Shown here piece by piece: positions 1 through 64,000 of a DNA stretch of 64,000 bases (position 1 is the stretch's first letter; every line of letters begins with the position of its first letter). The translations under genes were made by a program, and so were the position numbers. Below the pieces are notes generated by a model. It was not told where the DNA came from, did no database searches, and saw only the letters and a program-made list of their open reading frames with translations. This DNA is from a virus. The stretch spans positions 120,022 through 184,021 of IMG/VR virus record IMGVR_UViG_3300018080_000105. One strand, 5' to 3'.

Positions 1-215
1 TTCCTGTTGGTAAGCGAACACTCATGCGTGGCCATGCTGATAGACGGGACATGCTGCTCCGCCACTTTAACGCGGAACTGCTTATGAGGTGGAGCGAAGA
101 CAACCACAGTGTCTTGACGAACAGTAATGTCTTTCACGCCTTTGAGTTTACCAGTGGCCACCTGCCCGTGCAGGAAATCCGCCAGCTTCCGAACAAACTT
201 GGTCGTGTCGAGCAT
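1..215 (-). CDS. Hypothetical protein, cut by the left edge
   Basis: The frame opens with ATG at 213-215 after a good ribosome site (AGGTG, about 5 bases upstream) and stays open to the window edge, giving at least 71 residues (starts MLDTTKFVRKL). It begins 7 bases after the stop of the next gene upstream, so it belongs to the same minus-strand operon. The visible part is mixed charged and hydrophobic with no recognised motif. Its C-terminus lies outside the window. Confidence 0.7.
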   Translation of the reverse strand, partial: MLDTTKFVRKLADFLHGQVATGKLKGVKDITVRQDTVVVFAPPHKQFRVKVAEQHVPSISMATHECSLTNR

Positions 216-222
216 AATGCAC

Positions 223-714
223 CTACGCTGTGATGATCCTGCGTACGTCGTGAAAGTAGATCCGGGCAATGCGATCATCAGACAGCCGCAGGTACACACC
301 TTGCTCTCCCTGATGTTGGCTGCCCACGTACACGCCTTGCCACATGTGCCCTACGGCGTCGGTGACGCGGTATGTGTGTCCCTGGGTGAGTTGAGACATA
401 GGCACCGAACGATAGTCGTGGGAGTCGTGAGTACCGCGGAGACGAAACCCTGTCAGGTCTCCAGTCTCATCCACCGTAGCCTCGATCATGCCATCTTCGC
501 CCATCAAAGCCTGCAGCACGCCATTAACAAGGCCGAGAGCGCCAACAACCGGTTGATTCTGGCCGTCCAGTGTGCAGATAACGTGTGGGTGTTCCAGCAG
601 CTGCGTATTGCAGTTATGACGCAACCCAATGACTTTCATCATGGACTGCCAGTCAGCCTGCACAGCGAGGTTCAGAGAATCAACTACTCGCTGAATGTCT
701 GCTTGATCAACCAT
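223..714 (-). CDS. Hypothetical protein, 163 aa
   Basis: The ATG at 714 follows a clear AGGAAG ribosome site 6 bases upstream. It overlaps the end of the preceding gene by 8 bases, the usual spacing in this operon. The C-terminal half (about residues 110-160, from TQGHTYRVTDAVGHMW to the end) looks like a small beta-rich domain. No family is recognised. It is one of a run of small unknown genes downstream of the tubulin-like gene. Confidence 0.75.
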   Translation of the reverse strand: MVDQADIQRVVDSLNLAVQADWQSMMKVIGLRHNCNTQLLEHPHVICTLDGQNQPVVGALGLVNGVLQALMGEDGMIEATVDETGDLTGFRLRGTHDSHDYRSVPMSQLTQGHTYRVTDAVGHMWQGVYVGSQHQGEQGVYLRLSDDRIARIYFHDVRRIITA

Positions 715-964
715 CGTCTACTTCCTGCGTGCCGGCTTCGTCCAGTATTTTCAACCCGCCTTTTGCGAGAGTCTCTCGAATACGGAGTCCGTGTTGTTCA
801 ATCATAGACTCCGCAAGTGCCGTTGGGCGATCGTATGCCACAGGCAACTCTTCCAACGGCATCTGTATTGTTGCTATACGGCCGTCCGACAGGAGAAACC
901 GTGCGAATGTCTGAACAGCGTAGATACGCAGTGATTCGTTGTCAACTGTCTCGGCGTCAGACAT
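707..964 (-). CDS. Hypothetical protein, 85 aa
   Basis: I place the start at the ATG at 962-964 (MSDAETVDN), which overlaps the upstream gene by 8 bases. A longer form from 994 is possible, but neither start has a strong ribosome site. The protein is acidic at both ends and contains a segment (LRIYAVQTFARFLLSDGRI) that may form a strand-helix unit. No family is recognised. Confidence 0.65.
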   Translation of the reverse strand: MSDAETVDNESLRIYAVQTFARFLLSDGRIATIQMPLEELPVAYDRPTALAESMIEQHGLRIRETLAKGGLKILDEAGTQEVDDG

Positions 965-1292
965 CAAAAGTCCGCCCAGCCGCTGTGCGGCCATCGCCGT
1001 CGAGACCTGCGCGTTTACCCCGGCCCGCCATGCCTACGGCCCCGAAGTCATCTGTAACGCCTTCAGACTGGGTATTTACTACCTGCAACGATGTACCATC
1101 CTGCAGGCGAACGCCCAGTCCACCGTGCAACGTGTCATGTGCGACGATTGCGTTCGTTGTAAGTGATTCCCGGGCGAAGTCGATGAATTCGTCCACAATC
1201 TTAACTTCGGCATCCAGGTGATTACGGGTGCGTCGCCACTCCCGTTTCAAATAGCCCAGCAAATCAACCGGGGTCGGATTCTGATTCTCCAT
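957..1292 (-). CDS. Hypothetical protein, 111 aa
   Basis: The start at 1292 (MENQNPTPVDLLGYL) is chosen because GGAGAG lies 5 bases upstream. The ORF is open to 1343 but without a site. The N-terminal half is predicted helical and charged (LKREWRRTRNHLDAEVKIVDE). The C-terminus is Gly/Arg-rich. It overlaps its neighbours by a few bases on both sides. Function unknown. Confidence 0.7.
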   Translation of the reverse strand: MENQNPTPVDLLGYLKREWRRTRNHLDAEVKIVDEFIDFARESLTTNAIVAHDTLHGGLGVRLQDGTSLQVVNTQSEGVTDDFGAVGMAGRGKRAGLDGDGRTAAGRTFDV

Positions 1293-1506
1293 CTGCACTC
1301 TCCATATCTTCCAGCACCCGCCTGAGATCAAGGGGGTCTGCATGTTCTGCTGTCGTATGCACCGCCAAGCCGAATACTCCCCGTTTTTCAGGAGTGATCA
1401 TCAGCATTTTGCAGGCGGCAGCGACGTCATGTTCGACGTCAACTGCCTTCACTGCGTCCATCACGGCCACCGAAAGGGCAACCAGTGTCTTCTCGTTCTC
1501 GGTCAC
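1264..1506 (-). CDS. Hypothetical protein, 80 aa, GTG start
   Basis: A GTG at 1504-1506 starts 1 base after the TGA of the tubulin-like gene and has GGAG 6 bases upstream, so I prefer it to the ATG at 1536, which has no good site. The product (VTENEKTLVALSVAVMDAVK...) is acidic, probably helical at the start, and ends in an acidic tail. The tight spacing suggests translational coupling to the tubulin-like gene. A partner role is possible but not shown by the sequence. Confidence 0.65.
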   Translation of the reverse strand: MTENEKTLVALSVAVMDAVKAVDVEHDVAAACKMLMITPEKRGVFGLAVHTTAEHADPLDLRRVLEDMESADGESESDPG

Positions 1507-1507
1507 G

Positions 1508-2668
1508 TCAGACTCCAAGGAATTCAGCCACCGCATCAGCTGGCTCGCCGGCTTTATGGGCCAGGTCTGTCAGCCGTTCTCGCGGAAACGGTAAGCCACC
1601 AATCATCGCAAGGATCTTGATAGCGTCATCGCCGGCCGCGGGGTAAACACCAGGGAACACAACCGAGTCTTTGGGCGTGAGGATCCGGTTCATCATTTCG
1701 ATGCCGTGATCGATCACGCCCGTTTTCACGGAATTTGGGCCGTCCCAGGCCGCTCCGCTAACCACGTAAATCATACCGGCCGTGGTACCCTTTGACAGGT
1801 CCACGCTGGCCAGCACGTTACGTTTCAGCTGGTCACGGATCGGAACGGAGATATCCGAAGGCTCATCCCATTTCTGCACAGTAGTTGCCGCAAAGGCCAC
1901 CACTCCGCTGTCCAGGATCTTGGCGAAGTCTGCCGGGTCAAATGTCGTCCCGCCTTCGTCCTCCGAATCTGTGCCCGCCAGACGATTGAACGTATGCAAC
2001 AGCTTCGCTGTGCTCGCGTTCGATGCCGGCTTCTCATTGCGAGCAGCCACACGATCGCCATACAGCTCCACGAACCGCTCGTTGTCAATGAAGATAATCG
2101 GACTCAGGTTCAGGCCCGGCAGCTGACGCATGGAGTACAGCACGTTCTTGGCACTGCGCTGTCCCTCTGCGTTCTTGGGCATCGCCATGATGACACCCAC
2201 ACGATTTGGCTTCTTCTTGGCCCGCATGTACTGCTTGGCCACTTCCGCCGCTTTCGCATAAGCACCTGCACCCGTGCCGCCCGCCCCAGAAAGGCAGACA
2301 AACACGTGATCCACGTCATCGCCCCAACACCGCGAATACAGGTCGTAAATATCTTCGCCCTTGTCTTTCGCGATAGCTGCAGCGGCGGCCGGATCTTTGC
2401 CCACACCTTGCTGGTCACCAATGTCCAGCTTGGAAGCCTCGGGGAACGTCTTCAGCTCTGCCAGGTCAGCCACGGCTGTGTTGATCGCACAGATGCGGTT
2501 GTACCCGAGTTCCTTGAACGTGCTCACAATACGACCACCAGCCTGCCCCACGCCCACGAATGCGAACTTGAAACCAACCGGGTGATCAAAACTGTCAGGG
2601 ATTGCGCTGGATGCTGGACTTTCCGGGCTCTCGGAAATATCTCCAATATCGAGTTCAAAGTCACTCAC
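1508..2668 (-). CDS. Tubulin/FtsZ-like GTPase
   Basis: This 386-aa protein has the tubulin-superfamily signature SGAGGTGAGA at residues 127-136 (the phosphate-binding T4 loop) and an N-terminal nucleotide fold with GVGQAGGRI at 39-47. An AINTA segment at 61-65 and an IDNERF segment at 194-199 sit where FtsZ and TubZ carry nucleotide contacts. The first 30 residues are an acidic Ser/Pro extension absent from the core fold. Related phage proteins (PhuZ, TubZ) polymerise in the cytoplasm to position phage DNA or segregate plasmids, and a similar role is inferred here. Which subfamily it belongs to cannot be decided by eye. It overlaps the acidic gene upstream by 4 bases (ATGA). Confidence 0.88.
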   Translation of the reverse strand: MSDFELDIGDISESPESPASSAIPDSFDHPVGFKFAFVGVGQAGGRIVSTFKELGYNRICAINTAVADLAELKTFPEASKLDIGDQQGVGKDPAAAAAIAKDKGEDIYDLYSRCWGDDVDHVFVCLSGAGGTGAGAYAKAAEVAKQYMRAKKKPNRVGVIMAMPKNAEGQRSAKNVLYSMRQLPGLNLSPIIFIDNERFVELYGDRVAARNEKPASNASTAKLLHTFNRLAGTDSEDEGGTTFDPADFAKILDSGVVAFAATTVQKWDEPSDISVPIRDQLKRNVLASVDLSKGTTAGMIYVVSGAAWDGPNSVKTGVIDHGIEMMNRILTPKDSVVFPGVYPAAGDDAIKILAMIGGLPFPRERLTDLAHKAGEPADAVAEFLGV

Positions 2669-3183
2669 TCTGCGCCTCCGTCGTCCTTCAGGTAATCTTC
2701 CGTGGCAATGATGTCATCGGCCTCTTGGTCGATCACTGCCTGTTCTTCCTCAGTCCGGGGCTCTTCTGCCGCCAACTGTGATTCTTCACCACCCGTAGTC
2801 GCCTCGGCGTCGATCTGAGACTGACCAATTTCATCATCGGTGACTTCCTCCTCTGCGGCAGCGAGATTCTCGATCTCGTCACAGACCACAGCATACAGCG
2901 TTTCGTCCTCTGAATAGAGTCGCTGCATCTCAGCGTCGTACTCTGCCCCGTCCAGCTCCATCATCTGGGCAGCTGCTGCTGCTGCCTGCTCACGAAGCTG
3001 CTCAGGCGTACGCGCCGGGGTTGGCGGCGTCTCGACCGCTGATTCAGTAGACTTCGCAGGGTCAGTTACCGTGGCGGCCTCGGCCGGCTCTTCGGTCTTA
3101 ACTTGGCGAAATGTGGAAAGGCGGCCTGTCTGTGTGTTTTCTTCCTTCTCACGCAGGCGCTGGCGATATTCGATAGAACTCAT
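2665..3183 (-). CDS. Acidic low-complexity protein next to the tubulin-like gene
   Basis: The 172-aa product starts at the ATG at 3183, which has AGGAG 5 bases upstream; a GTG two codons earlier has a poorer position. After a basic N-terminus (IEYRQRLREKEEN) it is strongly Glu/Asp/Ala-rich with helix-forming stretches, and it ends in an acidic tail. No domain is recognised. The ATGA overlap with the tubulin-like gene suggests coupled expression. It could be a filament partner, or a scaffold-like head protein given the nearby portal. Both ideas are inference. Confidence 0.75.
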   Translation of the reverse strand: MSSIEYRQRLREKEENTQTGRLSTFRQVKTEEPAEAATVTDPAKSTESAVETPPTPARTPEQLREQAAAAAAQMMELDGAEYDAEMQRLYSEDETLYAVVCDEIENLAAAEEEVTDDEIGQSQIDAEATTGGEESQLAAEEPRTEEEQAVIDQEADDIIATEDYLKDDGGAE

Positions 3184-3185
3184 GG

Positions 3186-4259
3186 TCACTCCTGTTCCTT
3201 CGACTTCTCGTCAAGTACGGAAGCCAACAAGTGGTCAAACTTCTTCTTCCGCTGCCTCGCGTCATCACAGATTGTGTTCTGCAGGCCTCGGACATATCCA
3301 GGTGAACGCAACATCCTGTAAAGAGCGTCGTCCAATCCGGCGTAATTCGGAGCAGCACACACCGCTCCAGCTTCGTTAATGCTCTCGACACAGTCAACGC
3401 TGCACGAGTTGTCAGCCGTCAGTATCTCAGCTAAAGGCCGCAAATTGAAGCCTACAATGGGGGTTCCCATGTTGATCGACGTGAGGCCGATCAACCCCAG
3501 GCTCTCGTGCAACGTGCACCATAGCGTTAAATCGTGATTCTGGAACAGTTGCAGGCGATCAAATTGATCCAGCCCTTTAGCCAGCCGCAGCTTATTTGGG
3601 TACCACCGCCGCAATCGTCGCAGATACCGAGAAAACACTGACGGAAGCGTACTGGACGAATAAGCCACTGTCACTCGCAAGTTTTTGTGTTGCTGTAATC
3701 GCTTCTCCAGTAACGGCAGAATGCCGGGGTCAATCCTGCGAATGTTACCATCCCACCACGGCAGCAGCACGTGCAGCGGCTCCACCAAATGATTGGGTGG
3801 CTTCTTACATACAGGGAAACCCGCCTCCCAAGGCACATATCGAGCATGTCGCATGCCTGCTGCGAACATCACCTCGAAGACGTCACGGGTCGGGGCCAGT
3901 ACGTTGTGAGCCAGCGCCGCTGTGTCCAGATCCCGAAAATGAATCGTATTCATCATCAACAACACGGAAGTCTTAGCGCCCTGCGATCGCACATAACGGA
4001 TCTGCTCGGGATGCGGAATCGTCGTCCACACGACGTGCTCAACGTCTTTGCACCAATCCGTGAATTTCCCCTGCACAACCTGGGCATCCCACTCTGGAGT
4101 TATATCGCGTTTATCCGTTGACGGGGTAAACAAGCTATAACTGTGCCCGTGATCTTTGGCCCACTGCGCGATACGGAGGCCAGCGTACGTCGCCTCGTGG
4201 TGACTGTAGCGAGTACAGATGCCAACCTTCGTCGTCCGTGGTAGATCCACGTTGGTCAC
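3186..4259 (-). CDS. GT-B-fold glycosyltransferase-like protein
   Basis: The start is placed at GTG 4257-4259, overlapping the upstream stop as GTGA, giving 357 aa; an upstream extension to 4439 would run into the neighbouring gene. The N-terminal half has a Rossmann-like opening (KVGICTRYSHHEATYAGLRIA). The C-terminal half carries HESLGLIGLTSINMGTPIVGF, which matches the donor-sugar loop of family-1/4-type glycosyltransferases (E-x-x-G...G-x-P-V), though the second glutamate of the EX7E motif is replaced. The acceptor is unknown. It is paired with a GT-A enzyme directly upstream. Confidence 0.75.
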   Translation of the reverse strand: MTNVDLPRTTKVGICTRYSHHEATYAGLRIAQWAKDHGHSYSLFTPSTDKRDITPEWDAQVVQGKFTDWCKDVEHVVWTTIPHPEQIRYVRSQGAKTSVLLMMNTIHFRDLDTAALAHNVLAPTRDVFEVMFAAGMRHARYVPWEAGFPVCKKPPNHLVEPLHVLLPWWDGNIRRIDPGILPLLEKRLQQHKNLRVTVAYSSSTLPSVFSRYLRRLRRWYPNKLRLAKGLDQFDRLQLFQNHDLTLWCTLHESLGLIGLTSINMGTPIVGFNLRPLAEILTADNSCSVDCVESINEAGAVCAAPNYAGLDDALYRMLRSPGYVRGLQNTICDDARQRKKKFDHLLASVLDEKSKEQE

Positions 4260-5080
4260 GGGAATTTCCGTACAGCAGGAGCGATCACATACGGCGGGTG
4301 GGAATGATAACCCACGCGGCCTTTTTGGTGCCGATGCCATGACAGTTTCGGGCGAACTCGGGACTTGATCCCGATATGTTGCCCGACAAACGGCGTAACA
4401 CAACCGACAAATAGTCCTTGGCGCTTCGCTGCGTGGCAAAGCGTATCATCAAACTTTTGTCGCTTCTTGTGCTCTCGTGCAAAGTATTTGTCATGCAATC
4501 GTGCCCAGCCTTCCCGGCTAATGAATAGGCACTGTGCAGTGATCCCGGATTCTACCGAGCGTTGATTCTTGTGAAACTTGAACGTGCTGTTCAATTTCAT
4601 GCCGGCCATCACGCCTACCGGACGCTCACTGTGGTCATTGCGTCTCTCTACAGAGGCCAGCAGGCGAATCAACCAATTCTCTTTGAAAACAAAGTCATCC
4701 TGCAGCAGCACTACACCCTCGGCATCTGGTGCCTGATTGAACAACGCACGCACGGCGAGACAGGATGCCTGGACAACCCCGAGGGATTCCCCGTCGGACA
4801 GCCGCACGATGGGCACCTTACCGTGGATTCCTTTGGGCTGAACAGGCGGATCAGTGAGGATATCCAGTCCCAGATTTTTCCACTTGGGACCGGTGGGCCA
4901 TGGCAACTCACAGTCAATCTCCTCGTTGGTCTCGTAATACCGCCGGGTGATTTCCTTCTTGCTGCAATCATCAAAAATCGTCAGTCGCGTATCTGCAGGC
5001 AACTCCGTCGCAGACAATGAGCGCAAAGTCGCGTCCAGGTATGTGACGCGATCCTGTGTCAGAATACCAATCGGAACCAT
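4256..5080 (-). CDS. GT-A (family 2-like) glycosyltransferase
   Basis: The 274-aa protein opens with VPIGILTQDRVTYLDATLRSL and TIFDDCS, the nucleotide-sugar half of a GT-A fold. It carries LLQDDFVFKENW, where QDD stands in the DXD metal-binding position. This pattern is typical of family-2 glycosyltransferases, which transfer a sugar from a nucleotide donor. The donor and acceptor cannot be read from sequence. It overlaps the portal stop by one base (TGATG type) and the next glycosyltransferase by 4, so the two enzymes are co-expressed with head genes. Modification of virion proteins is one possible role. Confidence 0.8.
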   Translation of the reverse strand: MVPIGILTQDRVTYLDATLRSLSATELPADTRLTIFDDCSKKEITRRYYETNEEIDCELPWPTGPKWKNLGLDILTDPPVQPKGIHGKVPIVRLSDGESLGVVQASCLAVRALFNQAPDAEGVVLLQDDFVFKENWLIRLLASVERRNDHSERPVGVMAGMKLNSTFKFHKNQRSVESGITAQCLFISREGWARLHDKYFAREHKKRQKFDDTLCHAAKRQGLFVGCVTPFVGQHIGIKSRVRPKLSWHRHQKGRVGYHSHPPYVIAPAVRKFP

Positions 5081-7140
5081 CAGGTCATATCCATCAATCG
5101 ACGCACGGCACCGGGCTTCGGCCGCCGCAAAATAGATCGATCAAGAGCAGAGGCCACTTTGCCAAACTGCTGCTGCATTACCATTTCCCCGCCTTCCATA
5201 CGAGCTTGTCGCCGCATGTCGTCCATGATGGATTTCACCATCGCATGTACTGTGGGGTTCTCCTTTTTCAAGCGCTGAAGAGCACTGTCTTTCTGCGACT
5301 CAGGCATCGCCATGAACTGAGAAGCCAGCGTCTGTGCCACAGACTGGATCTCTTCAACCGTCGTGGGCGTATTCGGCATAATCGGCTGGTTAGCCGCAAA
5401 GGACTGAGCAGCACCCATCGCCCCCATAGGCTGTCCCATCGGCCCAAGCGGTGGCGTGGCAGGCATCCCGCCGCCCGGCATAGCGCCGGGCATCCCCTGC
5501 ATCTGCGGCATAGCGGCAGCTCCTCCGCCACCGGCCGCTGCCGGGTCCATCGGCATCGCCCCGCCAGGAGGCATACCCCCAGGCATTTGCGGCATGGCCA
5601 TTTCGTCCATCATGGCCGACTGTTCCATCTCGTTCTGCATGTCCTGCGTCGCCTCGGCCACCACGCGCTCTTCCTCCAGCTTCCGCCGCTCTTCCTCGGC
5701 AAAATCCAGGCCAACGCTGTGCAAGCCTGTGGTACGACTGATCTCGCCGCCACGCATAAGCTGCAATTTGGCCATCTGGCGGTTGAGGTCGTCGGCATGA
5801 GTGACGCGAGACAGGCGGCAGACAACAGGCTCCCACGCCATCAGCTGGGCCACCTTCTCTACGAGCTTGCCCAGGAAACGATTGAGGTTGTGAACCAAGT
5901 GTGCCCAGTTCGCCTCAAACAGACGGAGAGCAGCCGGAGCCGCTTGAACGCTGAGAGAGCCCTTGTACATGTCCACCGGCACTCCGATGGCGTCCAGCAA
6001 GGACTCACCAGCCTGATTCAACAACTCAGTAGGGGCCAACTGATTGGCATCACCACCCAGTGCCTGGTATTCCATTGGGAACGGTAGCACATTCCAGCGA
6101 GCAGGGTCTCGGCGTCGCTGGCGGAGCATTTGCTCCACTCGCTGCACGAACCCGCCCAGATTGATGCTCATAACCGGGTCATTGATCTGGCCGCCAGCAG
6201 CAGAACCTGACGCCTTCGGCTGTGGTGTCAGCACCCGGAACGGCACAATGTAGTCCAGCACGATTGCCTCGTTGTAGCGGTGCAGGACTTGATAGTACCA
6301 CGCTTGGCGAAAGTTGGTGAGCACGCGGCTCAGGCCCCAGCCCCGGTTACGGCGACCGGCGAGCGCTTCCTCCTTCATGTGGTAAATAACATCCGGATCG
6401 AACATCAAATCCTGGTTGTTTTTCACCGCATCTACAACTTCCCAGCTGGCGCGCTCCATGTGGAACAGGTGCCCCTTGCGAATCTTCTCACGGTACTCGT
6501 TAGGAATCTTCCAGATGAAAGCATTGTCGTTGCTGTACTGGTCATGCAGGATCTCAATCTCATGCGGATCCCAACGCTTGACCTTCAGCTGATCTGCTTC
6601 ACCCGAACGTCGGTCGATGTGCTTCCACGCACCACGATACTTACACTTCGGACACGAGGCATTGAACTTAAAGTCTGACCATGAGTACGCAAAGGCTCCG
6701 GTGTTCTGCACTTTCTTCAATGGAGCTTCAAAGCCACAGTCAGGGCAAGACAAAGCACGGCGGAACGGCACGAGGAGACTGGTGAACGAATTACCGTACA
6801 CCAGATAATCGAGAGCCACATCCTGCAGCACCTGCCGAATGCCCAGCGTCTCGTTCAGGAAGTCGAGGTACTTCTGCTTTTCCTCTCGACCAACCCGATC
6901 ATCCCCATCACCTCCGCCAGGCGCGGCAATCTCCACATCAGTGATGAAGTAAGAGATGATGCGCCGAATCGCCTCTCGATACGGACCGTTGGCGTCAACG
7001 ATGTACTCACACCACCACAACGCTTCCTGCATTGTGGTTGGCATGGCCGTTGAAGCCATATCACAAAACGGATCAGGCCAACGATCATCCGCTAAGGCAG
7101 ACGTATTGGCGTTCCAGCGACTCTTGGTCAAGACGCTCAT
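5080..7140 (-). CDS. Portal protein with embedded zinc ribbon
   Basis: At 686 aa this has the make-up of a tailed-phage portal: an N-terminal helical part (residues 35-70), LGIRQVLQDVALDYLVYGNSF around 100-120, a central segment with IGVPVDMYKGSLS, and a long helical C-terminal part. Portals form the ring at one head vertex through which DNA is packaged. Cysteines 132, 135, 163 and 166 form a CxxC...CxxC zinc ribbon in the wing region. Residues about 500-600 are Met/Gly/Pro-rich and probably disordered. It is followed with a one-base overlap by two glycosyltransferases. Confidence 0.85.
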   Translation of the reverse strand: MSVLTKSRWNANTSALADDRWPDPFCDMASTAMPTTMQEALWWCEYIVDANGPYREAIRRIISYFITDVEIAAPGGGDGDDRVGREEKQKYLDFLNETLGIRQVLQDVALDYLVYGNSFTSLLVPFRRALSCPDCGFEAPLKKVQNTGAFAYSWSDFKFNASCPKCKYRGAWKHIDRRSGEADQLKVKRWDPHEIEILHDQYSNDNAFIWKIPNEYREKIRKGHLFHMERASWEVVDAVKNNQDLMFDPDVIYHMKEEALAGRRNRGWGLSRVLTNFRQAWYYQVLHRYNEAIVLDYIVPFRVLTPQPKASGSAAGGQINDPVMSINLGGFVQRVEQMLRQRRRDPARWNVLPFPMEYQALGGDANQLAPTELLNQAGESLLDAIGVPVDMYKGSLSVQAAPAALRLFEANWAHLVHNLNRFLGKLVEKVAQLMAWEPVVCRLSRVTHADDLNRQMAKLQLMRGGEISRTTGLHSVGLDFAEEERRKLEEERVVAEATQDMQNEMEQSAMMDEMAMPQMPGGMPPGGAMPMDPAAAGGGGAAAMPQMQGMPGAMPGGGMPATPPLGPMGQPMGAMGAAQSFAANQPIMPNTPTTVEEIQSVAQTLASQFMAMPESQKDSALQRLKKENPTVHAMVKSIMDDMRRQARMEGGEMVMQQQFGKVASALDRSILRRPKPGAVRRLMDMT

Positions 7141-7176
7141 GCGAGCACTCCCGTTTCATCCGTGAGGGAACCGTGA

Positions 7177-7350
7177 CTACTCTGCGTCTTCCTTTGACAG
7201 CTTTTCAGCCGCCAGGTCGCTGGCTCGTCGTGTGATGTCGTCGTCGAGAGCTTGCTCTTGGGACTGTTTGTCCCCGGCACGCTTTTCGCTTTTCAAACGA
7301 CCTTCCGTATCGTGTGTGTCTCGTACTGAGACGACGCCTCGTTTTTCCAT
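7177..7350 (-). CDS. Small charged hypothetical protein, 57 aa
   Basis: The ATG at 7350 has CGGAG 6 bases upstream and begins 11 bases after the previous stop. The product (MEKRGVVSVRDTHD...) is almost entirely charged and probably helical or disordered, with an acidic C-terminus. It lies directly upstream of the portal gene, which is compatible with a head-assembly accessory, but no family is recognised. Confidence 0.65.
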   Translation of the reverse strand: MEKRGVVSVRDTHDTEGRLKSEKRAGDKQSQEQALDDDITRRASDLAAEKLSKEDAE

Positions 7351-7361
7351 GACAGTCTCCG

Positions 7362-8294
7362 TTACTGAGGCTGAGCGTTTCCATCCAGTTCGGCGGTATT
7401 TTCTACCATCAGCAGACAATACTCCAGATCATTGTGGATGTACTGGACGCCTGTTGTGTGAACCTGGTGGACTTGCGTAGTCCCATGAATGTGAATTGCC
7501 ATGGCCGGCGTGACCGTCCCCGGCGGTGGTGGCTCCGGAAAATACTTGATACTGCCCACATGCCGGGTGTCGTAAACCAGTACGACGAAACCACTCCGGA
7601 CAATCACGTCGTGATATGGGGCATCCATCCGGCCAAAGTGCTCCCGCTCAATCGTCACGAGCTGGAGGGGCGGGCCAGGGTCTCCCTGGACCTTGCTGAC
7701 GTTAGGAACGCCTGTGTCTGATTTAGCCGGCGGAGTCTGTCGGGACGCAGCACTAAACGCGCCCAACGGACTGATCGATTGGAAGCCACCGCCAATGTTC
7801 GGCGCCGCTGCTGGAACATGGGGAGCCTGGGCAGGCGCAACTGTCGGAGCTGCGGTCTGTTGGACCACAGGAGCCGGCGGCGCGTCGGGGGCAGGTTCAG
7901 TTTGAGGAGCTGTTGGTTCTTCTGTCTGCATCTGCGAAAACCTCTCCATAACGCGAGCGGCAAGTTCCCGCTGCTGATTGATGTCCTGAGCCTGTCCGTG
8001 TGTGAAGCCCATCTCCCGCTCAACTTCGCGAGTAGCTTTGTCCAGCGCTGTCTTTGACAACGCCTGCAACGGGACACGTTTCCCGCCGTCTTCACCTTTG
8101 GGATCGATCCGTACGACGATCCCAGATGTATCATGGGGTTGTGTACCTGATGGAATTCCTCCCGGAGTCGCTTTTGGCACAATGACTCCTGTCAACCCAT
8201 ACTGACTGGGTGGCGGTGTTGCGGGTCGAATATCCTGGGGCGTAGGGGCCGGCTGATACTGTGGCACCGAAGCCGGAACGATTGCTGGGGGCAT
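7362..8294 (-). CDS. Hypothetical protein with Pro/Ala-rich linker
   Basis: The start at 8294 (MPPAIVPASVPQ) has AAGGAG 6 bases upstream; longer forms lack a site. The 310-aa product begins with about 45 Pro-rich residues, has a short helical part (TALDKATREVEREMGF), then a Pro/Ala/Gln linker near residues 130-175, and a C-terminal globular part with many His and Val residues (MAIHIHGTTQVHQVHTTGVQ). Its place upstream of the portal suggests a virion or head-assembly protein. No family is recognised. Confidence 0.7.
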   Translation of the reverse strand: MPPAIVPASVPQYQPAPTPQDIRPATPPPSQYGLTGVIVPKATPGGIPSGTQPHDTSGIVVRIDPKGEDGGKRVPLQALSKTALDKATREVEREMGFTHGQAQDINQQRELAARVMERFSQMQTEEPTAPQTEPAPDAPPAPVVQQTAAPTVAPAQAPHVPAAAPNIGGGFQSISPLGAFSAASRQTPPAKSDTGVPNVSKVQGDPGPPLQLVTIEREHFGRMDAPYHDVIVRSGFVVLVYDTRHVGSIKYFPEPPPPGTVTPAMAIHIHGTTQVHQVHTTGVQYIHNDLEYCLLMVENTAELDGNAQPQ

Positions 8295-8349
8295 GAGACA
8301 CTCCTTCGTCGGCGATATCGCCTGACATACCTTATCTGTCCCGCCAGGA

Positions 8350-8378
8350 ATCCGCAACACGTGGTGAGAATTGCGGAT
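8350..8378. repeat. 8-bp inverted repeat upstream of the Pro/Ala-rich gene
   Basis: ATCCGCAA at 8350-8357 is matched by TTGCGGAT at 8371-8378 with a 13-base loop. It lies in the leader of the gene starting at 8294, between its ribosome site and the terminator at 8383-8418. It could be an RNA hairpin or an operator. Confidence 0.5.
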
Positions 8379-8382
8379 AGCT

Positions 8383-8418
8383 AAAAAGAAGAAACCAGCG
8401 CGGGGTACGCCCCCGCGC
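8383..8418 (-). terminator. Rho-independent terminator
   Basis: On the minus strand an 8-bp all-GC stem (8398-8405 with 8411-8418, loop of 5) is followed by TGGTTTCTTCTTTTT. It would end transcripts from the genes starting at 8944 and 10334 and isolate the next gene downstream, which would then need read-through or its own promoter. Confidence 0.75.
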
Positions 8419-8461
8419 CGGCGTTCTCTTATGGGTTCCGAACAAAGGCCACGAACCTTGT

Positions 8462-8497
8462 CCGGCTGGATACTCACATTCAAATGTATCCAGCCGG
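8462..8497. repeat. Perfect 12-bp inverted repeat
   Basis: CCGGCTGGATAC at 8462-8473 is exactly complementary to GTATCCAGCCGG at 8486-8497 with a 12-base loop. It has no U-tract on either strand, so it is not a typical terminator. A stable RNA hairpin or a protein-binding dyad is more likely. It is one of three inverted repeats in the 360-base gap 8295-8653. Confidence 0.7.
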
Positions 8498-8638
8498 GAA
8501 AGGCCAGTCAGGGCCAGGATCTGCTTCCCGGCTTTGCAGGTGATCGCCAGGTGACGGCGACCACGATGTGTGCACCCGACTGATTTCGTGGATCAGTCGA
8601 CGGAACACAAGGAAAAGAATACAACTGAAAATCATCAT
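8480..8638 (-). CDS. Possible small membrane peptide, 52 aa
   Basis: In the gap after the gene ending at 8654, a frame opens with ATGATG directly behind GGAGGAG and reads MMIFSCILFLVFRRLIHEI, a short hydrophobic segment followed by basic residues, then a Pro-rich tail. The ribosome site is closer to the start than usual and the stop lies in the loop of the 12-bp inverted repeat. It could be real or chance. Confidence 0.3.
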   Translation of the reverse strand: MMIFSCILFLVFRRLIHEISRVHTSWSPSPGDHLQSREADPGPDWPFPAGYI

Positions 8639-8653
8639 CTCCTCCATAATCTG

Positions 8654-8944
8654 CTAGTCAGACAGGTCCAGCATAGCAGTCGGGATTGTGAAGAACAACG
8701 TTGCGGCAGGATCCTCCGCACTAAACCTTTCGCGGCAAAACTGATTAACCAGCTCTTCCGAAGGCAAATGATACAAACCCCGGCCCTCCTGCCCCACCCG
8801 CACGCCCACAAGGGTCATGCGGGTTGAAGCAGGTATCCGAGGCAGCAAAAGCGGCTTCGGATCCTGACCTACCAACCAGGCGACTTCGTCAATCCCGTCG
8901 GGGCCATAGAGTCGGTGTTCCTCCCATTCATCGGGATTCCACAT
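8654..8944 (-). CDS. Hypothetical protein, 96 aa
   Basis: The start at 8944 (MWNPDEWEEHRLYG) has AAGGAAA upstream and overlaps the preceding gene by 17 bases. The product has a short acidic N-terminus, a central RMTLVGVRVGQEGRGLYHL segment and a hydrophobic C-terminal strand. No family is recognised. It is the last gene before the terminator at 8383-8418. Confidence 0.65.
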   Translation of the reverse strand: MWNPDEWEEHRLYGPDGIDEVAWLVGQDPKPLLLPRIPASTRMTLVGVRVGQEGRGLYHLPSEELVNQFCRERFSAEDPAATLFFTIPTAMLDLSD

Positions 8945-10334
8945 GCTGACGTTTCCTTTTTGCAGGCCGACGACGCCGTCGTGGCGAGCCGGCAGGCTTC
9001 CAGTCCTCTGTAGCCCAGAGGCTGGCACTGACATCCCACCGGCCCAACTCGTGAGGTGCAAACTGGAAGAACTCTTCCGGAGCAGTCTCACAATCCATGG
9101 CCAGTGCCTGATTGATGCAGATGTTTGAGGCGAACAGCGGGTCACGAGGAGACAACGCGGCTTCCAGGAGATCCTGGTCCGTTGTGCCTGCCTCGATCAG
9201 CGGACGAGATTTGCGGAGCAGCTCTCGCATCGCCCGAACAGCATCGTCCGGTTGGATCGCGTTGACAGGGTCTTTGACCCGCACCACGATCGGCTTATCC
9301 CGATGACGCATTGCATCGAGCAACACTTCATCACTTGCCAGCTCGGCATAAGCTCCGAGCCATTCACGCATGGCGTCCATTACCACCTGAATCCGTGCTT
9401 CCGCTTCTCGCGGATTGCACAGTGTGCCAGACGAGTCGGCTGTCTGCGCATCGCAGCCAGTCTCGTTCGCGGCATCCAGGGCTTTCAGCGTCTCAGGGAG
9501 ATCGATTCCTTTGCTGCTGGAAACAGCACTGGATCGATTCTCGAAAGACAGGGTCTTCAGGTCACGCACGGGGTTGTAGGTATGCACCCCTTGCATTTCA
9601 CTGAAGTCTGTGAGCAGCTGATGTGCCTGCCCCTTGTCACCGAAGTATTCGGTGGGCAGCAGGTACAGATGCGTGTTGTTGATCCCTTCGCCAGGGGCCA
9701 ACCACTTGTCAGCCCACAGTTCGTGAGCCAGGGCGGGGAAATCCTCTGTGGGGATCCCCATCACTTTGTCCCGGGTTTCGCCGCTCTCCAGAATGTAGAG
9801 CGACCGCAGAGCCGGAGTGTCCGGACAGTCCAGATGGGCTGGATCCGGTACACCTGCCCAGTGCCGGGGCATCGTAGGAACTGCGCTCAAAGCCCACTGC
9901 TGCGTGGCAGCTTTGGCCAGTTCCCGGTCAAGTCCCAGACCCAGACGAGTCCACTCGCCGGCCGGGCGAGCTTTGGGATCAGTGACCGTTCCTTCGTCGC
10001 GAGGATCCAGCCGACGTCCGAACGCCCCCTTCTTCGGGTTCTGCTCGAAGTCATGGACCATGCGAATCTGGTCGTAACAAATCACGTTATCAACCACACG
10101 TGCGGTTACGCACCTCAGCTCAATCGACTCCCCGCGTTTGGCTCTCGGGTTGTCATGCCGTGACATGACCATCATGGACACCTTCCCAACAGGGAGGAGT
10201 GTCTCACCCCGAGTGTTCCAGGTCGCACCCCAGACGCCGCGCATAGCGGCACGCTGTTCGTCACTACGACGGACAACCTGGTAGTAGTGCTTCTGGGACA
10301 GATCTTCTTTTCTGGTACGGCTGCGGTTCGACAT
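8928..10334 (-). CDS. Hypothetical protein, 468 aa, possible structural gene
   Basis: The start at 10334 (MSNRSRTRKED) has GGAG 6 bases upstream. The protein has basic ends, with a terminal tail of Arg/Lys clusters (PRRRRRPAKRKRQ). Its middle is acidic and helical. No catalytic motif is visible. Its size, its isolation between terminators and its position upstream of the portal suggest an abundant virion protein, but that is inference. A strong terminator-like hairpin ends only 25 bases before its start codon. Confidence 0.75.
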   Translation of the reverse strand: MSNRSRTRKEDLSQKHYYQVVRRSDEQRAAMRGVWGATWNTRGETLLPVGKVSMMVMSRHDNPRAKRGESIELRCVTARVVDNVICYDQIRMVHDFEQNPKKGAFGRRLDPRDEGTVTDPKARPAGEWTRLGLGLDRELAKAATQQWALSAVPTMPRHWAGVPDPAHLDCPDTPALRSLYILESGETRDKVMGIPTEDFPALAHELWADKWLAPGEGINNTHLYLLPTEYFGDKGQAHQLLTDFSEMQGVHTYNPVRDLKTLSFENRSSAVSSSKGIDLPETLKALDAANETGCDAQTADSSGTLCNPREAEARIQVVMDAMREWLGAYAELASDEVLLDAMRHRDKPIVVRVKDPVNAIQPDDAVRAMRELLRKSRPLIEAGTTDQDLLEAALSPRDPLFASNICINQALAMDCETAPEEFFQFAPHELGRWDVSASLWATEDWKPAGSPRRRRRPAKRKRQHVESR

Positions 10335-10358
10335 CGTTGACTCCATAGTATGGGCCAT

Positions 10359-10389
10359 AAAAAAATCCATGAGCAGTCAAACTCATGGA
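10359..10389 (-). terminator. Rho-independent terminator just upstream of a start codon
   Basis: On the minus strand an 8-bp stem (10366-10373 with 10382-10389, loop of 8) is followed by seven T (10365-10359). It sits 25 bases before the ATG at 10334, leaving no room for a promoter between them. The downstream gene must be read by leakage, by a promoter overlapping the hairpin, or from a processed RNA. Confidence 0.8.
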
Positions 10390-10622
10390 CGTCCACTTGG
10401 GACAGGAAGGGTGCAACTAAGTTGCGGTTCTTCTGCGGGCAATACGTAAAACAACCCCAGCTCGAAAGCTGGGGTTGCCGAAGCCCGGTCGCGGGGCGAC
10501 CAGTCTCATTGAATCGTGTGCGAGAGGATCAACATTTCATAGTAGAGCTCCTTGGGGTTACGAGAATCAATCTCTCACGTGGTAACACGTCGCATGTTAC
10601 ATGCCGCAAAACGGCAGTCAAT
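10390..10622. other. Structured intergenic region
   Basis: This gap of about 230 bases holds several short inverted repeats besides the hairpin at 10453-10476: GGTCGC/GCGACC near 10494-10504, GTAACA/TGTTAC near 10580, and GCCG/CGGC near 10610. A strong AAGGAG (10549-10554) precedes an ATG followed after two codons by a stop (10529-10540). No convincing gene is seen. Confidence 0.5.
10453..10476 (-). terminator. Hairpin terminator with UUCG loop
   Basis: A perfect 10-bp stem (10453-10462 with 10467-10476) closes a TTCG tetraloop on the minus strand and is followed by GTTTTA. It would end the transcript of the gene at 10623-11402. A second terminator follows about 65 bases later (10359-10389). 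Confidence 0.75.
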
Positions 10623-11402
10623 TTAGCTGCCAAACATCGGCGTATCTTCGCCACTGGTGGCGGCTGGCGGAGGTGGCGGAGGTACCGGTAAAGCTGCCTG
10701 CTCTGACCCAGGAGGGCCTTCCTCCTCGTCATCCACAACAGCTTCCAGTTCGGCTTCCTCAGACTCCTGTTCTGCCGCTTCCGGATCATCAAGCGGATCA
10801 CCCACCCAACCAAAAGTTGCAGTGCCCGCCTCTGACGGATCGGGAATATCGAACAACGGAATGTTTCCAAACGGCGTCGTCAGGAACTTGTTGACTCCCT
10901 CGGTAATGCCCAATTGAGCTCCAAGAAACGGGAACAGGCAAACGTCCTGCCCGATCAACTCTTTGATCCGTGAAACCAATCCTTCCACAGTAGCGAACCG
11001 CTCACACGTCGGCCACTGATCATCAAACAACACAACCAGCAGAAACTCCTGCCCAGCCGCCCGACTATGATTAGCAACCTGTGCGATCAATGACTGTGTC
11101 GCGGCGTCCGCAATCGGCGTAGGGGCCGGTTGCACAGGTTGTTGACAAGGGGCGGGCGAGCCAGAGGGCAGCGTGGCAGAATCCGCAGGCACGGACTGCG
11201 GTCTTCGCCGAGGTGGGCGTCGCGGAGGTGGCGGAGGGGGCGCTGCGCCTTGCTCCTGCGACGAGTCGCCGTCGTCATCCAGCCCGCCCGCTGTACCGGT
11301 CCGCGGAGCCGCCGCAATGGCCCCCTCTGCAGGGAGTGCCGGCGCCGGTATCCTCTCGACCTGTATCGCTGTTGTGTCCGATTCATTCTGTTCCGTTGTC
11401 AT
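10623..11402 (-). CDS. Hypothetical protein with proline-rich segments, 259 aa
   Basis: The start at 11402 (MTTEQNESDT) has AGGAGGG about 9 bases upstream and overlaps the previous gene by 20 bases. The N-terminal 100 residues are Ala/Pro-rich with a run of six prolines. Residues about 105-200 form a probable globular domain (EFLLVVLFDDQWPTCERF ... DVCLFPFLGAQLGI). The C-terminus is acidic, then proline-rich again. No family is recognised. Two terminators follow it. Confidence 0.7.
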   Translation of the reverse strand: MTTEQNESDTTAIQVERIPAPALPAEGAIAAAPRTGTAGGLDDDGDSSQEQGAAPPPPPPRRPPRRRPQSVPADSATLPSGSPAPCQQPVQPAPTPIADAATQSLIAQVANHSRAAGQEFLLVVLFDDQWPTCERFATVEGLVSRIKELIGQDVCLFPFLGAQLGITEGVNKFLTTPFGNIPLFDIPDPSEAGTATFGWVGDPLDDPEAAEQESEEAELEAVVDDEEEGPPGSEQAALPVPPPPPPAATSGEDTPMFGS

Positions 11403-11667
11403 CTGCTGGTCCCTCCTGGTACAGCACAACCAATCCAAAGGTCAGGCACTTCAGCTGCAAACGATCTTCCACGCTGCCGTGCCACTGTGTGTGCATGCCC
11501 AGTTGCCCGGGATGAACGATCACATTGCCAGTCTGCTCCACCCACTTATCAATCTGGGCGTCGAGTTCCTCGGAGTTCGGACCTTCTTCGATCCGTTCCG
11601 CAAAGGAACCATCTTCCTGACGTTCAAACCAACGATTCTGCGTAAAGGTCTTGGTGCGGATCATCAC
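11383..11667 (-). CDS. Hypothetical protein, 94 aa
   Basis: The frame starts with ATGATG at 11667, overlapping the upstream stop by 4 bases. The N-terminus (IRTKTFTQNRWFERQEDGSF) and middle (VIVHPGQLGMHTQWHGS) look like a small mixed alpha/beta domain. No motif is recognised. It is part of the run of possible virion genes between 5 and 13 kb. Confidence 0.7.
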   Translation of the reverse strand: MMIRTKTFTQNRWFERQEDGSFAERIEEGPNSEELDAQIDKWVEQTGNVIVHPGQLGMHTQWHGSVEDRLQLKCLTFGLVVLYQEGPADDNGTE

Positions 11668-12038
11668 TCGTTTCCTGAAATAGGCGGATGACTTACGGGG
11701 TCAGTTTGATTCGCGTCCACGTGGCCGCGATCGGGATCTGAATCAATTAACGAATGCACGTGGTGGTCCGGCCCTGTGCCCGGCTGAATGGGCGAGTCAG
11801 TGGGCTTGTCGAAATCGAAAGCGGTCGCCTCCGCATTCAACATACGCACACTGAGCGCCCCTGTCTCAGTGTTTACGTTCAATACGCCACACACTTGTTT
11901 ACCGCCGTCGCCCACGATGCGGACGTACGCAACCGGTGTCACTTTCTTCGTGCCACGGGGAACTACTGTCAGCGAGGTATCATCGCCGGACGACATCATG
12001 GCCTCGACAGGGCCAGGGGCTTCCAAAACTACCTGCAC
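11664..12038 (-). CDS. Hypothetical protein, 124 aa
   Basis: The ATG at 12038 lies 2 bases after the upstream stop. The N-terminal 75 residues (VTPVAYVRIVGDGGKQVCGVLNV) look like a beta-rich domain. The C-terminal 45 residues are His/Asp/Pro-rich and probably disordered. No family is recognised. Confidence 0.7.
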   Translation of the reverse strand: MQVVLEAPGPVEAMMSSGDDTSLTVVPRGTKKVTPVAYVRIVGDGGKQVCGVLNVNTETGALSVRMLNAEATAFDFDKPTDSPIQPGTGPDHHVHSLIDSDPDRGHVDANQTDPVSHPPISGNE

Positions 12039-12040
12039 TT

Positions 12041-12733
12041 CTATTCTCCTCTGCTTGGGGTAAACAACCTCCTGGACTCTTCCAGGATAGCTGCGTCCGG
12101 ATCTACTTTCACCAGCTTGGGAAGATTCGGATATTGCACTTCGAGAAGGTAAGCCGTCTCTCGATTCGATGATACGCCGAAAACCGTAACTGGGACTTTC
12201 ATGTCCTTTGTGATCACGGTTGCTTTCTTCAAAGCAAAGATGTCTGGGATGGTGGTTTCATAATAGAGAATACGGGCATAGTACGACAACTCCTGACTCA
12301 CAATACCGATGCCGGCGATCGTATCACGGAGAAGTTCCCACCGATCTTTCACGATGGCGTACAGTCGGCAGTCATAGTTAATGACGTCCTGCCCCACCAG
12401 TCCTGTGCCCAGCCCCCGGAAGAATGGTTCCTGAGAATCAATCACCACCGGCCAGAGTTCCTGCTCATCAGTGGGGTGTTGTCTTTGGAACTCCACCACA
12501 GGGTCGCGATCGAACGGCGTGGTGGCGCTAATCACAGCTGGCGTGAAGAACACATAATCGTCCAGCATATCAGTCAACGTGCTGGTTTGCTTCTTCTCCG
12601 GCTGCGGGAGATCGTCCGGAGAACCCGCGTCATGCGTTTCTGACGTGATAGGTTTACCGACACGGTCGAACTCCGATTCATCGTAGTCCGCCATCAAATC
12701 CCGCGTCGTGATATCGAATCGCGGGTCAGTCAT
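12041..12733 (-). CDS. Hypothetical protein, 230 aa
   Basis: The start at 12733 (MTDPRFDITTRDLMADYDE) overlaps the previous gene by 8 bases. An acidic disordered N-terminus of about 60 residues leads into a hydrophobic globular part with YAIVKDRWELLRDTIAGIGI and YYARILYYETTIPDIFALK. No motif is recognised. It may be a virion component judging by position only. Confidence 0.7.
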   Translation of the reverse strand: MTDPRFDITTRDLMADYDESEFDRVGKPITSETHDAGSPDDLPQPEKKQTSTLTDMLDDYVFFTPAVISATTPFDRDPVVEFQRQHPTDEQELWPVVIDSQEPFFRGLGTGLVGQDVINYDCRLYAIVKDRWELLRDTIAGIGIVSQELSYYARILYYETTIPDIFALKKATVITKDMKVPVTVFGVSSNRETAYLLEVQYPNLPKLVKVDPDAAILEESRRLFTPSRGE

Positions 12734-13133
12734 CTGTAGCCGGTTCCTCTTCCGGAGTTCCATCCGCAGCTCTGCGTGCTGCCTCCAGCTCCATCTGACA
12801 GAAAATGTCAACCACAGGCAGAACAGATTCCAGGACCTGTTTTCGCAGCTCTGCAGCAGGCGTCGGCGTCTGAGCCGCGTAGCCCTCGGCAGACCTGCCG
12901 AGGACTTTCTCGACCATATCGGGGTTAGTGACTTCCCAGCCGTTTTGCAGCTCCACATGGATCCCATTACGAACCATGAGGAACAACTGCCGAGCGATCA
13001 CGTCCACCTGAAACAAATGATGCAGAATTGGGCTCTCTTTCAACAGAAGTTTGGCGTCCTCCGCCGCATCCTCCATTTCTTTCCGAGCCTGATCTGCTGC
13101 GCCTGCCCCGCCAATGATCGGTACGTTTTGCAC
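12726..13133 (-). CDS. Hypothetical helical protein, 135 aa
   Basis: The protein (MQNVPIIGGAGAADQ...) is predicted to be largely helical with amphipathic stretches such as LFQVDVIARQLFLMVRNGIH, and an acidic C-terminus. It starts 10 bases after the methyltransferase stop. No family is recognised. Confidence 0.7.
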   Translation of the reverse strand: MQNVPIIGGAGAADQARKEMEDAAEDAKLLLKESPILHHLFQVDVIARQLFLMVRNGIHVELQNGWEVTNPDMVEKVLGRSAEGYAAQTPTPAAELRKQVLESVLPVVDIFCQMELEAARRAADGTPEEEPATDD

Positions 13134-13142
13134 TGCCGTCTC

Positions 13143-13999
<857 letters not shown>

Positions 14000-14000
<1 letters not shown>

Positions 14001-14653
14001 CAGATTCCTTCCGAATAATTCTGGACGGCCATGTGACAGAGCCACATGGAATCCGCAATGTTGTCAACGCCTGTGCTCTCGTAATCCTCGGTCTCAAACT
14101 CAGTCCCGTGGGTCGCGTTGCAGGCTTTAATCATATCGACCTTGTTGGCATTACCTTTCCCGGTCGCAAACTTCTTGATTGTTCCGATCGGGATCGCCTG
14201 GCAGGGAATGTTTCGTTCCTCTGCCCATGTCACCAGAATGGCACACAAACCCTGCACCACCTGCGCCCCTGTCACTGCGCGAGCGACAATGGCCTGAATG
14301 TTGTTTCGCATCCCTGGCGGCACCGCCCCGGTGAACTTCACTTCTTCGTAGAAGATCAGATCCGGTTCAATCACCTCCAGGAACTTCTTTAACCGCACAT
14401 AACGAATCGATTGCGTATCGTGCGTCCCGACGCTCAGGTCCCACTGCCCCCCAATGATCGGCGCGTCCGTCACCGGCTGCCCCGGCACAATGTCGCAATA
14501 CGACACCCCGCAGGAACTAGCCAAATCGAGACCAACGAGACGCCGATAGTCGGGCTCAATACGCGAAAGAGCCCTCGCGTAAACACGAGGGTCTTTAGTC
14601 AGGGCCAGCTTACCGGTCGGCAACTGGAGCGGTTCCTTCTTCGACTTTGCCAT
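14000..14653 (-). CDS. ruvC: RuvC-like Holliday junction resolvase
   Basis: This 217-aa protein has an RNase-H-fold active-site pattern: D43 in LVGLDLASSCG, E103/E104 in LIFYEEVKF, and D197 and D201 in DNIADSMWL. GTIKKFATGKGNANKVDM is a typical RuvC substrate-binding segment. It would cut four-way junctions made during recombination-dependent replication and clear branches before packaging. It overlaps the exonuclease gene upstream by one base and the methyltransferase downstream by one base. Confidence 0.85.
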
Positions 14654-15447
14654 TAGGCGGCCACCTGCACATCAAACAATTCAGAAGGCTCACCATTGAC
14701 ATGCCGAAGCATCTCTTTGAACGTCTGCAACATGTGATGCCCCAATAGGCAGTCAAACACAGCTGTATGCCCCGCCTCGGGGTTCAGCCCGAACCGTTCA
14801 CTCAGCTGGTACTTGCCATCACAGTGATTCTGCAGACTCCACTTCACGCCCCTAATGCGACGACCGTTCACACTGTTGAACCAAGTATCCAGGTCATCAC
14901 TTGGATGCGGTACCAGCTGTGCCTGGATGGCTTTCTCCACCAGCCCGGTGTCGATAACCCGTCCATGTGCCCACGGCAACGCGTAACCCTGCAGATACAG
15001 TTCCGTATGCCGGTCGATCATCGGGCGGTCGAACGAACGAAACCCATGACCGATGATGGCGGTGTCACTGTTTATCAAGTGCTCGTAGATCATGTTCGAG
15101 AACTTGTGCAGCACACCACAAGGTTCTTTGCCGTCTCGTAGCAACCGCTCCCACGAGTAGTAGAGCGGGCGGCCCTCTTTGCCGTATGACTCAGCCAGCC
15201 GGCCTAATCGCTCCCGCACGTATTCGTCCGATACATCAGGATGCTGCGACCAGTCCAGCTCTTCGTTTCCATAGTCCACGATCTCGTTGTTTGCCACTTT
15301 GACAAAGCCAAGATCCAGAATGAAGTCACCCCCATCCCGTTTGAACCCAGTGGTCTCGCAATCGATCACCAGGTAGTCGTCCGGCAGGCGTAGCAATGGT
15401 GAAATTGCCTGCATGGTATCCAGCTCATGCTGGGCGACTTTGATCAC
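14653..15447 (-). CDS. DnaQ-like DEDDh 3'-5' exonuclease
   Basis: The GTG at 15445-15447 overlaps the upstream stop (GTGA) and has GGGAG 6 bases upstream, so it is preferred to longer ATG forms. The 264-aa protein shows D29 and E31 in YLVIDCETTGF, IIGHGFRSFDRPMID in the middle, and H227 with D232 in GHTAVFD, the DEDDh catalytic set. It could proofread or degrade DNA or RNA ends. It stands apart from the polymerase, which has its own exonuclease motifs. Confidence 0.85.
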   Translation of the reverse strand: MIKVAQHELDTMQAISPLLRLPDDYLVIDCETTGFKRDGGDFILDLGFVKVANNEIVDYGNEELDWSQHPDVSDEYVRERLGRLAESYGKEGRPLYYSWERLLRDGKEPCGVLHKFSNMIYEHLINSDTAIIGHGFRSFDRPMIDRHTELYLQGYALPWAHGRVIDTGLVEKAIQAQLVPHPSDDLDTWFNSVNGRRIRGVKWSLQNHCDGKYQLSERFGLNPEAGHTAVFDCLLGHHMLQTFKEMLRHVNGEPSELFDVQVAA

Positions 15448-16190
15448 AGTTTTCTCCCTGTGTAAATATAGAACGCCAGCTTCACGGCCATCCAAAGACG
15501 GCGAAGCCAGCCTGCTTCTCGCAATTCCTTGATGTACGCACGAAGACCATACAGCTTCTCCAATTTCGCTGCGTCGGCCTTGGCTACCTCTCGCACGACT
15601 TCAAGCTGATTCTCCAGCTTGCCCTTCTGCTCTTTCAGGTTATTCACCTGATCAGCAGTCGTCGTGACCAACTTACGCGCATCTTCGGTAGACTGCGTCA
15701 GCACTCGCTGCAGCTCTTCCACCTCCGCACGTAGTCGGTATTCCGTGTCATCGTCAAGCTCTTTCGATTCGTGGCCGCTCAGCCTGGCAGCAGTAGCGCG
15801 GCCTGCCGCAATCATGCTGGTGAAGTCAGCGTGAATGTGTGAAGGCTGCCCTCGCATCGTGACATCTCGCAATGCCACGAAGAAGCCACCCATGACCACC
15901 ACACCCACACGCTCAAAGAACGCTATGCGAGCCAGCGGATGCAAGTCATGTCCTTCCGCAGCCTTGGCAAGCGCGAATGCCGGCGTATCCACTTCTGCAT
16001 CACGCACGTACAGCCGGTGCGCCTCAGTCAATACCGCAACTGTTACGCTAACCTGTTCCTGCGTGACACCTGCAGCTTCCAACATGCTCTTCATCGGCTC
16101 GGCCCAGTTATCCTGGTCAAGACCGGCGAAGACTTCACGCATCATCGGAACGTAGATGTTGACCAGGTCTCGCTGGGGAGCATAAACCAT
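15444..16190 (-). CDS. Hypothetical coiled-coil protein, possibly membrane-tethered
   Basis: The start is placed at ATG 16190 (MVYAPQRDLVNIYVP), 11 bases after the upstream stop. The N-terminal half is helical. Residues about 150-220 form a strong coiled coil rich in Glu, Lys and Leu (ELDDDTEYRLRAEVEELQRV). The last 20 residues are aromatic and hydrophobic with basic flanks (RRLWMAVKLAFYIYTGRKL), resembling a membrane-associated tail. No family is recognised. Confidence 0.65.
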   Translation of the reverse strand: MVYAPQRDLVNIYVPMMREVFAGLDQDNWAEPMKSMLEAAGVTQEQVSVTVAVLTEAHRLYVRDAEVDTPAFALAKAAEGHDLHPLARIAFFERVGVVVMGGFFVALRDVTMRGQPSHIHADFTSMIAAGRATAARLSGHESKELDDDTEYRLRAEVEELQRVLTQSTEDARKLVTTTADQVNNLKEQKGKLENQLEVVREVAKADAAKLEKLYGLRAYIKELREAGWLRRLWMAVKLAFYIYTGRKL

Positions 16191-16200
16191 GGCGTTGGGG

Positions 16201-17277
16201 TCATCCCCCGGACGTACTTGTTGAAGGGATCTCTTCACGTGTAATCTCCACAACGATCAGTTCGATGGCCATCCGCCCCTGCACTGGTCGCAGGGTACCG
16301 ACTTTAATTGTCGGAGCACCACCTGGGAAAAACTCTTCATCACGGCGAATCCATTCCGCCGCAGCTGACTGCTGTTTGTCGCGCAAGTTACTGAGTGCGT
16401 GTGACACATACCGGCCATCGTACTCAATCGTCTTCTCGACTGATGTCACCACATGGGTGTCAGCAGCCATCTCTACCTCAGCTGTAGGCGGCAGTGCTTC
16501 CGAGGGGAATCCCTGCTCCGGCTCCAGCATCGTAATCGTTAGTTCGTCTGCCGGAGGGTCGGCGGCATTGTACAGCGCTTCAATGTCAGCCTGCTCGATC
16601 TCGTCGTCGTCGAATTCCAGCGACAGATCTTCACCGAGTTCGTCATTGTCCAGGTCCAGTTCTTCCGGAGCCTGGAAACCTGCCCGCACCACTTCCGGAG
16701 GAACCTCCACAGGCACTACCTCAACCGGCGGCGGTAGTTCGTACGATTCACCTGTACTGTCTTCTTCCACTTCATCAGTCGACGCAAAACCGTCTTCTCC
16801 TCGGACAGTCGCAGGCAACACATCCACGACCGGGAACTCTGCCTCAGCGCGTTCCTGGAAGATCACTTGCACGATCTTATCCCCGGGCTCAAAAGTTCTG
16901 GCTTCCTGTGACAAGTTTGTCACACCCACCAGTATCTCGCCACGGTAATCGGCATCAAGCACACCGCCAGTACGGTGGACCTTCTGCACTACCCCCAGAC
17001 CGCTACGATCCCACAGCAACCCGACGTAGTTATCATCGATCGCCATCCGTATGCCCGTGCGGAACACACAAGACTCGTTAGGCTGCAGCGTGATCATCCC
17101 TTGGACACTGAACCGCAACCAATCGATTACCCACTCGTCAGGGTAATCATGCGTCGCAATACCCTCGATACCTGAAACGCAATAGAGATCATGCCCTGCT
17201 GCGCTCTCAGAGCCCCGTGTGGGTACTTTGGCTTCGGGATGGCAAAGGACCACGGGACATTGAATCTGCTGAACCAT
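16201..17277 (-). CDS. dut: dUTPase with about 190-residue C-terminal extension
   Basis: All five trimeric dUTPase motifs are present: AKVPTRGSESAAGHDLY (16-32), RSGLG (91-95), GVLDADYRGEI (106-116), ARTFEPGDKIVQVIF (126-140) and RGEDGFASTD (159-168, with Ala where Gly is common). The enzyme hydrolyses dUTP to dUMP and pyrophosphate, feeding ThyX and keeping uracil out of DNA. Family members are usually about 150 aa; here an acidic linker (170-265) and a second small domain (about 270-358) are added. A copy of the 15-bp element overlaps the stop of the gene downstream of it. The ATG at 17277 has AAGGTG upstream. Confidence 0.9.
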   Translation of the reverse strand: MVQQIQCPVVLCHPEAKVPTRGSESAAGHDLYCVSGIEGIATHDYPDEWVIDWLRFSVQGMITLQPNESCVFRTGIRMAIDDNYVGLLWDRSGLGVVQKVHRTGGVLDADYRGEILVGVTNLSQEARTFEPGDKIVQVIFQERAEAEFPVVDVLPATVRGEDGFASTDEVEEDSTGESYELPPPVEVVPVEVPPEVVRAGFQAPEELDLDNDELGEDLSLEFDDDEIEQADIEALYNAADPPADELTITMLEPEQGFPSEALPPTAEVEMAADTHVVTSVEKTIEYDGRYVSHALSNLRDKQQSAAAEWIRRDEEFFPGGAPTIKVGTLRPVQGRMAIELIVVEITREEIPSTSTSGG

Positions 17278-17293
17278 CAAATCACCTTTCGTC

Positions 17294-17308
17294 GGTTCTT
17301 ATTTACCG
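17294..17308 (-). repeat. 15-bp element, copy 1 (one mismatch)
   Basis: The minus strand reads CGGTAAATAAGAACC, differing by one base from the four other copies. It provides the TAA stop of the SEC-C gene, so here it lies upstream of the dUTPase start by 17 bases. Confidence 0.7.
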
Positions 17309-17788
17309 CGGCTCTTTAGCCGGGCGTATCATTTCTTCACGGGCCTCTTCGTCCGCCAGCAGGTATTCCTGGACGGCGACTTTGTAGGCCTCGACATCCT
17401 CCTCAGAGTAGGAGGCCTCGTTCGCAGTTGTGATGCGGTTGCCTGTCTTCATGTAGGCATGCACCTGTTCAGGTGAAATGCCCGCGTCCAGCATTGCGGA
17501 CGCAGCAGCATTCCGCGGGTTAGTCACTGTCTTCGGCGAACTCAGCTCAGCCCCCTCCAACTGGGGCACAGGGCGGGGCCGACGATGTGGTTTGGTATTG
17601 TTCGCCGTTTGCATCTTCAGCAGACAGCACTTCTTGTACTTCTTCCCGGAGCCACAAGGACAGGGGTCATTACGACCAACCTTAACGCCGCGGCTATAGT
17701 GGATCCGAGGAACGTCCCGTGCTGTGATGGGCGGCCCTGTGGCGACTCGTTTCTTTTTCGGACGCTGCGACTGCTGGTTCTTCTGCAC
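17303..17788 (-). CDS. SEC-C motif zinc-binding protein, GTG start
   Basis: The 161-aa protein contains [19 protein letters not shown] at residues 37-55, the zinc-binding SEC-C motif (Cys 43, 45, 54, 55) known from the C-terminus of SecA and from many small bacterial proteins. The rest is basic at the start and acidic-helical at the end. The GTG at 17788 has GAAGGA 8 bases upstream, so this gene overlaps GmhB by about 95 bases in another frame. The function of stand-alone SEC-C proteins is unclear; binding to ribosome or SecB-like partners is one possibility. Confidence 0.8.
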
Positions 17789-18290
17789 AGATCTGTTCCT
17801 TCAGTAACTGCTGGACGAAATCCATCAATGTCGGGTAATCGTCAGGGACGTGAGCATAATGCAGACCCACCCGATTTGCAAACTCCCGATCACAGGCGGA
17901 ATTCCCTACCATCCAGCTATGGTTGTGGCAACCTCCTGGGAAATACTGCAAAACCTGCGTCCGCAGCCCAGTCATCGGCTTCCGGCACCCGCACTCGTCC
18001 CCGGGCGCGTGAGGACAGTAAAACGTAGGGGGCCAGCAATACACTTTCTGTGACCAATTCAGGTGCATAGCTGCCTGCGCATGGACGTAGTGAAGCTGAA
18101 CCTCAGTCATCATACCCCGCCCGACCGCCGACTGATTAGTCACAATCACCGGCTGATAGGCAGAACGATGCAGCAGTGCGAGGGCCTCGGGAGCGCCCTC
18201 GCACCAGTGCCACTGCTTCGCAAAATCTGTCAGATAACCAACATCTTCGTTGATGACACCATCGCGGTCCAGAAAAACAAACTTACGCAC
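17694..18290 (-). CDS. gmhB: GmhB-like heptose bisphosphate phosphatase (HAD family)
   Basis: The 198-aa form starts at GTG 18290, which has AAGGG upstream; a longer form from ATG 18347 is possible. It shows the HAD motifs [10 protein letters not shown] (nucleophile D8, acid D10), VIVTNQS (48-54), the GmhB zinc loop C92-x-H94, C100-x-C102 followed by KP, and [10 protein letters not shown] (127-136). GmhB removes the 1-phosphate from D-glycero-D-manno-heptose 1,7-bisphosphate. Histidinol-phosphate phosphatase is a close relative, but HldE elsewhere in the window favours the heptose pathway. Its last 30 residues lie in the SEC-C overlap. Confidence 0.82.
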
Positions 18291-18639
18291 TGGTCGCCCT
18301 TTCGAGCGGAGACTGAACCAGCCGCCAAACACGGGCTGGTCTTGCATGTGTACCTTCAGGCAAAAATCTGACAAATTCCCACAGATCCTTGTCCTGAAAA
18401 ACCGCACCCATAAATCGCTTATCGACCACAGCCAGGTCGGCCGCGATCGCCGGGTGCATCCCCATGACAGCCAGCACCCGAGGCCCGGTCACCTCACCAT
18501 CCTGCATTGCAAGATGGTAGGCGACATATTTGGCCTCTGAGATCAACAACTGGCGAGTCGCCCGCAGGCGTGCCAACGCCTCATCACGAAGTCGGGCCTG
18601 TTCTTCCGGGTCGGGAAGATGTTGTGACGCATCTGTCAT
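18283..18639 (-). CDS. Hypothetical protein, 118 aa
   Basis: The ATG at 18639 overlaps the ThyX stop (ATGA). The protein is helical and basic-acidic mixed in the first half (EEQARLRDEALARLRATRQ), with a C-terminal segment AVFQDKDLWEFVRFLPEG. No family is recognised. It links ThyX to GmhB in the operon. Confidence 0.7.
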   Translation of the reverse strand: MTDASQHLPDPEEQARLRDEALARLRATRQLLISEAKYVAYHLAMQDGEVTGPRVLAVMGMHPAIAADLAVVDKRFMGAVFQDKDLWEFVRFLPEGTHARPARVWRLVQSPLERATSA

Positions 18640-19688
18640 CACATTTCCTTAGTGAGGCCAAGGGCCACCAGCTTGTCCCAGCACTCGTCACGTTCACGAC
18701 ACCGGTCGAGATTCATCCACTCCTCCGGCTGTGCGTCTGTAAACTGAGCCCCATCACAAGGCAAGCTACCACTATTGGCTAGGTTTCCGATCACCTGCTG
18801 ATCCAGCGAGGTCAGCAGTGTCGCGTGCAATCTGTAATCACAGAAGGCTTCCCAGGTCAGCGGGAACAGCTCAGCAACAATGTCATTGCCGATGATGTCC
18901 GCGTACTCCCGAATCTCCTTCTGTGCATGAGAATCCATCCGCAGGCCAAGGAAGTGCAGCAGGTTGTGCAGGTCACACTTCCAGTATGCCTCGGTGAATG
19001 TGGACAGCGGTAGGTCCTTGCGGGCCTGCTCTTTCGCCACACCGAAGTGCAACCGCTCGTTGTACACCTCCTGCGCACGGACGTGCAGTTCCTTCTCTTG
19101 CTTGGTGAGATACTCCCCTGGAGTCTCCACGCCATGCAACGCATGACAGTTCAACGCGTCTACTGGAGACTTCGTGACGTAGTAGCCGTCAAACGTCTCG
19201 TCCGGAAACTCAGTCACATTGTGACCGCTGCTGCCCTGCCGGTTGCTCTTGGACTGCAATCGCCAATCCCAGGGCTGCGTAGCCATTCGATCATCGATCG
19301 CCGGAGAATACCGTGTGCTGTACTCGTTGACACTGGCCGTTCGGTGACGAATCCACTGCCGCCACACGTCCATCGGGACGCGTACGTGTAGCTTCAGCTC
19401 CGCAAACTCGACCGGCGTGCTGTGCCGGTGTCGCATCAAGTACCGCAACAAGTTCCTGTCTGAGCCAAGCGCTCGACCCTCGGACTGAGCGGTTAAGCGG
19501 GCAGCTTCTACGATGGCCGCGTCGTCGCCCATCACGTCCACCACTTTGATGAAACCCTGGCCACCGAACACCTCAAACGTCTGCTCACGAAGCGCCCAGA
19601 GCTTCTCCAGCCGCTGCAGGTCATTCTGTTTCCTCTGATCCTCCGCACAAAGTTCGCTCTCGTACAGTTCCTGTAATCCAGCTGTCAT
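18639..19688 (-). CDS. thyX: Flavin-dependent thymidylate synthase ThyX
   Basis: The ThyX signature RHRTASVNEYSTRYS lies at residues 114-128, matching RHRxxSxNExSxRY. The enzyme makes dTMP from dUMP using FAD, NADPH and methylene-tetrahydrofolate. At 349 aa it is longer than the usual 220-270, with an extended N-terminus (residues 1-45) and a C-terminal tail. It overlaps the upstream zinc-finger gene by 4 bases. With dUTPase in the same operon it completes dTTP supply from dUTP. Confidence 0.92.
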   Translation of the reverse strand: MTAGLQELYESELCAEDQRKQNDLQRLEKLWALREQTFEVFGGQGFIKVVDVMGDDAAIVEAARLTAQSEGRALGSDRNLLRYLMRHRHSTPVEFAELKLHVRVPMDVWRQWIRHRTASVNEYSTRYSPAIDDRMATQPWDWRLQSKSNRQGSSGHNVTEFPDETFDGYYVTKSPVDALNCHALHGVETPGEYLTKQEKELHVRAQEVYNERLHFGVAKEQARKDLPLSTFTEAYWKCDLHNLLHFLGLRMDSHAQKEIREYADIIGNDIVAELFPLTWEAFCDYRLHATLLTSLDQQVIGNLANSGSLPCDGAQFTDAQPEEWMNLDRCRERDECWDKLVALGLTKEM

Positions 19689-20533
19689 GAATGCACTTTC
19701 ATTCGATTAGCCGCACTGCATGCGACACAAAATTCGCCAGGATCTTCCGGGTCAAACGCAGCACGTTCCATACCGCACCCTTCACAAGCCCCAACCTGAT
19801 AATTCAACCGATGCGTCCCTGCCACACACTCCTCATAGCCCACTGCACAATTCCAGCAGGCGTGAGTGTACTCTCTCGGGCAACGTGTACGGTCAACGCG
19901 AAGCCGCAGCTTCAATACATTCTTCCGGTTCCATGCCACCATCGAGGGGCTGCACGCCACCTCGAAGAAGCCTGGAGCATCCCGTGAGCGGGTTGGCTCC
20001 AAGTGCCCAAGCATCCGCAGACCCACCATGGCTGCAGAATTCAAAAACGGATACTTACCGCCTCGACGGGTAAATCCTACTCGCATCGCCACCGCGCCGA
20101 TGGCCGTGTGTTTCCAGAAGTGCCGAATCAGCATGCCGGCCGGCGTACCTGCCAGCACCCGAAACTCGCCCATGTAGCCCATGGCATTCCGACTGTTTCG
20201 ACCTTTGACCAGTCGCTCTACCATCAGCGGCACCCATTCCTGCGTCCGCTGGATTGACCACGGAGGCACGCTAATGCCTTGCCTCAACCTGGTCGAGTTG
20301 CCTGCTAGTCGCCAGGCCAGTTGATCCGCCTCTGTGACGGTCAGTTCTCGCCCGGACAGATACCGGACGGACTCATACGCTGTATCGAACTGAATGTTCA
20401 TCGAGGCGGCAATGTTGCCAGCCAGAGAGTCCAAATCAGGGACAGTCTCAACGCTGTTATTGACAGCGTTGTTCAGCAGCTTGTGCTTGGTCCTTTCCAC
20501 CTGCGTCAGATTGAAGGACGGCAGCTTGGTCAT
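19685..20533 (-). CDS. Hypothetical protein with C-terminal Cys-rich zinc module
   Basis: The start at 20533 (MTKLPSFNLTQ) has GGGAGG upstream. The 282-aa protein has a helical N-terminal part, a middle part with GYMGEFRVLAGTPAGMLI, and about eight cysteines in the last 70 residues (CWNCAVGYEEC, CEGCGMERA, CVACSA), consistent with two zinc sites. The zinc module suggests nucleic acid or protein binding. No family is recognised. Confidence 0.72.
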   Translation of the reverse strand: MTKLPSFNLTQVERTKHKLLNNAVNNSVETVPDLDSLAGNIAASMNIQFDTAYESVRYLSGRELTVTEADQLAWRLAGNSTRLRQGISVPPWSIQRTQEWVPLMVERLVKGRNSRNAMGYMGEFRVLAGTPAGMLIRHFWKHTAIGAVAMRVGFTRRGGKYPFLNSAAMVGLRMLGHLEPTRSRDAPGFFEVACSPSMVAWNRKNVLKLRLRVDRTRCPREYTHACWNCAVGYEECVAGTHRLNYQVGACEGCGMERAAFDPEDPGEFCVACSAANRMKVHS

Positions 20534-20630
20534 TCGCGCCTCCCAGCCGATATTCATAGCTGCCACACTGCGGGCAGCGTGCCTGATTATCAGCGTACAC
20601 GTGATTACAGCGGTTACAGATCTTCATCAT
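20457..20630 (-). CDS. Small zinc-ribbon protein, 57 aa
   Basis: Between two larger genes a short frame starts with ATGATG at 20630, overlapping the upstream TGA, and encodes MMKICNRCNHVYADNQARCP and then QCGSYEY. Cysteines 5, 8, 19 and 22 form a classical CxxC...CxxC ribbon. The frame then runs 77 bases into the next gene in another phase before its stop at 20457. The ribosome site is weak, so coupling to the upstream gene is likely. The cysteine spacing makes chance unlikely. Confidence 0.62.
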   Translation of the reverse strand: MMKICNRCNHVYADNQARCPQCGSYEYRLGGANDQAAVLQSDAGGKDQAQAAEQRCQ

Positions 20631-21016
20631 TTCACGGCGACTGCAACACCAAGGAAGAATCGCCAGAAAATCTCCTGTGTCTCAGAGTTTTGAACCTGGT
20701 CAGTCGGTTCACCAATCGCCAGGTGAAGACGGCGGGCAACTCCAGGGACTTGCGCCGCCGCCTTGAAACCCAGCTGGAAAAGAAACCCGAACGCATCGGT
20801 CGGATGATTCTTCACCAAATACGGGAACATAGGAACGTAGACATGTTCCTCTTTACGAATGACGCGGAAGTCCACGTCTTTCTTCTCGTCAGGGTCCACT
20901 GGACCAAAAGCCGAGTACCAAACCTCACCAGCTCGCTCTTTTTTTACCAAGTCAGCTGGGGGCTGTTCCCGCTCCTCACAGACGGCCAAATCGATTTTGT
21001 GGTAACTGAGTTCCAT
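20627..21016 (-). CDS. Hypothetical protein, 129 aa
   Basis: The protein (MELSYHKIDLAVCEEREQPP) has a charged N-terminal half and a more hydrophobic C-terminal half with WRFFLGVAVAVK at the end. It sits 9 bases downstream of a glycosyltransferase. No family is recognised. Confidence 0.7.
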   Translation of the reverse strand: MELSYHKIDLAVCEEREQPPADLVKKERAGEVWYSAFGPVDPDEKKDVDFRVIRKEEHVYVPMFPYLVKNHPTDAFGFLFQLGFKAAAQVPGVARRLHLAIGEPTDQVQNSETQEIFWRFFLGVAVAVK

Positions 21017-21025
21017 GGCACAGTC

Positions 21026-21799
21026 CTACGTCAATGGCTGCGTCGCGACATGCAACGCATCTGTGGGAGAAGTTTTCGTTTCCTTTGCGACACCCAGGGG
21101 CACCCCTCCAGTGATGCCACGGCGCGGAGCTTTACTCTCACGCCCCTGATCGTCCGCATTGATTCGTACGCCGGTCCGGAAATTTTTAAGCCGCAGATCT
21201 TGCTGGAAACACAGCTCACCGAGCATCGTATCACCACCGTTATGGTGCAATGCCGGCCACGGGTAGTTGAATCGTCTCAACACATCCGTGCGTGCCGTCC
21301 ACCAGCCTCCCGTAGCAAACTTAATACTGCCACGTTCCGCGGGAGATTTACCGCCGTACCAGGGCTGCTGCATGACAAACTCACGCTGCTCGCCCATCCA
21401 CCGCATAGTATAAATGCTTCCAATCACGTCAGCATTTTCCATTGCGTCACTGACGACCGACAGCCACGACTTCTCAGGATGATCCTCCGTCAACGAGAAT
21501 CCTTTCAGGAAGCTGTCATCGTCGAACCACATGAAGTACGGAGTCGTCACAAGATCCGTCTCATGGAGAACCCGCCGCATGAGCGGGTATTTCCCCGGAT
21601 TGTCCGATACTTCAAGAATCTGTTCATCAGGCACCCAACTCCGCACCCAGGCGGAGACGGCCGGAGTCACTGAATTTAAGATCACGACAAGATTGAGATC
21701 GTCACGAGCCACCGTAGCAGTGATCGAACGAAGACACCTGTCTGCCAACTCTGGGTAGTCGCCATACAGCAACACGCAAATCGTGAACTTATTCTTCAT
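21026..21799 (-). CDS. GT-A (family 2-like) glycosyltransferase
   Basis: The 257-aa protein starts with FTICVLLYGDYPELADRCL, the opening strand and helix of a GT-A fold, and carries FMWFDDDSFL, a DXD metal-binding motif, near residue 90. GGDTMLGEL near 190 may hold the catalytic acid. Donor and acceptor are unknown. It is separate from the pair near the portal, so the phage has at least three transferases in this window. Confidence 0.8.
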   Translation of the reverse strand: MKNKFTICVLLYGDYPELADRCLRSITATVARDDLNLVVILNSVTPAVSAWVRSWVPDEQILEVSDNPGKYPLMRRVLHETDLVTTPYFMWFDDDSFLKGFSLTEDHPEKSWLSVVSDAMENADVIGSIYTMRWMGEQREFVMQQPWYGGKSPAERGSIKFATGGWWTARTDVLRRFNYPWPALHHNGGDTMLGELCFQQDLRLKNFRTGVRINADDQGRESKAPRRGITGGVPLGVAKETKTSPTDALHVATQPLT

Positions 21800-21811
21800 G
21801 ACTCTGCCTTC

Positions 21812-22723
21812 TTAGCTACTGGCCATGTCCAGTGCACGCGCACCACGCCCGCCGCGGGAGCCGCCCCGCCGACTAGCTGCTGGTGCAGGTTCAGATTCTA
21901 CTTCATCAGCCTGTGCCTGTTCCTCCAAAGCACTTCGGAGGTACTCTTCAGCACGGTCCAGCTTCGCGAGGTTGTCGGACGCAGCAGTGGCGATGCCCTG
22001 CATATAGTCACGAATCTCGTGAATCTGATCCACCATTGTTGCCTCCACTTCACCAGTGGGGACAGTCATGACGTTGCTGAACACAGACTCTGTGGAGCCG
22101 TTCCAGATGTTGTCGTTCTTCCCTACCCAGGTACGGCAGACGCTGTGCATCTGTCGAATCTGTGCCGAGACAGTAGCCGGCATAGCATGAGAACGACCGT
22201 GGGTACCGCCCCTGTTGAACCGTCGTTTGATCAGGTCATGCAGAGCATTAGGATCGAGCATCTTCTCGACCGCTTCCTCTGCATACTTGTTCCGCTGATT
22301 CTCGGTGTTCAGCGTCATCAGGAAGCCGACGTGGCCCCAGTTCAACCGGAAGTCTGTATCTGTGTTGTGCCACGAGATCAGCTCTTCCATCTGGTCCTGA
22401 TCATACAGACCCGCAAACTGCATTGCTTTACGGATCGTCCGGGCCTGTGTGGAGAGAGCCTGCTCAACCAGTTTGAGCCCTTTCTCTCCATTGTTGCCCA
22501 GGTATTTCGTTTCGTCCGCTTCGATCTCGTTACAGAGAGTTCCGATTCTCCAGTAGTACCGGATGTTCTCGGATCGAAGGTCGTTCATCGTCTTTTCAAG
22601 ACGCTTGAACTTCCGGTGGAGTTGCGCGTTCATCTGCGAGATTGCATCGGTACGCGCTTTGGTAATAGCAGCAGGACTGTTCCCTGAACGTTCGGCCCTG
22701 ACTGCAATCGACTGTCTTGGCAT
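21812..22723 (-). CDS. DUF1016 N-domain-like protein with RGG tail
   Basis: Residues about 40-165 (RYYWRIGTLCNEIEADE ... FRLNWGHVGFLMTLNTENQ) resemble the N-terminal domain of YhcG/DUF1016 proteins, with the YW-x-IG start and the LNW-H block. The PDDEXK nuclease domain that normally follows is absent. Instead there is a helical region and a basic Gly/Arg tail (RRGGSRGGRGARA), typical of nucleic-acid contact. The match is by eye only. Confidence 0.55.
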   Translation of the reverse strand: MPRQSIAVRAERSGNSPAAITKARTDAISQMNAQLHRKFKRLEKTMNDLRSENIRYYWRIGTLCNEIEADETKYLGNNGEKGLKLVEQALSTQARTIRKAMQFAGLYDQDQMEELISWHNTDTDFRLNWGHVGFLMTLNTENQRNKYAEEAVEKMLDPNALHDLIKRRFNRGGTHGRSHAMPATVSAQIRQMHSVCRTWVGKNDNIWNGSTESVFSNVMTVPTGEVEATMVDQIHEIRDYMQGIATAASDNLAKLDRAEEYLRSALEEQAQADEVESEPAPAASRRGGSRGGRGARALDMASS

Positions 22724-22732
22724 AACTGCCTC

Positions 22733-23887
22733 CTAGAGTACAAATTTCCCTGTCAACAAAGCATACGCGGCTTGTTCTAGTTTCTCCCGCCGCGAGGAGT
22801 CTACCTGTCGTGCAACCCACATGAGCGGAACGAACAGGTCATAAAGTTTACGCGAAGCGTAGCGAGCGGCCAGGTCATGGGTCTGAAATTCTGCGGCAGA
22901 ATGCCGCCCCAAAGCACAGGCACGATCAACTACGTCGCGAGCCAGTGTACGGCCCACGCCCAACAAGGTTACCGCGCGGATCAATCTCTTGCGATGCTCA
23001 CGACGTGATTCATCAGAATTGCAGGCGTCAAATCCCATGGACTCGCCCTGCAGTCGGAGCAAGCCTTCGGTAATATCGTCACGACTCACAGATCGCTCAG
23101 CCACTTCACTCACCATGGCGGCAAGGCGAAGATGGAAGTTTTTGCCGGCGTGAGTCACCCGACCACCGTGCTTACGGTAGGAACCCAAGCACACACCAAC
23201 AGGAGTAAAGGCCGCCACAGTCCCTCGGACTGACGTCCCTGTAGCTTCTCCATTGGTGAAATAATACCCGTCATAGACGTTGAACGCGTTACCGGCCACT
23301 GTGGTAGACGTCAAAGGATCACGCGATCGAAACCAAACCGTGAACTTTCGGCCCACCAGCATCGCTGCGTACACATCCACGTCAGGCCGCACATCCGCCA
23401 ACTCCTGCGTCGTGATTCCGAACAGCTCGAAATTACCGAGATACTGATGGGTCTTCCCAATCAGCCCTTCGATAGTCTTGGAGTCACGGTTCTTCAACAG
23501 GAGATACTTAGAAACCAACGGAAACCGCAACTCAACCAGCCAATTCCAGAACTCAATAGCGACCGTGCCGTCGGTCAGCAGTTCTTTCTCGGGTGGAAGT
23601 GTTATGGTCCCGCAAATATCAGGCATCATCTTGCTGAGGCCCGGAGCCAGCACCTGGGCAATCTGACTGAAAGCAGCTGCCGTCATCCGATAGCCACCAT
23701 CAATCGTTTTACCCTGCAGGTCCAACTGCAACTCTGCTGGCTTTGACGGACTACGCCGCTCCGTGGTGTCATCCATGTGGCGGAGAGCCGCCTGCAACTC
23801 ACCACGTTGCGCGTGATTAAACTGTATGACACGAGACGCCTCATACAGCTGCACGTTCCCATCTGTGCGCTCGTTATTCGTAGCCAT
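22733..23887 (-). CDS. Hypothetical protein, 384 aa
   Basis: The protein has a Gln/Leu-rich N-terminus, a middle domain with strands around FELFGITTQELADVRPDVDV and NVYDGYYFTNGEATGTS, and a helical C-terminal part with many Arg and Ala residues. The layout recalls DUF932-type phage/plasmid proteins, but I cannot confirm it. It overlaps the preceding gene by 14 bases. Confidence 0.7.
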   Translation of the reverse strand: MATNNERTDGNVQLYEASRVIQFNHAQRGELQAALRHMDDTTERRSPSKPAELQLDLQGKTIDGGYRMTAAAFSQIAQVLAPGLSKMMPDICGTITLPPEKELLTDGTVAIEFWNWLVELRFPLVSKYLLLKNRDSKTIEGLIGKTHQYLGNFELFGITTQELADVRPDVDVYAAMLVGRKFTVWFRSRDPLTSTTVAGNAFNVYDGYYFTNGEATGTSVRGTVAAFTPVGVCLGSYRKHGGRVTHAGKNFHLRLAAMVSEVAERSVSRDDITEGLLRLQGESMGFDACNSDESRREHRKRLIRAVTLLGVGRTLARDVVDRACALGRHSAAEFQTHDLAARYASRKLYDLFVPLMWVARQVDSSRREKLEQAAYALLTGKFVL

Positions 23888-24470
23888 CCTGCGGCGCCCA
23901 ATCCGTGCCCACCGTCTGCATGAAACTCTTGAAGGACTCCAGCACGACTGTAGTACCTTCCCTCGCCATCGGGAATATCGTGCGAGGCCACGGATCTTCC
24001 CGTTCCTCTGCAGGCGTGAACACCTGGTTCTGAATCGGCTGGTTGTGGAGAGTCATCAAGAACGCATCTTTCGCATGGGGTAAGTTGAAAATCAACGCCG
24101 CCCGTTCTGTCCGCAGATCCACGCCGGCCAGATCAGCCTGTTCCATGTACTGCTTCCACCACGAAAGTTTACGAAAACGAGACTGCCCGTAAATATCAGC
24201 CATCTTGATCGTGTGCGTGAACTTAATCTTTTCCGACATCAAATGCACCGGGAACCCAGGAAAGTGCTCGGCAAACCATGTGAAGTCGAGATCGTCATGC
24301 CCATGTACCGCAATAGCCTGCTGCTTACACAGCGACACATTGAACGGCACATTGGCATACCGCAAGATCTGTTTAACAATCCGCTCCTGGAAAGACAGCT
24401 GCCGTTGTTGTTCAGCCTGCTGCCTATCAGAAGCGTCCAGCTTTTTGAAGAAGTCGTCCACACCGCTCAC
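23874..24470 (-). CDS. Hypothetical protein, 198 aa
   Basis: The gene overlaps the recombinase stop by 4 bases (ATGA), so the two are coupled. The N-terminus is helical and charged (FFKKLDASDRQQAEQQRQL); the rest is mixed, with LTFE-free aromatic stretches such as DLDFTWFAEHFPGFPVHLM. A recombination accessory role is suggested only by position. Confidence 0.7.
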   Translation of the reverse strand: MSGVDDFFKKLDASDRQQAEQQRQLSFQERIVKQILRYANVPFNVSLCKQQAIAVHGHDDLDFTWFAEHFPGFPVHLMSEKIKFTHTIKMADIYGQSRFRKLSWWKQYMEQADLAGVDLRTERAALIFNLPHAKDAFLMTLHNQPIQNQVFTPAEEREDPWPRTIFPMAREGTTVVLESFKSFMQTVGTDWAPQDGYE

Positions 24471-25768
24471 GAGTCAGTCTCCTCTGCCTCTGCTGCGGCA
24501 TCTGTCACACCCTCAACAATCTGAGAATGCTCAGCAGCGGCTGCTTTCGCAGACATGTAATCCACACCAGGCTGGAACGGATACCGTTCCGTAATCCCTA
24601 GCATCGGATACAACTGCCGCAACTTGTCCGGGTGATTCTCCAGTGTGGCGGCCAGTGTACGGTAATCAACAGCGTCTTCGAGACCGATCTCCGTCGCTGC
24701 ACACTTTCTGTTTGACCGCTGTGGTTTCAAACCCAACAAGTCCCTGATGTTGTTGTACAGGGTCTTCTTGCCTGAGACGTTCTCCAGCTTCAACAACATT
24801 TCGGTAGAAGCTGAATGCCAGTCCCACGCGGTATGTTGCCGCCATTCGCCCGAAGCGTCTTCCGCCATCCACCACTGCAACTCCGCAGTGATCATTTTGC
24901 GACTTGGCCCCAGTGAGTTCTTCCGGGCCTTCATGTCCACCCGTAGACCTTGATACTCGGCTTTGTCGATATCGGCACCTGTCGATGCCTTCTTCATACC
25001 GATCTCGTAGGTCTCCATGAACTTGACAGCCTTACCCCCTGGCACACTCGACGTCGGTATCCCGCGAGCATCCGTTCCCGGTTTCTCGTGGTTCGTGCCG
25101 ATGACCGTGAACGGATAGTCCTGGATACGGCGCGGCATCGTCCGCATGTACCTCGCAATCATGTTAGCCGCCAACGCGTACCCGCGGACTGCGTGCCCAT
25201 CTTTCTCGACCTGTTCGATCTCTGCTTGCGGCGCTGTAGCCATCAGAGAGTCGACCGCAATCGCAAACGGGAACGTCCGGCCAGGACCGTCTGCTGCGTC
25301 CATGGTCTTGGCCATGTTCTTCGAGAAATAGGTGAAGACGTCCTGCCACTCTTCGAGGCTGTGTGTCTTCTTAACCATCAAGCGATTGATCCACTCTTCA
25401 TTCCACATCAACAACGAGTGACGTAGTTCCGGAGAGTCTTTGTTTTCGTTCTCAGCCAGTACCGCCCCACCACCGTAGAACATGTGCCAGCGGAAGACCT
25501 CGTACAGGAAGGCCGACTTTGCCGAACCTTCCTGCCCAATGATCTGTATGATCCGCGATAGAGGAAGCATGGTTGACTGAAACAAGTATCGCAAAGACAG
25601 CGCTGGCAACGGCAGTCCCACGAGACTGCTCTGTGCTTCCACGCCGATCGATATCTCGTCTCCCATGTCCGCCTGGGCCTGATCTCGCATCGCTGCGAAC
25701 ATCCCATTCAGATTCTGTTCCCGTACTTCCCCTGCCCACTGATCAGCCTTACGGCGTCGCTTTGCCAT
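24467..25768 (-). CDS. RecA/UvsX-like recombinase
   Basis: The start at 25768 (MAKRRRKADQW) has GGAGG about 10 bases upstream. The 433-aa protein shows Walker A GQEGSAKS at 78-85, an ENENKDSPE segment near 106-114 where RecA has its catalytic Glu region, Walker B FAIAVDSL with D173, and a RecA-type L2-like loop region GTDARGIPTSSVPGGKAVKF at 231-250. It would form filaments on single-stranded DNA and drive strand exchange. It lies next to the putative single-strand-binding protein and polymerase. The C-terminal tail is acidic. Confidence 0.82.
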   Translation of the reverse strand: MAKRRRKADQWAGEVREQNLNGMFAAMRDQAQADMGDEISIGVEAQSSLVGLPLPALSLRYLFQSTMLPLSRIIQIIGQEGSAKSAFLYEVFRWHMFYGGGAVLAENENKDSPELRHSLLMWNEEWINRLMVKKTHSLEEWQDVFTYFSKNMAKTMDAADGPGRTFPFAIAVDSLMATAPQAEIEQVEKDGHAVRGYALAANMIARYMRTMPRRIQDYPFTVIGTNHEKPGTDARGIPTSSVPGGKAVKFMETYEIGMKKASTGADIDKAEYQGLRVDMKARKNSLGPSRKMITAELQWWMAEDASGEWRQHTAWDWHSASTEMLLKLENVSGKKTLYNNIRDLLGLKPQRSNRKCAATEIGLEDAVDYRTLAATLENHPDKLRQLYPMLGITERYPFQPGVDYMSAKAAAAEHSQIVEGVTDAAAEAEETDS

Positions 25769-25784
25769 TCGTGTATGCCTCCAC

Positions 25785-25817
25785 ATAGAAAGAGGGGCGA
25801 GCAGCGCCCGCCCCTCT
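25785..25817 (-). terminator. Hairpin upstream of the recombinase start
   Basis: A 9-bp GC-rich stem (25791-25799 with 25809-25817) is followed on the minus strand by TTCTATGTGGAGG, so the tail merges with the ribosome site of the recombinase gene. It also closes the gene ending at 25838. It may terminate partially or act as an RNA-processing site. Confidence 0.65.
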
Positions 25818-25837
25818 GAAGTAATCCGTTACGGGCG

Positions 25838-27424
25838 TTACTGCCCTGCGGCGGTTGCCGCTGCCGCCAGCGCTGCTGCGGCTCGTCCTGTGGGCGCAGC
25901 TGCAGGCGCAGCTGCAGGCGCTGCCGGGGCCGCGCCTTCAGTCCCCGGCTGCTGAACAGCAACCGGTGGTGCTGCCGGGGCTGCGGCCGGAGGTGCTGCC
26001 GGCGGTGCTCCTGCCGGAGTGCCAGGCACCGCTGCAGGCGTCGCTGCTGCCGGCGGGGCCGCAGCGGCCGGCGGAGCAGCCACAGGAGGCGGTGCTACGC
26101 CGGGGACAGCTCCTGGTGCAGCATCCGCAGCATACGGCGACGGCGGTGCCGTAGGCGTAGCTGGGGCCGCCGGAGCGGCCGGAGGCGCTGCCGAAGCAGG
26201 GGCAGCTGGCGTGGCAGGCGGAGCTGCTGCAGCAGGCGGAGCAGCAACCGGAGGGGCTGCTGCTGCGGGAGGTGCCGCGACAGGCGGGGCAGCTGCCGGC
26301 GGAGCTTCAGCAGGCGGATAGTACCCACCTGTCTGAGGTACCGCCACCTGGTGAGCCTGAACAGCCGCTTCACGCGTACCTTCTGGGATCCAGTCCGGAT
26401 GATCCGCCCACGCATACAGAATCAAATTGGCCGGGAAACCGGGAGCGATCGCGAACGCTTGCTCCTGGAACGTCGGGAACCAGAAGATATCTTCCCAACG
26501 CATGATGCGCTGGCGGACAAATTCTTCATACCCAGACCAGTCAGCTGTCACACCGCCTGTCCCACCATAGTTGTCGGACAAGAAGCAACCGTAACCCTTC
26601 GGAGCATTGGCCTGCTGAGCCTGCCCTGGCAGAAATGCCCCGGCCACAGGGGCCGTAGGGGCCGTAGGCGCTGCAGGCGCGCCGGGGGCGGCGGCCCGCG
26701 ACCAGGCTTCCGGCCCACGCGCCTGCGGATCGCCATCTTCCAGCCGATAGAACGACACGTACTTACCCGTCGCCAGCGGTAACGGGTCACCATTGGCGTA
26801 GATTGCGTCCCAGTCACCAGGCGCAGCAGCACTGGCTTCCGGACTCAACAATTCCAACTGTTCCAGCAGTGCGTTACACGCTGACGTCGAAAGACAAAAC
26901 AGCACCGTACGATCCTGAAGACCAACCGGCAACTCTGCGTGCGGGTTCCACGCCTTGGTGTCGTTCTGCACCAACGCACCCTGCACGAAGTACGCCGTCT
27001 TGGGCGCTGTCAGTTCCGCAGAGCGGCCAGCCCCGCCGTCCAGCAAACCAGCCCACCCTGGCTGTTCCTGCTTGTTCTTCTTGGCGCGACGACACGCCTC
27101 GTAGAGCACACTAGCCGGGCTCGGAAGGGATGTCATCGTAGGATCCATCGGATCCTTAGTAATCATGTTCAGCTGATTGGAGCCGAAACTGCGAATCGTC
27201 TCGTACCCGCGAATCCAGTCTGAATAATCGCGTTCTTCACTGCTGTTGCGGAACGGAAGAAACTGCCCCGTCTCGACGTCAACCGCCGGAAAGATTCTCA
27301 CCGTCGTCACTGCATTCTGCTTCCACGACGGCTTGTACACTGACACGTCGGATCGCAACGTGTAGTGATTGTAGCGCTCCCCTTGGGTCGCATGCCCGTG
27401 TTGGGCGAAACTATAACCAGTCAT
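25838..27424 (-). CDS. Putative single-strand DNA-binding protein with long Ala/Pro tail
   Basis: The ATG at 27424 has AGGAG 6 bases upstream. Residues 1-370 form a globular part with aromatic-rich strands (YSFAQHGHATQGERYNHYTL, WKQNAVTTVRIFP, GKYVSFYRLEDG). About 150 residues at the end are nearly pure Ala/Pro repeats of the PPAAAPPVAAPP type. Its position between the polymerase and the recombinase fits a gp32-like protein, but no OB-fold signature can be proved by eye, and it lacks the usual acidic tip. Flanking hairpins suggest separately controlled, strong expression. Confidence 0.6.
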   Translation of the reverse strand: MTGYSFAQHGHATQGERYNHYTLRSDVSVYKPSWKQNAVTTVRIFPAVDVETGQFLPFRNSSEERDYSDWIRGYETIRSFGSNQLNMITKDPMDPTMTSLPSPASVLYEACRRAKKNKQEQPGWAGLLDGGAGRSAELTAPKTAYFVQGALVQNDTKAWNPHAELPVGLQDRTVLFCLSTSACNALLEQLELLSPEASAAAPGDWDAIYANGDPLPLATGKYVSFYRLEDGDPQARGPEAWSRAAAPGAPAAPTAPTAPVAGAFLPGQAQQANAPKGYGCFLSDNYGGTGGVTADWSGYEEFVRQRIMRWEDIFWFPTFQEQAFAIAPGFPANLILYAWADHPDWIPEGTREAAVQAHQVAVPQTGGYYPPAEAPPAAAPPVAAPPAAAAPPVAAPPAAAAPPATPAAPASAAPPAAPAAPATPTAPPSPYAADAAPGAVPGVAPPPVAAPPAAAAPPAAATPAAVPGTPAGAPPAAPPAAAPAAPPVAVQQPGTEGAAPAAPAAAPAAAPTGRAAAALAAAATAAGQ

Positions 27425-27435
27425 CAAACACTCCT

Positions 27436-27462
27436 AAAAGACAGCGGCGGACACCCCGCCGC
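27436..27462 (-). terminator. Hairpin after the polymerase gene and before the Ala/Pro-tail gene
   Basis: A perfect 7-bp GC stem (27444-27450 with 27456-27462, loop of 5) is followed on the minus strand by TGTCTTTTAGGAG. The tail runs into the ribosome site of the gene starting at 27424, only 20 bases from the stem. Confidence 0.6.
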
Positions 27463-27495
27463 GAACCATAAAGTTTACCAGCATTCTGCCGGTAA

Positions 27496-30400
27496 TCACG
27501 CGCACACCAGTACCTCTGGCTGAATTCCGAGAGAACTCAGAAGTTCGTCAGAGGGATCTTCGCCCCAGTTGACTTGGACGTCGTAATCGATGCCGAAATG
27601 ATACGGCTCCGCGACATTCATCGGGGTATTGTCAAGGTACCGGGGCCATATCGGTACGCGCTGGACCATGTGCTGTCGCAACACGTTCTGCAGGAAATCC
27701 TGCAGCTCGGAAATTGGCACCTGAAACAGCAAAGCATCATGAATCTGCAGCAACAGTTTGTAACCGTACTGCGGATTATCCTGCTTATGCTTGTGAAAAT
27801 TGTAGATCGCCAGCCAGATCGCATCAGCGACCATGTTCTGAATCGGGAAGTTCTGCGACTGGCGCTCCTGTTCGCCAATCACGCCCCTGTCGTGGGCAGG
27901 GATGAACCGCCGCATACGGCCGAACGAACCAGCCATCCAACGATCCTCCTGGGATCGCCGACGACATTCTGCCAGGAACGCAGCAGTTCCCGGGTAGCGT
28001 ACGAAATACTGGTCGATCATCGCCTGACAATCATCGACGGAGACTTCAACACCCTCTTCCTTACACTGCCGTGCGATCGCCTCTGCGGATCGCCCGTAAG
28101 GAATACCGAAGTTCACGTTCTTCGCCGCCACTCGTAAAGGTGAGTGTCCGGCATTCTTCAGTCCCTTCTTGGTCGGGTCGCACTGAAGTTGGAACGTGTC
28201 AACGGCCGTGTGAGAGTGGATATCGTAGTGAAGAGGATCAGACTCGGGCAACGCATTACGTCGCACGTGTTCGATCATGTTGGGGTCGTCAGCAAGCCAG
28301 GCGATCCCCGCCAGCTCCGCCCCGGTGTAGTCAGCCTCGACCAGCACATGCCCCTCTTCCGCACAAAAGATCGTACGGATGGGCGAGAGATACAGTGCCT
28401 GCTCAAAGACGTCAACGTAATCACCACGTACCGTGGTTACGCCTTCCTCGTTGGTAACTTCGGTACCCAGAATACGAGAGTAGTCACCTTCACGACGTTT
28501 GGAGATATTCTGCAGCGGCGGACGGGAAGACGCCCCTCGCCCAGTTTCTTTGTTCTGGGAGATATGCGTATGGACCTTCCCGTCATGTTGTGCCGCCGCT
28601 GCGAGGCCTTTGTCATAGACAAGTGCCCCTTGGGCGTCACGCTTCCAACCCGTCCCGTCCTCATTCAGTACGGGTGGTCGCAACGGACCCTTCAAAACCT
28701 GGGTGATGAACTTTAGGTCGCGGAGCATCATCGCCAGGGGATTCTCATGGCCTAAAATCCCCAGTACCTCCTTGTCGGAACTCGGAGTGTACTTGTGCTG
28801 TTCTCCGCGGGTGATGATATCAGCCCACAGCTTCGACCGACGGCCGGTGCTTTTCACCGGTGTCAGTCCCAACGTTATAGACCCAGGCGGTCGAATGGAA
28901 ATCCGCTGCCCTGTTGTTTTGTCAACTTTCTTGGAGTAGTCATCCCCAAACAGGAATGCAACACACTGAGGAGTAGATTCCGGATTGAAGTCAGGCCACC
29001 CAATCTGCTCCCTGAAGTGGGCCAACAGACGGTCACGTGCATAAATGAACAACGTGGTCAACCGGTCCACTCGATCACGGTCCAACTTGATCCCAGTCAT
29101 CTCCATTTCCAGCACACCGAGACTGGCACAATGAGATCGCCAATATGGCTCCCAGGACGAAATACCGTTCCAGTCGGAGTCCAGCAACCCGCCGTCTTTC
29201 ATGTGCTCGATAGCGATGCGTCGCGTCACATCCGGGTCATACTGGGCGTAGTTATCGCCCCACTCAGGGTCGGTCGGCTCTGGGTGCAGAATCCACTGCG
29301 GAAGGAAACCATACCCCTCCAGATCCTCCTTCTTGATATTGTGCGCCGCACAGTACCCGGTAATGTGCGCTTTCAGCCGGGTGTCATACACAGGGGCCGA
29401 CGTCAGCCGTACAGTCATGTCGGTCAATCGGTACGAAGCAGTCTCGTTGACTGCATGGTATTGCAGTCCCGTGTCGAACCCGCCCTCTGTGCGGCACAGC
29501 TCTGGGGAGTCCGGCGGCGCGTACTCTTCACGAATGTCCAAACCTTCTGCAATCAGCCACGGAAGGTCAGCCCGCAAGAAGTGACCACCAGGCCGAGGAA
29601 ACCAACCACGATCCGGGTCGCGTTTCAAAAGACGCGTCAACTCATGGATTGCGTGGCCGATAGACGGCTTGAACGCCGGCTCCCCGCCCTGGTGGCGTAG
29701 CACAACATTGATACCCTCGCCGTGCTTGGAACTGAACTGAATGTTCCGTAAATAAGAACCAGGGTTCCCCGGGTGTTCCCCTTCCCACTCGCCGTCGACC
29801 GCAATCACCCGACGCCATGGGTCAGGATCAGCCATGATCTCATCCACAATCGCCTTCAGTTCGCGATGCTTGTAGATATTGCGGTGATCAATGAACGACT
29901 CCTGCTTCCCGATATCCGCGCCACGAGTCAGGGCAATGAACTGCCCGACCTGCGCACGGAACTCAGGATAAGTCTCAGGGGTACGCCACACAGCGCCTGG
30001 CGCTGTCGCGGCCATCACCTTGATCGTGTGATAGCACGGCTCTTCATCCAGCGTACTATGCAGCGGGATGATGATTTCCTCCACACGACCAGTCATCGCC
30101 TGCACACCGTAACTCGTCCCCAGCAGCCACTTCGAGGCGTCGGAGCCGAGGCACAACAGATACTTCGGACGCACCAGTCGCAGGGTCTGCTGCAGAAGAA
30201 CGTTGCAATCTTTCTTGTGGGCCATTGGCAACGAGTCAGACTGCGGATCCAGCTGCGGCCAGTGAACCAGATTATCAACGTAGAACGCATCACGTTCCCG
30301 TCCAACATCCCACTCGTCGAGAGCATCCATCAAAATCTGGGCACTCTCGCCGACAAAGTTTCGCCGTTGTGCGACGTCGTCTTTGCCGGGCATCTTCCCG

Positions 30401-30780
30401 AGGATCATCACATCCGCCGGCCGCGGGCCGCCCATGCCGTTCGCCGTATCAGCTCCCAACAAGTGGCCCGGAACCATCGGAGCATTCACCACGCCAGATT
30501 TGATGCTGACCGGCATAGTGAACTGCTCGTCGTAAAGTGCTCTGTGATACAGATAGGGCAGATTCACTCCGCACGCGATCAATGTCTTATCAGACTGTCG
30601 CTGCCCCTCGTACACAGGCTCGTCATCACCCTGTCCGACAGCGGCGGCCACAAAGTTTGGGCCAGGTAGCGGCATCCCAGGGGCTGTCAGCGGGTAAAAC
30701 GGAAACTGCTCTGCAGCCTGCTGGCTCATTCTGCCGTTGCGCAATTCCTGCAACAGCGCTGCTCGATGGATCATCTGCAT
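27496..30780 (-). CDS. UDG-like domain fused to family A DNA polymerase
   Basis: The 1094-aa protein has three parts. Residues about 120-285 resemble a family-4 uracil-DNA glycosylase (GKMPGKDD at 128-135, NFVGESAQIL at 141-150, LCLGSDASKWLLG at 209-221), but Lys replaces the usual Glu after the first Gly and the final His-Pro motif is not evident. Residues about 325-530 carry exonuclease motifs (D329, E331, and YAQYDPD near 510). The polymerase domain shows motif A with D816 and E821, the O helix R882/K886/F890 with YG following, and motif C QIHDALLF with D1014. It is the replicative polymerase. Inactive glycosylase acting in uracil sensing is possible. Confidence 0.9.
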   Translation of the reverse strand: MQMIHRAALLQELRNGRMSQQAAEQFPFYPLTAPGMPLPGPNFVAAAVGQGDDEPVYEGQRQSDKTLIACGVNLPYLYHRALYDEQFTMPVSIKSGVVNAPMVPGHLLGADTANGMGGPRPADVMILGKMPGKDDVAQRRNFVGESAQILMDALDEWDVGRERDAFYVDNLVHWPQLDPQSDSLPMAHKKDCNVLLQQTLRLVRPKYLLCLGSDASKWLLGTSYGVQAMTGRVEEIIIPLHSTLDEEPCYHTIKVMAATAPGAVWRTPETYPEFRAQVGQFIALTRGADIGKQESFIDHRNIYKHRELKAIVDEIMADPDPWRRVIAVDGEWEGEHPGNPGSYLRNIQFSSKHGEGINVVLRHQGGEPAFKPSIGHAIHELTRLLKRDPDRGWFPRPGGHFLRADLPWLIAEGLDIREEYAPPDSPELCRTEGGFDTGLQYHAVNETASYRLTDMTVRLTSAPVYDTRLKAHITGYCAAHNIKKEDLEGYGFLPQWILHPEPTDPEWGDNYAQYDPDVTRRIAIEHMKDGGLLDSDWNGISSWEPYWRSHCASLGVLEMEMTGIKLDRDRVDRLTTLFIYARDRLLAHFREQIGWPDFNPESTPQCVAFLFGDDYSKKVDKTTGQRISIRPPGSITLGLTPVKSTGRRSKLWADIITRGEQHKYTPSSDKEVLGILGHENPLAMMLRDLKFITQVLKGPLRPPVLNEDGTGWKRDAQGALVYDKGLAAAAQHDGKVHTHISQNKETGRGASSRPPLQNISKRREGDYSRILGTEVTNEEGVTTVRGDYVDVFEQALYLSPIRTIFCAEEGHVLVEADYTGAELAGIAWLADDPNMIEHVRRNALPESDPLHYDIHSHTAVDTFQLQCDPTKKGLKNAGHSPLRVAAKNVNFGIPYGRSAEAIARQCKEEGVEVSVDDCQAMIDQYFVRYPGTAAFLAECRRRSQEDRWMAGSFGRMRRFIPAHDRGVIGEQERQSQNFPIQNMVADAIWLAIYNFHKHKQDNPQYGYKLLLQIHDALLFQVPISELQDFLQNVLRQHMVQRVPIWPRYLDNTPMNVAEPYHFGIDYDVQVNWGEDPSDELLSSLGIQPEVLVCA

Positions 30781-30786
30781 GCCTTC

Positions 30787-31881
30787 CTAACGCGTTGGCA
30801 GGGATACTCCACATGCCGCCGCGGAACTGTAAATGATGTTCCAGATGGTTTGGCGATCGTAATCACCAACATCGAAACCGTCCGGCAACCGCACCTGGAT
30901 CGGAATCAGGTGATGTTGCTGCAGCATCGCCACAGTGGCCGCTGTCTCTTTCTGTGCGTCAGGGTCCAGAATCAGAATCACAGGCTTCTGCGGCCACGTG
31001 TTCACAATCCGGTTCAGATGAAACGGCGAAATCTTCTTGCCCAGAATTGGCATCGCCGCGTCACCGATTACGTGTTGGTCCGTCACACCTTCCACAATCA
31101 CCGGAAACGGTTGATACCGTGCCGCGTCGTAGTTGTGCAAAAACCACTTCTTCTTCATACCCGGCATCCCGTAATACTTCGGAACCCGGGACCAATCCGC
31201 GTCCCCGATGAAACGACCCTGCCAACCTTGCAACTCCCCGTCCATACGGAGGGGGAAGATCACACGGTTATTAGCAGGGAAGAACTTCGGTAGAGCGTGA
31301 GTGCAAAAACTGATCTCGTGCTTGTCAAGGAGTGCCGGTGTGTAACGCCGATCATCGCACATGTACCTGACTGCCGGGTGATTCGGCATGCTCTGGATCA
31401 TCTGTGTCAACGGCACCAAAGTGCCCGGCATCTCGACTTTTACCTGTTGAGTGTTATCGCCCCAGGCTTCGCTGTGTTGTTCCACATTGAAGACAGGCAA
31501 GTGCCTGACGTTCGCGTTCCGGAAACCGTACACAGTGTCCTTCAGCTTCAACCAATTCTCGGGGTTCGACAGGCAATCCTCGTTGTAACAGGTTGCCAGG
31601 AAGAACATCCGATGGCCGTCATCATCCGGCTGTCCGTAACGATGATTCACCCACAGCCTGTGTCTCGTGTCCTCGCAGAACGGGCAATTCACGCAGTAGT
31701 ATTCACCCGGTTGGACGATCTGCGTCGAATACGTTCCGTTGTTAAGCCGCGTACGGCTCGCGTAAAACTCTTCTCCCTCGTTGGCGATCTGTACGCCCCC
31801 GGGAAAGTGCCGATCCAGCTGTGTGTACAACGCGGGAGTGAGCACCGATCGGTTTTGGTTGTGATAGAGAAGATCTGTCAT
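30787..31881 (-). CDS. DnaG-type DNA primase
   Basis: The 364-aa protein has an N-terminal zinc site (C63, C66, C69 with C98 and C103), then a Toprim domain with VIVEGVTD (E264) and ILILDPDA (D306, D308). These residues bind the metals for primer synthesis. It lies between the polymerase and the DnaB-type helicase, overlapping the latter by 4 bases, so the primosome genes are coupled. It is shorter than bacterial DnaG and lacks the C-terminal helicase-binding domain. Confidence 0.88.
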   Translation of the reverse strand: MTDLLYHNQNRSVLTPALYTQLDRHFPGGVQIANEGEEFYASRTRLNNGTYSTQIVQPGEYYCVNCPFCEDTRHRLWVNHRYGQPDDDGHRMFFLATCYNEDCLSNPENWLKLKDTVYGFRNANVRHLPVFNVEQHSEAWGDNTQQVKVEMPGTLVPLTQMIQSMPNHPAVRYMCDDRRYTPALLDKHEISFCTHALPKFFPANNRVIFPLRMDGELQGWQGRFIGDADWSRVPKYYGMPGMKKKWFLHNYDAARYQPFPVIVEGVTDQHVIGDAAMPILGKKISPFHLNRIVNTWPQKPVILILDPDAQKETAATVAMLQQHHLIPIQVRLPDGFDVGDYDRQTIWNIIYSSAAACGVSLPTR

Positions 31882-33512
31882 TGCTCTGCCATCGGCGACC
31901 CGCCTACGCGTTCCACCGCGTTTTCCAATCCACCCACCTCACGACGATCGCTCGGCGACATAAACTGCCGATTCATTTCGTCAGCGGTGTAGATGGTGGA
32001 CACATCCTCCATACGAGAAAAGTTACTGTGAATTTTCAAGGTAGCTGGAGGAGCTTCCTCGTTTGGCCGATACCGCACCTTAGAGAAGTTCATCAACCGG
32101 CAGCCAGTGGCGGCGTCCGCATTCCCCAGGCACAAACACGCGGCCATATTCACCGCAAAGTCTCGTGATTCTGCCGCATCAGTATGTTTCATCAACTTGA
32201 AAGGCGACGCATTTCCGGCGTCGCCTTTAAGTTGATGGATCACCCATGTAGTGCAATTGAACCGTGAACTGATTTCCAGACGGCAGCGATCCCCGAACGT
32301 TTTCAGCAGGTTACGGTAGCTACTCTCGTCCATCCCTTGCGCCTGCATCCATCGCTCACAGACAAGACCTGCGTAATCGATGAACACACTACGAATACGG
32401 CGAGGCTCGTACCGCGACAAGTAAGCCACGATTTCAGGAACAAAACCATTACCGGCGTTAGGGAAGTCATCAGAACCAGACATATCCACCAGCTTCAAAC
32501 AGTCTTTCAACTGTTGATGGTGCAAGCGATAACGATCCGCCTCTGACAAAATGTCATCCTGGTTTTGCTGCATAGCCCGCTCATACGGAGCAAGATTCTC
32601 CTGCGTGGTGAGCTCACCCCAGTCAGCCATCGTCTCCAGTTTGGCCCGGTCAATATCGAAGAAATCTGACCAGATACGCGGGCGAATCTTCAAACCAGAC
32701 TCTTCATAACTGAAGTACACCGACAGCGCCGGTGCTTCATCCAGTTCCTGTGCTTCAGTCCACGCCTGTTTCGCCGCAGCAACTGCCATCTGCACACCAA
32801 GCGTGGTCTTACCACCACCGGTCGGGCCAAGCAGGCCATTACAGTCGCCAGGGCGTTGCCCCTCCAGTGGCGTATCAATGAAATCGACTCCAGTTTTCAA
32901 AAACACAGATGCCTGTTCGATCTGCGTACCGAACTCGGGAGCTATATCCACTTCAGGGATGGCTTTCAGCGTCGACAGTCTGTCACGCTGTTTGCTGATC
33001 ACTTCCAGGAACGCCCCAATTTCAGAAGGTACGCCTGGTGTGTTGCTTGGGTTCATCACCCGTCGCAGCGGATCGACAACCGTTCTCTCATTAACGAACT
33101 TCTCCAGCAGCTCACGCCCCAGAGCTTCGTTCACGCTGTTAAACTCAACGCCAGGATTCACGACTTGATAAAACAAGCCATTCTCGTCCTGCCGATACAG
33201 AATTTCCATCTGCTGCTGCGTGAACCCGTATGTCGGGTCATTCTCCAGTTCCTGGGACGCCAGCGATGCCAGCGTCTCCCATGTCACACCGTCATACCGG
33301 TCTACACTCGCACAAAGCACAATGTAGAGCAGCTTCAACGGGGGCTCGTGAGTAAAGTGATGCGGTTGTACCAACGCGCGCATTTCCTGCAGGAATTGCG
33401 GACAATGCGCTGCACAAATAAGCATCCATTCCAAAGCCGCCGGTTCAATACGGGCGTGCGTAGCCTGCGGCTGCTGAGCAAGCAGCGCAGGGTCTTGTAC
33501 AGTCTGAGTCAT
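31878..33512 (-). CDS. DnaB-type replicative helicase
   Basis: The 544-aa protein has an N-terminal helical domain, then Walker A LLGPTGGGKTT around 227-237, a catalytic-Glu strand VYFSYEES near 265-272, and Walker B RSVFIDYAG at 374-382. The later QLKGDAGNASPF and DFAVNMAACLCLG segments fit the DnaB core. It would unwind DNA at the fork as a hexamer. It is followed with 4 bases of overlap by the primase. Confidence 0.88.
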   Translation of the reverse strand: MTQTVQDPALLAQQPQATHARIEPAALEWMLICAAHCPQFLQEMRALVQPHHFTHEPPLKLLYIVLCASVDRYDGVTWETLASLASQELENDPTYGFTQQQMEILYRQDENGLFYQVVNPGVEFNSVNEALGRELLEKFVNERTVVDPLRRVMNPSNTPGVPSEIGAFLEVISKQRDRLSTLKAIPEVDIAPEFGTQIEQASVFLKTGVDFIDTPLEGQRPGDCNGLLGPTGGGKTTLGVQMAVAAAKQAWTEAQELDEAPALSVYFSYEESGLKIRPRIWSDFFDIDRAKLETMADWGELTTQENLAPYERAMQQNQDDILSEADRYRLHHQQLKDCLKLVDMSGSDDFPNAGNGFVPEIVAYLSRYEPRRIRSVFIDYAGLVCERWMQAQGMDESSYRNLLKTFGDRCRLEISSRFNCTTWVIHQLKGDAGNASPFKLMKHTDAAESRDFAVNMAACLCLGNADAATGCRLMNFSKVRYRPNEEAPPATLKIHSNFSRMEDVSTIYTADEMNRQFMSPSDRREVGGLENAVERVGGSPMAEQ

Positions 33513-33534
33513 AACGGGAATGCTTCCTTGTAGA

Positions 33535-34239
33535 TTACCGAGCCATGAGCGACTTCAACGCGGTGGCTTCCGCCCGGAAATCTTCCGGGACCAATTCGCC
33601 GAGCAATGCGTCAAAATCATCCATCTGAAACAGGTACTGTTTGAGTGCCATTCCCCTCAACTGATCCGCAACTGGTAGTAGCTCGCCGATAGCGGCGCAG
33701 TAACGGATCATTGGTGAAACGGGGCATGACCGATCCTTCAGTACGTAGTTCAGAGCCCTTCGATACTCCCAACCCATGTTCTTTGTCAACGGTAGTACGC
33801 GAACACGAAGTTGGTTGTAGTCAGATTCAATCTTTCGTTGTAGTGTCTCCCGTGATTGATACCGGAAAGCCTCCCATCGCGCCAAGGCGCTTTCGCCATA
33901 AAGTTGATTAGCGCGAGGAGGTCGGGAGGGGACGGCTCCCACAAACTGAGCTTTTACGTAGGCCAGAGGTGGTGCGTCGCACGCAATAATTCTTCTGGCA
34001 ATTTTCACCCAGTCCGGCTCGGTCTTTCGCCGGCCGTAAGCATCTTCGCCAGCGTCGCCGGCAATCCGTCGCTCACCGTAAGCCTGGCGGCCTGTCAACT
34101 GCTGATAGCAGTCACAGTAAGCAGCTCGCACAAGTTCTGCCAGTTCCTGGAGATACGTGTGAGCTTTAGTTGAGAGTGTAATTGCAGGAGGCCCTGTATG
34201 TTGGGTCTCCCCCATTTCCAGTACGCGTTGTCTAGGCAT
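33535..34239 (-). CDS. Hypothetical protein between the two helicases
   Basis: The start at 34239 (MPRQRVLEMGETQ) has AGGAG 8 bases upstream; the ORF is open further but overlaps the upstream gene. The 234-aa product is mostly helical and basic, with WVKIARRIIACDAPPLAYVK in the middle and an acidic helical C-terminus. A helicase loader or primosome factor would fit the position. No motif confirms this. Confidence 0.7.
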   Translation of the reverse strand: MPRQRVLEMGETQHTGPPAITLSTKAHTYLQELAELVRAAYCDCYQQLTGRQAYGERRIAGDAGEDAYGRRKTEPDWVKIARRIIACDAPPLAYVKAQFVGAVPSRPPRANQLYGESALARWEAFRYQSRETLQRKIESDYNQLRVRVLPLTKNMGWEYRRALNYVLKDRSCPVSPMIRYCAAIGELLPVADQLRGMALKQYLFQMDDFDALLGELVPEDFRAEATALKSLMAR

Positions 34240-35734
34240 CGAATCGACTCCTGGCAGGCCAGTTCTGCGTCCAACCACGCTCTGCGTAGTGCCGCTTCCT
34301 GTTCTCCGACTTCCGCCTGAAGTTCTTGTTCCAGCCGTCGTAACAGTCAACTACCTCGCCAACCTCCTTACCTGTGTCGGGCGAGATGCGACTCACACGG
34401 CCAGGCCCCTGCGCATCCATGATCTCCGACTCCCTCGCGTCTACACGGTAGAGAACCTGCAGTGGCTGGAAGTCAACACCTGTCGCCCAAACATCCGTCG
34501 CAATGACGCGTTTGAGGCTCCCGGCCTCGAAATCCTGCCGCATCTCCTCTCGCCGCTCTGAGGTCGTCGGTACAAAGTTAGGTGGAAGATACCCATTTCG
34601 CTGAAAATATGCCAGATCATCGTCTTTCATTGCCCCATAACACAGCGCAAATTCAGGCAAATACTGCCAAAGCCTCACAGCATGCTCCACTGTCGCCACC
34701 AAGATCAGAATCTGCGTATCCGGATCCGGGTAATGCGTCCGCACATCCTGTGCAATCTGGTAGTTTCGCTGGTCATTCCGCCAGATTCCGTGCTTCATCC
34801 GCCGAGTGCCGTGCAGCCCCGACGCCGGATCGTTTGGCAAGTTGATCGACAGCCACCGCACATTGATTGGCACCACCAGCCCCAGCTCCACGGCTTCCTG
34901 ATAGGTCAACTTGAAAATCTCACGACCAAAGAACAGCTCCAACTGAGCGTCCGCCCCGTCCATTCGCCCTTTGGGTGTCGCAGTGAACGCAAAGTTCCTC
35001 GACTGCCGCCAGGTCTCCCCCAGCACACGAGACGTCTTATCAGTCATCAACTGGTGAGCTTCGTCGCACAGTAGGAAATCCGCGTCACCCTCAGCCCGGT
35101 GCGCAGAGCCGGCAGTGTACACGGTCACTCGCTCGCCAGACAATTTCTGTCCGCCGCCAATGTGCCCTACGTTGGGAATCGTTCTCGATATCTGTCGCAC
35201 CATCCTGGCCACCACATCCTTTGACCGAGTGACGATGTCAATACGGGCTCGTGGGTACAGATGGCAGATTGCCTCAATCAGGTGCGTTTTGCCAAAACCC
35301 ATTGTCGCATTGATCAGGCCACATTGATTGCCTGCGATGTATTGCAGACACTCTTCCTGCTTAGCGCGGAACTCGATGTGTTGACGCACATTGTCCCAGT
35401 TAGGTTCATAGACGTCCGCGATCTCTTTCGCCGGACTCAGGTCGTGATACTCGACTCCAATGCCGCGGGCCTGCAAAGCCTCTACGATCGAAGTCAGGAA
35501 GCCGAAGCCAGTCACCAACCGCCCCTCCTCCATAGCGTACATCGTCCGTGTCTCCACAGACATTGTGTCACGCATACCGTCAGGGCCGTATTGCTGATGG
35601 CCTCTGAGCAACGTTTTGTGCTCGTACGACAGAAGGGGGTGTAACAGCTGTGCGACATTCAACGGCAGCGGGCTCTGACCGTCAGGACTCAAATCAATCA
35701 AAGTCCCGGATCGCCGCACAATCAGGTTGTTCAT
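34232..35734 (-). CDS. UvsW-like superfamily 2 helicase
   Basis: The 500-aa protein has Walker A TMGFGKTH near 144-151, DEAH at 224-227, FTATP at 250-254, and C-terminal helicase motifs including TDVWATGVDFQPL and DAQGPGRVSRI. This is the set found in T4 UvsW and related ATP-dependent branch-migration enzymes. It probably resolves R-loops or branched recombination intermediates. It overlaps its neighbours by 4-8 bases. Confidence 0.87.
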   Translation of the reverse strand: MNNLIVRRSGTLIDLSPDGQSPLPLNVAQLLHPLLSYEHKTLLRGHQQYGPDGMRDTMSVETRTMYAMEEGRLVTGFGFLTSIVEALQARGIGVEYHDLSPAKEIADVYEPNWDNVRQHIEFRAKQEECLQYIAGNQCGLINATMGFGKTHLIEAICHLYPRARIDIVTRSKDVVARMVRQISRTIPNVGHIGGGQKLSGERVTVYTAGSAHRAEGDADFLLCDEAHQLMTDKTSRVLGETWRQSRNFAFTATPKGRMDGADAQLELFFGREIFKLTYQEAVELGLVVPINVRWLSINLPNDPASGLHGTRRMKHGIWRNDQRNYQIAQDVRTHYPDPDTQILILVATVEHAVRLWQYLPEFALCYGAMKDDDLAYFQRNGYLPPNFVPTTSERREEMRQDFEAGSLKRVIATDVWATGVDFQPLQVLYRVDARESEIMDAQGPGRVSRISPDTGKEVGEVVDCYDGWNKNFRRKSENRKRHYAERGWTQNWPARSRFDA

Positions 35735-36243
35735 GTATGTTCCTCAGCATCAGTAAGCCGTGGTGCTCTGATCGTAGGCAACACGGAAACAACATCAAAC
35801 GTACCGTACGTCTCTCCCTCTTTACGAAACGGGGAGATTCCTTTGTACGTGCCCATCACTTCCAACAAGTTTGTGAAGGCATCAATGCCCATGTCCTTCG
35901 GCAGGACGGCGTTCACCCGGATTTCCGTCCCCGGGCGAAACGCCTCGTGTAGTGCGTATCGGGCTCGTTTCTTACCGTTGCCAGGAGTAACAATCCTTTT
36001 CCACTCTTTCAACGGGCCGTCGACCGGGGCTGCCCAGGCGACGTTCTTCGCGCTCTTTCCATGACGTCCCACTACTGTAGCCGCGAATTCCAGATTCTCC
36101 CTCCACCACGACGGGAGAAACTGGATGCGACCTTGGGAGTCACGAGGCATGCGATAAATCACGCCTTTGCCTCGGCGAACCGGTTTCTTGGCGAAACCAA
36201 GACACGGCTGTGTGAAACGTAACCTGATCGTCACTTCCTGCAT
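35731..36243 (-). CDS. Hypothetical protein, 170 aa
   Basis: The product starts with a strand-rich segment (VTIRLRFTQPCLGFAKKPVR), is basic in the middle, and ends with FDVVSVLPTIRAPRL. It may be a small beta-rich nucleic acid-binding protein. It overlaps the helicase gene by 4 bases. No family is recognised. Confidence 0.7.
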   Translation of the reverse strand: MQEVTIRLRFTQPCLGFAKKPVRRGKGVIYRMPRDSQGRIQFLPSWWRENLEFAATVVGRHGKSAKNVAWAAPVDGPLKEWKRIVTPGNGKKRARYALHEAFRPGTEIRVNAVLPKDMGIDAFTNLLEVMGTYKGISPFRKEGETYGTFDVVSVLPTIRAPRLTDAEEHT

Positions 36244-36258
36244 CGGTGGTCATCCTGA

Positions 36259-37194
36259 CTAAGCCGGGCTGGGGAATCCCTTCACGTGGTCACGAAAGGC
36301 CTGCACCTCCGCGCCCTTCAGCAGGCTTTCTGCATCAAACAACTCCAGCTTTTGAGGGTTGTTGATCAACAACGACTGCTGCCAATTCCGGATAAAGTAC
36401 ACCAGAAAGGCACGCGTCGCCAGTAAGTCTCCCTTAATGCCGCCGCCGGCTGCTCGCCATCGCCGCCAGAGAAAATTCTCTGGCCGCTCATAACTCGCGT
36501 TGCTCGGCTCACGACCCTTCCAGGCGCGCAGAACAGTACAAAACCGATCCCGCCGAGAGATATCCCGCGGGGTCTTCACATCACCAGCTGCGTACCGCGG
36601 CAGAATGCCCAGGTACGATCGCAGACGAGCCAATCTGTTCGGTCTCTTCGGATCCACAAACCAACGAGGATCCAAGATCATCGCAATCAACATCGCCATG
36701 CTCTCGTGGTGCACGTTAGGAATAAACCGCCAACGGGCATAAGCCGGGTGGCGCGTCAGAAACCGCATCGAAGATGTGGCTGTCCCTTGGGCGCTCGCAA
36801 TCTCTGCTGCAATTGCGTAAGCAGGCATGTCCAGCTTTGTCAGTGGATGCCAGCCTCCGAGAACCGCAGCAAGTCGCAGTTGCCGCATTCGCCAGAGCAC
36901 TTTCTCCGGATCGGAGAGTTCTTCTGTATCTGCGACGCATTTTCGCGGAGACGCTATTTCAACACGACTTTTCTTCAGCTCGACGAGCTGGTGATAAAGA
37001 TTCGTGATCAAACGAGCATTTCCGTGGGTTCCGAGTACGCGAACGTGAGGATCGCCATACGCAGAACACTCTGTCAACAATTCTGCCAGATCACCGGAAA
37101 AGGGCGAAGGTCGTTCGACACCAATAGCCTGCCACACAGTGCCATGACTGTCGGTGTGAAGTCTCAAAACACTTTGTTCCGGGACAATTTTCAC
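36259..37194 (-). CDS. Hypothetical protein, 311 aa
   Basis: The gene overlaps the SbcC stop by 4 bases. The N-terminal third is mixed; residues about 90-310 are helical and basic with many Arg and Trp (RRDRFCTVLRAWKGREPSNA, LWRRWRAAGGGIKGDLL). The basic helical character suits DNA binding. No catalytic motif is recognised. Confidence 0.7.
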   Translation of the reverse strand: MKIVPEQSVLRLHTDSHGTVWQAIGVERPSPFSGDLAELLTECSAYGDPHVRVLGTHGNARLITNLYHQLVELKKSRVEIASPRKCVADTEELSDPEKVLWRMRQLRLAAVLGGWHPLTKLDMPAYAIAAEIASAQGTATSSMRFLTRHPAYARWRFIPNVHHESMAMLIAMILDPRWFVDPKRPNRLARLRSYLGILPRYAAGDVKTPRDISRRDRFCTVLRAWKGREPSNASYERPENFLWRRWRAAGGGIKGDLLATRAFLVYFIRNWQQSLLINNPQKLELFDAESLLKGAEVQAFRDHVKGFPSPA

Positions 37195-39308
37195 AGGGTG
37201 ATCACCGAATCGAACAACGGGGCCAGCTCAGTCTCGTGTGTCACGATCATGCACTGTAACCCACGCGAGGCGGCAAACTCACGAAGCCTCCCCAGCACAG
37301 GTTCAAACCCACGGATATGATGTTCGTCGAGATACGCCGTCGGTTCGTCGAGGTACAGTGCCCCGATATTCTCTGCCAACAGCAAGTTAATTGCCAGACG
37401 GAACGTCAAGGCAAGGATCACCTTTTGGCCACCTGACAGCCTTTCAGCCGGCTGTACAGTGCCATCCTGAAATGTTGCCACGAAGGACAAGCCCTCATCC
37501 GCATGTACGCGATAGTCAGTCTCAAATAGCTCCAGGAACGCATTCATATCGGACTGGATCACCTCCAGATTCCGTTGCGCCACGAATCGCGGAGCCGCAT
37601 CTTTGTGCACCAAAGCACGCATTTCGGTAGCCAGGTCACGCCATTGCCGAAATTTTTCAGCCTGTTGCTGAATCGCTTCTGCGTCCGAAATCTGCGTACG
37701 CAAGCCGGCAGCCTTTGTCTCGGCGATCGCCAAAGCTGTCTCCGCGTCACGACGAGTCTGTTCGTGTTCATTCCACGATTCGATGTACGTAACCGCCTCG
37801 CCCCGCTGCTCCGCAGTGTAATTCGGCATCGCCTGCAATGCGGTTTGCAACTCGTCCACGCCTTTCGTCAAGCTCTCCAACCGGCCTTCCAGATTCGCCA
37901 CAGCCGACTGCTGAGCATTCCTCTGGCGAACCTGCGCATCGTGCAACTGTTGCTGCTTCTGCTCGTCCGCGATGATGGCCTGTTGAGCACCTACGTCCAC
38001 ATCGATTTCTTCAGCCGAGGGCAAATTTTTCAACATGTCCTCATACTGCGCAATCGAGCGTGTCGCGCTGTCGTAATCAGTTTGGTAGGAAGACTGCAAC
38101 GAGCCGTACTCATCCCAAGCATCCACCAACGGGGCTATCTCGGCCCGCCGTGCCAGCAACTCAGGAATCCGTACCTTGGCCTGTTCCACTTTCTGCGCCA
38201 GTGTCGTAGCCGGTGTACCACAAGTCGGGCACTCAGCGACTCCGTCAGCCATGGTTCCGACAAACGCTTGTAAGTTCGCCAGTTCCGCGTCAATCGCTAC
38301 CACTTCCTGCCAGTACGTCTCGCGATCACCGGACGGAACCGGAGGAGCGACCAGATTACCCAGTACAGCTCTCCACTTTGCCAGTTCAGCCTCGACGTTA
38401 TCGCGGGCAGTCTGTGCCTTCTTATTCTGATCCCACACAGTCAGTAGCCGCTGAGCTTCCGAAACATCACCAGCCACTTTCGACAGTGCCTCTTCCAGCT
38501 CCCCGAGCAACGTATCCAGGTCGCTGAGCGTCTGCCTTGCTGTGCTCAACTCACTTGCAACCTGGTCTCTCTCCTGCTGTGCCGAAGCTACTGCACTGAT
38601 TGCTTGCTGTCGATCGTCGTACTTTCGTATCACATCCTGGTTAGAGTTACGACCCTCCGCGATCTGCTCGTAAGTCGCGATCGTGGCCAGGGATGTACGC
38701 AATCGCTCTATCTCTGTTCCCGCCGTCACAAGCTCTGCGCGGCACTGATCCAGATCTGTTGCAACCGTAGGGATCTCCAGACTCTTCAGCTTGTCACCGA
38801 TGGTCTTATGAACAGACGCGGCCTTCTGCGTGCGAAACAGTCGTTGAAACTGCTCCGCTCGCTTAGCCGGCGTCTTTGAAATAAACCCAAAGATATCTTC
38901 CTGGGAAACAATCACGAGATCGTTGATGATCGACGTGCTGACTCCCAGGATCTCTTCGATACGAGCCGTAATATCGCGATCACCTTCAATCACCTCGCCC
39001 GTGCTCAGCGTCATTGTCGCTTTGTGGCTCGCGGGTTTCAGCATTCTCCGAATCGTGCCGGAGATCTCTCCGTGCGTGAAGTCCATCTCGACGAAAGACT
39101 TCTGAGTAGGATCTGCGAGCACACGAACGTTATCCGCCTTTGTGCCCGAGTTTGTATTCTCACCTGTCAGCGCGAGGCGTATGCCGCCCAGGAAGTTCGA
39201 CTTCCCGGAACCGTTCGCCCCCATGATCGCCGTCAAGCCCTCTGAAAAGTGTTCAGTTCTCTGCGAGTGCTGACAGAAGTTCAGCAGTTGCAGACGTTCC
39301 ACACGCAT
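37191..39308 (-). CDS. sbcC: SbcC/Rad50-like ATPase (T4 gp46 type)
   Basis: The start at 39308 (MRVERLQLLNF) has GAGAGGA upstream. The 705-aa protein shows Walker A GANGSGKS at 30-37, long coiled coils on both sides of a CPTC zinc hook at 360-363, the ABC signature LSGGQK near 624-629, and Walker B ALYLDEPTAYLD around 650. It pairs with the SbcD-like nuclease encoded just upstream, forming a complex that opens and trims DNA ends. It is shorter than bacterial SbcC because the coiled coils are shorter. Confidence 0.92.
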   Translation of the reverse strand: MRVERLQLLNFCQHSQRTEHFSEGLTAIMGANGSGKSNFLGGIRLALTGENTNSGTKADNVRVLADPTQKSFVEMDFTHGEISGTIRRMLKPASHKATMTLSTGEVIEGDRDITARIEEILGVSTSIINDLVIVSQEDIFGFISKTPAKRAEQFQRLFRTQKAASVHKTIGDKLKSLEIPTVATDLDQCRAELVTAGTEIERLRTSLATIATYEQIAEGRNSNQDVIRKYDDRQQAISAVASAQQERDQVASELSTARQTLSDLDTLLGELEEALSKVAGDVSEAQRLLTVWDQNKKAQTARDNVEAELAKWRAVLGNLVAPPVPSGDRETYWQEVVAIDAELANLQAFVGTMADGVAECPTCGTPATTLAQKVEQAKVRIPELLARRAEIAPLVDAWDEYGSLQSSYQTDYDSATRSIAQYEDMLKNLPSAEEIDVDVGAQQAIIADEQKQQQLHDAQVRQRNAQQSAVANLEGRLESLTKGVDELQTALQAMPNYTAEQRGEAVTYIESWNEHEQTRRDAETALAIAETKAAGLRTQISDAEAIQQQAEKFRQWRDLATEMRALVHKDAAPRFVAQRNLEVIQSDMNAFLELFETDYRVHADEGLSFVATFQDGTVQPAERLSGGQKVILALTFRLAINLLLAENIGALYLDEPTAYLDEHHIRGFEPVLGRLREFAASRGLQCMIVTHETELAPLFDSVITL

Positions 39309-39318
39309 AGAAGTCCTC

Positions 39319-40398
39319 TCAGGACATAAATTCTTCAAAAAGCCGGTCATACTCGGCAGCCTCATCCTCGGCTTCGAGCATCCGAACGGTATTGTCGTGG
39401 AGCAGGGTGCCGGGCGGCCGCAGCTGTCCCACTGCATTAACCAGCCCAGCAAACGCATCTTTCGGACGAAGCGCGGTGTCCACCACCACGTCATCTGTTA
39501 CACGCAACGGCTCAGCAAACAAATGACCACTCTCACCCACAACGGCAGTCAGCCGTGCCAGTGCGTCAGGCAGATTATCTGCATACTGCATCCGTAGAAT
39601 CGGTTTTGCGATCTCCCGATCATCTGGAGCCGTCTCCTGCAATGTCGTCAACTGCTGCGGCAACTCTCGCACAATGCTGTCGAGCTGCTCTGGTGTCATG
39701 ATGCGGGCAGACGAGTAAGCACGTGTACGAATCTGCACCCATTCAACCCGCCTATCTTCGTGCAGGACACCCAGATACTTATTAGCGTTCTCGCCCAACG
39801 ACTGCATCGCCGTCGACCCCGGTGAGTAGAAGTCCACAGGATCACCGTTAGCTGCGGGACTTTGGTAATGCCCGGTGACATGGAAATCGCCAGTGAGCAC
39901 CTTCATCGCCCGAGGGAAGTGCTCCGCATGCCCGTCAACCAATCCCACTGGCTGCAATGCGTCCCAGGACTGGTGACACAACAGGAAGTCCACGTCTGGC
40001 AACGCAGCCAGCACTTCCGGCAACTGTCGCCGAGGTGTGTAATCAATGCCGTAGAACGACACATTCCCCAACTCAAACCGCCCCGTCGCATGCGTCGGCC
40101 AGTCGTGCATCTGAAACCACGGTGGGTCGGTGAAATCGTGGTTGCCGCGAATAAAGTACGCCGGCAAGGCAGCCTCCTGCATAAGATCCATTGAACGGAT
40201 GAACTCATACACAGAGGTGGGGTCAGGGCGTCGCTTATCAAACAGATCGCCCAGCTGGATCAGCGGTAGCTGATGATCCAGACAGTAACGGATGACTTCT
40301 CTCCAGCCGTGATAAGAGTCACCCTGCAGACTCGGATGCTTTGCCCAAGTCATTGGTCGAAAATGATTGTCCGCCGTAAACACGGCGAGTGCTGTCAT
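39319..40398 (-). CDS. sbcD: SbcD/Mre11-like nuclease (T4 gp47 type)
   Basis: The 359-aa protein has the metallophosphoesterase motifs TADNHF (D10, H12), GDLFD (D51), RGNHD (86-88), CHQ (H142) and GDFHVTGH (H173, H177). N11 in the first motif precedes the His as in related enzymes. It is the nuclease partner of the SbcC-like ATPase 10 bases downstream. A copy of the 15-bp element sits directly upstream of its start. Confidence 0.9.
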   Translation of the reverse strand: MTALAVFTADNHFRPMTWAKHPSLQGDSYHGWREVIRYCLDHQLPLIQLGDLFDKRRPDPTSVYEFIRSMDLMQEAALPAYFIRGNHDFTDPPWFQMHDWPTHATGRFELGNVSFYGIDYTPRRQLPEVLAALPDVDFLLCHQSWDALQPVGLVDGHAEHFPRAMKVLTGDFHVTGHYQSPAANGDPVDFYSPGSTAMQSLGENANKYLGVLHEDRRVEWVQIRTRAYSSARIMTPEQLDSIVRELPQQLTTLQETAPDDREIAKPILRMQYADNLPDALARLTAVVGESGHLFAEPLRVTDDVVVDTALRPKDAFAGLVNAVGQLRPPGTLLHDNTVRMLEAEDEAAEYDRLFEEFMS

Positions 40399-40405
40399 CA
40401 GGTTT

Positions 40406-40420
40406 GGTTCCTATTTACCG
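40406..40420 (-). repeat. 15-bp element, copy 2
   Basis: The minus strand reads CGGTAAATAGGAACC. It supplies the TAG stop of the gene ending at 40411 and the AGGA ribosome site for the nuclease gene starting at 40398. Confidence 0.8.
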
Positions 40421-40782
40421 GGATCCGGTAACTCAATGATCGTAACATTCACATGCGTCGGCGCCATCTGCACGTAAGCCGTGCAATACGGATCACCGCA
40501 ACGGCCGCACAGATGCTCCGTCGGATGTAATCGTTTAAGCGGGGATCGCTCGATGATATCGTCAATCGCGTCCACGAACTCGACGCCTGCGTCGTAAACC
40601 GCGTCAGCAAACCGCGTGAATGCCGCGGCATTCGTACGAAGGACGTACGGGGTAGGATCTTCCGCGTCGCGGTCATCGTCTCCCGGATCTTCCAGGTATT
40701 GTGACAACCCCGTCAAAATGTTCACACGGGCACAATCGCGTTGATACGCTTGGCTCAATATCCGGCCAATTGATACAGTCAA
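40411..40782 (-). CDS. Hypothetical protein with CGRC zinc-like motif
   Basis: The 123-aa protein is acidic in the middle (DDDRDAEDPTPY) and contains CGRCGDPYC near residue 93, possibly half of a metal site. It overlaps the upstream gene by 4 bases, and its stop is part of the 15-bp element. No family is recognised. Confidence 0.7.
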   Translation of the reverse strand: MTVSIGRILSQAYQRDCARVNILTGLSQYLEDPGDDDRDAEDPTPYVLRTNAAAFTRFADAVYDAGVEFVDAIDDIIERSPLKRLHPTEHLCGRCGDPYCTAYVQMAPTHVNVTIIELPDPGK

Positions 40783-41642
40783 GTTGTGACCCCTGTCGCA
40801 GAAAGGCCTGCGACGATAGGCGTTCGTGCCGGGATTGGCTCGGTCGCCTCGCCGCGGTACTTCTTAAACAGCTCACGACATTCTCGCTCGCCGTAAGACA
40901 TCACCCGGTCAACCGGGCAGTAGATACAAAACATGTCCGCCAGCATGTGTGGTGGCGGCAGAAACTGACCCGGCGTGTCGGTGATATACAGCGGAGGCAT
41001 GGGCCGCGTGTCCGACCCCCACAACACAACTCCCTTTTGCCAGGCTTGCACAACCCAGGACAAGTAATCACCCCAGTCTACTCCGGTCGCCAGCATTTCG
41101 TCACGAACCACAAGCAACGACTCGCGGAACATACTGTGGGCGGCCACAGCGTTCACCACTGTAAACTCGGGACGTAGACTAACCGGGTTGTGTTCCACCC
41201 CTGTCATGTCGTTACCAGCACCGAGCATCACTGTCTTCATCTCGCTCCAGCGCTTCGCATTACGTCCGGTTTTGGCGACGCCAAGGCACCCGATGTTCTC
41301 GTCATCGATCTTAGGCACAAACAACGACAAGATTCCTTGCCGCATTACCAGTGCCGTGTCCGTCAGCAGGACAGCCCGCTTAAACTCAGTACCATCTTCG
41401 ATCGCCCGAGACAGTCCAAAAGCGGCATGAAAGCCGCCGTTCGCATCCTGTGGCAAATGCGACTGGTAGAAGCTCGCACTATGCCGAAGGTCCAATGCTT
41501 GCTCACTAAGCGTGCTGGTCGCATCGACCACCACAATATGCCGCGACTCCTGATCGCTGGACCACAACACCGAGTCATACAAGTCCTGTAAGACATATTG
41601 ACCACGGCTGGACGCAACCACGTAAAGTGTGTCAACCTGCAT
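40779..41642 (-). CDS. Possible GT-A-fold protein, 287 aa
   Basis: The start at 41642 (MQVDTLYVVASSRGQ) has GGAGAG 7 bases upstream. The N-terminal pattern of strands and helices (VVASSRGQYVLQDLYDSVL, HIVVVDATSTL, FKRAVLLTDTALVM) resembles a family-2-like glycosyltransferase, with LLTDTA in place of a DXD motif. A clear metal-binding motif is missing. It lies just downstream of HldE, so a role in heptose transfer is conceivable. Confidence 0.6.
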   Translation of the reverse strand: MQVDTLYVVASSRGQYVLQDLYDSVLWSSDQESRHIVVVDATSTLSEQALDLRHSASFYQSHLPQDANGGFHAAFGLSRAIEDGTEFKRAVLLTDTALVMRQGILSLFVPKIDDENIGCLGVAKTGRNAKRWSEMKTVMLGAGNDMTGVEHNPVSLRPEFTVVNAVAAHSMFRESLLVVRDEMLATGVDWGDYLSWVVQAWQKGVVLWGSDTRPMPPLYITDTPGQFLPPPHMLADMFCIYCPVDRVMSYGERECRELFKKYRGEATEPIPARTPIVAGLSATGVTT

Positions 41643-41654
41643 TCTGCTCTCCAA

Positions 41655-41691
41655 ATAGAAACAGCCCACGGCGAAGCGGACCGTGGGCTGT
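41655..41691 (-). terminator. Hairpin upstream of the gene starting at 41642
   Basis: A perfect 11-bp stem (41661-41671 with 41681-41691, loop of 9) is followed on the minus strand by TTCTATTTGGAG, whose end is the ribosome site of the next gene. It follows HldE. Confidence 0.7.
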
Positions 41692-41696
41692 AATAC

Positions 41697-41724
41697 GGTT
41701 CCGGGTACTACCTCCGGGGACCGC
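41697..41724 (-). repeat. Second hairpin in the HldE downstream gap
   Basis: A 10-bp near-perfect stem (41697-41706 with 41715-41724, one mismatch and one wobble) precedes the terminator. A further GCCGC/GCGGC hairpin lies near 41738-41750. The whole 140-base gap 41643-41781 could fold into one compact RNA. Confidence 0.5.
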
Positions 41725-41781
41725 GGGCTCGGAATCTGCCGCAGTGCGGCTCCGTTATGCTACGCGGCCCGAAAAAAGCTG

Positions 41782-43215
41782 TCAATCGCCACCAGAGGAA
41801 TCCTGGATGGTTATGTAAAAGGAATCTACAGGACATAAAGCCAGTTCTCCCCCTTGTTTACGCACATAGTCTGCTCCAGGAATCGGCTCTTGTGAGTCTG
41901 CCCCTTTAACCAGTACATCAGGGTTCAACGTCCTCGCCAGCAACTCCACGTCGCCACTGAAAGGCACCACTGCGTCCACCATCGGCAGAAGCGAAAGATG
42001 CCTCGCACGCACCGGCGCTGGTACTCGCGGCCGGTGCTCGCCCTTCAAGGCCTTCAACGACGCATCATCGTTGTAAGCCACAATCACAAAATTGGCCCGA
42101 GTGGCGGCGAACTCAAACAGATCAATGTGACCGGAATGCAACCCGTCAAAACATCCGTTAAGCAACGCCACCCTCTTCCGCGGATGAAACCGACGGAACC
42201 GCGTCAACGCAGCTACGAGAGATTCGATTGTGTGAATTTTGTGTGAAGGACCTCCATGCGTTCGGACGAACTCGCCCAACTCTTCGCGGGTAGGCGCCAC
42301 CACTCCATACTGTCGAACCACGAGCCCCGCCGCCTGCATAGCGAACGCAACGCCCTGCGAGAACGGCTGCTTTTCCATATACGCAGCAGCCAAGGCTGCC
42401 ATCGTCGTATCCCCTGCCCCGCACACATCCCGAACCTCTGTGTCGACCCCAAACGGCGGGGCAAGTTCCGGGTCAGACATGTGCTCTGTTTTATACACAC
42501 AGCCATGCCGCCCGGCCGTCACCACGACCCGAGGAACATTGTAGATATCTGAAACCTGAGCGCACGCTGTATGTGCCCGCTCAGTCACCGACAACGTATC
42601 AGAGAGCCCCGGATGGCACATGTGCTCCACCATCTCGATCGCCTCAGTGAAGTTGGGCTTCAACAACCCCACTCCTTCATAAAGGTCAACCTTGTTAGGT
42701 CGCACGTCCGCAAAGATTGGAATTCCAACAGCAAAGTGTCGGATACTCTGCACAGCCGCCAAACTCAACAACCCTTTGTCGTAATCAGCAATCACAATCA
42801 GATCAATGGGTGTCTGATTCTCGGCCAATACTTGGAGCTTCGAGACGACGTGATCACCCATAATGTCAGGATGGGCTTCTTCCTCGTCAACACGACAAAG
42901 GATAGTGCCCCCAGACGTGATACGGTGCTTCACAGTCGTGGGGGTATCAGTCACCGCAAGCAACGGGTGCACGCCGTACTCTTCACACAGCTCTTGCACA
43001 CGCCGGCCCGCGGCGTCGTCGCCGATACTCGCTAACAACACAGCCTGATGACCGAGAGTCTGGATGTTGCGAGCAACGTTTCCCGCTCCGCCCAAACTGT
43101 CAGTTTGCTGTTGTTGTCGAATGATGGGCGCCGGGGCCTCCCGGGAGATGTGAGACATCTCCCCTTCGGTCCGCCGGTCCAACATCACGTCTCCGATGAC
43201 GAGCACGTATCCCAT
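41782..43215 (-). CDS. hldE: HldE, heptose 7-phosphate kinase / heptose 1-phosphate adenylyltransferase
   Basis: The 477-aa protein has both domains of bifunctional HldE. The PfkB kinase part has GDVMLDR at 8-14, SLGGAGNVARN at 40-50 and the catalytic GAGD at 266-269. The nucleotidyltransferase part has NGCFDGLHSGH at 353-363. HldE phosphorylates heptose 7-phosphate at C1 and, after GmhB acts, adds AMP to give ADP-D-glycero-beta-D-manno-heptose. Length is as in bacteria. The ATG has AGGAGG upstream. GmhB is 24 kb away on the same strand; GmhA and HldD are not seen in the window. Confidence 0.92.
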   Translation of the reverse strand: MGYVLVIGDVMLDRRTEGEMSHISREAPAPIIRQQQQTDSLGGAGNVARNIQTLGHQAVLLASIGDDAAGRRVQELCEEYGVHPLLAVTDTPTTVKHRITSGGTILCRVDEEEAHPDIMGDHVVSKLQVLAENQTPIDLIVIADYDKGLLSLAAVQSIRHFAVGIPIFADVRPNKVDLYEGVGLLKPNFTEAIEMVEHMCHPGLSDTLSVTERAHTACAQVSDIYNVPRVVVTAGRHGCVYKTEHMSDPELAPPFGVDTEVRDVCGAGDTTMAALAAAYMEKQPFSQGVAFAMQAAGLVVRQYGVVAPTREELGEFVRTHGGPSHKIHTIESLVAALTRFRRFHPRKRVALLNGCFDGLHSGHIDLFEFAATRANFVIVAYNDDASLKALKGEHRPRVPAPVRARHLSLLPMVDAVVPFSGDVELLARTLNPDVLVKGADSQEPIPGADYVRKQGGELALCPVDSFYITIQDSSGGD

Positions 43216-43230
43216 CTCTGCGGCCTCCTG

Positions 43231-44568
43231 CTACGCGTTCGTGGTGACCTCCAGCACATAGGAGTATTCACCGAACGGGAACACGTATCGTCCTTCGACT
43301 TGTTCCCGGGGCTGCACCTCGACAAGGGCATTGCCCTCGGCGTCGTACAGCGTGGCGTCAACATAAGGCCTGGGCTGCCCGTTGACAATGGTCACGCCGG
43401 CAGAAAGCCCGTCGTCATACTGCTGCCCGTACGAGTACAGGACATCACCCAATTCGACCGTGCCCAGCGGTCCCGGAGAAGACAGGGCTGTGTGCACACG
43501 AGCCGCCTCAGCTTTACTGATGCGGAGTCGTGCCGTCTTCTCCGGTAACACCTCCCCCTCCGAATCCGTGACCGGATTAGGCGGGGGATCGTCACTGAGC
43601 ACCAGGCTGGATATCCCTACCCCCCGGAACACTTCACCGGCATCGCTCTGAAAATCACCAAAGGTAAGACCACTGGCTTCATCAGTGCGGATATCGAGAG
43701 ACGTACCGCGGTGCTGCCGGTTCTCGGCGTCGGTGTAAACACATCGCTGGCCAGCAGCGGAGGGCGGCACCTGTTCAACCCCCCGCTTACGAGACTTTCC
43801 CGCCGGGCGGCCTCGCTTTGGAGGATTCGGTTCCGCAAAGGCCCCGGCACGGAACTGCTCGATCAAATTCGGGTTCACCAGGAAGTCGTTCAACGACAAC
43901 GGCACAGGCACAGACTGCTGTTCAGCGGCGCGAATCATATCGACATACAGTGCAACGTAATCCACCACATCCTTGGCAGCCCACTGCTGCGTGTTCGCCG
44001 CTTCAGCTTTGGCCTTTGATCGCGGTAGCAGCGCGTTGATGGCATCGTCCGGGTGTTTGAGATTCTCTTTGTCGAAGTCGCACATCGGTGCGTACAACTC
44101 CAGGAAAGTCTCAAACGTCAATGCGGGCGTCAGCTGCCGCAACCAGAGATACTGCCCCAACAGGGCAATCTTCTTAGCGTCACCGCTGTACTTGTCACAG
44201 CCAGGCTTCTTCGCAAACTCTCGAAGACGTGACTGGATAGAAGGCAGTTCCTCCGCCGGGGGAGGTTCTGTTGCCGGAGGTGTAGCCGGCGGGGTTTCCT
44301 GTGTCGGAGCTGCCTGCTGCGCAGGAGCTGCCTGCTGCGCAGGAGCTGCCTGCTGCGGGGCAGCGGGCAGCGGGGCTGCCGCAGGCGGGGCGGCTGCCGG
44401 AGGCGCCGCTTGTTGTGGAAAGGTCGGAGCTGCAGCTGGTACCGCTGCAGGAACCGCCGCTGGCATGGGTGCCACCTGCGTTACCGTCAACGCCGGCATA
44501 TCAGGTGTCACTGGAGGATGCTGCGGCTGCTGCGCGCCCCACGGCAGTTGCTGTTGTGGATTAGTCAT
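43231..44568 (-). CDS. AT-hook-like protein with Ala/Pro/Gln-rich N-terminus
   Basis: The start at 44568 (MTNPQQQLPWG) has AGGAG 5 bases upstream. The first 110 residues are Ala, Pro and Gln with repeated AQQAAP units. Residues about 110-240 form a helical domain. KRGRPAG at 251-257 followed by KSRKRG is an AT-hook-like minor-groove binding motif. The C-terminal 180 residues are probably beta-rich. It is likely to bind DNA; its role is unknown. Confidence 0.7.
   Translation of the reverse strand: MTNPQQQLPWGAQQPQHPPVTPDMPALTVTQVAPMPAAVPAAVPAAAPTFPQQAAPPAAAPPAAAPLPAAPQQAAPAQQAAPAQQAAPTQETPPATPPATEPPPAEELPSIQSRLREFAKKPGCDKYSGDAKKIALLGQYLWLRQLTPALTFETFLELYAPMCDFDKENLKHPDDAINALLPRSKAKAEAANTQQWAAKDVVDYVALYVDMIRAAEQQSVPVPLSLNDFLVNPNLIEQFRAGAFAEPNPPKRGRPAGKSRKRGVEQVPPSAAGQRCVYTDAENRQHRGTSLDIRTDEASGLTFGDFQSDAGEVFRGVGISSLVLSDDPPPNPVTDSEGEVLPEKTARLRISKAEAARVHTALSSPGPLGTVELGDVLYSYGQQYDDGLSAGVTIVNGQPRPYVDATLYDAEGNALVEVQPREQVEGRYVFPFGEYSYVLEVTTNA
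44306..44357. repeat. 18-bp tandem repeat, about 2.9 copies
   Basis: Units at 44306-44323 and 44324-44341 are identical and are followed by a 16-base partial unit. They encode the repeated AQQAAP hexapeptides of the AT-hook-like protein. Confidence 0.85.
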
Positions 44569-44576
44569 TTCTACTC

Positions 44577-45542
44577 CTACTGATACTTCAAATCGCGAAA
44601 ACCGCGGTACATCGCAGACGTACGGATTCGACACGCCTGCCGAAGATGGAGTAACTGAGCCACACGCTCAGCGTCTCCAATCATCATCTCCGTCGGGTAG
44701 CTGCACGCTCGTGCAACAGCCCGCAGAATAACACGCCGGGAAGGGCGATCAAATCGTTGCACCCTTCCATTGGTTGATTGGCTGATCTCGTCCGGAAACT
44801 CGTAGTCTGCCGGTACTTTGAACAGCTGTCTGTTTGTGAACTTCCATTTGCGGCCGTCATCATGAGGCTCCACAGTGGTGTAGAGGAACGCAGCGGCCGG
44901 ATCAATTTGCGACACAAACGACGCCCGCCCACGACTACTGTCCCGCAAAATGCAGGCCAGGTTATCTGCGATACTGTAGTCGCCAGACACCACGTCGCGG
45001 ACAAACGAATGCTCCCGCTCAATCAGATGAAAAGGAAACGTGTACGTTGTTTCGTACTCCGGATCACCAGCTTCTGCCTCTTCGATAGAAGGCTCATTGC
45101 GCAGCTCCGTCACCGTCATATCCAACGATCTTGTTCGAGCCATACGCCGCCCGGAAGATGAAGGGTCAGGTGCTGGAAAGGCTTTGTCAATCGTCACCCA
45201 GACATCTCGTACCCACCGTGCGTAACAAAACGGACAAACCGATCGGCGGCGGCACGGTCGCGTAGACGGGCGGTTCAAGGCAAACGTCGGACGACAATTT
45301 CTTGCGTAGAGGATGGTATGCGCCTGATCGTACGCACCATCCTGCATCCATCCCGCATCTGTCAACGCGCCGATTCTTGCCCGCCAACGATCGATCAATG
45401 ACGACGTCATCTCACGGATGCTATCGACACTGTGGGCGTTACGTGCCCGGTTTGGATAAAGCGGGTACAACACAGCAGATCGCTGCACCAGATCAGGATA
45501 ACGATTCGGAATCGCTCCCAATGTAAAATGAACATCACCCAT
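44577..45542 (-). CDS. Hypothetical protein with Cys/Arg motif, 321 aa
   Basis: The protein contains CRPTFALNRPSTRPCRRRSV followed by CPFCYARW near residues 83-110, a Cys/Arg-rich site that could bind zinc and nucleic acid and vaguely recalls replication-initiation proteins. The C-terminal half includes RRVILRAVARACSYPTEMM. No family is confirmed. It begins 8 bases inside the preceding gene. Confidence 0.65.
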   Translation of the reverse strand: MGDVHFTLGAIPNRYPDLVQRSAVLYPLYPNRARNAHSVDSIREMTSSLIDRWRARIGALTDAGWMQDGAYDQAHTILYARNCRPTFALNRPSTRPCRRRSVCPFCYARWVRDVWVTIDKAFPAPDPSSSGRRMARTRSLDMTVTELRNEPSIEEAEAGDPEYETTYTFPFHLIEREHSFVRDVVSGDYSIADNLACILRDSSRGRASFVSQIDPAAAFLYTTVEPHDDGRKWKFTNRQLFKVPADYEFPDEISQSTNGRVQRFDRPSRRVILRAVARACSYPTEMMIGDAERVAQLLHLRQACRIRTSAMYRGFRDLKYQ

Positions 45543-45915
45543 GATTGCTCAACATATAAGCGTAAGACTCTCTCGCCGTGCATTCACATTTCTCTGAGAA
45601 AGGTGACACACTTTTTAACTTCGAGCACGGGCAAGAAAAGGTGTGGTAACTGGGACACGACAAACAGAGGCCGCCCCAGATGATCGTCGAACACGTCGGG
45701 CAAAGGCCTGTACGTTCCGCAAGGTGTAATTGAGTTCCTGCAAACGCAGGTCTCGATTGTCGGGCTTCCTGGGCTGCTCGCAACATTGCGGGATGCGGAA
45801 ACATCAATGCAAGCTGGCTACTACCAAATTGCTGCACCGCATACTCCACCTGCCGGTGCCACTGAATCGGATGAATGTAGATATGTCGTCGTGAGTTACT
45901 CAATGACTTTTCCAT
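45535..45915 (-). CDS. Cys-rich hypothetical protein, 126 aa
   Basis: The start at 45915 (MEKSLSNSRRHIYIHP) overlaps the previous gene by 20 bases. The C-terminal part has eight cysteines (CPTCSTIIWGGLCLSC, CPC, CEC), consistent with one or two zinc sites. The middle part is helical. No family is recognised. Confidence 0.65.
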   Translation of the reverse strand: MEKSLSNSRRHIYIHPIQWHRQVEYAVQQFGSSQLALMFPHPAMLRAAQEARQSRPAFAGTQLHLAERTGLCPTCSTIIWGGLCLSCPSYHTFSCPCSKLKSVSPFSEKCECTARESYAYMLSNHG

Positions 45916-46663
45916 CTGCAAACTCAATACGCGTACCATGATGCAGAGACAGTTCATTGGAGACGAATTCGATCTTCTCCCGAAACCGCTGCATGTCACG
46001 ATCCTGCCGCAGGCACGGCACCCCGTCAGCATAGCCAATGCCGCCATCATGCCCGTACAACAGAAAGTCAGTAAACCCAGCCAGGTGCAGAAAATGCAGA
46101 CCCATCACTGAAGTGTCTGTGGTCAGCAGTTCCTCTGCATCAACGGACTCCTCAACTTTCTTCGGATCCCAGTCCATCTGTGACCGGTGAGTCACTACGA
46201 CGTTCCTGTCATGGCCCAGTACATCTGTCACGGGTATAGACCCAACCCCTCGCTGGTCCTTGTGTACGTAGGCCGGGCAAACAAACTTGCCAATTCGGTG
46301 CCAATGCGCTCGACAGTTCATCAAGGCGTTTTCATCACTGAAGAACGCATAATCAGAGTACGGAACCAGCAAGATGGCCTCATTGACTGTAGCTACCGTA
46401 CCTGCGTATCGAATGTAATCGCTGGCCCGCGCAGCACTAGGCCCCTTGGCCACATACAACACACGCCCGCGACGTCGTCGCCACTCTTCCACATCCCGAT
46501 AACTGGACTGGTAACCCTCCGGAATCTGGATGCGAGCACGATCCAGCATGTCTTCCCTCGCTCGCCACCAATCCGCAGATCGTGTGACAGCGATATCCAC
46601 TCCCTTCAAAGATCGCTTGAACGGCACCCCGCGATAGTATTCTGACGGGTATGTTTCATCCAC
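45896..46663 (-). CDS. DUF115 / glycosyltransferase-like protein
   Basis: The 255-aa protein has RVLYVAKGPSAAR near residue 67, ATVNEAILLV, DYAFFSDENALMN, and TDTSVMGLHFLHLAGFTDFL followed by LYGHDGG. This succession resembles DUF115/Maf and GT42-type proteins, which handle or transfer sialic-acid-like sugars, with the GPS nucleotide loop and the late GxD-like motif. The assignment is by pattern only. It overlaps the ligase-like gene by 8 bases. Confidence 0.6.
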   Translation of the reverse strand: MDETYPSEYYRGVPFKRSLKGVDIAVTRSADWWRAREDMLDRARIQIPEGYQSSYRDVEEWRRRRGRVLYVAKGPSAARASDYIRYAGTVATVNEAILLVPYSDYAFFSDENALMNCRAHWHRIGKFVCPAYVHKDQRGVGSIPVTDVLGHDRNVVVTHRSQMDWDPKKVEESVDAEELLTTDTSVMGLHFLHLAGFTDFLLYGHDGGIGYADGVPCLRQDRDMQRFREKIEFVSNELSLHHGTRIEFADGKVIE

Positions 46664-47888
46664 GTTTCATCTCCTTTCTGAGGACAACAGCCTGAAACTT
46701 CTGGCGCCCAGCTGTCCTGTAAAAATCTCCTTGGTGAAAAACACAGTGCGGCCCCAAACGTGATTCCAAATACGCTCCATGCGCTGATTTCATCACACAA
46801 GGGTGAGTCGCAGATCGGATCTCAATCCGCTTCTCGTCACAAATGGCCTGGACTAAACCAGGCACACCATCAACCGCATCTGAAATCTGGATGCTGGTGA
46901 GTACCCGCTCACCCATGTTCAACGTAAACGACGGACGCTTACCGAAAAATTGAAAGTTGCGATACCAGCGACCGCACTCACACTGCTGCCATTTCGTACC
47001 AATGTGGCATCTGTCATCGTTCAAGTAATCAATGAACGGAAAAGCTGGGTTGAAGTAATCTGTACAAGACAGTTGCCCATCAACTTCCTGCATATCACAC
47101 AACCAGTCGTACGTGTGGTACGTACCGAACTGACACTGGAAGAAAGAAGCGCCGCCATCCCAACAACGCATGTTGTCGCATACGTGGTCGACAATGCCGC
47201 GATCTACAAGTTGCCTGGCAGCATCTTGATCCACAGTCTCGCACGACGTGTACAGCAGCGACGCCAGCCGTCTTAATCGCCCCGAGTCCAGATACGATTG
47301 CATTGTTGACCAGGATGACACGACCACGTCAAACTCTCTGCGATTACTGTTTTGCAATTCATGAACCAGTCGCTGACACATCTTTGGCCCCTCCAGCTGC
47401 GGGGGGTACCGAAACCAGTAGGTACGCGCCACTCTCGCACCAGAGCTAGCGAGCGGTTCTTGCCACGTTGATTGCCGAATAGACAGCCGCACATCTTTCT
47501 GTGCGGGGTCAGGCACTAATCGAAGCACCGACGGACATTCCGGTACGTGGAACTCACGCTGAATCACATTGTTCTTAGCCCGCATGATTTTGGGCTTCTG
47601 CCAGCTGTAATACTTGAACCGTGATCCCGTCGTCGCAGATGTGGTACACGTAACCACGTCTTCGCACCGCAGCGGCGGCATACCCGCCAATGTATCGCGC
47701 GTCTGGAATTGCCCGATCGTGTCAGCGTAATGCGGGAACTTCGATCTGGCCCATTCTCGAATGAAGAAATCGCGCTCCTCCCGAAACTGAAGAAGCGCAT
47801 CCAAATCATACTGCAGGTCCGACAGCTCAAATGCCCGCTCTGTGTCCAGGAGCTGGTCAAGCTCTCGCAGGGGCTGCCGCAGGTTCAT
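46656..47888 (-). CDS. AMP-forming ligase-like protein (PaaK/CapK type)
   Basis: The 410-aa protein has TTSATTGSR at residues 82-90, matching the phosphate loop TSGTTG-x of acyl-adenylate-forming enzymes with Ala for Gly. Later comes DYFNPAFPFIDYL, then CECGRWYRNFQFFGKRPSF, which matches the C-x-CGR...GR block of PaaK/CapK-like proteins. Enzymes of this family activate a carboxylate with ATP and pass it to a thiol, amine or sugar. Substrate unknown. It precedes the DUF115-like gene, so the two may act on one surface or virion glycan. Confidence 0.65.
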   Translation of the reverse strand: MNLRQPLRELDQLLDTERAFELSDLQYDLDALLQFREERDFFIREWARSKFPHYADTIGQFQTRDTLAGMPPLRCEDVVTCTTSATTGSRFKYYSWQKPKIMRAKNNVIQREFHVPECPSVLRLVPDPAQKDVRLSIRQSTWQEPLASSGARVARTYWFRYPPQLEGPKMCQRLVHELQNSNRREFDVVVSSWSTMQSYLDSGRLRRLASLLYTSCETVDQDAARQLVDRGIVDHVCDNMRCWDGGASFFQCQFGTYHTYDWLCDMQEVDGQLSCTDYFNPAFPFIDYLNDDRCHIGTKWQQCECGRWYRNFQFFGKRPSFTLNMGERVLTSIQISDAVDGVPGLVQAICDEKRIEIRSATHPCVMKSAHGAYLESRLGPHCVFHQGDFYRTAGRQKFQAVVLRKEMKRG

Positions 47889-48363
47889 ATTTTGCGAACT
47901 CCTTCACGAACTCACACAAAGCCTGTCGCAGACCGTTGTAGTCCAGAGCCGCCAGGTCGGTTGTCTCCAGGTACTTCACGCAGCCCTTCTCGTCATCCAG
48001 CAGCAACAGGTACTCGCCGGCCTCACAGGCGTCCGGATCGTCAAAATCAACGCAGCCAGATTGTAGCGTAATCCCGTTCCTGGCCTCCACCGTCAGCGGA
48101 TTCCGAAACGGCTCGTATTCCTCGAAGTCGGCGATCAGGCGAGCCACCGCAGCGGAAGCCGTGCTGTGTGGTCCGACACTGGTAGCCGCCATCGGCTGGT
48201 TTGATTTCAGCACATGCGGCGGGAATTCATCCGGATCAGCAAAGAAACTGCCCTCGCGACGACGCCAGACACACAAGACTGTTCGTTGGTCGACAACGTG
48301 CCGATTGAAGAACAACTGGACTGTGCGTTCGAGGTTCTTTTTGTCGTTTTCGGTGAGTGTCAT
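47857..48363 (-). CDS. Hypothetical protein, 168 aa, first gene after the non-coding region
   Basis: The ATG at 48363 follows the 15-bp element directly (AGGA 6 bases upstream). The protein has a basic helical N-terminus (KKNLERTVQLFFNRHVVD), a middle with FADPDEFPPHVLKS, and a hydrophobic LLLLDDEKG segment. It overlaps the ligase-like gene by 32 bases. No family is recognised. Its promoter should lie in the 900-base region upstream. Confidence 0.72.
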   Translation of the reverse strand: MTLTENDKKNLERTVQLFFNRHVVDQRTVLCVWRRREGSFFADPDEFPPHVLKSNQPMAATSVGPHSTASAAVARLIADFEEYEPFRNPLTVEARNGITLQSGCVDFDDPDACEAGEYLLLLDDEKGCVKYLETTDLAALDYNGLRQALCEFVKEFAKYEPAAAPARA

Positions 48364-48366
48364 GGT

Positions 48367-48381
48367 GGTTCCTATTTACCG
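48367..48381 (-). repeat. 15-bp element, copy 3
   Basis: The minus strand reads CGGTAAATAGGAACC and lies directly before the start codon at 48363. No gene ends here, so the conservation is not explained by an upstream coding sequence. Confidence 0.8.
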
Positions 48382-48451
48382 GTCTCGCCGGTGGGAAGGG
48401 TTTTCTCACGTACGGGAAATAGTCGTGTGTGACGCCACACAGACGAATTTT

Positions 48452-48467
48452 GTATCATCTGTGATAC
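48452..48467. repeat. Dyad GTATCA/TGATAC
   Basis: A perfect 6-bp inverted repeat with a 4-base spacer lies about 90 bases upstream of the first gene of the operon, where an operator or RNA hairpin could act. Confidence 0.45.
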
Positions 48468-48634
48468 GGTTTTGCTGTACGTGGTTGTACATCGTATTTT
48501 TACCAGCAAAACGATACCGTTTGTGAGAATCGAGCCTCGCAGAGCCTGATTTTTATCGGTGTCGAGTCACGGGCGTTTTGTTCGGTTTTCCAACTACTAG
48601 CGGCGCAACGAGTTACGTCGAGGTGTGCGAGCGC

Positions 48635-48649
48635 CTATAGCATAAAGTT
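48635..48649 (-). repeat. 15-bp repeat AACTTTATGCTATAG, copy A
   Basis: The same 15 bases recur at 48769-48783. On the minus strand the AT-rich core could be part of a promoter for the leftward operon. Confidence 0.6.
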
Positions 48650-48768
48650 TGAAACTCTGTTTTCGAGTAGTCAAAAAGTATTACTACATGTCCTACCCTT
48701 ACGTAGAAGTTGAGTTTCCGTAAGTCGTGTCACTGTCTCGGGTTGTGATGCAACTTTACCCATTGTGA

Positions 48769-48808
48769 CTATAGCATAAAGTTATGCTATTGATTACAGC
48801 ATAATGCT
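48769..48808. promoter_or_regulatory. AGCATAA dyad cluster, candidate operator or promoter
   Basis: Copy B of the 15-bp repeat (48769-48783) is extended into a dyad ATAGCATAA-AG-TTATGCTAT (48771-48790), and AGCATAATGCT follows at 48798-48808. Repeated dyads in an intergenic region typically bind a dimeric regulator or initiator. They also sit at the left edge of the GC-rich hairpin series. Confidence 0.5.
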
Positions 48809-49210
48809 GAATACGCAGGTCGCCGCCTTCTGCGGCTCCCCGCGTATTCTGAGAGCGAAAGAAAGAGACAACCAGGCACGTTCACGCCAAACCTTCGTGG
48901 TGCCTCCGGCCGCGTACGCCCAGGGGCTGCGGCCGGACTCGGCCCTGCTCACTCCCGAAGCCAGTGTGGGCCGAGGCCGTCGCGTTAGTTGTTGCTCCGC
49001 TATCACCGGTAACCACCGATACAGGGGTCTGATTGTCGGCTTGGTTTGCCGGGAACTTAGCGAAACGGCCCCGTGGCGCTCCTCTGACAGTCTCGCGAGT
49101 AGGGTCGCTTGCGTATCGCTGTTACCGGCCCGCAGAAAGCCTCTCAGAGCCTCGTAGCTGATTTCTGTTTCAGAAGTAACCCTGATTTCCCTAAGTCTTT
49201 TCTGGTAAAT

Positions 49211-49256
49211 GACTTACGGCAAACTGCTGTAAGAAAAACCGTAAGTCTTTTCTTAC
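49211..49256 (+). terminator. Terminator-like hairpin pair with alternative pairing
   Basis: On the plus strand GACTTACGG (49211-49219) pairs with CCGTAAGTC (49239-49247) and is followed by TTTTCTT. A second 9-bp stem, GTAAGAAAA (49229-49237) with TTTTCTTAC (49248-49256), uses the loop of the first and its U-tract, so the two are probably exclusive. It could also end the leftward transcript of the gene stopping at 49264, though the minus-strand tail is less T-rich. Confidence 0.65.
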
Positions 49257-49263
49257 AAAGGGG

Positions 49264-49812
49264 TTACGTCAATTGAGCTTTTCGTCGCTCGCACAGCAAT
49301 TTAGTGTGTTCCTCCCAAAGCAGCCGCGTGTTCACGCCAGGCGTCATGTCGAAATGATCTGTCAAAGAATCAAGCAGGCTGTCCAGCTGGGCTTCTGCAG
49401 CGTCTCTCTGTGCGGTGATTGCTGCGCTGTCTGCCGGTTGGTCGTCGGCTTCTTTGTCGCCGAGGTGGCCCCTCCCCGCCGGTTGTCGCGGCGGTAGGTC
49501 TGCGTCCCGTCGCGGCATAGGGATGTACTTTGTTGTGAAAAAGCCCAGCAACGGATCTTCCCTAACCAGCATCTGGACAAATACGGTCACGGCGCCAGCA
49601 CGGTTGCCGACTACTTTCCCGTTGATTTTCACTTGATCCTGAAACAGAGGCTCGCTGCTTCGCTGGATCTCGAACTCCAGGAAAAGTTCCGGAAGCGGTT
49701 GAATCGAAAAAGACTCAGTCGCCCGGAGAATGGTCTGAATGTGGTAGCTAAACGAGTCCAATCGGTACTCACCCGTCGCGACCTGACTCTCGCTTGGTTT
49801 CAGTGATGTCAT
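49264..49812 (-). CDS. Hypothetical protein, 182 aa
   Basis: The N-terminal 100 residues (SQVATGEYRLDSFSYHIQTI, FQDQVKINGKVVGNRAGAVT) look beta-rich. A disordered charged linker and a helical C-terminus follow. It is the last gene of the operon to the right of the non-coding region. No family is recognised. Confidence 0.7.
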   Translation of the reverse strand: MTSLKPSESQVATGEYRLDSFSYHIQTILRATESFSIQPLPELFLEFEIQRSSEPLFQDQVKINGKVVGNRAGAVTVFVQMLVREDPLLGFFTTKYIPMPRRDADLPPRQPAGRGHLGDKEADDQPADSAAITAQRDAAEAQLDSLLDSLTDHFDMTPGVNTRLLWEEHTKLLCERRKAQLT

Positions 49813-50108
49813 ACGACGTCCTTCGAGCGAATTTTGTGCACATCCTGTTTCATGCGTTTGTACATGGCGAGCTGTTCATCGATGTGGGCCTTCAACGCCC
49901 GCTTCGCACAGCGGAAGTTCTTGAACCACCTCCCATCTTTGCCGCAAATGACTCCTCCTCCCCCTGGATGGTCCGGGTGGGAGGGGTCCAGTTCTCCGTT
50001 CTCGTCAAAGCGAAGAGGCTCACCGGATTCGCCGCATTCCGCGGTTTCGATTCCGTAGTGAGCCTCGTTGCATTCATGCCATCCATAGACTTGGTGGCTT
50101 TTTCTCAC
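49809..50108 (-). CDS. Hypothetical protein, 99 aa
   Basis: The protein has four to five cysteines and histidines in the first 70 residues (WHECNEAHYGIETAECGESG, CGKDGRWFKNFRC), possibly a metal site, then a basic helix. It overlaps its neighbours by 4 bases on both sides. No family is recognised. Confidence 0.7.
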   Translation of the reverse strand: MRKSHQVYGWHECNEAHYGIETAECGESGEPLRFDENGELDPSHPDHPGGGGVICGKDGRWFKNFRCAKRALKAHIDEQLAMYKRMKQDVHKIRSKDVV

Positions 50109-50683
50109 GTCAACATTTTCTCCTCGAAATGATGTTCGATGGGTTCTCTGTCGAAGATGATCTCCTGCTGCCCGCAGGCCACATGATCAATATCGGCAGC
50201 GTAGTCTGGTGTTCCGTCATTGTTCAGGTGGTAGTGCAAGTCTTCCACAATGACGAACGGGCGACCACATTCTGCACAGACCCATTCACGATGGGGCCAG
50301 AAGAATACGCCGTCTGGGGTTAGCAGCACCATCTGTGCCGCGTCTACTTTGGTGTTTGTCTCCAGGTCACGAAATCCGTCACCCTTCTTAGGGTCGCAGC
50401 CCAGTTGTCTCGCTGAAGGGTCGTTGCCATTCAGTCGCTGCGCTGCCAGCCCGGCGGCCGTGTCTTCCGGGAACCATGTCCCGCGAAGCCATTGGAAAAC
50501 CTGCCGGTGCTCGGTGATGATGTGCTCTCGTTGCTTTGGCGTAGCGTGTTTGAATTTCACTCCACCGAGGGCGACGATTTTGCGATACGCGATAACGCGC
50601 TCTTTGTAGCTGATGCTCCACTGGATGTCCGGACGATTGAGGTTCCGGTACACCTTGATCGGCATCACTGTCTCATCAGACAT
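50105..50683 (-). CDS. Hypothetical protein with zinc-finger-like C-terminus
   Basis: The ATG at 50683 follows the 15-bp element. The 192-aa protein has a basic N-terminal half and WVCAECGRPFVIVEDLHYHL near residues 134-153, which with the following C and H residues resembles a zinc finger. It could bind nucleic acid. No family is recognised. Confidence 0.7.
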   Translation of the reverse strand: MSDETVMPIKVYRNLNRPDIQWSISYKERVIAYRKIVALGGVKFKHATPKQREHIITEHRQVFQWLRGTWFPEDTAAGLAAQRLNGNDPSARQLGCDPKKGDGFRDLETNTKVDAAQMVLLTPDGVFFWPHREWVCAECGRPFVIVEDLHYHLNNDGTPDYAADIDHVACGQQEIIFDREPIEHHFEEKMLT

Positions 50684-50687
50684 GCCT

Positions 50688-50702
50688 GGTTCCTATTTAC
50701 CG
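50688..50702 (-). repeat. 15-bp element, copy 4
   Basis: The minus strand reads CGGTAAATAGGAACC. It contains the TAG stop of the methyltransferase gene and the ribosome site of the gene starting at 50683. Confidence 0.8.
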
Positions 50703-52171
50703 GCCGTCGTGAGAGCTGGTAGCTCTGCATCCCGGGGAGTCCCCGGCACCTGCACAGTAACAAGGACGGTGTTGACCATCGTCCCGCTCTCTTTGAAGCT
50801 GCCATCCGGCAGGTCTTCAATCTGGCCGCCCATACTTTCCAGCCATTCGCGAAATGCGACGCTGGCTTTGTCTTGCCTGTATTGTGCCCCGTTGCTCATA
50901 ACAGCTGCAAGACGCCCTCCCGGACGGAGGAACTTGGCAGCGTGCATGACATGGGCCACATCTCTCTTGTGGGAGAACGGAGGGTTCATCACCACTGCGT
51001 CGAAGCCTTTGGGTTCTTTGACTTCCAGATCGCCAGGCACGGCATCCAGGAAATTACCCGGCCACGGACAGAACGCCTCCACAACATCAAAGTCATTGCG
51101 AAGTTCGTCGTACCGCTCCTGGTCCAGTTCCACGGCCATGCCCATCGCCCCACGTTTGATCGCAGCACGTACGATCGCCCCGCCGCCTGCCGACGGCTCC
51201 AGCATGTTGGTGCCTTCGTGAACATCGGCAGCGTCCAGCAATCGTTCTACCAGCTTCGGAGGTGTCTGAAAGTAGTTCAGATCCCCGTTCGGCGCTAGTG
51301 GCGGTTGATTGTACTGCTGTTGTGCCGCGTACTTGTCCCGTACGCCGTGGTACTCGTGTTCATTATCCGCCCCGAGAACCTTCTCTCCACAACGCCAGTT
51401 GAACTCGTCCAGCAGGTCGAGCCGTTTGATCACCAAGTGCAGGTTCTGGTTCTTGAAACATTTGAACTTAAAGTACGTTGTTTCACCCGAGTTGTTGCTC
51501 GGGTCGCACTGAATCACTGCCGGGTGAAGCTCCCCACGATAGCCTTTCGGGTAATCTTTACCGTCAAGCAGGTGCATGATGGTGTCGAACGCTTCCAGTC
51601 GCTCCCCTGTAGTCCCGTAGTTGAGGTGGTAATTGGTACTGAGCCGCGAGACACCAAATGGCACGATTACCTTGGGACTGAGTTGGTAACGATTTTGCCG
51701 GTTGGTTACGTAGTCATCGCTGGCGTACGGCTTCATGCTGTTGTACACCTCTCGACAGGACTCATCGAGATACTGCTCAGCAGAGATGGCCATCCCGGCG
51801 GCTACTTCGCACAGGCTTTCCGGCGTGATATCTGGCCAGTTGTCGATGTGGTTTTCTTGATTGTCATGCTTCTCCACGAACATTTCGCGAAATTCTCGCT
51901 TCCGTTCGGGAGTCATGAACCGGTGCAAGTCCATGTGATTGATCAACATTCGCCAGACTGTCCGTTTCATCTCACGGGCAATCAACTCGGTGTCGCACTC
52001 CTTTTCGATTGTGCAGGAGTAACTGAACGATCCTCCGAGCGGGTTGAAGGCTGTATTCAACTCTCGCATGACTTCAAAGAACTCACGCATTTTCTGCAGA
52101 GCCCTGGGCGTGATGTCCGCGTAGGCAGCAGCTAACTGCTCAGCTGTTGTGTATGGTACGAGGTCGCTCAT
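50693..52171 (-). CDS. DUF4942-like protein with N6-adenine methyltransferase domain
   Basis: The 492-aa protein has a helical N-terminal 300 residues resembling DUF4942 (with KVIVPFGVSRLSTNY and NLHLVIKRLDLLDEFN). A methyltransferase domain follows, with AdoMet motif EPSAGGGA at 325-332, an acidic AVELD strand, and catalytic NPPF at 396-399. DUF4942-methyltransferase fusions are common in phages and plasmids and are thought to protect DNA. No nuclease partner is seen. It is distinct from the DPPY enzyme at 13-14 kb. Confidence 0.82.
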   Translation of the reverse strand: MSDLVPYTTAEQLAAAYADITPRALQKMREFFEVMRELNTAFNPLGGSFSYSCTIEKECDTELIAREMKRTVWRMLINHMDLHRFMTPERKREFREMFVEKHDNQENHIDNWPDITPESLCEVAAGMAISAEQYLDESCREVYNSMKPYASDDYVTNRQNRYQLSPKVIVPFGVSRLSTNYHLNYGTTGERLEAFDTIMHLLDGKDYPKGYRGELHPAVIQCDPSNNSGETTYFKFKCFKNQNLHLVIKRLDLLDEFNWRCGEKVLGADNEHEYHGVRDKYAAQQQYNQPPLAPNGDLNYFQTPPKLVERLLDAADVHEGTNMLEPSAGGGAIVRAAIKRGAMGMAVELDQERYDELRNDFDVVEAFCPWPGNFLDAVPGDLEVKEPKGFDAVVMNPPFSHKRDVAHVMHAAKFLRPGGRLAAVMSNGAQYRQDKASVAFREWLESMGGQIEDLPDGSFKESGTMVNTVLVTVQVPGTPRDAELPALTTAGK

Positions 52172-52401
52172 ATCGGGTAGGGGTTCTCTGTGATAAGGAT
52201 CGAACCAGATGCCTCACCCTGGATATCCGGGCCGCCGGCGACCACAGTCAACAGATCAGTCAACGACACTGTCGCAATCAGCTGGTCTGTGGCGTCGGGG
52301 CGGTAGCGATGTATTTCCAGCGTATGATCGTTGTGCAGACAGACTTCGATTTGCTCTGTCGTATCATGTCGCTTGTTGACGAGGACGAAATCAGCCCTCA
52401 C
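52168..52401 (-). CDS. Hypothetical protein, 77 aa, GTG start
   Basis: The GTG at 52401 has AGGAGG upstream. The product (VRADFVLVNKRHDTTEQIEV) is beta-rich and ends 4 bases into the methyltransferase gene. It may be a small regulator. No family is recognised. Confidence 0.62.
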   Translation of the reverse strand: MRADFVLVNKRHDTTEQIEVCLHNDHTLEIHRYRPDATDQLIATVSLTDLLTVVAGGPDIQGEASGSILITENPYPI

Positions 52402-52645
52402 TACGAGCCTCCTGTGGAGATCGCATGTCCGATTCCGCCAAGCGGATTTCTTCCGCGGCGCATGGTATCTGGACAACTAACTCGTTGTCCTCCACCAAGA
52501 TTTGTACCAACGGATTCGGGAAGTCTGCTGGCATCGTGCTGCGTATCTGAAGACACCCCTGTACTTCGTGGCTGATCTCCACTTCGCGCTGTCCCCACGT
52601 CGTCGGATCGACCAGCATCACCGTTTTCGTCATTTGATCTCTCAT
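52391..52645 (-). CDS. Hypothetical protein, 84 aa, overlapping a zinc-ribbon gene
   Basis: The ATG at 52645 follows GAGGAGG; an internal ATG at 52633 is an alternative. The protein (MRDQMTKTVMLVDPTTWGQR) is rich in strand-forming residues (VQILVEDNELVVQIP), which looks coding. It lies wholly or nearly wholly inside the 3' part of the zinc-ribbon gene in another frame, so at least one of the two must be unusual. Confidence 0.55.
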   Translation of the reverse strand: MRDQMTKTVMLVDPTTWGQREVEISHEVQGCLQIRSTMPADFPNPLVQILVEDNELVVQIPCAAEEIRLAESDMRSPQEARSEG

Positions 52646-52865
52646 TTTCCTCCTCATCAAAATAGAAAGCACGCAGCGGTGCTGTATGGTGGCATTGTTC
52701 ACACCATACTGCGGAATCTTCATCGTAGATAACGTCCCCTTCGTGCTCGGCGCCGTCGTCAGTTAAGCGAAACTGTGCAGTACCCTCCACAAGGAAATTA
52801 CTGGCGTTACCACAACGCGGGCACTGGACACCATCCAGACAATTGTCATTGCCGTTGTGATCCAT
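52401..52865 (-). CDS. Zinc-ribbon protein with long overlapping tail
   Basis: The ATG at 52865 has GAGGAG 8 bases upstream. Residues about 12-70 hold CPRCGNASNF and VWCEQCHHTAP, a two-CxxC zinc ribbon similar in layout to small Lar-type and Cys4 phage proteins. The following 80 residues are Ser/Gly/Asp-rich and overlap the gene 52391-52645. The ribbon part is well supported; the tail may be real but disordered. Confidence 0.65.
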   Translation of the reverse strand: MDHNGNDNCLDGVQCPRCGNASNFLVEGTAQFRLTDDGAEHEGDVIYDEDSAVWCEQCHHTAPLRAFYFDEEENERSNDENGDAGRSDDVGTARSGDQPRSTGVSSDTQHDASRLPESVGTNLGGGQRVSCPDTMRRGRNPLGGIGHAISTGGS

Positions 52866-52870
52866 ATTTG

Positions 52871-53074
52871 TCACTCCTCGACGTAGAAGTTCTCTTCGCC
52901 TTCGGGGCAGTTTTCCCGCATCAACGCCAGGCAGCGGCGGATGGATTTTTGCGTACGGCCCCCAGAGGTTTCACTGTGTTCGCATCGCGTACACGTAACC
53001 TCAACTCCGAGGATCTCTTTGCCTTTGAACGGGACAGTGACGGGTGTGACTTCACATTCCACTTTGTCAGCCAC
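52871..53074 (-). CDS. Small hypothetical protein, 67 aa
   Basis: The product (MADKVECEVTPVTVPFKGKE) has Cys residues in CTRCEHSE and in RCLALMRENC that could form a metal site. It overlaps both neighbours by a few bases. No family is recognised. Confidence 0.65.
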   Translation of the reverse strand: MADKVECEVTPVTVPFKGKEILGVEVTCTRCEHSETSGGRTQKSIRRCLALMRENCPEGEENFYVEE

Positions 53075-53375
53075 AACTCATCTCCTTTTCGGCTTCCTGC
53101 TTTGGCCGTTTCTCCAGACGGATGAAGCCTGGAATCTTCTTTAAGCTCACTGGGCCTCGGTTATCACGCCCGTGCTCACGGGTTCTTTCCGCCGCTCTCA
53201 CGGCTGCCTCCAGCCCGTTAAACCAAGCGCTCTGGCTGCCGAACAAATTGCCGGCAGTGATGCGGTATTTATTTGCCTGCTCCAGACTTTTCTGGAGCTC
53301 CAGAAAATTTGCATTACCTAGCGGTAGTTGCAGCAGTGTTTCTGTGTGATGTGATTCTTCATCTTCCCACGACAT
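53067..53375 (-). CDS. Hypothetical protein, 102 aa
   Basis: The protein has an acidic start (MSWEDEESHHTE), a helical middle (LELQKSLEQANKYRITAGNL) and a basic C-terminal part (SLKKIPGFIRLEKRPKQE). It starts 4 bases after the previous stop. No family is recognised. Confidence 0.7.
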   Translation of the reverse strand: MSWEDEESHHTETLLQLPLGNANFLELQKSLEQANKYRITAGNLFGSQSAWFNGLEAAVRAAERTREHGRDNRGPVSLKKIPGFIRLEKRPKQEAEKEMSCG

Positions 53376-53378
53376 ACA

Positions 53379-54605
53379 TTACCCAAAATCGATGTGACGA
53401 CGGCGACCCCCGTCGGGATCTGTATGAGGACGTAGCTGATTCAACTCGTCCTGCAACTCATTGGCGCGAGATTGCAATTCGCGACGCTCGGCACGTAGCT
53501 GTTGTAATTCACTGGAAAGCCGACGAGTTTCAATTGCTCGTCGATCACGTTCCAGTCGCCCGCCAATGTGATCAATGTACGCAGCGATCCCGCGGTCAAA
53601 ATCTTCTCCAGTGGCGAACTGAAACTCTGTAATATGCCTGTCGTGAAACAGGGATTCCCGCGGGAACATCAACGCTTTGTAAGTGCGAAAGAAGAACTCT
53701 CCCATCACACGCTCATTGCACTCGTCAAGTAATACCCACTTTTCGACTGCCCATGGACTACCATCGGCAGTCGTTCCACGCGGCACGAGCAACATGTTGT
53801 AAGCCCGGGCCTGGTCCGCAAACTTTGACGGTATAACACCGTCGTGTGTAATGGTAGGGTACGCTGGTGGCGGCGGAGGCGGAGGCGGCGGGGGCGCCGC
53901 TGGCACGGTAGACGACTCTGTCCGACGCGGACGATACGGTGGCTGATCGTCAATTATTTGCGACAGGCGAGGCGGCTGCTGGTTCTGTTGGTTTGGTCGA
54001 AAACCCTCCATCACCTGAGAAGCATGCAATACCAGTTGTTCCCAAGTAGCGAACTCCCGCCATGACGTGGGCTCACCGCCAACAAACTGACGACACGTGT
54101 TCACGACCGGGTTGGCCGTCAACACGAGGCTGATCCGCCCGCTATCCGGGTCCACCTGCCGAACAGACCACTGCTCGGTGTGAGTTTGTACAACGTGGTA
54201 CCCAAATGTGTTGGCCGCGTCTACCAGGTCCAACGTGAGACGGCACATGTGGACTTTATCTGAAACATAGCGCGACACGTCTGGGCCATCCGCCGAGTTG
54301 TCGGCTTCAAGGTATTGCATCAGACACGCCACCAGCATCGCAATGAAGTCTTCGTCAGCGTACATTTGCACCGCTCGGTGCCCCGCCGCAATGCACCACC
54401 ACCGTAAAATTTTGTTGGAACCTGGAAACAATTTGAGAACCTCCCGGCGGCGAGAGGTGTCGATTACCGCCCACCGGGAGGTGTCGTCTGTATGTTCCAA
54501 CGACAACCGCCCACAGATGTGCGTTGGAAAAGTGCTCGACAACTGTTGGTGCAGTTGTTGAAATAATTGAGCATGCCGGTCTGTGGTTGGTCGTGGAAGT
54601 GTCAT
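53379..54605 (-). CDS. Hypothetical protein with polyproline run and C-terminal coiled coil
   Basis: The 408-aa protein has an N-terminal globular part (TDRHAQLFQQLHQQLSSTF to about residue 200), a run of ten prolines near residue 240, a second small domain, and a coiled coil over the last 70 residues (LSSELQQLRAERRELQSRA). It ends 4 bases before the ligase gene region. It may be a structural or assembly protein. No family is recognised. Confidence 0.7.
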   Translation of the reverse strand: MTLPRPTTDRHAQLFQQLHQQLSSTFPTHICGRLSLEHTDDTSRWAVIDTSRRREVLKLFPGSNKILRWWCIAAGHRAVQMYADEDFIAMLVACLMQYLEADNSADGPDVSRYVSDKVHMCRLTLDLVDAANTFGYHVVQTHTEQWSVRQVDPDSGRISLVLTANPVVNTCRQFVGGEPTSWREFATWEQLVLHASQVMEGFRPNQQNQQPPRLSQIIDDQPPYRPRRTESSTVPAAPPPPPPPPPPAYPTITHDGVIPSKFADQARAYNMLLVPRGTTADGSPWAVEKWVLLDECNERVMGEFFFRTYKALMFPRESLFHDRHITEFQFATGEDFDRGIAAYIDHIGGRLERDRRAIETRRLSSELQQLRAERRELQSRANELQDELNQLRPHTDPDGGRRRHIDFG

Positions 54606-54608
54606 GGT

Positions 54609-55733
54609 CTAGTCTACGAAACCTTTCGCGACAGGCAGGAAAGGAACAGGCGTATCTGTCGAAGTCATCGTTTGATACTTCACAGTCAACCGCTTCCCTA
54701 TGTAATCCTGGTGGTTATCCCAGAAATGTCGCTTCTGCGCGTGTGTACCGGGAGAGGTAACCTCGAACTTGTGCCCGGCATCGGTCACGCATTCAAAGAT
54801 CGCCATACCGACAGCGCCACCACGACCCTCGCGGCATCCCACCACGGGAAACTCGGCATCTACAAAAGTCTTCATCTTCAGCAGGTCCGTTGACCGATCA
54901 CCGGGACGGTAACCTGTACGGCCGTGACGAAGCATTGCACCTTCATAGCTGTTATCCAGACACTGCGCCTGAAATGCGACAGCTTCGTCGAGTGACGCCG
55001 CCGGGACAGTTTTGGCTAATTGAACGTGTGTACTGCCCTGCGCGTACATGCCCCATTGCAGCCGGTCGAAGCGTTCAACGAACGGCCGCTCAGTGTCGTT
55101 GATGTCGTACAGCATGAAACATAGATCTGCAGAACCTGCCTGCTTCTTCCGCACCAACGATCCAATTTTATTCAAGGGTTTGCCGTGGATATACAGCTCG
55201 CCATCCAGAATCATCCCGGCATCCATAACTGGAAACAGCTGTTCCTTGATGTGATCGCAACTCACGATCTCTTCACCTTTACGGCTGAACAGCTTGATGT
55301 CCATACTGTCGCTAGCAATCGCCAAGCACCGGTGGCCATCAAACTTAGGCTGCACACGGATGTAGTCCGCGTCATTCCAGTCGACTTGGTTGGCGTAGTC
55401 TTCGTACTTGTGGGCCAGCATAGGGGCCAGTGCCTTTTTGGCGTCTGACTCCTCTACTGTCAGCCCGTACTGTTTGCGGTCACGCTGCTTGGTATGCTTG
55501 GCCGTCGCTTCGGCATAAGCCTGCTCCAACGCTGTGGTCGCATTTTTTTTGCCGGTGTTTTTGCCTTCTTTGATGTGATCTCGCGTGACCTGTTTCTTCC
55601 CGCCCTGTTTCCCGTGCTCCACGACGATGACACCGGTCCCGTCGGGTTGCGCTTCAACCCAGATCCGCCATTCCTGTACGGAACCATTTGAAGCGCGTTT
55701 GAACAGAGTGGGGTGTTCAACTGTCTTTGTCAT
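54609..55733 (-). CDS. ATP-dependent DNA ligase with N-terminal WGR-like domain
   Basis: The start at 55733 (MTKTVEHPTLFKRAS) has GGAGG upstream. The first 85 residues (EWRIWVEAQPDGTGVIVVEH, then GKNTGKKNATTALEQAY) resemble a WGR domain, as in several phage ligases. The catalytic part has KFDG at 130-133 with nucleophile K130, LDGEL at 176-180, EGAMLR and LLKMK. It seals nicks using ATP. It completes the replication set with polymerase, helicases and RNase H. Confidence 0.88.
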   Translation of the reverse strand: MTKTVEHPTLFKRASNGSVQEWRIWVEAQPDGTGVIVVEHGKQGGKKQVTRDHIKEGKNTGKKNATTALEQAYAEATAKHTKQRDRKQYGLTVEESDAKKALAPMLAHKYEDYANQVDWNDADYIRVQPKFDGHRCLAIASDSMDIKLFSRKGEEIVSCDHIKEQLFPVMDAGMILDGELYIHGKPLNKIGSLVRKKQAGSADLCFMLYDINDTERPFVERFDRLQWGMYAQGSTHVQLAKTVPAASLDEAVAFQAQCLDNSYEGAMLRHGRTGYRPGDRSTDLLKMKTFVDAEFPVVGCREGRGGAVGMAIFECVTDAGHKFEVTSPGTHAQKRHFWDNHQDYIGKRLTVKYQTMTSTDTPVPFLPVAKGFVD

Positions 55734-55746
55734 CAATCCTCCAGTG

Positions 55747-56094
55747 TCAAGCAGAGACGGGTGTATTGATCGGCGTGAACTCGCCATGCTGGCTGAGTCT
55801 CGCATACGCGTTCTCGTTCTTCAACGCGTCATCCAGGGTCCGAAAGAAGTGGTGTCCCTGATACTTGTCCGTGTCATCTTTCGCGGCACGTACCCAGCCT
55901 CGGGCACATTCCCACACATGATCGCGGCCTTTGAAGAAGCTGCAGTGGCCGAAACCACGGCGGTCGTCGGGTAGGCAGGTCCAGCCGAGGTCTTCGGCAA
56001 GATCGTTTTCCTCGGCCAGCCTGCTGAGCATACGGCTTTTATGGGGTTCGGCCCAATTGGCGAGGAAGGTTTCTGTTCGTGTTCTCCAGCTCAT
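55747..56094 (-). CDS. Hypothetical protein, 115 aa
   Basis: The start at 56094 (MSWRTRTETFLANW) has AGGA 7 bases upstream. The protein has aromatic and charged residues (GFGHCSFFKGRDHVWECARG) and ends in a helix. It lies just upstream of the ligase gene. No family is recognised. Confidence 0.7.
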   Translation of the reverse strand: MSWRTRTETFLANWAEPHKSRMLSRLAEENDLAEDLGWTCLPDDRRGFGHCSFFKGRDHVWECARGWVRAAKDDTDKYQGHHFFRTLDDALKNENAYARLSQHGEFTPINTPVSA

Positions 56095-56098
56095 TCTC

Positions 56099-56653
56099 TT
56101 ATCCTGTTTCTTCATCTGTTGGTGCTGCGGCGGAAGAACTTCCGTCCAGCATCGTAACTTCTGCAATTGGCGGCGTTTCATTACGAATGCCCGCTAACTC
56201 GTACACGTCGACCCACGTAGCTTCACACGACAGGCATTCGCTCTGCTGTGTAACTTCTCCGTTAAAGTCTGATTGATAGACACTTGTGTGCAAGTCGTCC
56301 GATCCGCAGAACGGGCAACGCACACCATGCGTCAAAAGGTATTGTTGTCGATCCGCTGACGTCAGCGTGTTCAATGCTCCGCGGCGTAGCGAAAAGGTGT
56401 AATCATCTTCGCCTTCAAACAGAAAGTCCTGCTCCAGGTCAATTTCTGAGTCATGCAGCTCCAGCACGATCTCCCCGTGCTGATCCCGCAGCGTGGCGAT
56501 CATCTTGGCCTCCTCACGATCGATGCGCACGCCCGCTGTGTAACTGTTGTCGTATGTAACCGTGATCTCCTGATCGCAGTCATCGCCATCGCCTCGAATC
56601 ATTTGATTCAGGATTGTCCCGGACACGATCCGCGTCTTCTGGAATCTCGACAT
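56099..56653 (-). CDS. Zinc-ribbon protein, 184 aa
   Basis: The start at 56653 (MSRFQKTRIVSGTIL) has GGAG 5 bases upstream. After a beta-rich N-terminal half, VRCPFCGSDDLH and ECLSCEATW form a C-terminal zinc ribbon, similar to transcription-factor and DNA-binding ribbons. The tail is Ser/Ala/Glu-rich. It may be a regulator. No family is recognised. Confidence 0.7.
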   Translation of the reverse strand: MSRFQKTRIVSGTILNQMIRGDGDDCDQEITVTYDNSYTAGVRIDREEAKMIATLRDQHGEIVLELHDSEIDLEQDFLFEGEDDYTFSLRRGALNTLTSADRQQYLLTHGVRCPFCGSDDLHTSVYQSDFNGEVTQQSECLSCEATWVDVYELAGIRNETPPIAEVTMLDGSSSAAAPTDEETG

Positions 56654-56655
56654 TT

Positions 56656-57666
56656 CTACTCCATATCGATAAGACGTCGCTGTGATGTCGATGACCCCGC
56701 TGGATACAGCGTGGCTTTGATCCAATCGTTTGGATCTGGTTCTGGAACGCACTCCCGCTTTACAGCACGAGCCGCCAGGTACCCCATCACATTTGCGGGT
56801 ATTACTGTCTCAGTGCCGAGATCATCATTTTGCCAGATCTCCCGCCACTTTTTGTTGTTCGTAATGTACACCTCACGACCACGACAGCCGACAAGTTTCA
56901 ATAGCTCACGTTGCACTTCTGTGAGTGTGGGATTCGCACGCAGAACGCGCTTAAACGCTTTCAGTTCTTCACGACTGGAAATCGATTGAAACATCTTGAA
57001 GAGCGCTTCACGAGGAACCATCCGCATGTCCACTGTGGTGTGGTTGTTGATTCCCCACATCCTTCCGGGCATGACGAGTCGGCGCGACCAGAACCGTAAT
57101 TCAGCTACAATTTTGTTGCTGTTTGCCTGGTCCCAGTCCCCCTCGCGTAACTCCCGCAAGATGTTATCACTGATGTCTGTAGCGTTCATCGTGATGTAGT
57201 CGTACAACCTCATGGGCGGCGTAGTGTGTGTTGCTACGCTTTTTTCGTACTGATAGTGATCGAGGCCGAGTTCTTCAGGTTCTGGCAGTGTGCGCATCAA
57301 TGATTCGTACTCGGCTTCCAGCTGTTCCGCCAATCGCAGTTTGTCTGCTCCGGGGTGTACGGAATCCATCTGCATAATACGGTCGCCACACCACGCACCG
57401 GCAGAACGGGGCCGGACCACGTAATGTTGCAAAAGACCGCTGCCGACTTTTTCCCATTCCAAGTAGTGACGCTTTTCCGGAGTAGGCGGCTTTCTTCGCG
57501 TTCGCGCCAAACAACCATAGGCGTTACTGAGCAGTAGCTGGGAGGCCAACTGATATTTGTTGATAGGGCCAGAAACAGCCGGTGGCTGTCCTTGGGCGCC
57601 CATCGCCAGCGACGAGATGTACTCCATCCTGTCCAGGTTGACGAGTAATACCGGGCCGTCAGACAT
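56656..57666 (-). CDS. Hypothetical protein, 336 aa
   Basis: The protein is helical and basic in the second half (FKRVLRANPTLTEVQRELLK) with YITNNKKWREIW near its end. It contains no catalytic motif I recognise. It overlaps the RNase H gene by 8 bases. Confidence 0.72.
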   Translation of the reverse strand: MSDGPVLLVNLDRMEYISSLAMGAQGQPPAVSGPINKYQLASQLLLSNAYGCLARTRRKPPTPEKRHYLEWEKVGSGLLQHYVVRPRSAGAWCGDRIMQMDSVHPGADKLRLAEQLEAEYESLMRTLPEPEELGLDHYQYEKSVATHTTPPMRLYDYITMNATDISDNILRELREGDWDQANSNKIVAELRFWSRRLVMPGRMWGINNHTTVDMRMVPREALFKMFQSISSREELKAFKRVLRANPTLTEVQRELLKLVGCRGREVYITNNKKWREIWQNDDLGTETVIPANVMGYLAARAVKRECVPEPDPNDWIKATLYPAGSSTSQRRLIDME

Positions 57667-58339
57667 TAGACTGCGGGTTCAACGCATGAGGATCAAGCGG
57701 TTGTCCGGTTTCCGGATCGTAAAATCGCAGATTGTCAATTGCGTTGGCGGCCCGCGTCGCGTGGTTGTCGCCTTCCACTTCGGCAGGGTCGTTTGCCCGC
57801 ATAATGGCACCGCGAGACAACCCCGCAATTAGATCGGCGGCCCAGTTGAGCTCCGTTGTCTGCCGAGGCGCCCAGTGGAACTGGCAGTGATAACCGTTCC
57901 GCCGCAGTTCTTTCATCGCTGCCCAGATCGCAAACTGTTTGCGCGGGACGTCCTGAGTCGGCCCCATGGCCCGGTTGCCCCAAGTGGCGATGGTCTGTGA
58001 GTCGGTCAGCACATGGACCTGTAGGTGTCCGCGTGTGCGAAGCCGTTCTTTGCCGTGCTGGTTGTCGTACCAAGTAAGGGCCTGAATGTAGGGCATGGAC
58101 TCTGCGAAGTTCACAGACCCACAATCCATCGCCCCGTAGAAGAAGCGACGAATCGGTATCGGTTGGTTGGTGATCAGTGTCGCGGCCCAGCCGCACGCTC
58201 CGTCCCAACCACTACCGGAACCGTCGCCTACCAAGAGCACGTCCCATTGTGGGTTCTGCATCTTGGCGAGAACAGTGTCAAGCGTCCGGTGATCCTGTTG
58301 CGGGGCTGGTTCCCGTGTCTGTGCTGTCGGGTGCTCCAT
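57659..58339 (-). CDS. Ribonuclease HI-like protein
   Basis: The start at 58339 (MEHPTAQTRE) has AAGG upstream. The RNase H acidic set is visible: D39 in LLVGDGSGSG, E80 in NFAES, D113 in HVLTDSQ and D169 in NWAADL. At 226 aa it has an extra N-terminal 30 residues and a C-terminal tail beyond the usual 150. It would remove RNA primers or R-loops. It overlaps the upstream gene by 62 bases, more than usual here. Confidence 0.85.
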   Translation of the reverse strand: MEHPTAQTREPAPQQDHRTLDTVLAKMQNPQWDVLLVGDGSGSGWDGACGWAATLITNQPIPIRRFFYGAMDCGSVNFAESMPYIQALTWYDNQHGKERLRTRGHLQVHVLTDSQTIATWGNRAMGPTQDVPRKQFAIWAAMKELRRNGYHCQFHWAPRQTTELNWAADLIAGLSRGAIMRANDPAEVEGDNHATRAANAIDNLRFYDPETGQPLDPHALNPQSNV

Positions 58340-58688
58340 TTGTGCCTTCTTTCTTTTGAGCCTCCAACTGGGCCAGTGCCTGCGATTGCTTTGCCATGTA
58401 GTCATCGACTTCGCGAAGCATGTTGGTTGCCATGTTGTAAATCAGTCCCAGCGATCGTACGACCTGTTGCCCAGTGTTGACCAATTCAGCCGGGCGTACT
58501 GATCCACGCAGCTCGTCGCGAATACCCAGGAACATTGGCGGGAACTTGTTGTTCAGTTCGCCGTAGTTGGGGATGATCGCGACTGATTGCAGTTCGGGAA
58601 TAGTGTCCAGCAGGTCGTCGGCAAACACTGTCGCCATGGCCTGCACTTCTTCGTTAAAAGGTCGCCGTTTCTGAGTCGTTTCCGACAT
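58278..58688 (-). CDS. Hypothetical protein, 136 aa
   Basis: The protein has a helical middle (VNTGQQVVRSLGLIYNMATN) and a disordered Thr/Ser/Gly-rich C-terminus. It overlaps the DUF1360-like gene by 35 bases and RNase H by 62. No family is recognised. Confidence 0.7.
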   Translation of the reverse strand: MSETTQKRRPFNEEVQAMATVFADDLLDTIPELQSVAIIPNYGELNNKFPPMFLGIRDELRGSVRPAELVNTGQQVVRSLGLIYNMATNMLREVDDYMAKQSQALAQLEAQKKEGTNGAPDSTDTGTSPATGSPDA

Positions 58689-59076
58689 TGAATATCCTGT
58701 CCGTAAAAGTCATGCACTGTGTGGCGGCCAGCGAGTACGCTGGCATCTTCAGCAAGAAGACCACCCAGGGCGTTTCAACAAACAACGCCGGAATAAAGCA
58801 GGTCACCATGACCATCCACGGCGTGTGGTGGGAAAAGCAGAAAGGACAACTGACCAGCTCCGCGAGCAGCCGCGGGCAGTAGCGATCAGCCAGTCGCATC
58901 CACAGAGGCAAAGGATCTTCCTCTGCATTTTCCGGGATGTGGTCCTCCTCGGGCAGCTCATCGTCCAGATCCTGGAAGAATGCCCGCGGTGTTGCGAAGA
59001 TCGAACCCTCGAACCAAACGGTATGTACGGCTTTGGCAGCCAGTACCATCACAATGAAGTCAAACCAGTTCATCAT
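58654..59076 (-). CDS. DUF1360-like membrane protein
   Basis: The 140-aa protein has an N-terminal hydrophobic helix (DFIVMVLAAKAVHTVWF), the segment LVSCPFCFSHHTPWMVMVTC characteristic of DUF1360-type phage proteins (CPxC followed by a transmembrane helix), and a further hydrophobic span (VVFLLKMPAYSLAAT). It is probably an inner-membrane protein of unknown function. Its start codon lies about 10 bases after the T-tract of a terminator-like hairpin. Confidence 0.72.
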   Translation of the reverse strand: MMNWFDFIVMVLAAKAVHTVWFEGSIFATPRAFFQDLDDELPEEDHIPENAEEDPLPLWMRLADRYCPRLLAELVSCPFCFSHHTPWMVMVTCFIPALFVETPWVVFLLKMPAYSLAATQCMTFTDRIFNVGNDSETATF

Positions 59077-59085
59077 CTTCTCTGC

Positions 59086-59118
59086 AAAAAAGGTGCCCGG
59101 GGCAAAGCGCCCCGGACC
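59086..59118 (-). terminator. Rho-independent terminator upstream of the DUF1360-like gene
   Basis: A GC stem (59097-59103 with 59109-59115, loop of 5, extendable with a bulge) is followed on the minus strand by GCACC and six T (59091-59086). It ends the transcript of the small hydrophobic gene and sits directly before the next start. Confidence 0.75.
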
Positions 59119-59124
59119 ACAGTA

Positions 59125-59268
59125 TTACGCCCCGTTCCAGCTGTTTAACATCTTGATGCCCAGGGCAGCCATGCCGAGAGCACTGAGCGGTATGATTAGT
59201 CCCAGGGCCGGAATAGTGGCCAAAGTCCCAATCACCAGCAGAGGAGGCAGTACCACATTGGGAGCCAT
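59125..59268 (-). CDS. Small hydrophobic membrane protein, 47 aa
   Basis: The ATG at 59268 has AAGGAG 7 bases upstream. The product is almost wholly hydrophobic: MAPNVVLPPLLVIGTLATIP continues with ALGLIIPLSALGMAALGIKM and ends LNSWNGA. One long or two short membrane helices are likely. Small phage membrane peptides of this kind include holins, lysis regulators and superinfection-exclusion proteins; the choice cannot be made here. Confidence 0.75.
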   Translation of the reverse strand: MAPNVVLPPLLVIGTLATIPALGLIIPLSALGMAALGIKMLNSWNGA

Positions 59269-59284
59269 CCCAAGTCTCCTTGTA

Positions 59285-59524
59285 TCAACCCAGGATCTCT
59301 TCCTCGCCGTAAGGCCAGGATTTCGTCAATCCAGAGTCAGGTTCGTGACCTCGCTCGCGAAGAGCTACGGCCGCAATCGGATAAGGAGGCGAAAGAGGTA
59401 ACTGCCTAGCGCGGTTACGCTCCAAATCTGACCGGGGCGAAGGGAGCCGCCGCGTGGTTCTACCAGCGGAGACCCTTCGTTCCTGGAAAAGTTTCGCACT
59501 CCGACTCAATGAGGGTGTAGCCAT
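59285..59524 (-). CDS. Possible basic hypothetical protein, 79 aa
   Basis: The ATG at 59524 has AGAGAACAGG upstream, and the frame ends 17 bases before the hydrophobic gene. The product (MATPSLSRSAKLFQERRVSA) is basic and low in hydrophobic residues, so it may be disordered or not real. It reads away from the terminase, so a divergent promoter pair would have to fit in 59525-59628. Confidence 0.45.
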   Translation of the reverse strand: MATPSLSRSAKLFQERRVSAGRTTRRLPSPRSDLERNRARQLPLSPPYPIAAVALRERGHEPDSGLTKSWPYGEEEILG

Positions 59525-59628
59525 ACCTGTTCTCTGGTTGAGTTTCAGTGATTGGGCTGGCTATCATACTCCCTCACGACGCCGGCGGGAAGATCCCGCT
59601 GGTGTTTCCTGAAGCCAAGGTGGGCAGT

Positions 59629-61515
59629 ATGGTTGCGAAGTTGTCGATGCCGGAACTGGCGAAGACGGTCGATATGATCGTCGCGCCGCAAATTGCAGGA
59701 CGCCGGCAGTCCAAGCTGGACAGGCTCGTGTATCTCCGGAAACTCGCAGAGTCCGGAGCCATTCATACACTGGAGCCATTCCTTCCGCTGTGCCTGACGC
59801 TGCAGGGAAAACCCTACGAGCTGTCAGACCACTTCCCGTTCAGCCCTGTCTTCAAAACGATGATGCCAAGCACGCTCGTGCTGAAGACTGGCCGACAGGT
59901 ATCCAAATCCACCTCCCTGGCTTCGCACGGGGTGATGTTGGCGAATTGCATTCCCCACTTTCGTACGCTGTACGTCATGCCGCTCTATGAGCAGGTCCGA
60001 CGTTTCTCAAACAACTATGTGCGGCCTTTCATCGACAGATCGCCGATCAAGACCCTATGGTCGGGGACCAGCACAGAGAACTCCGTGCTGCAGCGATCGT
60101 TCAAGAACCTGTCGATCATGCTGTTCTCGTTCGCCCTGCTGGACGCCGACCGCGTCCGCGGTATCTCGGCCGACAAGGTGGCCATCGACGAAGTCCAGGA
60201 CATGGACCCGGACCACATCCCGATTATTCGCGAAGTGATGTCACACAGTCAGTACGGGCTGTTTCAATTTACTGGAACACCCAAATCACTGGACAACCCG
60301 CTTGAAGGGCTGTGGCGACGAAGCAGCCAGGCTGAGTGGTTCATCCCTTGCTTCAGTTGCGGTGAGTGGAACATTCCGACGTTGGAATTTCACTTGGATG
60401 AAATGGTCGGACCATACCATGACGACATTTCGGAGCGTTGTCCTGGCGTTGTGTGTCACAAATGCCAGAGACCAATCTTTCCGCGACAAGGACACTGGGT
60501 CCATCGGTATCCGCAACGGCGGTGGCAGATGGCGGGCTATCATGTGCCGCAGATCATCATGCCACTGCACTACGGCAAACCTGAAAAATGGCGAGAGCTG
60601 TTAGCCAAGCGAGAAGGCTGGGGCAACACCACGCAGGCCACGTTCTACAACGAAGTGATGGGTGAGTCTGTCGACGCGGGACAGAAGCTGATCACCGAAA
60701 CCGAATTGCGGAAAGCAGCTAATCTCCCGTGGTCGAACAAACCTGACGACCCGGATCCCAAAGTGCTTCGCCAGTTGCCCGGTTACCGCATGCGGATGAT
60801 GGGCGTTGACTGGGGTGGCGGCGGCGAAGACGGTGTGTCGTTCACCACGCTGGCACTGCTGGGACTCTCCCCGTCTGGTCACGTGGATCTGTTGTGGGGT
60901 AAACGCCTCGTCCTGTCTCAGGAACATCTCAGGGAAGCACAGGAAGTGCTGTACTGGATCAAGCGATTTGGCTGTGACCTGATGGCCCACGACTACACCG
61001 GAGCCGGTGTTGTGCGAGAGACCGTGATGGTTCAGGCCGGGTTTAACCTCGATCGCGTGATGCCCATCCAGTACGTACGAGCTGCTTCTTCCAATCTGAT
61101 TCGCTACGTAGAAGCTACGCCACTTCACAACCGTGCACACTATCGGCTCGATAAGACCCGTTCATTGTTGTACACGTTCCAAGCGTTGAAGCTGAACCTG
61201 CTCCGTACTTTTGAGTACGACTACGTCAACGATGACAACCCAGGGCTGCTACATGACTTCCTGGCTCTCGTGGAAGAGAAGACAGAAAGCCGACTGGCGG
61301 GTGACATTTACACGATCACCCGCAACCCGATGCTGACTGATGACTTTGCCCAGGCAGTGAACATCGGGATCGCGGGGCTGTGGCACGCGAATGATGCTTG
61401 GCCCAACTACGCAGAAGCTGCCGCAATCGGTCGAGTAACACAGAGCCAAGTAGCCTCGTTCGGCTCCCGTGACTACGGTTGGAACGAAGACAGCGGTTTC
61501 TTCAATAATCGTTAG
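59629..61515 (+). CDS. terL: Large terminase subunit with zinc ribbon
   Basis: The start at ATG 59629 (MVAKLSMPELAKT) has AGGTGG about 5 bases upstream; a GTG at 59548 would add 27 residues. The 628-aa protein has Walker A-like TGRQVSKST near 87-95, Walker B KVAIDEVQD near 183-191, and TGTP at 215-218. A zinc ribbon (C241, C244, C276, C279) lies between ATPase and nuclease. Nuclease aspartates are in MGVDWGGGGEDG, MAHDYTG and LLHDFLAL. It powers DNA packaging into the head through the portal. It is the only confident plus-strand gene in the window. Confidence 0.9.
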   Translation: MVAKLSMPELAKTVDMIVAPQIAGRRQSKLDRLVYLRKLAESGAIHTLEPFLPLCLTLQGKPYELSDHFPFSPVFKTMMPSTLVLKTGRQVSKSTSLASHGVMLANCIPHFRTLYVMPLYEQVRRFSNNYVRPFIDRSPIKTLWSGTSTENSVLQRSFKNLSIMLFSFALLDADRVRGISADKVAIDEVQDMDPDHIPIIREVMSHSQYGLFQFTGTPKSLDNPLEGLWRRSSQAEWFIPCFSCGEWNIPTLEFHLDEMVGPYHDDISERCPGVVCHKCQRPIFPRQGHWVHRYPQRRWQMAGYHVPQIIMPLHYGKPEKWRELLAKREGWGNTTQATFYNEVMGESVDAGQKLITETELRKAANLPWSNKPDDPDPKVLRQLPGYRMRMMGVDWGGGGEDGVSFTTLALLGLSPSGHVDLLWGKRLVLSQEHLREAQEVLYWIKRFGCDLMAHDYTGAGVVRETVMVQAGFNLDRVMPIQYVRAASSNLIRYVEATPLHNRAHYRLDKTRSLLYTFQALKLNLLRTFEYDYVNDDNPGLLHDFLALVEEKTESRLAGDIYTITRNPMLTDDFAQAVNIGIAGLWHANDAWPNYAEAAAIGRVTQSQVASFGSRDYGWNEDSGFFNNR

Positions 61516-61840
61516 GCCGAATCAAATCTGTGTGCAGTGCCTCGTTGGTGTGGTCGCGTGTGTGGATGATTAGGTAAACATGCTCCGGGTAGGTCCACTC
61601 GATCTTACGAAACTCTGTCACGAAGGCGTCTTTGTCGAACGGTGCCCACGTATCGCATACCCACAACTCAGTCATATTGGCGGATGAGATTTCCTTGAAG
61701 CGACTGTCCTGGTGTTCGTCCATCCAGTAAACCAACGGCTGGGCTTTTTGTACTTCTCGGCGGTAAGGGCCTTCTCCAGTGCGTGCCCGTTCCGGGTACA
61801 GATGGAACAAGTAGATATCATAAGACGTGATGGCTGTCAT
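61502..61840 (-). CDS. Hypothetical protein, 112 aa, convergent with terminase
   Basis: The start at 61840 (MTAITSYDIYLFHLY) overlaps the upstream stop (ATGA). Strand-helix order and the IIHTRDHTNE segment suggest a small alpha/beta fold. Its 3' end overlaps that of the terminase by 14 bases on the opposite strand. No family is recognised. Confidence 0.7.
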   Translation of the reverse strand: MTAITSYDIYLFHLYPERARTGEGPYRREVQKAQPLVYWMDEHQDSRFKEISSANMTELWVCDTWAPFDKDAFVTEFRKIEWTYPEHVYLIIHTRDHTNEALHTDLIRPNDY

Positions 61841-62310
61841 TCGCGTGTTTTCCGGTACGGAGAGCAAGTCCACGCCGTTGCGCGGTTGTACAGGCGATAG
61901 TGATCCGCCAGCTTGTCGAACAACCGATCTGCTAACCGGTCAAGATAGTATGCCGCAAAAGCCGGGGCATCATCTCGCGTCACCAGCGCAACGCCCTGGT
62001 GGTAGAACTCACCCTGTGTATCGATTGTCAGAGCTACCAGCCCATTGTACGCCACTACACCTTCGTCACGCCCTCGCTGTACATCACCTGGCGGACGTTC
62101 TCGTTGCCCCAGGAAGACGAATGAACAAGGCAGCCATTCTTCCAGTTGAGTCTGGAACAGAGCGTAAACCTCTTCAATCAAGTCGTTGCCGGCAGCGGTG
62201 GTGGTACCAGCTTCTTTATCTGCTTCGCTCGGGTCGCCTGGACCCAGCAGCTCGACGTACACATATCTGGAATCTTCCCGGTTACGCGGGCGCCAGTTAC
62301 CTCGTCCCAT
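61837..62310 (-). CDS. Hypothetical protein, 157 aa
   Basis: The ATG at 62310 has GGAG about 8 bases upstream and lies just after a terminator-like hairpin. The protein has a charged N-terminus, an alpha/beta middle (DEGVVAYNGLVALTIDTQGE) and a helical C-terminal part (AAYYLDRLADRLFDKLADHY). No family is recognised. Confidence 0.7.
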   Translation of the reverse strand: MGRGNWRPRNREDSRYVYVELLGPGDPSEADKEAGTTTAAGNDLIEEVYALFQTQLEEWLPCSFVFLGQRERPPGDVQRGRDEGVVAYNGLVALTIDTQGEFYHQGVALVTRDDAPAFAAYYLDRLADRLFDKLADHYRLYNRATAWTCSPYRKTRE

Positions 62311-62320
62311 TAGTTGATCT

Positions 62321-62358
62321 CCATGAAAAGCGGGCCGCAGGAAACCCCGCAGCCCGCT
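62321..62358 (-). terminator. Hairpin upstream of the gene starting at 62310
   Basis: A 7-bp stem (62329-62335 with 62352-62358), with further pairing inside the loop, is followed on the minus strand by TTTTCATGGAG, whose end is the ribosome site of the next gene. Confidence 0.65.
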
Positions 62359-62376
62359 GAGTGTGCGTCGCGATGA

Positions 62377-62583
62377 TTAGTCGTCATCATCGTCGAGGTA
62401 ATCGTCGTAGTCATCGTCATCGAGGTAATCGTCGTCGAAGTCGTCTTCGTCATCATCGTCTTCGTCATCGATGTACCCGGAAACGGAGAATTCCGGCTCG
62501 GGATCAGTTAGGAACGCGTGAGTGTCCTGAATGGTCCTTACTTCGTCGAGCCAGTGCGGCATCTCAATCTCTGCTGTCGTCAT
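62377..62583 (-). CDS. Small protein with extreme acidic tail, 68 aa
   Basis: The ATG at 62583 has AAGGA 8 bases upstream. The first 45 residues are ordinary; the tail is almost pure Asp with a few Tyr and Leu (DDDYLDDDDYDDYLDDDDD). Such acidic tails mimic DNA or bind basic proteins; DNA mimicry against a host defence protein is one possibility. It overlaps the gene upstream by 20 bases. Confidence 0.68.
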   Translation of the reverse strand: MTTAEIEMPHWLDEVRTIQDTHAFLTDPEPEFSVSGYIDDEDDDDEDDFDDDYLDDDDYDDYLDDDDD

Positions 62584-64000
62584 CCACATTGTCCTTTTCG
62601 GTCGGCTGCCACCAGTCAGGCTTTAGCAGCCAGCCACGTGCGTTGTCACGTGACGGTTCTCCGAGAAGTACACCAGCCTCATCCAGAGCCTTGGTGATCA
62701 GCAGGACATCTGGCACCAATCCACAGTCTGATCGTACTGCGGAACAGAACCTGTCCTGCGACAGCCATACAGCTTTTTGCCGAGGTAAATCAACTAACCC
62801 GGGATTGCTGACGGTGTCGTAACCTGCCTGTACGAGCGGAAGTGCGCCACGTGCCTGCAGGTCCATGACAGCTGCTTCCACATGGGAAACGGCTGCCGTA
62901 CTTGTGGGTGTGTGAAGCACACACTTTGCCGCTTCGATCGCGACGGTCCTCGCTCCGAGCGATTTGAACCAGGTAGCCATATCCCGCAACACACACAGTG
63001 CCAGATCGCGATCGATCTCTGGCAATGTAAGCTGCTTATCCGACAGGTACTGCAGGTAGTTGGGAATGATGTGCCGCACAGCCCCGTCGGCCAGCTGCAG
63101 CGATCCGAGTTCCCGAGTCTGCTCAATCAGGTTGAACTGCTCACGGAGTGCGAGCATTCGACCACCGACACGTGACATGTTGAGCGTCAAATTCTGAATC
63201 ACAGGGTCATTGACCCATTCAGAGGCCGCAGCCGTACGCTCGAACCGGGTCACTATGGGCCAGGTATGTCCACTGCGTACTTTCTCGACCAAGACCGCCA
63301 GGTCATTGTCGTCTGGTACACGTAGAGAAGGACAACCCAACTGTTTCAATGCGTCCGTGCCCATGCTCTGAGCGCCGGCACCTGCCAGCAAGATCGGACG
63401 TTGGTTCCTATTTACCGCTGGCGCCACAATGTTGGCGACCACGCAGGCAGCGGTTGCCCAGATCAACTGGGTCTCTTCATTTTTCCGGGCCAATGCCTGC
63501 CGAAACCGTAGCGGGATAATTCCGGGCAGCGGTAATGCCGTCGCCGGCGTATTGACAGTAGCGACGACGCCGACTTCCAACTCTTTCACACGACCGTATT
63601 TGATGCCGAACGTCGGAAAAGTGAACTGCTGTGCTTCGTCGCACCAACCGACACTGCCGGTCGTCTTCACGTATTCCGGCGGGTGCATTCGCAATGACAG
63701 GTCCAGTGCTTTCTTGCCCCATCGAGGGCACAGCTCTGCAACACCGGCACGTGCCTCGTCTCGCAGGAACTTGGTGATCCATGACCGAATCCCGTTGTCC
63801 AGTGTCGTGGTGGGGAGCATGAACGGGTAGCGTTCTCCTTTGAAGAACACGTTACCCTGGTAGTAGCTTTTCTGCGGGGTGTTGAGCACACGATCAATCT
63901 GCATCGTGAAGTTGCTGATCTGTTTGCCTGTCTCGGTGATCCAGCAACCGTTCTTCTCTGCAACCCACTGATTGTCAAACTGCAGCCGGCAACCGACGCG
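62564..64000 (-). CDS. Partial protein, possibly a replication/primase-helicase ATPase
   Basis: The frame is open from the right edge, so the N-terminus is missing; at least 478 residues are present. The start of the visible part (ITETGKQISNFTMQIDRVLN) recalls DUF927-type domains of phage and plasmid primase-helicases. RPILLAGAGAQSMGTDALKQ could be a degenerate nucleotide loop, but no clear Walker A lysine is seen. Helical regions follow. It carries one copy of the 15-bp element within its coding sequence. Identification is tentative. Confidence 0.6.
   Translation of the reverse strand, partial: RVGCRLQFDNQWVAEKNGCWITETGKQISNFTMQIDRVLNTPQKSYYQGNVFFKGERYPFMLPTTTLDNGIRSWITKFLRDEARAGVAELCPRWGKKALDLSLRMHPPEYVKTTGSVGWCDEAQQFTFPTFGIKYGRVKELEVGVVATVNTPATALPLPGIIPLRFRQALARKNEETQLIWATAACVVANIVAPAVNRNQRPILLAGAGAQSMGTDALKQLGCPSLRVPDDNDLAVLVEKVRSGHTWPIVTRFERTAAASEWVNDPVIQNLTLNMSRVGGRMLALREQFNLIEQTRELGSLQLADGAVRHIIPNYLQYLSDKQLTLPEIDRDLALCVLRDMATWFKSLGARTVAIEAAKCVLHTPTSTAAVSHVEAAVMDLQARGALPLVQAGYDTVSNPGLVDLPRQKAVWLSQDRFCSAVRSDCGLVPDVLLITKALDEAGVLLGEPSRDNARGWLLKPDWWQPTEKDNVDDDSRD
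63403..63417 (-). repeat. 15-bp element, copy 5 (inside a coding sequence)
   Basis: The minus strand reads CGGTAAATAGGAACC and here encodes VNRN in the partial gene at the right edge. It is not next to a stop or an obvious start codon. Confidence 0.8.

Follow-up and report, generated by a model that had tools for sequence, protein, structure and literature searches.

Genomic setting of the gap

The window analysed here is a stretch of 64,000 nucleotides that corresponds to bases 120022-184021 of an IMG/VR record of 184,021 bases (G000). The genes of this contig nearly all run leftward, and our own crude caller places 225 of them on it, covering 93% of the sequence with a median gap of 9 bp, which agrees with an earlier reading of the sequence alone (hereafter the sequence-only reading) that had described a genome with almost no gaps. 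The encoded proteins include a terminase large subunit, DNA polymerase, DNA ligase, a tubulin/FtsZ-like protein, RecA-like, SbcC-like and SbcD-like proteins (the last two names being our reading of SMC and metallophosphoesterase domains) and, in an open frame of 1484 residues, an RNA polymerase beta subunit. The source of the window is a jumbo-type phage. Its contig is probably incomplete; relatives extend to about 205 kb. A terminase query returned 80 loci of related phages in IMG/VR, with best identities of 78, 73 and 72%. Salmonella phage Arash was considered as a laboratory relative and set aside, its terminase being only about 32% identical and its gene layout different. Elsewhere in the window, a PfkB-type sugar kinase is fused to a cytidylyltransferase domain (41782-43215, minus strand) with the domain layout of HldE, a heptose enzyme; G001 and G003 have relatives of it at 46-47% identity.

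Within this compact genome the second largest gap, of 900 bases, lies exactly between the ATG of one leftward gene and the stop codon of another (Table 1). The largest called gap is of 1055 bp (G000:C1:116205-117259, equivalent to L009:16205-17259) and its structure is not unusual. Scored by the phage's own codon usage, all of the open reading frames tested within the 900-base gap are negative and the flanking genes are positive, and searches of the gap frames against Pfam and PHROG gave no match of note. The earlier statement that the stretch holds no convincing gene is thereby upheld.

Anatomy of the gap

Table 1. Features of the 900-base gap and its flanking genes (window coordinates).
Feature	Position	Strand	Basis or detail
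Flanking gene	47857..48363	-	168 aa, first of leftward operon; no known family
Non-coding gap, candidate replication origin and promoter region	48364..49263		Size rank, no coding signal, bias change point
16-base GGTAAATAGGAACCAC motif adjoining ATG of first leftward gene	48365..48380	-	Exact here, recurs in contig
Nested inverted repeats, outer arms TTCTCACGTACGG / CCGTTTGTGAGAA	48403..48529		z of local fold -3.6 (plus) and -4.3 (minus)
Repeat AACTTTATGCTATAG, copy 1, candidate initiator-binding repeat	48635..48649	-	Exact
GACTTACGG, further copy	48718..48726	-	Motif search
Repeat AACTTTATGCTATAG, copy 2	48769..48783	-	Exact
AT-rich palindrome ATAGCATAA-AG-TTATGCTAT	48771..48790		9-bp arms, 2-base centre
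Long GC-rich hairpin	48809..48849		18-nt arms, 83% complementary, 5-nt loop; best local fold z of the gap
GC-rich hairpin, arms CGGACTCGGCCC / GGGCCGAGGCCG	48934..48979		Inverted repeat, 12-nt arms
34-base repeat, copy 1	49189..49222	+	GACTTACGG at 49211-49219(+), GACTTAGGG at 49189-49197(-)
34-base repeat, copy 2	49239..49272	+	76% identical; overlaps end of next gene; GACTTACGG at 49239-49247(-)
Flanking gene	49264..49812	-	182 aa, last of right-hand block; no convincing family

The left edge of the gap is marked by the GGTAAATAGGAACCAC motif, which may act as a leader, a ribosome-binding site or a promoter element. A 14-base motif, GGTAAATA(A/G)GAACC, occurs at 17 sites in the 184-kb contig when up to two mismatches are allowed, in both orientations, including window positions 17307(-), 29747(+), 40419(-), 48380(-), 50701(-) and 63416(-) with 11 more elsewhere in the contig. 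It often stands directly before start codons and sometimes beside a hairpin, and is possibly a phage promoter or leader.

The two exact copies of the 15-mer AACTTTATGCTATAG are 134 bases apart and there is no third exact copy in the contig, and the AT-rich palindrome is a candidate opening or binding site. More GC-rich sequence follows the long hairpin at 48809-48849, as far as about 49160. The heptamer GACTTAC is present in three copies against 0.05-0.06 expected. No DnaA box was found in the gap within two mismatches of TTATCCACA starting with TT, although such boxes are absent from many phage origins.

Folding and the case for a structured RNA

The hairpins that the sequence-only reading had seen in series are real, in that each strand of the gap has a lower folding energy than shuffled sequence. 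The z values are -4.3 for the plus strand and -6.9 for the minus strand, with -5.7 and -5.8 in another run, and the structure is concentrated at approximately 48364-48560 and 48684-48963 in local folds. In the same test the extremes among 14 coding windows were -3.2 (plus) and -6.4 (minus), such that the excess of the gap is outstanding on the plus strand, and on the minus strand lies among the extremes reached by coding windows. Expressed per base the excess is alike on the two strands (-0.047 and -0.049 kcal/mol), which is what inverted repeats in DNA would give. The density of palindromes in the gap is ordinary; high palindrome density, considered as a mark of an origin, holds for the gaps of several relatives but not for that of the window.

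The earlier suggestion that this structure belongs to a large ornate RNA is not supported. In the Rfam library, which we take to include GOLLD, ROOL, OLE and HEARO, no family reaches its gathering score, and under permissive thresholds the best matches are to other families and at chance level. No alignable homologue of the gap was found by blastn against the phage collection, by scans from the flanking proteins or by a 17-mer scan, the single match of which (L220) is within a gene on an unrelated contig and was put down to chance. A similarity at G010:178077 (E 0.002-0.014) belongs to another intergenic gap, a long way from the strand switch of that genome. GOLLD and ROOL are known from phages, and the ornate RNAs GOLLD, ROOL and OLE resemble the gap in length and in their serial hairpins (PMC12286853), but the gap has no covariance-model match and its structure is equal on both strands. 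The terminator-like end claimed for the plus strand also dissolves on comparison, with four sites against 3.0 +/- 2.1 in shuffles and none at the right-hand end; the 10-bp AT-rich stem at 49228-49257 is not followed by a T-run. That the gap holds a new large structured non-coding RNA gene is quite unlikely: the serial hairpins and low folding energy speak for it, as does an element in related phages that is discussed below, and they are set against the missing Rfam match, the equal excess on both strands, the want of a convincing promoter or terminator and of any alignable homologue.

A switch in strand bias at the gap

A separate line of evidence comes from base composition, measured as the fraction of G+T (keto) at third codon positions in genes of the same direction. 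For minus-strand genes this fraction drops from 0.607 on the left side of the gap to 0.515 on the right, and since the genes on both sides run in the same direction the change does not arise from a change of coding strand. The best change point falls at contig position 168295, with a 3-nat interval of 167844-169420 (window 47823-49399) that covers the gap (contig 168385-169284), and in 2000 permutations of gene order the maximum was 30 compared with the 56.7 observed. Fourfold-degenerate sites alone place it at window 48238. When positions are resolved to gene boundaries, the optimum in the window phage shifts leftward from the gap by one gene, which limits the precision. Leftward of the gap the bias decays with distance; to the right it is approximately neutral in both G000 and its nearest relative G001, with no clear reversal.

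The same analysis was applied to 12 further records, making 13 in total, and in 11 of them a downward switch is present upstream of the terminase gene, at a distance of approximately 10-23 kb (in G014, on the assumption of a circular contig). The support interval includes a gap of at least 300 bp in nine of these 11, where random placement would give 2.39, and the associated P of 2.5e-5 is optimistic as it treats related phages as independent records and is further favoured by the choice, in records with several change points, of the downward one upstream of the terminase. The records vary in how sharply they show this. In G001 and G004 the switch is exactly at a gap, in G010 the interval misses the conserved gap by 0.7 kb, in G006 the position depends on the method, and in G003 the switch is weak and there is no gap of at least 300 bp. 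Of the two remaining records, G005 has no such switch and G002 is a 53-kb fragment that begins 6.6 kb before the terminase. Outside a sister clade, the gap sequences of the relatives do not align to each other.

This recurrence bears on the idea that the gap is a decayed gene or a spacer without function. Such a reading would fit the lack of family similarity and the presence of other long gaps in the contig, but the structure and repeats at 48364-49263 stand out against the contig's other large gap, and the coincidence with a strand switch, repeated at gaps in the relatives, makes it highly improbable.

Replication or transcription

What kind of process would leave such a mark? The few genes that oppose the general direction are informative here. 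To the left of the gap the rightward genes have keto fractions of 0.463 in G000, where they amount to only 698 codons, few to test a strand model, and 0.452 in G001, whereas the leftward genes are at about 0.60. Since the rightward genes are biased oppositely, the bias is a property of the DNA strand. To the right of the switch it is the rightward genes that have the higher fraction in most relatives. With ten records pooled, the DNA-strand term comes to +0.032 +/- 0.006 left of the switch, a value drawn mainly from G000, G001, G003 and G004 as usable rightward genes are lacking on that side in the other six, and to -0.022 +/- 0.004 right of it. This change of sign across the switch is the pattern of G/T-rich leading strands departing from one point.

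The bias could also mark a boundary of transcription only, where strong promoters of the leftward operon lie in the gap and heavy transcription of the left block exposes the non-template strand. The position of the gap upstream of a long leftward gene block, with a recurrent leader motif, is in keeping with this, as are the phage's own RNA polymerase and the decay of the bias with distance leftward. The rightward genes on the left, however, are biased oppositely in the coding sense, and the sign flip of the pooled strand term is not predicted to the right of the switch by transcription of the leftward operon alone. An account in terms of transcription only is thus rather unlikely.

The reading we favour, with a probability of roughly 0.6, is that the gap serves this jumbo phage as its main replication origin and also houses the promoter region of the leftward operon. 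This assignment is drawn from sequence analysis and rests on the bias switch at the gap, its recurrence at a comparable place in relatives, and the repeats and palindrome that are specific to the gap. The sequence-only reading had offered an origin as its other option; that option now has good indirect support from the strand asymmetry, although the DnaA boxes that might have accompanied it are missing. As a mechanism, a phage- or host-encoded initiator would bind the AACTTTATGCTATAG and/or GACTTACGG repeat units, after which the region of the AT-rich palindrome would open and forks would depart from the gap, the leftward fork using the minus strand as its leading strand. The sign change in the relatives suggests a rightward fork on the other strand, such that replication would be bidirectional. 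In the window phage and G001, where the right side is near neutral, this rightward fork is perhaps weaker or shorter-lived.

To our knowledge, the replication start site and mode are not known for most jumbo phages. Replication origins as such are familiar, and it is the fine location of the candidate, together with its relatives, that makes it testable. Among huge phages about 30% of genomes are reported to have a skew that indicates bidirectional replication and 30% a skew that indicates unidirectional replication (Al-Shayeb et al. 2020, PMC7162821). The present case is similar in that the skew of a large phage genome points to an origin, and differs in that the switch is placed to about 1.6 kb through third-codon-position bias among genes of the same direction and is compared with gaps in relatives. 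With gene direction corrected for, this method is finer than whole-genome GC skew and is applicable to other metagenomic phages. Its product here is a compact candidate origin in the form of a concrete fragment, the corresponding site of which in relatives keeps its rough position and not its sequence.

A hairpin element in the sister clade

A sequence element is common to the gaps near the switch in four relatives (G006, G008, G010 and G014). A pattern scan finds it in 12 IMG/VR contigs, as a single copy in each, with a one-mismatch copy in G023 and a copy in G009 that was found by covariance model R1 (33.3 bits). The aligned loci (alignment A3) are L227:360-510(+), L222, L223, L224, L225, L226, L228, L229, L231, L232, L233, L235 and L237, and the element is also seen at L197:7325-7516(+). 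It is non-coding, contains a conserved GATCGGGGG segment and has no match in Rfam. Across 13 sequences its two serial hairpins are fully paired, with compensatory changes in four pairs, and the covariation score is matched by 0 of 500 shuffles and destroyed when the partners are slid. One pair, read on the plus strand, is G-C in eight sequences and G.U in five, which on the other strand would be C.A. Compensatory change in this element cannot tell an RNA hairpin from a DNA hairpin.

The element is like the gap of the window in being non-coding, in its serial hairpins and in its enrichment for GACTTAC (three copies against 0.03-0.04 expected in G010 and G014, one against 0.02 in G008; six other relatives have none). 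In genomes with a skew measurement the element also sits upstream of the terminase, at the strand switch or close to it. As a homologue of the window's gap it was rejected, the best R1 score there being 3.3 bits with filters off and there being no sequence match. It is a better lead for an RNA than the gap itself, and a separate one. With regard to an RNA gene in the gap it cuts both ways, as an element near its own switch with compensatory changes and as one that is not found in the window. A broader proposal is that a structured RNA forms the core of the origins in this family, as a leading-strand primer or a copy-control RNA read opposite to nearly all genes; the conserved sister-clade element would be one form of it, and the 900-base gap would hold a fast-diverging counterpart; this we regard as improbable.

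Two further observations concern gaps of the relatives. In G001 the gap at 74226-74962 was suspected by eye of holding a tRNA, which ARAGORN did not call. The sister-clade gaps carry at their right end a long perfect hairpin with GTAGGGGCGGG arms and a flanking A-run, a T-run on the minus strand (L215:5899-5947, L135:10788-10820, L148:6270-6301), and this is likely to be an intrinsic terminator of the right-hand leftward operon.
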